This document shows positions 1-17,074 of a DNA stretch of 17,074 nt, one piece after another. Position numbers and translations under genes: made by a program. The stretch covers positions 1-17,074 of the forward strand of contig NZ_WJFC01000263.1 in the NCBI RefSeq assembly GCF_009725235.1, read 5' to 3'. Under the pieces are notes generated by a model. It was not told the origin of the DNA and did no database searches. It saw only the letters and a list, made by a program, of their open reading frames with translations. Source of the stretch: Scytonema sp. UIC 10036. GTDB taxonomy: Bacteria; Cyanobacteriota; Cyanobacteriia; Cyanobacteriales; Nostocaceae. The number at the start of each line of letters is the position of its first letter. The stretch's first letter is position 1.

Positions 1-1
1 T

Positions 2-24
2 CCCTAACCCCTAACCCCTAACCC
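2..24. repeat. Heptamer tandem repeat (CCCTAAC)
   Basis: Three copies of the heptamer CCCTAAC plus a partial unit. This is the typical short tandemly repeated repetitive (STRR) sequence of filamentous cyanobacteria. The TAG stop codon of the adjoining SPFH gene (minus strand, positions 20-18) lies inside this repeat. No function is visible. Confidence 0.85.
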
Positions 25-1016
25 TTATTCCCCGGAGGCATTTTCAAGCCTAACAGGGGGTTTGAGTCGGTTTGACCATCTGCAACAATTGAGCGGATAC
101 CTTCTAAGGTTGCGGGAATAGTGCGTGGATCTATAAACATGACCTTACTGCTATCACTCTTGCCAATTGTTGCACCCATATCCAAGTAACCCAAGGCAAA
201 CAGAACCTCTAAAGCCTTATGAACGGTGAGATCTGTTTTAATTTTTTGGGCAATAATTTCTGCTGATTCAGCGATCGCTTGAGCTTTAAGAACTTGCTGC
301 TGTCGTTCCGCTTGCGCCCTAAGAACGATCGCTTTTTGTTCGGCTTCAGCTTGCAAAATCACCGCTTTTTGACGGGCTTCTGCATCCAAAACTTGGGCAT
401 CAGCTTTACCCCTAGCAGAGTTTACCGCTGAATCTCGGTCTCCCTCTGAAGTTAAAATTGCAGCACGTTTGCGGCGTTCTGCTGCCATTTGCAGTTCCAT
501 CGATTCCCGCACTGCTTGAGAAGGAATAATGTCCCGCAGTTCCACCCGCGTGACTTTTACACCCCAAGGATCGGTTGCAACATCCAAATCGTGTAATAAA
601 ATTTCATTAATTTGAGCGCGGGCGGTAAAAGTTTCATCTAGCTCCAATTTGCCCATTTCCGCACGAATTTGAGTGAGCACCAAATTCTCCATTGCCATGC
701 GGAGATTTTCCACTTTGTAGTAAGCTTTCTCCATATCGACAATGCGCCAGTAAACCACCGCATCAACGGTAATTGAGACGTTGTCCCTAGTAATACACTG
801 TTGGGGGGGAATATCTATCACTTTTTCCCGAATAGTTTCGCGAAAAACCAGTCGGTCTGCAACGGGAATGATAAAGTTAAGCCCTGGTTCTAGTTTTTTG
901 TTATAACTACCCAAACGTTCCACTAAGGCTTCATTACCCTGATTGATGACTTTTACAGAACCTGCTAAGGCAGAACCGCCTAAAGCTAAAAATACAAGTA
1001 AAAAAAACTGTTCCAT
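18..1016 (-). CDS. SPFH/band-7 (stomatin/prohibitin-like) membrane protein
   Basis: 332 aa. One N-terminal hydrophobic segment (about residues 4-20) is followed by a band-7 domain opening with [20 protein letters not shown] and containing [12 protein letters not shown], which is typical of the paraslipin/QmcA branch. Residues about 175-260 are Ala/Glu/Gln/Arg-rich and should form the long coiled coil through which SPFH proteins oligomerise. Members of this family scaffold membrane microdomains and often act with NfeD-type partners or membrane proteases. The gene lies 26 nt downstream of an NfeD-like gene on the same strand, so the two are probably co-transcribed and act together in the membrane. 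The ATG start is supported by the hydrophobic segment beginning directly after it. The stop codon falls in a heptamer repeat. Family assignment is firm; the specific cellular role is inferred. Confidence 0.93.
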
Positions 1017-1042
1017 TGTAAATTTCCTATTTATTCAGCGCC

Positions 1043-1480
1043 TTACGAGTGCAATATATTCTCTGGTATCACGTATAGAGTCGTACCTTCGCGCCTTGTG
1101 ACATAAACTCTTTGATTGGCTGCTATGCTGAGTTTTTCATCGTCACACCGCGCCCGCCAAGAATTACCCTCATACAGGACTCGTCCAGCTTTCCCTGCTG
1201 GAATTTCAGTTAAAGTTTCAGCTGTAATTGCTTGCTGAATTTTTGACTTGCGCCGTGACGGTGTTACAAATCGACGACTTAGTAAAACTAAAGATGTGGA
1301 AAGCAACAGCCAAACCACTGCTTGCAGCCATAACTTGTTCAAAACCACTTGAGACAACAGCGCCACCACAAAAGCGCTGATACCCATTAAAAAGGCAACA
1401 AAAGCTGTTGGCACAAATAGTTCTGTTAAACACAGAACAGCACCTGCTAACAGCCAAATCACGGTAGTATTTGGCATCAT
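1043..1480 (-). CDS. NfeD-like short membrane protein
   Basis: 145 aa, matching the short NfeD form that lacks the ClpP-like protease domain. Two to three hydrophobic stretches (about residues 6-20, 24-44 and 50-67) are followed by a basic linker and a C-terminal OB-fold-like beta domain (about residues 93-140) with GKAGRVLYEGNSWRAR and RVYVTRREGTTLYVIP. Short NfeD proteins are partners of SPFH proteins, and the next gene downstream is exactly such a protein 26 nt away. Two ATG codons are adjacent at the start (MM), and either could be used. The bases directly upstream of the start are a TTTGTCA-type tandem repeat, so any promoter must lie within or beyond it. The family call is firm; no enzymatic function is implied. 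Confidence 0.9.
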   Translation of the reverse strand: MMPNTTVIWLLAGAVLCLTELFVPTAFVAFLMGISAFVVALLSQVVLNKLWLQAVVWLLLSTSLVLLSRRFVTPSRRKSKIQQAITAETLTEIPAGKAGRVLYEGNSWRARCDDEKLSIAANQRVYVTRREGTTLYVIPENILHS

Positions 1481-1506
1481 TTGTCATTTGTCATTGGTCA
1501 AGTGTC
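1481..1506. repeat. Heptamer tandem repeat (TTTGTCA-like) abutting the nfeD-like start
   Basis: Degenerate heptamer repeat (TTTGTCA, TTTGTCA, TTGGTCA, AGTGTCA) lying immediately upstream of the ATG of the NfeD-like gene, in the place of its 5' leader. The whole gap 1481-1805 holds only this repeat, a second STRR, a large palindrome, a HIP1 site and a short AT-rich stretch; no gene is visible. Confidence 0.7.
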
Positions 1507-1650
1507 ATTAGTAAAGTTTTCAAAAAATTTACATTTTGTAATATAGTTTTGTTTATTTCTACCTACCTACTGAAGTATAAGTATACAATTCCACTTTATT
1601 CTAACGTTTTAAATTAAGACATGTTGGACAATCGTCAGTAGCGATCGCTA

Positions 1651-1678
1651 ACCACTCACCACTCACCACTCACCACTA
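1651..1678. repeat. Heptamer tandem repeat (ACCACTC)
   Basis: Three exact ACCACTC units and one ACCACTA unit, directly after a HIP1 site (GCGATCGC, 1641-1648). It is an STRR element in the gap between divergent genes. Confidence 0.85.
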
Positions 1679-1716
1679 AGAAATGATTTATGAAGTAAAC
1701 ATTAAGAAGAGCGCTC

Positions 1717-1779
1717 GTTGGGTTGAGGAACGAAACTCAACAATTCGATTTAATGTTGGGTTTCGTTCCTCAACCCAAC
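1717..1779. repeat. Foldback palindrome, 26-bp arms
   Basis: The left arm (1717-1742) and right arm (1754-1779) are inverted repeats with a single mismatch over 26 positions, separated by 11 nt. The arms contain GTTGGGTTGAGGAACGAAAC on one side and its complement on the other. The right arm plus a CTAC flank recurs at 15059-15088, which shows it is an interspersed element and not a local chance palindrome. Likely a small non-autonomous foldback element; no target-site duplication is obvious. Confidence 0.8.
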
Positions 1780-1805
1780 CTACTAACTAACCACTAACCA
1801 TTCTC

Positions 1806-3752
1806 ATGCTTTCTACTCAACGAATAATTTATTGCACAAATCCAGACTGTAGCAACCCTGTTAATTCTGTGGGAGATAGTATTTGTTCGAGTTGTCAAAC
1901 TCCTATAGTTCACCGCTATCTCTGGGCAACTGGTTTATCAGCAACCGAATTTAAAATAGGAGAAAAGGTAGTAGATAGATATGAGGTAATTACGCCTCAA
2001 ATCTGGTTAGATACTTTACCAGGACAATCGCCAGATATACCAGAAGATGTACCGGAAGAAATTATTCCTTATTTACGATTATATTATCACCGATTGCATT
2101 TGCCTCAAGTTTATGGATTAGTTTATTTACCTATAGGACATGGAAATCCTATTTTCTTATTAGAAAATGCACCTATAGATGAAACTGGAAATCTCTACCC
2201 AACAATAGAAGATGCTTGGGAACAGGCAAAAGGTGTTAGACAAGTTTATTGGCTGTGGCAAATTCTTCAATTATGGACACCTCTATCAGAACTGAGAGTG
2301 GCTGGAAGTTTGCTTGTTCCATATAACTTACGAGTACAAGGTTGGTGCGTGCGATTGGTACAACTTGTAGAAACGAGAGGTGCTGCGTCTGTACATAGTA
2401 ATTCTCTACAACAATTGGGAGAGTGTTGGCAACCTTGGGTAGCTACTGCAAAAACTCAAGTCGCAAAAGAACTAGAAAAGATAGTGCAGCAAATGCTCGG
2501 TGGGGAAGCAAATTTAGAAACTGTCAGTTCTCAACTCAATGCTTTACTGCTCTCATCAGCAGCAGAATTGCCTTTGATGATACGTATAGCAGGAAATACA
2601 AGTATTGGTTCGCCCGTCTTGCTTCAGAATGAAGATGCTTGCTACCCAACTGATTCTGTCGATCCAGAAGATCCCTTATTGCCTCATGTATCAATTATTT
2701 GTGATGGTATTGGCGGACATGAAGGTGGTGAAGTTGCAAGCCAATTAGCAGTGCAATCCTTAAAGCTACAAATTCGCGCTTTGCTAGCTGAGGTTGCGGA
2801 ACAAATAGAACTCGCCACACCAGATTTATTGCAAAAACAACTCGAAGCCATTTTGCGAATTGTAAATAACGTGATTTGCAATTGCAATAACGAACAAAAC
2901 CGCGAAGGAACCCAACGTATGGGTACTACTGTTGTAATGGCAGTACAACCACCGCAGGTAGTTGAAACTCCTTCGGGATGGCAGTCGCAAAATGCTCATG
3001 AACTTTACTTAGCGAGTCTTGGCGACAGCCGTGCTTACTGGATGACTCATCACTACTGTCAATTGCTGACAGTAGATGATGATGTTGCAGGGCGGGAAGT
3101 CCGTTATGGGCGCAGTTTTTATCGGAAAGCCCTAGAACGCCCAGACGCTACAGCCCTAACCCAAGCCTTGGGAACAAAAGACGGTGAGTTTTTGCGTCCT
3201 TCAATTCAGCGATTTATTTTGGAAGAAGACGGTATACTGTTGCTTTGCTCTGATGGCTTGAGTGACAATGACTGGGTGGAACACTCCTGGCAAGAATTTG
3301 CTTTACCAGTGTTGCGAGGTGAACTTTCCCCAGAGGATGCTGTCGCATCATGGATTGAGTTAGCAAATCAAAAAAATGCCCATGACAATGTGTCTGTTGT
3401 TCTGACACTTTGCCGCGTCTCCCCAGATTATTTAGTACCCATGACGCGATCGCTACTACCTGTAGAAATAGAACAAGAGGAAGAAGAACAGGAGTTGACA
3501 GCTAGTGCTCAAGCACTTTTGGATTTAGACACAACCGAAGCCCCACCTGCACCAGAAAATCAAGTTCAAGCCCCCGTAAAAACTCAGCGCCGCCGTTTTC
3601 GTTGGCTATGGATTTTGGGATTATTGACGGTGCTTGCAGGCAGTACAGGTGGCGGATTGTTTGCTTGGTGGAAATTGAGTCCTCAAACATTCCAGCAAGC
3701 TTGTCCACGAAAACCTCCAATGCGCTGCGGAGTTTGTGTGAAAAGGGAGTAG
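1806..3752 (+). CDS. Zinc-ribbon PP2C-family Ser/Thr phosphatase with C-terminal membrane segment
   Basis: 648 aa. A four-cysteine zinc ribbon opens the protein (C10, C15, C27, C30). A region of about 230 residues without a recognised fold follows. The PP2C/SpoIIE-like phosphatase domain spans about residues 260-540 and has the metal-binding motifs DGIGGH (300-305), GDSRAY (406-411), CSDGLSDN (481-488) and HDN (526-528), so it should be active against phospho-Ser/Thr. A low-complexity Glu/Pro linker and one hydrophobic segment (about 598-625) follow, so the enzyme is probably anchored with its catalytic domain in the cytoplasm. No partner kinase is in the window. The last ~15 residues are Cys/Lys/Arg-rich and run into a GTAGGGG repeat that provides the TAG stop; the original C-terminus may have been altered. 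The substrate is unknown. Confidence 0.9.
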   Translation: MLSTQRIIYCTNPDCSNPVNSVGDSICSSCQTPIVHRYLWATGLSATEFKIGEKVVDRYEVITPQIWLDTLPGQSPDIPEDVPEEIIPYLRLYYHRLHLPQVYGLVYLPIGHGNPIFLLENAPIDETGNLYPTIEDAWEQAKGVRQVYWLWQILQLWTPLSELRVAGSLLVPYNLRVQGWCVRLVQLVETRGAASVHSNSLQQLGECWQPWVATAKTQVAKELEKIVQQMLGGEANLETVSSQLNALLLSSAAELPLMIRIAGNTSIGSPVLLQNEDACYPTDSVDPEDPLLPHVSIICDGIGGHEGGEVASQLAVQSLKLQIRALLAEVAEQIELATPDLLQKQLEAILRIVNNVICNCNNEQNREGTQRMGTTVVMAVQPPQVVETPSGWQSQNAHELYLASLGDSRAYWMTHHYCQLLTVDDDVAGREVRYGRSFYRKALERPDATALTQALGTKDGEFLRPSIQRFILEEDGILLLCSDGLSDNDWVEHSWQEFALPVLRGELSPEDAVASWIELANQKNAHDNVSVVLTLCRVSPDYLVPMTRSLLPVEIEQEEEEQELTASAQALLDLDTTEAPPAPENQVQAPVKTQRRRFRWLWILGLLTVLAGSTGGGLFAWWKLSPQTFQQACPRKPPMRCGVCVKRE

Positions 3753-3783
3753 GGGGTAGGGGGTAGGGGGTAGGGAGTAGGGG
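3749..3783. repeat. Heptamer tandem repeat (GTAGGGG)
   Basis: Five heptamers (GTAGGGG three times, GTAGGGA, GTAGGGG) starting at the last bases of the PP2C gene. The stop codon TAG (3750-3752) is part of the first unit. Confidence 0.85.
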
Positions 3784-4121
3784 GGATAAGGGGGAGGTTG
3801 ACCGATTGGAACAAATGGAGTGAAAATAAGAAGGATTCAACCTCTTGCTAAGGCACCCGCAGGGATTCACATTTTCGCAAAACTCTTCTCCTTCAACTCT
3901 CCTTTGGACAAAAAGGTGATGTTGCGGGATAATTTATCACATTAAAGCTGCAAGGGCAGGCTTTGTTTGTCTGGTAACGATACAAGCGCCCAACAGCCTG
4001 TCCGTGCAGACTAAGTCCGAAGGTCAGATTTTGCAAGCAGTCTATTTTTCAAAAAAAGCAATTTTCAGTGGGGAATCGTGGAGACACTGGTGGAAATACA
4101 AAGCAAGGTATAAAATAAAAT
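3784..4121. other. Gap between PP2C gene and ftrV
   Basis: About 340 bases without a supported protein gene. It holds a strong imperfect hairpin (3948-4009, listed separately), a weaker downstream inverted repeat (AGACT near 4008 with AGTCT near 4042) followed by a short T run, and AT-rich sequence leading to the ftrV start. No convincing promoter could be picked by eye. A minus-strand frame crossing 3502-3870 is the shadow of the PP2C gene. Confidence 0.5.
3948..4009 (+). ncRNA. Candidate structured RNA or ftrV leader hairpin
   Basis: Two 15-nt arms (3948-3962 and 3995-4009) pair over 14 of 15 positions, with one A-G mismatch and one G-U pair, enclosing a 32-nt loop. The arms are GC-rich in an otherwise AT-rich gap, and no gene covers them. 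It could be the 5' leader of ftrV, a small RNA, or a degraded repeat element. I do not recognise it as a named RNA family. The strand is assumed from ftrV and is not proven. Confidence 0.3.
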
Positions 4122-4342
4122 ATGATAATTGGCGATCGCGTCCGTGTTAAAGAATCTGTCATCGTTTACCACAATCCCGACTCTCGCGGTAAAGCTTTTG
4201 ATTCAAAGGCTCAGAAGGCGAAGTTGTGGCTATTGTCAATCAATGGCAAGGCAGACTTGTCAGCGCTAACTTGCCAATCTACGTTCAGTTTAGTAAAAAA
4301 TTTAAAGCCCACTTACGAGAAAATGAATTAGAGCTACTATAA
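4122..4342 (+). pseudogene. ftrV: Ferredoxin-thioredoxin reductase variable chain, frameshifted
   Basis: The N-terminal part reads IGDRVRVKESVIVYHNPDSR, the conserved start of the small SH3-like variable (alpha) subunit of ferredoxin-thioredoxin reductase. This subunit pairs with the Fe-S catalytic chain to pass electrons from photosystem-reduced ferredoxin to thioredoxin. After AFDSK (codon ending 4208) the frame is lost. The conserved remainder continues one frame away as GSEGEVVAIVNQWQGRLVSA, then LPIYVQFSKKFKAHLREN and ELELL, with a stop at 4340-4342. Restoring one G at about 4208-4210 (GG to GGG) gives a 73-aa protein, the usual family length. Read as is, it yields 69 aa with an unrelated second half ending at 4331. 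It is either a sequencing or assembly error or a real loss, in which case another copy would be expected in a photosynthetic cell. Confidence 0.9.
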
Positions 4343-4348
4343 CCAACT

Positions 4349-4576
4349 CTACTTGTTGCGGCGACAGAACCAGCGCATTATATTTAGTTCGCCGCGCATT
4401 CTTTCTAATTCTTGGCGGTTTTGTTCTGCTGTCATGTGATACCACTCGCAGTGGCGTTTAAACTCAGAACGAGTTTGAACTTCCTGATAAAACTGGTAAG
4501 TTGTCTGGTATGAAGCAAAGTTTTCCTCAACATCAGGTTGAGGCGCAGGAATAATATGTGGTAAATTTTGAGACAT
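4349..4576 (-). CDS. Conserved small cyanobacterial-type hypothetical protein
   Basis: 75 aa, soluble, with no membrane segment and no motif I can tie to a function. The N-terminus is Pro-rich (HIIPAPQPDVEEN). The rest looks helical, is rich in Tyr, Gln, Glu and Arg, and ends in a basic Trp/Cys/Arg cluster (MRWFCRRNK). Its composition and clean ATG look like a real gene, and it resembles small orphan proteins of filamentous cyanobacteria as I recall them. It is convergent with ftrV, six bases away, so the two genes may share termination signals. A TTTTAGA/TTTTGGA tandem repeat begins right at the start codon, leaving little room for a normal ribosome binding site. No function is proposed. Confidence 0.7.
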   Translation of the reverse strand: MSQNLPHIIPAPQPDVEENFASYQTTYQFYQEVQTRSEFKRHCEWYHMTAEQNRQELERMRGELNIMRWFCRRNK

Positions 4577-4612
4577 TTTAGATTTTGGATTTTAGATTTT
4601 GGATTTTGGATT
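4576..4612. repeat. Heptamer tandem repeat (TTTTAGA/TTTTGGA)
   Basis: Five to six alternating heptamers directly upstream of the 75-aa gene. It is the reverse complement of the unit found at 4826-4908, so the two arrays flank the gap in inverted orientation. Between them (4613-4825) I see only AT-rich sequence with no gene; a TTGACA-like hexamer on the minus strand near 4786-4792 has no good -10 partner. Confidence 0.8.
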
Positions 4613-4825
4613 GGGGAAATACTGATAAGTCGATTTTAGATTTTGAATTTTGAATTGAGCAAATTAGGTATTACTTATTTCAATCCATTATGACGTAGTA
4701 CTACAAATAACAACCACTAGTAAAGTATGACTTATCACCACTCTTCATTACCTTGTAGCAAAGTGGGATAGTTAGTATTGTTTTTGTCAAGATTGAACCA
4801 CTTGTATTGCAAACCTTTTCAATGC

Positions 4826-4908
4826 CCAATCTAAAATCCAAAATCTAAAATCCAAAATCTAAAATCCAAAATCTAAAATCCAAAATCTAAAATCCAAAAT
4901 CTAAAATC
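4826..4908. repeat. 14-bp tandem repeat (two heptamers, CCAAAAT/CTAAAAT)
   Basis: About six copies of a 14-bp unit built from two related heptamers (CCAAAATCTAAAAT). It ends within three bases of the stop codon of the YdcF-like gene. The CCAAAAT form also occurs at 10091-10133. Confidence 0.9.
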
Positions 4909-4910
4909 CC

Positions 4911-5699
4911 TTAAAGCCATCCACGCAAGCCGTAAGCAATAATCCCAACATACTCTTTTATAGCAGCCGTCAACATCTCTAGGTTATCCACACTAGGTAG
5001 CAAGTTTAGGATTGCTGATTTGGGGCTGCTAGCAAGTTCTTGTAATTCGCCTTGACTGACAAGAAAGTCGGTAGGTGCGGGAATCACATCAATTCCTTGA
5101 CGCTTAAAAATCAAAAGCGATCGCGGCATATGCATTGCCGAAGTCACCAATAATACACGACGAATCCCACGAGACTCCAGAATTTTTTTCACATTGACTG
5201 CGTTTTGATAGGTATTCAAGGATTCAGGCTCTTGCACCAGTGCTTCTGCTGGTATACCAATAGAAGACAAGACTGTTGCCATATCTCCCGACTCAGATGA
5301 ACCCCTACCCCGCCAATCAATACGACCTCCACTCAGTACAACAACAGGTGCTTTTTTTTGTAAGTAGAGTTGAGCCGCATAAAGAACGCGATCGCCTGCT
5401 TCATTTAAATCTACAGTTGGTCGGGGAGGAAAAGCCGATCTTGTTGCGCCACCCAAAACTACAATAGCTTCTGCATTTGGAATTCCACCCGGAACATTTT
5501 GCCATTCCAATGAGCGAACAAGACTTCTAGCCACCCAGCTATTACTGCTGACTAACAACACCACTAGCGATAGCACAATGAAAAAAGCAGCTGTGCGGGG
5601 TTGCTTCCACAACATAACCAACGCTACCAGCAGACATATGCAGGCTAGCCCTAATGGGTAGAAAAATAGCGGTAGTAATTTGGAGAGATATAGGAACAT
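4911..5699 (-). CDS. YdcF/SanA/ElyC-like (DUF218) membrane protein
   Basis: 262 aa with two N-terminal membrane segments (about residues 8-30 and 36-52), followed by a DUF218 domain. Characteristic elements are IVVLGG (79-84), SGG (123-125) and TSAMHMPRS (186-194), followed by GIDVIPAPTDF. Family members such as E. coli SanA and ElyC act at the cell envelope and are linked to peptidoglycan or lipid-carrier metabolism, but the chemistry is not settled. The length fits the two-TM ElyC-like form. The ATG start is supported by the hydrophobic segment that follows. The 3' end abuts a 14-bp tandem repeat and the 5' side abuts a large inverted STRR block, so co-transcription with the upstream membrane-protein gene is possible but interrupted by repeats. 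Confidence 0.88.
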   Translation of the reverse strand: MFLYLSKLLPLFFYPLGLACICLLVALVMLWKQPRTAAFFIVLSLVVLLVSSNSWVARSLVRSLEWQNVPGGIPNAEAIVVLGGATRSAFPPRPTVDLNEAGDRVLYAAQLYLQKKAPVVVLSGGRIDWRGRGSSESGDMATVLSSIGIPAEALVQEPESLNTYQNAVNVKKILESRGIRRVLLVTSAMHMPRSLLIFKRQGIDVIPAPTDFLVSQGELQELASSPKSAILNLLPSVDNLEMLTAAIKEYVGIIAYGLRGWL

Positions 5700-5701
5700 G
5701 G

Positions 5702-5783
5702 ATTGCTAATTGCTAATTGCTAATTGCTAATGGCTAATTGCTAATTGTAAATAGCCATTAGCCATTAGCCATTAGCCATTAGC
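5702..5783. repeat. Paired inverted STRR: TTGCTAA block and GCCATTA block
   Basis: The first block (about 5702-5748) is built of TTGCTAA units with one TGGCTAA variant. The second (about 5752-5783) is built of GCCATTA units. The variant unit in the first block is complementary to the second, so the whole can fold back as a hairpin between the two minus-strand genes. It may act as a terminator or mRNA end-stabiliser, but this is not shown. Confidence 0.8.
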
Positions 5784-5790
5784 AAAATTA

Positions 5791-6285
5791 CTACCTTTGC
5801 CAAGGAAGCTTAATGCCTGTAGTGGGACGGCGGCGGAACTTACGGCTGATTTTTCTAACTTTTGGCTTAGCTTGCTTGTCATCGGGAAGAGACGTTTCGG
5901 CTTCTTCCGTATCATTAGTCGGTAGCTGGGTTCTAGAATCTTCTTTGGTTTCCCACCAAGCTATAATCCATCCGCCACCTATACCGGCAATTGCACCTAG
6001 TAAGATCCCCATAGGAGGATTGTAGCCTGCAAAAACAAAGCCAAGTAAGAAAAATAACCAGTATTTTAACCCGGCATCAATGCCTTCAGAAACACCTATA
6101 TCAGGTTGCTTGGGACCAGTTTTCTGTGCTGATGTCATCCATCCTATGGCAATACCACCAAGTACGCCTAAGAAAATACTTAAGGATGGTTGATACCCTG
6201 TTATTAAGAATACTAGCGTTAAAAATAACCCAAATAGAGTCTGAGTAATAAAGTTTCCAGAGAAGCTTAACTTTGGTGGTGCCAT
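5791..6285 (-). CDS. Small membrane protein with duplicated Gly-rich segments
   Basis: 164 aa, not recognised as a named family. Two similar halves each contain a pair of hydrophobic stretches: residues about 12-50 (TGYQPSLSIFLGVLGGIAIG) and about 73-110 (AGYNPPMGILLGAIAGIGGG), i.e. [T/A]GYxPxxxIxLG, then a Gly-zipper stretch. This suggests four short transmembrane helices arisen by internal duplication. The C-terminal 50 residues are hydrophilic, first acidic then strongly basic (RKISRKFRRRP). The start is 7 nt after the stop of the upstream kinase-fusion gene, so the two are almost certainly one transcript. Function is unknown; a small membrane partner of the kinase-like protein is possible, on gene order alone. 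Confidence 0.75.
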   Translation of the reverse strand: MAPPKLSFSGNFITQTLFGLFLTLVFLITGYQPSLSIFLGVLGGIAIGWMTSAQKTGPKQPDIGVSEGIDAGLKYWLFFLLGFVFAGYNPPMGILLGAIAGIGGGWIIAWWETKEDSRTQLPTNDTEEAETSLPDDKQAKPKVRKISRKFRRRPTTGIKLPWQR

Positions 6286-6292
6286 AAGGGAG

Positions 6293-7840
6293 CTATCGGC
6301 TAATGACCTCTTTTAATTGTGCCTCTAGTGGTTGGATTGTGTCCAAAATCTTTACAAGAGGTTGCTCTTGTTCAGTAAAAGGCTCAGCTTGTTGCAGTTG
6401 TGATTCTAACAGATCGACGGTAGCATCGGTAATATCACCTGTACGTTCTGAGATCCGCTTTTGCAAGACCTCCCGTGGTGCCGTACATTGGACAATCTGT
6501 ATCGGAATTTGATGAGTTTGGGCTTGGGCGATCGCGTCTTCTCGGAACTGCCGTCGGTCGTACTTAGCGTCTAAAATCACCGTATAACCTTGTTTTGCCA
6601 GCAAAATTCCCAACTCTAACAGCCGTGCATAGGTTTTTTGAGTCATTTCGGCTGTATAAATCTCGTCTCCACCACGTTCAAACAATGGAATTCCAGCCAA
6701 ATGCTTCCGTACCGCATCCGAACGAACGTGAATTGCACCCAGGTGACGAGCCAAATACCTTGCCGTAGTAGATTTACCAGAACCCGATACGCCAGACATC
6801 AGTAACAGTTGTCCTTGACGGGGTTTTGTATACTCACTTGCTAGTTTGTAGTAAGTGGCTGCTGTTTTTGTCACTTCCTCCTTAACTGATGAAGGGACAC
6901 TGGGATCGTCTAACAAAAACGAAGTCACCTTGGCGCGGACATAAGATTGACGGCTTAAATAGATAGGCAAAACTTGCAAGCCTTCCCAATCCCCAGTCAT
7001 CTCAAGGTAAGTGTTGAGATAAGCATTACTCAAATCCAAACGCTTCTGAGCATCCAAATCCATGACACCGTAAGCAACGTCGTACATTACATCAACAAAG
7101 CGAAACGGTTCATTAAACTCAATGCAGTCAAACAACCACAATTTGTCTTGCCACAAACAAATGTTACCCAAATGCAAGTCACCGTGACATTCGCGGATGC
7201 GATCGCTTTTCATTCTCTTGTGAAAAAGTTCGTCACACCCCGCAAAAAAACTATCCGTATACCGCTTTGTTTCCTCAAACTGTTCCCGTGTTTGAGGACC
7301 ACCAATATACTTCTCACTTTGCTGGTAATTTTCATCAAATGCTGCACGAACTTGCTCGACTTCACCAAACGAGCGGATATAATCATTGGTTACGGTCTTA
7401 TTAGCATGGTACTCAGCCACAACCCGTCCCAACTCTTCTACAAGTTCCTCATCGAGCTGACCCTGTTTAAACAGCTGACTCAGCAAAGTATCATCAGGAA
7501 ACTGAAGCATCTTCAAAACATATTCTACAGGTTCTCCCGTTTCACCCAACTGATATTTCCCATCCACTAAAGCAATTGGCAACACCTCCAAATACAATTC
7601 CGCAGCCCCTCTCTGATTCAGACGCAACTCTTCATAGGAAAAATGTCGCCGCTTCTCCAAAGTTGAATAATCCAAAAAACCATAATTGACTGGTTTCTTC
7701 ACCTTATAAGCATATTTACCAGTTAACAATACATAAGAAATATGAGTTTGAATCAATCGAATAGGTTCGCTCACCTCATGGGAATAAAACCCAGGCTCCA
7801 ACATCTGCTGAATTAAAGGGGGAATAGAAACCTCTGCCAT
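6293..7840 (-). CDS. APH-like phosphotransferase fused to a P-loop kinase/ATPase
   Basis: 515 aa from the ATG at 7840. A TTG start at 7864 would add eight residues from repeat-like sequence and is less likely. The N-terminal half has an aminoglycoside-phosphotransferase/protein-kinase-like fold, with ECHGDLHLGNICL near residue 218 (catalytic-loop HGD...N) and LFDCIEFNEPFRFVDVMYDV (metal-binding DxxE-type motif). The C-terminal half is a zeta-toxin/AAA-type P-loop kinase with Walker A GVSGSGKSTTA near residue 350 and an ILDAKYDRR strand. This two-domain arrangement (COG2187-like plus COG0645-like) is widespread in bacteria, including cyanobacteria, usually uncharacterised. The substrate is unknown and resistance to aminoglycosides should not be assumed. 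It is followed after 7 nt by the 164-aa membrane protein gene. Confidence 0.85.
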   Translation of the reverse strand: MAEVSIPPLIQQMLEPGFYSHEVSEPIRLIQTHISYVLLTGKYAYKVKKPVNYGFLDYSTLEKRRHFSYEELRLNQRGAAELYLEVLPIALVDGKYQLGETGEPVEYVLKMLQFPDDTLLSQLFKQGQLDEELVEELGRVVAEYHANKTVTNDYIRSFGEVEQVRAAFDENYQQSEKYIGGPQTREQFEETKRYTDSFFAGCDELFHKRMKSDRIRECHGDLHLGNICLWQDKLWLFDCIEFNEPFRFVDVMYDVAYGVMDLDAQKRLDLSNAYLNTYLEMTGDWEGLQVLPIYLSRQSYVRAKVTSFLLDDPSVPSSVKEEVTKTAATYYKLASEYTKPRQGQLLLMSGVSGSGKSTTARYLARHLGAIHVRSDAVRKHLAGIPLFERGGDEIYTAEMTQKTYARLLELGILLAKQGYTVILDAKYDRRQFREDAIAQAQTHQIPIQIVQCTAPREVLQKRISERTGDITDATVDLLESQLQQAEPFTEQEQPLVKILDTIQPLEAQLKEVISR

Positions 7841-7842
7841 CT

Positions 7843-7882
7843 TTTTCTCTTCTCTCTGCGCCAAGAGCGCCTCTGCGGTTCA
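7843..7882. repeat. Remnant of a common cyanobacterial interspersed sequence
   Basis: The stretch TTCTCTCTGCGCCAAGAGCG followed by CCTCTGCGGTT resembles the CTCTGCG...CCTCTGCGGTT sequence often found between genes in filamentous cyanobacteria (from memory). It lies just upstream of the kinase-fusion gene and explains the spurious N-terminal extension of that frame. Confidence 0.4.
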
Positions 7883-7950
7883 ATAGCAAAAAACCAGAGG
7901 TTCTCCCCCTGGTTTCCACGGATAGTTTAGCAAACTTTAACGCATCAGGC

Positions 7951-8535
7951 TTAAGATTCTGTTCCCGAATCAGAACTTCTTTGCGGAGGCAAAATTGTTA
8001 AAACCGATTGACCGGGTTCACCCATATACTTCGCGCCCGCAGGTAAAGGAATTTGGTCTACCTGCAAACTATCACCAACTTCCAAATTAGAGATATCAAT
8101 ATCAATTGCTTCAGGGATACTCTCTGGAGAACAACGCAATGGCAAATTGGTGATGTGTACGTCTAATACGCCACCGTCTCTCTTCACCCCAACTGGTTCT
8201 CCCACAAGATACAGGCGCACTTCTACATCAGTATCGCCATGCCCTGCAACAGCAAAAAAGCTCAAATGATAAACCGTACCCTTTGCAGGATGACGTTGAA
8301 CTTCCCGTAACAGAGTTTTCCCACGCCAGGGAACATCGGTTACGTTCAGGTCAACAATGGAGTTGTTAATAGAAGCCTTGATGAGAAGGCGTTCAGCAAC
8401 TTTAGCATCAAGAACAAGTGCAACCGATTCAGTCCCTTGATGACCGTACAAATTTGCTGGTATTTGACCAGAACGTCGCAAAGCATTGGGTTTGCTTCCA
8501 TCTGGTCGCTTTTGACATTCGATTGTAAGTTCCAT
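7951..8535 (-). CDS. rplY: 50S ribosomal protein L25 (TL5/CTC form)
   Basis: 194 aa, the two-domain CTC/TL5 length and not the short ~95-aa E. coli form. The N-terminal 5S-rRNA-binding domain (about residues 1-90) starts [20 protein letters not shown] and has the GQIPANLYG turn. The C-terminal beta domain (about 95-185) has the family signature [20 protein letters not shown] followed by [17 protein letters not shown]. It binds 5S rRNA in the large subunit and, in the CTC form, is associated with stress. It lies downstream of purA on the same strand, separated by a 150-bp inverted STRR block; purA-rplY proximity is a familiar cyanobacterial arrangement as I recall. Start ATG and stop TAA are clear. 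Confidence 0.96.
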
Positions 8536-8540
8536 GTTAA

Positions 8541-8686
8541 TTGTTAGTGGATAGTGGATAGTAGTTAGTGGATAGTAGTTAGTGGTTGGCGGCTGGTGGT
8601 TGGCGGCTAGTGGTTGGTTACTAGTAACTTAGTGCAACTAACAACTAACAACTAACAACCAACAACTAACAACCAACAACTAACAA

Positions 8687-8687
<1 letters not shown>
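8541..8687. repeat. Large STRR block between purA and rplY, switching orientation
   Basis: About 147 bp of heptamer-derived repeats. The left half reads GGATAGTAGTTAGT and then GGTTGGCGGCTGGT units; the right half is CAACTAA/CAACCAA units. Orientation flips near 8620-8635, so the halves can partly pair. The purA stop codon (TAG on the minus strand, 8689-8687) is at the edge of the array. The leader of rplY is largely made of this repeat. Confidence 0.85.
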
Positions 8688-10015
<1,328 letters not shown>

Positions 10016-10090
10016 TTAGAGAGCTAAAGTTTCCACAAATAACTATTATTACCAGATTCCTTTGATTTTGTCAACAAAGAATCAATCCCC

Positions 10091-10133
10091 AATCCAAAAT
10101 CCAAAATCCAAAATCCAAAATCCAAAATCCCCA
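10091..10133. repeat. Heptamer tandem repeat (CCAAAAT)
   Basis: Five CCAAAAT units flanked by CCCCAAT on both sides, in the 180-bp region between the divergent purA and deaminase-like genes. The rest of that region is AT-rich; promoters for both genes must lie here but I cannot fix them. Confidence 0.88.
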
Positions 10134-10186
10134 ATGTTTATTTGTTACTGTAAATAATAATTAAAATTTTTAGGGAAAAGGCTACC

Positions 10187-11221
10187 ATGGCTCTCTACGC
10201 TGAGTTACACAGACATTTGGGCGGTTCGGTTGTACCGCGTGTTTTGTGGCGTTACTTCGAGCGTCACTCATCAGAGTTAATTTCTCGTTTTTCTCATTAC
10301 TCTGAGTTTGAAGAATTTTACACGCGCCCTCGCAATACTCTAGATGAATATCTGGAGTTGCACACTCTTGTGGAAAGCGTACAAACAGTAGAAACTTTAC
10401 CTTACTTTATTTATCGGCTGCTTCGAGGCGCTTATATCTTTGAAAATCTTGCTTATCTGGAACTGCGTTACACGCCTTATTTAAGAACGCCAGAGCATCT
10501 GAGCCAAGCTGAAAGAATTGATAAGATGGCAGAAATTGTGGAAGTTGTAGGCAAAGCCAGCCAACTTTCCGAATACCCCATTGTTAACAGTCAAATTCTT
10601 TGCATGCACTCTCGCTTGCCTTTTGAAGTCAACAAAGCAATTGTCGAGCTAGCAGCACAAAATCAACAATACGTCTGTGGTATAGATGTGGCTGGGGGAG
10701 ATAGCCACTATGCCGAGCGTTTGGACGAATGGATTAGGCTTTACGAGTATGCGCGATCGCTAAATCTCAATACAACAGGTCACCTTTACGAAACCACAGT
10801 CGGTTGTTATCCCCAACTTTTGCCTTATTTAATGCGGATTGGTCATGGAATCCAAATTCCTTTGCTGTATCCAGAGTTACTTAAAGATTTGGCAAGACGG
10901 GGTCAGTGTTTGGAAGTGTGTCCCACAACTTATGTAAAAACTGGCACTTTACAAGATGTACGTGAACTCAAGCGCGTGTTTGACCTTTGTTTTGAGGCGG
11001 GGGTAGACATTGCGATCTGTACTGACAATGCTGGATTGCACAACGTGCGCCTACCTTTTGAGTATGAAAATCTGTTAACTTACGACATCATCAATTTTAA
11101 ACAGCTGCAAGCTTGTCAGGATGCAGCTTTCCGCCATGCTTTTGCTTGGCCTCACACACAACGTCCAGCATCTTTATTAAACGGGTTGCTGAATCATCAA
11201 GAGTTAGTTGTTAGTCGTTAG
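10187..11221 (+). CDS. Adenosine-deaminase-like metal-dependent amidohydrolase
   Basis: 344 aa, the usual adenosine deaminase length. Motifs in order: LHRHLGGS with zinc ligands H8 and H10, GIDVAGGD (glycine substrate loop), TGHLYET with zinc ligand H199 and proposed proton donor E202 (HLYE in place of HAGE), GHG with H220, and TDN at 279-281. D280 matches the zinc-ligand Asp, but the following Asp that contacts N7 of adenine in classical enzymes is Asn281 here. It is therefore a divergent member, predicted catalytic, with uncertain substrate (adenosine or another purine/adenine derivative). Its position divergent to purA fits purine metabolism. The last residues (ELVVSR) and the stop are encoded by an STRR, so the C-terminus may have been remodelled. 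Confidence 0.9.
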   Translation: MALYAELHRHLGGSVVPRVLWRYFERHSSELISRFSHYSEFEEFYTRPRNTLDEYLELHTLVESVQTVETLPYFIYRLLRGAYIFENLAYLELRYTPYLRTPEHLSQAERIDKMAEIVEVVGKASQLSEYPIVNSQILCMHSRLPFEVNKAIVELAAQNQQYVCGIDVAGGDSHYAERLDEWIRLYEYARSLNLNTTGHLYETTVGCYPQLLPYLMRIGHGIQIPLLYPELLKDLARRGQCLEVCPTTYVKTGTLQDVRELKRVFDLCFEAGVDIAICTDNAGLHNVRLPFEYENLLTYDIINFKQLQACQDAAFRHAFAWPHTQRPASLLNGLLNHQELVVSR

Positions 11222-11316
11222 TTGTTGGTTGCTAGTTGTTAATTGTTAGTTGTTGGTTGTTGGTTGCTCTCCACCAACCACTAACCACTAACCACCAACT
11301 ACTAACCACTAACTCA
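11203..11316. repeat. Paired inverted STRR between convergent genes
   Basis: The first block (11203-11267) is TTAGTTG/TTGGTTG-type heptamers. The second (11271-11316) is AACCACT/CCACTAA-type, in roughly complementary orientation. The switch at about 11268-11271 makes a foldback between the convergent deaminase-like and rhodanese-like genes, where it could serve as a bidirectional terminator. Confidence 0.8.
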
Positions 11317-11317
11317 A

Positions 11318-11662
11318 TTAAACTCCTTCTACAGCACCGCCTGCAGCCTTCCAAGCTGCAAGCCCGCCTGCGATTGTACCAACATGAGTAAATCCTGCTT
11401 CTCGTAGTGTTTGTGCTGCATGGGCAGATTGCTCATCACTCTCCCCATAAATATAGATATGTCGGCTCTTGGCTAGGGAAGTAGCTCTTTTTGTAAGGTC
11501 ATCTAAAGGGATGGGGATCGCGCCACTTATGTGACCTTGATTGTAGGTTTTGCGATCGCGCACATCAACAATAGTAAAACCGGGCTGACCCCATTCAAGA
11601 CGAGATTTGATGTCATGAGCATCCGATTGGGAAGCAAAAGTACCTAACAGAGTATTTTCCAT
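11318..11662 (-). CDS. Rhodanese-fold protein without the catalytic cysteine
   Basis: 114 aa, a single rhodanese domain. Seen: FTIVDVRDRKTYNQGHISGA (residues 29-48, the conserved DVR...GHI element), IYIYGESDEQSAHAAQTL (70-86, the active-site loop region) and GGLAAWKAAGG (99-109, the conserved C-terminal signature). In active sulfurtransferases the loop begins with Cys after the IxxY strand; here that position is Gly73, and no cysteine occurs anywhere in the protein. It should not carry a persulfide and is more likely a binding or regulatory domain. It is convergent with the deaminase-like gene and divergent from mutL. Its leader contains overlapping inverted repeats (listed separately). Fold is certain; role unknown. 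Confidence 0.9.
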   Translation of the reverse strand: MENTLLGTFASQSDAHDIKSRLEWGQPGFTIVDVRDRKTYNQGHISGAIPIPLDDLTKRATSLAKSRHIYIYGESDEQSAHAAQTLREAGFTHVGTIAGGLAAWKAAGGAVEGV

Positions 11663-11676
11663 AGCATTTCTCTACT

Positions 11677-11720
11677 ACTGCATCGCAGTGACTGTCTCGC
11701 TCCTTTGAGTAAGTCACTGC
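11677..11720 (-). promoter_or_regulatory. Overlapping alternative hairpins in the rhodanese-like gene leader
   Basis: A perfect 9-bp inverted repeat (GCAGTGACT 11685-11693 with AGTCACTGC 11712-11720, 18-nt loop) shares its arm with a second perfect hairpin (ACTGC 11677-11681 with GCAGT 11685-11689, 3-nt loop). Only one can form at a time. The structures lie 15-58 nt upstream of the rhodanese-like start codon. This is compatible with a regulatory leader or a protein-binding site; no ligand is suggested. Confidence 0.35.
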
Positions 11721-11804
11721 ATTATCAATTTGCAATCTATCAAAAATCTGATTTTTCTCGATATTTTTTTACAATTTGTACATATTTCTTGTTAGTTTTC
11801 TCGT

Positions 11805-11860
11805 TTCCTCGTCCTCTGTTTCTCGTTTCCAGGCTCTCTCTGGGAATGATGAGGAATTCC
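11805..11860. repeat. TTTCTCGTTTCC-type interspersed repeat upstream of mutL
   Basis: Pyrimidine-rich TTTCTCGTTTCC units followed by an imperfect hairpin (TTCCAG ... CTGGGAA, about 11827-11846). The TTCCCAGGCTCT...TGGGAAT theme is a frequent intergenic repeat of Nostoc-type genomes (from memory). It lies about 50-100 bp upstream of mutL. Confidence 0.4.
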
Positions 11861-11911
11861 CTGTCCTGAAATTAATTAAAGAGGTGCGCTTGTATTTTAT
11901 ACTGATACATT

Positions 11912-13611
11912 ATGCTATGTATTCAAGCGTTACCAACAGAAGTTGTGCATCTAATTACCGCCGGGGAAGTTATAGACTCCTTAGCCTCTGTCGTGCGGGA
12001 ATTAGTAGAAAATTCGTTAGATGCGGGTGCAACGAGAATTGCAGTTTCTCTGTGGCCCCAACAATGGCGTGTCCGCGTTGTAGATAATGGATGCGGAATG
12101 CCTTTAGAAGACTTACAACGTGCAGCAACTGCCCACAGTACCAGTAAAATTCGGCAGTGTGCCGATCTGTGGAAAATTACGAGCTTGGGTTTTCGTGGAG
12201 AAGCACTCCACAGTTTGACAACATTGGCAGACTTAGAAATATTGAGCCGTCCTCATTGTGGAGATGGAGGTTGGCGAATTGTCTATGGCTATGGAGGAGA
12301 AGCACGACATATAGAAGCAGCAGCGATCGCTCCGGGAACTATCGTAACAGTTTCCAACCTCTTTGAAAATTGGTCATCTCGTCGTGAGGGGCTGCCACCA
12401 ACAGCACAGCAAATGAAAGCAGTGCAAGCAACTATTCAACAAATAGCGCTGTGTCATCCCCATGTCACTTGGCAAGTTTGTCAAAATGACCGTGAATGGT
12501 TTTCCATTTGTCCTTCATCAGCAGTTGCTCAACTGTTGCCCCAGATTGTACATCAAATCAAAGAGTCAGATCTCCATGAATTAAAACTAGAAATTCCAAA
12601 CCCAAACGACTCCCGCCTCCCGCCTCCCGACTCCCTACTTTCATTAGTGATAGGATTACCAGACAGATGTCACCGTCGCCGTCCAGATTGGGTGAAAGTG
12701 GCAATTAACAAACGGATGGTAAAATCACAGGAGTTAGAGCAAACTATTCTGACAGGATTTCACAGAACATTACCACGCGATCGCTATCCTGTTTGTTTTT
12801 TACACTTATTCGTTCCCCCCGAACAAGTGAACTGGAACCGGAATCCAGCAAAATCAGAAATTTATCTCAATCACCTCAATCATTGGCAAGAGCAAATTTC
12901 CCAAGCCATAGACAAAGCACTCCGCCTTAACTCGACATCGATGGGAGAATCTGCCCACACAACTCGCGTCATCAATTACTTGAAAAAGCAGCAGAAGAAA
13001 AACCCTCATATAACTTTAATCCATCCAACCCCCACAAGAAACCCCCTACCTCCCCACTCCCTACTCACCGACTCCCCACAACATAAAAGCGTTGCTCAAG
13101 TTAATAACACCTATATCGTGGCTAACATCCCGGTGGAGTGTGGTGGTGAACAACACATGCTCACGAACGTATTTTATACGAGCAACTTTGCGATAACTGG
13201 CAAATTGTTCCTATTGAACCACCAGTTATCCTCTATCAACTGTCTCCAGCACAAGTCGCGCAACTAGAACATATTGGTTTGGACATAGAAACATTTGGCG
13301 AACAGCTTTGGGCAATTCGCACCGTCCCTGCACTCTTACGGCAACGAGATGACTGTGCAGAAGCGATTTTAGAACTCAGTTTAGGTGGTGATTTACAGAC
13401 AGCGCAAGTAGCTGTTGCTTGTCGCAGCGCTATTCGTAACGGTACAGCCTTGACTCAGCCGGAAATGCAAACAATATTAGAGCAATGGCAACGCACGCGC
13501 AATCCGCGCACCTGTCCTCACGGACGCCCAATTTGCCTGTCGTTGGAAGAACCAGCTTTAGCCCGGTTCTTCCGCCGTAATTGGGTGATTGGGAAAAGTC
13601 ACGGGATTTGA
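11912..13611 (+). pseudogene. mutL: DNA mismatch repair protein MutL, reading frame disrupted
   Basis: The N-terminal GHKL ATPase is intact: IQALPTEVVHLITAGEVIDS, ELVENSLDAGAT (31-41), VVDNGCGM (56-63), AHSTSKI (74-80) and SLGFRGEAL (91-99). MutL couples MutS mismatch recognition to strand removal. The frame opened at 11912 ends at 13267 after 451 codons, with a nonsense tail beginning near V403. The expected C-terminal dimerisation/endonuclease domain is present in pieces: HPGGVW in the +2 frame (13126-13143), EQH back in frame 0 (13148-13156), then AHERILYEQLCDNWQIVPIE onward in +2 to a stop at 13611. Four single-base deletions between about 13124 and 13158 explain this; restoring them gives about 567 aa, near the normal cyanobacterial MutL size. 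Late motifs CPHGRPICLSL are preserved. It is either a local sequence error or a recent inactivation. Confidence 0.92.
12607..12634. repeat. Four heptamers inside mutL coding sequence
   Basis: Units CGACTCC, CGCCTCC, CGCCTCC, CGACTCC, encoding DSRLPPPDS in the MutL frame. 28 nt is not a multiple of three, so the frame is kept only with its flanks. A second, looser array of CTCCCCA/CTCCCTA units lies at about 13038-13078 in the linker before the C-terminal domain. Confidence 0.75.
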
Positions 13612-13675
13612 AAAATTTTGTGAAAAGGAGCTAAGGCATTAAGATACACAATGTTTCTTATCGATAGTAGCCCAT

Positions 13676-14293
13676 TTATTCTGAGTCTAAATTATCTATT
13701 AACTCTTCTAAAGCTAAATTTTGGGTATCTTTCGGTAAATAATCAAAAATTTTTTTTAAAAGCTCTGGAGATGCATTTCTTGCAAACCAGTCTTCACTGG
13801 GATTGTCTTGAAGATTCAAAAAATACTTTAAACGTTCTTCTATAGCTTCTCTATCAGCTTGCTCCAGTTGTCCAATTCGATTTAACCAATTTCCCATTGA
13901 ATCTTTAAAGCAATTAGCATCGACAGAGCATATCTGATGAACCAATGCGAAAGATTTTTTATCCAGATTATTTCTACTTGTAGGGTTAATAGGGTATGCT
14001 GTTGGTAAACCTTTATCTTGTTCTCTTGAACTTGAAGTGAGTGGAATAACCGTAAAAGTTTCTATATAGCTATAGTCATCTTGGAACTGGTCATTTGTCC
14101 AAATAATATAGGGATGTTCGCCTCTAAACACCTTACTAGAATTAATTTTTAGCTGACAGGAAATAGTTTTACATTCAATTTCCCCTGGTTCATTTAAGTC
14201 ATAAAGATGAATGTGACCGAGTTTACAACGAAGAGAAACTCTGTATGGATTGATAAAATAAATCCAACCTTGACGAGGTCTTTTTCCAGCCAC
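13676..14293 (-). CDS. PemK/MazF-like protein, putative toxin partner of the Panacea gene
   Basis: 205 aa from a GTG start (14293-14291), one base after the TAG of the upstream gene, with AGGA about 7 nt before it, so translation is probably coupled. MazF/PemK-like features: GWIYFINPY near residue 9 (usual GDIYxxDxxP strand), then an insertion (about 20-53), RGEHPYIIWTND (57-68, usual RRPVLVxSND), FTVIPLTSSS (80-89, retaining the Thr of the active site), LVHQICSVDANCF (117-129, usual LLEQIRTVDKxRL) and LNRIGQLEQADREAIEERL (137-155). The catalytic Arg position before Pro is His60. A 45-residue C-terminal extension is unusual. Known MazF proteins are dimeric mRNA-cleaving toxins; whether this one cleaves RNA is uncertain. 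It is AT-rich, without HIP1 sites, and convergent with mutL. Confidence 0.72.
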   Translation of the reverse strand: MAGKRPRQGWIYFINPYRVSLRCKLGHIHLYDLNEPGEIECKTISCQLKINSSKVFRGEHPYIIWTNDQFQDDYSYIETFTVIPLTSSSREQDKGLPTAYPINPTSRNNLDKKSFALVHQICSVDANCFKDSMGNWLNRIGQLEQADREAIEERLKYFLNLQDNPSEDWFARNASPELLKKIFDYLPKDTQNLALEELIDNLDSE

Positions 14294-14294
14294 T

Positions 14295-14780
14295 CTATAT
14301 TCCTAATTCATTTATTAATTTTTCTCTTTCAGAATGTAAGTTAAGTCGAACTTTCTCTTCTGGTTTATGAGTATCTTTAACTTCAAGCATTGGAGATGTT
14401 TTGTAGACATACTCTAGCAATTGATTCAGTTTATCTTGTCCTAACCCAGCCCATTCCCTTCTAATATTGTCAAGCATCAATTTGAGACCTTGTGACAAGT
14501 TTAAATTTTCTATATTACCTGCTTGAGGACCAAGTTTGAGAAGCGTTGTATTTCCCAGTGATTCTTGAATAATCTCTTTTCCGTTCATGTTGTTTAGGGC
14601 AAGCTCTATATCCTCATCCCAAGGTCCATAGTAATAATAATACCAGTTGAGCTCGGTTAGTTGCTTTCCTGTCCATTTGACAGCGTAAAGATCGGCTAAA
14701 TACAAAAACTTAATAATTTGAGTTTTTGTGATGTATCCTTTTGTTTCGTAGACAAAATATTTTATGAGCGTTTCCAACAT
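14295..14780 (-). CDS. Panacea-domain (DUF4065, SocA/GepA-like) putative antitoxin
   Basis: 161 aa. The opening helices and KFLYLADLYAVKWTGKQLTE (24-43), followed by NWYYYYYGPWDEDIELAL (45-62), are the signature of the Panacea/DUF4065 family (KLLYLADxxxLxxxGxPL...YxxYxYGP). Members include SocA, a proteolytic adaptor for the toxin SocB, and PanA antitoxins that neutralise many unrelated toxin folds. The C-terminal half is helical and charged, as expected for the variable toxin-binding part. It is the first gene of a two-gene unit with the MazF-like gene one base downstream, the usual antitoxin-toxin order. The ATG at 14780 is preceded by AAAGAG. A predicted promoter with a LexA-box-like site lies about 125-170 bp upstream. 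The antitoxin role is inferred from family and gene order. Confidence 0.82.
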   Translation of the reverse strand: MLETLIKYFVYETKGYITKTQIIKFLYLADLYAVKWTGKQLTELNWYYYYYGPWDEDIELALNNMNGKEIIQESLGNTTLLKLGPQAGNIENLNLSQGLKLMLDNIRREWAGLGQDKLNQLLEYVYKTSPMLEVKDTHKPEEKVRLNLHSEREKLINELGI

Positions 14781-14834
14781 AACTCTTTTTGTTTCTAATT
14801 GTTAAGAAATTTTTGGGAAACCATCATGATATCT

Positions 14835-14861
14835 GATAGATGCTTCTTGCAAAGCATTATC
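14835..14861 (-). promoter_or_regulatory. Hairpin in the leader of the Panacea/MazF-like operon
   Basis: On the minus strand, ATGCTT and AAGCAT pair around a 6-nt loop and are extended by GATA/TATC with a one-base bulge, making about 10 base pairs. It lies about 55 nt upstream of the Panacea start within the predicted leader. It could affect translation or RNA stability; no specific family is recognised. Confidence 0.3.
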
Positions 14862-14904
14862 CTTACGTTAAATTGATAACTGAACATTGTCAGCAATCAA
14901 ATTA

Positions 14905-14918
14905 AGTACACGAGTACT
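14905..14918 (-). promoter_or_regulatory. LexA-box-like operator (AGTACACGAGTACT)
   Basis: This 14-mer fits the cyanobacterial LexA consensus RGTACNNNDGTWCB at every constrained position (consensus quoted from memory for Anabaena-type species). It directly follows the predicted -10 element of the Panacea operon, overlapping the expected transcription start, the usual place for a repressor. A third GTAC lies at 14925-14928. Not proven; a dedicated Panacea/toxin autoregulatory operator is the alternative. Confidence 0.45.
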
Positions 14919-14948
14919 ATATTAGTACATGGTCAAAATGATAGTCAA
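14919..14948 (-). promoter_or_regulatory. Predicted sigma-70-type promoter of the Panacea/MazF-like operon
   Basis: On the minus strand a -35 TTGACT (14948-14943) is separated by 18 bp from a -10-like TAATAT (14924-14919). The -35 matches the consensus at five of six positions and the -10 at four of six. Transcription would begin inside the LexA-like box, giving a leader of roughly 125-130 nt. Confidence 0.4.
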
Positions 14949-15058
14949 CACTTCTTATTAATTTATCTGAACACAAATTCGTGTTACCCTGTTTTTGCCA
15001 TGTCATTGGATGAGTGTTTAATCACATTTGGTTTACCTTCATCTCATACATGATTATA

Positions 15059-15088
15059 TGTTGGGTTTCGTTCCTCAACCCAACCTAC
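15059..15088. repeat. Half-copy of the foldback element at 1717-1779
   Basis: Identical over 30 bases to the right arm and CTAC flank of the element at 1754-1783. It can itself form a small hairpin (TTGGGTT with AACCCAA). The left arm is absent here. Confidence 0.85.
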
Positions 15089-15263
15089 TTTAAATTATCT
15101 CTAATCAGTGACCAGCGATCGGTAATAGTAATTGACTGGTAACCAAGGACAAATGACCAATGACGAGTTATGTATACAGTGCTTGCGCCATTATTTCTTC
15201 CATGAAAAAATAAATTGATTCATCCTTCAAATCCCCTACTTTATAAGTATGAGAATTAACTAC

Positions 15264-15287
15264 TCACTGGTCACTGGTCACTGGTCA
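15264..15287. repeat. Heptamer tandem repeat (TCACTGG)
   Basis: Three TCACTGG units and a partial fourth, ending about 5 bp before the stop codon of rlpA. Confidence 0.8.
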
Positions 15288-15291
15288 GGTG

Positions 15292-16521
15292 TTACTCTGA
15301 AATAATTGCAAGCTTTCTTGGTGGTTTCCGCATCTTCAAACTCAGGTTTTTTAAAGTCATTCTCGGTTCGCTCTTGTTCAAAATAACTGCCTCATATGGT
15401 ACAACTCCAGCTAATTCACTATCAATACAGCGAGCTGCTACCCTAGATAAATCCAAACTTCTAGGGGGAATGTATGGACCTCGGTCATTGACTCTCACAA
15501 TGACTGTCTTGCCATTTTTCAAATTCGTTACCTGTAAGTAAGTATTAAATGGCAGCGATTTGTGAGCAACTGTCAACTCGTTCTGATTGAATGTCTCTCC
15601 GTTTGCTGTCATCCGACCGTGAAAGTACGGACCGTACCAAGAAGCTAAGCCTGCCATTTTTTTCCTTGAAGAAGTCAAGCCATACATTTCCTTTTGTCCT
15701 TCAACGAGCGATAGCCTAGGCACTTGCAATGCTTGACGCAGATTATTAACCCATTCGATCGCTAATAAATCGCCACTACGGCGAGTTTTTCGAGTCACTT
15801 CTTTCCCAATTCCAAACAAAAAGCGATTTCCTGACATCAACGCTGGTATCCCATCAACAAGAGCAGGACGCAACTGAGAAGCATCAAAGTTGGATGATTT
15901 TACCAGTCGCGTCAAGCGTTGCTGCATTAAACTAGCTTGTTGTCGATCTGGTAAATTCGCTACTACACGGTTATTTAGCCACACTTCGTAATTGCTTGTG
16001 CCTCGATTAACAACTACAACAGGCGCAGAAGTAGAATCAAAACCTGGTTCAATGGGATTGTCCAAGCGAAAGAAATTTTGGAGCGATCGCAATATTTGAT
16101 TTGGGAGAAAATCTCGATCTTCGGACCCTGTCTCTATCAAACTTGGAACGGGTAAAAAACTTGCAACTTTTTTAACAGTAGACTGCTTGGTTGGATTCTC
16201 TTGTTGAAGACCGCAAAACTGATTCTTGCTATTTTTATCTCTCTTAATGAGCGGAGCCGTTGATTCAGTGGCATTTGGTTTTGATTTCTTATCACCCCAA
16301 TCCAATTTTAAAAACCTTGGTGGCAGCATTGTTATACTCACAACACTTATCGTATCTCCAACTGGCATTAAAAATGGGTGAGGTTCGTGACTCGGTTTCC
16401 TTAAGTTGGATGACACTTTTGCCGAAAGAGTATTTGAAGTCAAACTTGGCGGCAAGTTTTGGTTCAACGACAAAAAGGAACCAATCCAGGATGTTACCCA
16501 AAGTAGTCCAATAAATATCAT
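15292..16521 (-). CDS. rlpA: RlpA-like double-psi beta-barrel lytic transglycosylase
   Basis: 409 aa. An N-terminal hydrophobic segment (about residues 2-20) looks like a signal peptide or anchor; no lipobox cysteine is evident, unlike the lipoprotein RlpA of E. coli. A long, poorly conserved region follows (about 30-285), with a cyanobacterial-type segment [20 protein letters not shown] near 172-191. The C-terminal domain (about 290-385) is a clear RlpA double-psi beta-barrel: [49 protein letters not shown] and [10 protein letters not shown]. The acidic residues of TANGE and NDRGP match those needed for glycan cleavage in characterised RlpA, so it is probably active on peptidoglycan in the periplasm. 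No SPOR domain is present. An in-frame stop (TGA) just before ACC-ATG fixes the start. Confidence 0.93.
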
Positions 16522-17074
16522 GGTTCAGTCAGTTTTCAGGTAAGTACACTTTTTGATGGTGCTAACCTTGTTCATTGATAATGAAAATTTCCCAATCACC
16601 AAACCAGCGGTCTACTCTTCTAAAATGTTAGAATTGCCCCGCAGTTGTGATTAAGATACTGAGCGATCCCAGCAGGTATCATATTATCCTGTTGTCGCTA
16701 AACAAGCAAATAAAAGTTTTAGATATCTTTTTCGATTATTACTCTATTTTCAATTTAATTTTTTTATAATTGACTGGCTCTCAAGTACAGCCAAGTATTT
16801 ATAAATTGCCTGTTCGACGCTATTTTCAGAGAATGGTGAATTTTGAAAAAAGCATCAACTGAGACAGATTTACAACGGCTTTGGCATTCCTAAATCCTTC
16901 GTAAGATATGGCAATGTCCTCTTGTTCAACACAATTTTTGTAGTAGGGTGACAATGCTCACCACTCCATATTGCTGGGATTTAGCCCTACCTACTTCCTA
17001 TTTTCAAGTTAGATCCACGGGCAATCGCCCATAACGATGGCATGAAGATAATTCTTCTCCCCTGCCCCATGCCC
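16522..17074. other. Gene-free end region upstream of rlpA with small foldback elements
   Basis: 553 bases with no supported coding sequence on either strand. A nested foldback lies at 16940-16994: an outer GTAGTAGGG/CCCTACCTAC inverted pair with a one-base bulge, and inner hairpins GGTGA-TCACC (16947-16962) and GGG-CCC. A further hairpin GGGC-AATC-GCCC is at 17019-17030, and a CCCCTGCCCCATGCCC-like STRR start closes the window. The rlpA promoter should lie near 16525-16650 but no convincing element was found. Confidence 0.55.
16940..16994. repeat. Small foldback element (GTAGTAGGG ... CCCTACCTAC)
   Basis: Imperfect terminal inverted repeats of 9-10 bp enclose two smaller stem-loops over about 55 bp. 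The layout and gene-free location suggest a miniature interspersed foldback repeat; copy number in the genome is not known from this window. Confidence 0.45.

Follow-up and report, generated by a model that had tools for sequence, protein, structure and literature searches.

A mobile cyanobacterial gene pair predicted to encode a Panacea antitoxin and a divergent MazF-fold toxin

Organisation and surroundings of the panA-panT pair

The window, i.e. the whole 17,074-base stretch of DNA analysed, contains two adjacent genes on the minus strand: panA (14295..14780, 161 aa, ATG start, TAG stop), predicted to encode a Panacea (SocA-like) antitoxin, followed by panT (13676..14293, 205 aa, GTG start), predicted to encode a PemK/MazF-fold toxin. 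A single base separates the panA TAG stop from the panT GTG, as in the original prediction for the 161-aa Panacea gene and the GTG-started 205-aa gene behind it, and both open reading frames were found at the outer limits given there; the limits of the whole unit (13676..14780) also held, with the strand, which had been left unstated, now assigned as minus. The GTG start of panT is aligned with the starts of its homologues, and an AGGA sequence is located 7 bases before it, within the end of panA, which fits translational coupling of the two genes. The pair has three promoter-like sites, not above chance (mean of 6.4 in shuffled sequences), and one terminator-like site on the opposite strand (0.8 in shuffles), and an Rfam scan gave nothing at gathering scores.

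The pair is flanked by a mutL gene, identified by Pfam matches to its pieces, and by a gene that we take to be RlpA-like. In the window, mutL (11912-13611, plus strand) is split over two frames, with gaps at about 12971-13157. Compared to its open counterparts in L132 (559 aa) and L133 (576 aa), one or two bases are missing from it at five positions in a segment of 190 bases, which represents either a patch of sequencing errors or decay of this mismatch-repair gene. The interval from mutL to the RlpA-like gene (13612-15291, and its counterparts in L132 and L133) looks like an insertion hot spot, as it holds panA-panT in the window, panA-panT together with presumed RsbU/RsbW-like regulators in L133, and a 7.8-kb cluster in L132 that we read as encoding dynamin-like GTPases.

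Domains, predicted fold and active site of PanA and PanT

Residues 23-119 of PanA (minus strand) match the Pfam family SocA_Panacea (PF13274) with 33.9 bits (cut-off 25.7), and hence the profile search proposed for the first protein did return a Panacea domain. The match is followed by a C-terminal tail of about 40 residues (120-161, minus strand) that is strongly conserved in alignment A2, and no second Pfam domain over the cut-off was found in PanA. Stand-alone Panacea domains are described as neutralising directly, with other Panacea proteins using added elements (PMC10440598, available text), and as PanA lacks a second Pfam domain but has a strongly conserved tail, either mode of neutralisation is open to it. 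According to Pfam, the partner of panT is a Panacea protein rather than a DNA-binding antitoxin of the MazE/PemI type. Homologues of PanA numbered 346 at E ≤ 0.001, one of which (P0135) is named Methylacidiphilales. Two weak matches, of the PADLOC model DarG to PanA (17.8 bits) and of NCBIfam ICE_Mbov_0400 (15.8 bits, cut-off 55), were not used.

PanT matches the Pfam family PemK_toxin with 42.7 bits (cut-off 23.1), and its final structure model, which was built with 141 sequences and replaced a first model (pLDDT 66), is predicted to adopt a MazF fold. In a fold search with this model the structural MazF matches stop at residues 160-164, and the remainder (about residues 163-205; 13676..13807, minus strand, stop codon included) is a predicted helical C-terminal extension with helices at 167-173, 176-185 and 188-204. 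A second departure is found in the loop before strand 2, as 43 residues separate P16 from H60, compared to 9 in this interval in the ordinary MazFs L072 and L079 (counted by eye). The recognisable MazF/PemK elements, the insertion and the C-terminal extension that had been read from the 205-aa protein are thus all borne out by profile, model and residue counts. The insert of approximately 34 residues contains a Cys-His-Cys-Cys set (residues 23-46; 14156..14227, minus strand), in which C23, H27, C41 and C46 are conserved in 137, 139, 141 and 141 of 141 sequences, respectively, and all four together in 137/141, with a C41-C46 spacing of 4 residues in 117 and 2 in 24 sequences. The insert is a putative zinc ribbon, which may bind zinc. 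In MazF, the loop replaced by the insert borders the RNA groove, and among the titles listed in searches of an open-licence library none concerned a MazF toxin with a zinc ribbon or zinc finger.

The sequence R57-G-E-H60 (14114..14125, minus strand) was aligned using hhalign with 16 MazFs of related genomes, which placed H60 at the canonical MazF Arg of the 'RP' position, presumably R25 of B. subtilis MazF. This column contains His in 133, Gln in 7, Asn in 1 and Arg in none of 141 sequences, and the PanT family hence lacks the canonical catalytic Arg, while R57, three residues upstream, is Arg in 138/141. In a comparison with PemK sequences, Arg was found in 25/25 matches covering the H60 column (28 matches in all), the comparison profile being seeded with 16 sequences picked for [RK]P. 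The counterpart of the MazF active-site Thr, which we take to be T48 of B. subtilis MazF, is T86 (14036..14038, minus strand), placed by a profile alignment to solved MazFs that covers this column and is weak (E 0.05-0.07); with Thr in 135, Ser in 5 and Ile in 1 of 141 sequences, an active-site Thr or Ser is retained. PanT thus appears to be a structural variant of the MazF-type toxin, and its Cys/His insert and missing canonical Arg may be new.

Distribution, mobility and selection of panA-panT

Scanning of genome contigs with toxin alignment A1 gave 48 loci, of which 47 were cyanobacterial, and in 47/47 of these an A2-family Panacea gene is located directly upstream of the toxin gene on the same strand, which is the conserved pairing that the proposed neighbourhood survey was meant to look for. 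The Panacea gene is broken in 3 of the 47 paired loci, and the gap between the two genes is 103 nt in L045, versus 1 nt in the window. The remaining match, L048 from Pseudomonas (35% over 54 residues), is a chance match to a short frame that has a longer one opposite it and was dropped, with no Panacea gene detected by profile within 10 kb; a match in a viral contig (L135, 37% over 75 residues) was also rejected as, judged by eye from the list of open reading frames, it is an ordinary MazF-like stretch. At the protein level, a search with alignment A3 yielded 264 toxin homologues at E ≤ 0.001 among 2,743 candidates, and among the 120 listed of these, every row with a named organism is a cyanobacterium.

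The converse search for Panacea in 386 genomes of the phylum to which Calothrix sp. NIES-4105 belongs showed a patchy distribution, with 19 places in 18 genomes, 16 of which (in 15 genomes) were strong matches (E < 1e-50, excluding the weak matches L068-L070), and a full-length toxin was present beside 14 of these 16. In L066, an intact panA precedes a remnant of toxin profile positions 169-198 only, and in L067 a 72-aa gene and then a PIN-domain gene come after panA, with no MazF-like toxin (L067:1462-2620), a possible partner swap of the Panacea gene. The L044 toxin has retained its Panacea partner and lacks the putative Cys/His ribbon. Distant Panacea genes in L068 (602-1947) and L070 (1435-2342) are each preceded by a gene with similar short stretches (IDKGCIG/INQGCIG and MRMKSKTI/LRMKAKTI), and these upstream genes are possibly another conserved Panacea partner.

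The panA-panT pair is a mobile, cassette-like unit. Genome G546 (L133) carries the unit at the same mutL site with 87.6% identity, whereas in G545 (L132) the two flanks, at 88-89%, enclose 7.8 kb of different DNA without the unit. Six protein queries from the flanks of the unit (purA, rhodanese-like, deaminase-like, two mutL pieces and rlpA) gave no tblastn match at 1e-8 in the 47 loci, in a view that extends 4 kb or more to either side in 33/47 and 2 kb or more in 37/47 loci, the other 10 having a short view on one or both sides, while panA matches all 47. In a control search, two relatives keeping these flanks were matched by the mutL and rlpA queries. Similarity at the DNA level is confined to the two genes, with at most about 40 bases beyond. 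Based on shared 3-kb flanks the loci form 20 groups, the largest having 24 loci joined partly via short stretches, and such sharing indicates that some lineages have passed the unit on at a fixed position. The toxin was also found on four cyanobacterial plasmids at 72-76% identity, two of which were typed as conjugative, and in the two plasmid records examined the pair is annotated as a SocA-domain antitoxin and a PemK/MazF toxin, in one of them near a ParM/StbA gene.

Transfer of the unit, as hinted at originally, is therefore probable, but the argument first made for it, the absence of HIP1 sites (GCGATCGC), is uninformative, since the 14 sites in the window predict only 0.91 sites in the 1,105-base unit (P(0)=0.40). 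The G+C content of the unit is 33.8%, compared to a range of 41.5-47% across twelve other genes. Among 1,105-base segments (50-base steps), 1.6% have an equally low value, and the G+C content is low in both neighbouring intergenic stretches as well (32.8% and 34.2%). The low G+C content suggests, but does not prove, a foreign origin.

Both panA and panT are under purifying selection, with median dN/dS values of 0.17 and 0.21 and maxima of 0.47 and 0.79 for the two genes (471 and 626 usable pairs, 47 sequences), and the distances of panA and panT correlate (r = 0.87, 0/2000 permutations). Breakage was assessed in 56 loci (the 47 plus nine further places, leaving out the eleven duplicate places L049-L053, L056, L058, L060, L061, L063 and L065), with a gene regarded as intact if one open frame covered at least 93% of the profile. 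The counts are low, and assembly errors may account for some of the breaks: a broken toxin with an intact antitoxin was found in six loci (L008, L033, L042, L043, L046 and L066), both genes were broken in two (L029 and L047), the antitoxin was broken beside an intact toxin in one (L019), and the toxin was absent from one (L067), with wholly lost toxins being under-counted since 47 of the 56 loci were found via toxin peptides. L044 and L045 fell under the threshold but have single open frames and were counted as variants, and L027 was counted as intact despite a stop that takes away the final 8 panA profile positions. Outside this census, the toxin of G546 stops about 20 residues short, next to an intact panA. 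More frequent breakage of the toxin than of the antitoxin is what would be predicted for a toxin with an antidote.

Proposed function and relation to known systems

Taken together, panA-panT is very likely to be a type II PanAT module that spreads horizontally, and its divergent MazF-fold toxin is probably an RNase. We propose that panA is translated first and panT by translational coupling, which would put the antitoxin ahead of the toxin. Free PanT would most likely cut RNA and so stop translation, using an active site in which the Thr is kept and His substitutes for Arg, with the conserved Arg three residues upstream perhaps taking over its role. The Cys/His insert, in place of the RNA-groove loop, may set RNA specificity. 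PanA, a stand-alone Panacea protein with a conserved tail, would most likely bind and block PanT, and PanT would act once PanA is lost or triggered. We tentatively suggest that PanT represents a subclass of MazF, in which a zinc ribbon stands for the strand 1-2 loop and the catalytic Arg has moved to R57, with a new RNA specificity and cyanobacterial Panacea partners; since the ribbon-less L044 toxin keeps its Panacea partner, the ribbon would serve in recognition of the target and not of the antitoxin.

A role in phage defence concerns the biological purpose of the module and is compatible with a type II PanAT function. Panacea would then sense infection and release PanT, resulting in abortive infection, with plasmid addiction being secondary. 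In PMC10440598 a sensor role is proposed for the Panacea domain and such networks are tied to phage defence, and the patchy distribution and mobility of the unit are consistent with this role; however, the toxin had no match in phage records and no PADLOC model was matched except for the weak DarG match to PanA (E 0.00046, 17.8 bits), and we consider the role possible rather than probable. The absence of the canonical Arg would also agree with a PanA-neutralised toxin of the MazF/CcdB fold that is not an RNase, either poisoning gyrase like CcdB or binding RNA without cutting, which is unlikely in our view. Even less plausible is a SocAB-like type VI system with PanA as a protease adaptor delivering the toxin for degradation: PanA and SocA have their Pfam domain in common and SocA is a proteolysis-promoting antitoxin of SocB (PMC8832971), but PanT is PemK-like by Pfam and not named SocB, and complex formation with direct neutralisation is reported for PanAT pairs (PMC8832971). 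Accidental adjacency of two functionally unrelated genes is very improbable, as 47/47 loci are paired in surroundings without the flanking genes of the window.

Panacea neutralises many unrelated toxins by a mechanism that is only partly known, and the PanAT module described here, with at least 264 homologues and a steady Panacea partner in the surveyed loci, makes a good system for studying what Panacea recognises, offering natural broken-toxin copies, the ribbon-less L044 toxin and the PIN-domain gene in place of the toxin in L067. Confirmation that PanT cuts RNA while lacking the canonical Arg would also show that the active site of MazF can be rebuilt.

With a Panacea domain and an adjacent partner at a 1 nt gap, panA-panT is a predicted PanAT pair. 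The Panacea-MazF pairing had been put forward as a candidate new combination, but it was already present in PMC8832971 (2022), which named Panacea and lists PemK as one of the CDD domains present in its partner toxins, and the plasmid records annotate such pairs as well. Nine pairs were validated in that study, including those of Pseudomonas moraviensis and Bifidobacterium ruminantium, for which toxicity and rescue were demonstrated in E. coli and which likewise combine a Panacea antitoxin with a toxin of predicted EndoA/PemK/MazF fold (PMC8832971, Table 1). These two toxins are listed without a CDD match, which sets them apart by description from PanT with its Pfam PemK match, whereas the Panacea-paired toxins with CDD PemK matches have the same domain pairing as panA-panT, and the cyanobacterial family may be among them. 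The wider network also has MazF/PemK as one of its most common folds (PMC10440598). A search for the validated Pseudomonas pair with ten residues printed in PMC8832971 gave no hit in 298 genomes (0/298). In another Pseudomonas locus (L134:951-1923) a Panacea gene is followed, after a single base, by a gene for a 138-aa protein, which lacks a Pfam match and detectable similarity to the PanT family; by eye, its start resembles the MazF-type strand pattern.

The MazEF/PemIK systems share the toxin family, fold and tight spacing with panA-panT, and there too the antitoxin gene comes first. Their antitoxin is MazE/PemI, where here it is Panacea, and PanT differs from their toxins by its Cys/His insert, by the His at the position of the canonical Arg and by its helical C-terminal extension. 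Conversely, SocAB has the SocA_Panacea antitoxin domain in common with PanA, but its toxin is SocB, whereas PanT is PemK-like by Pfam.
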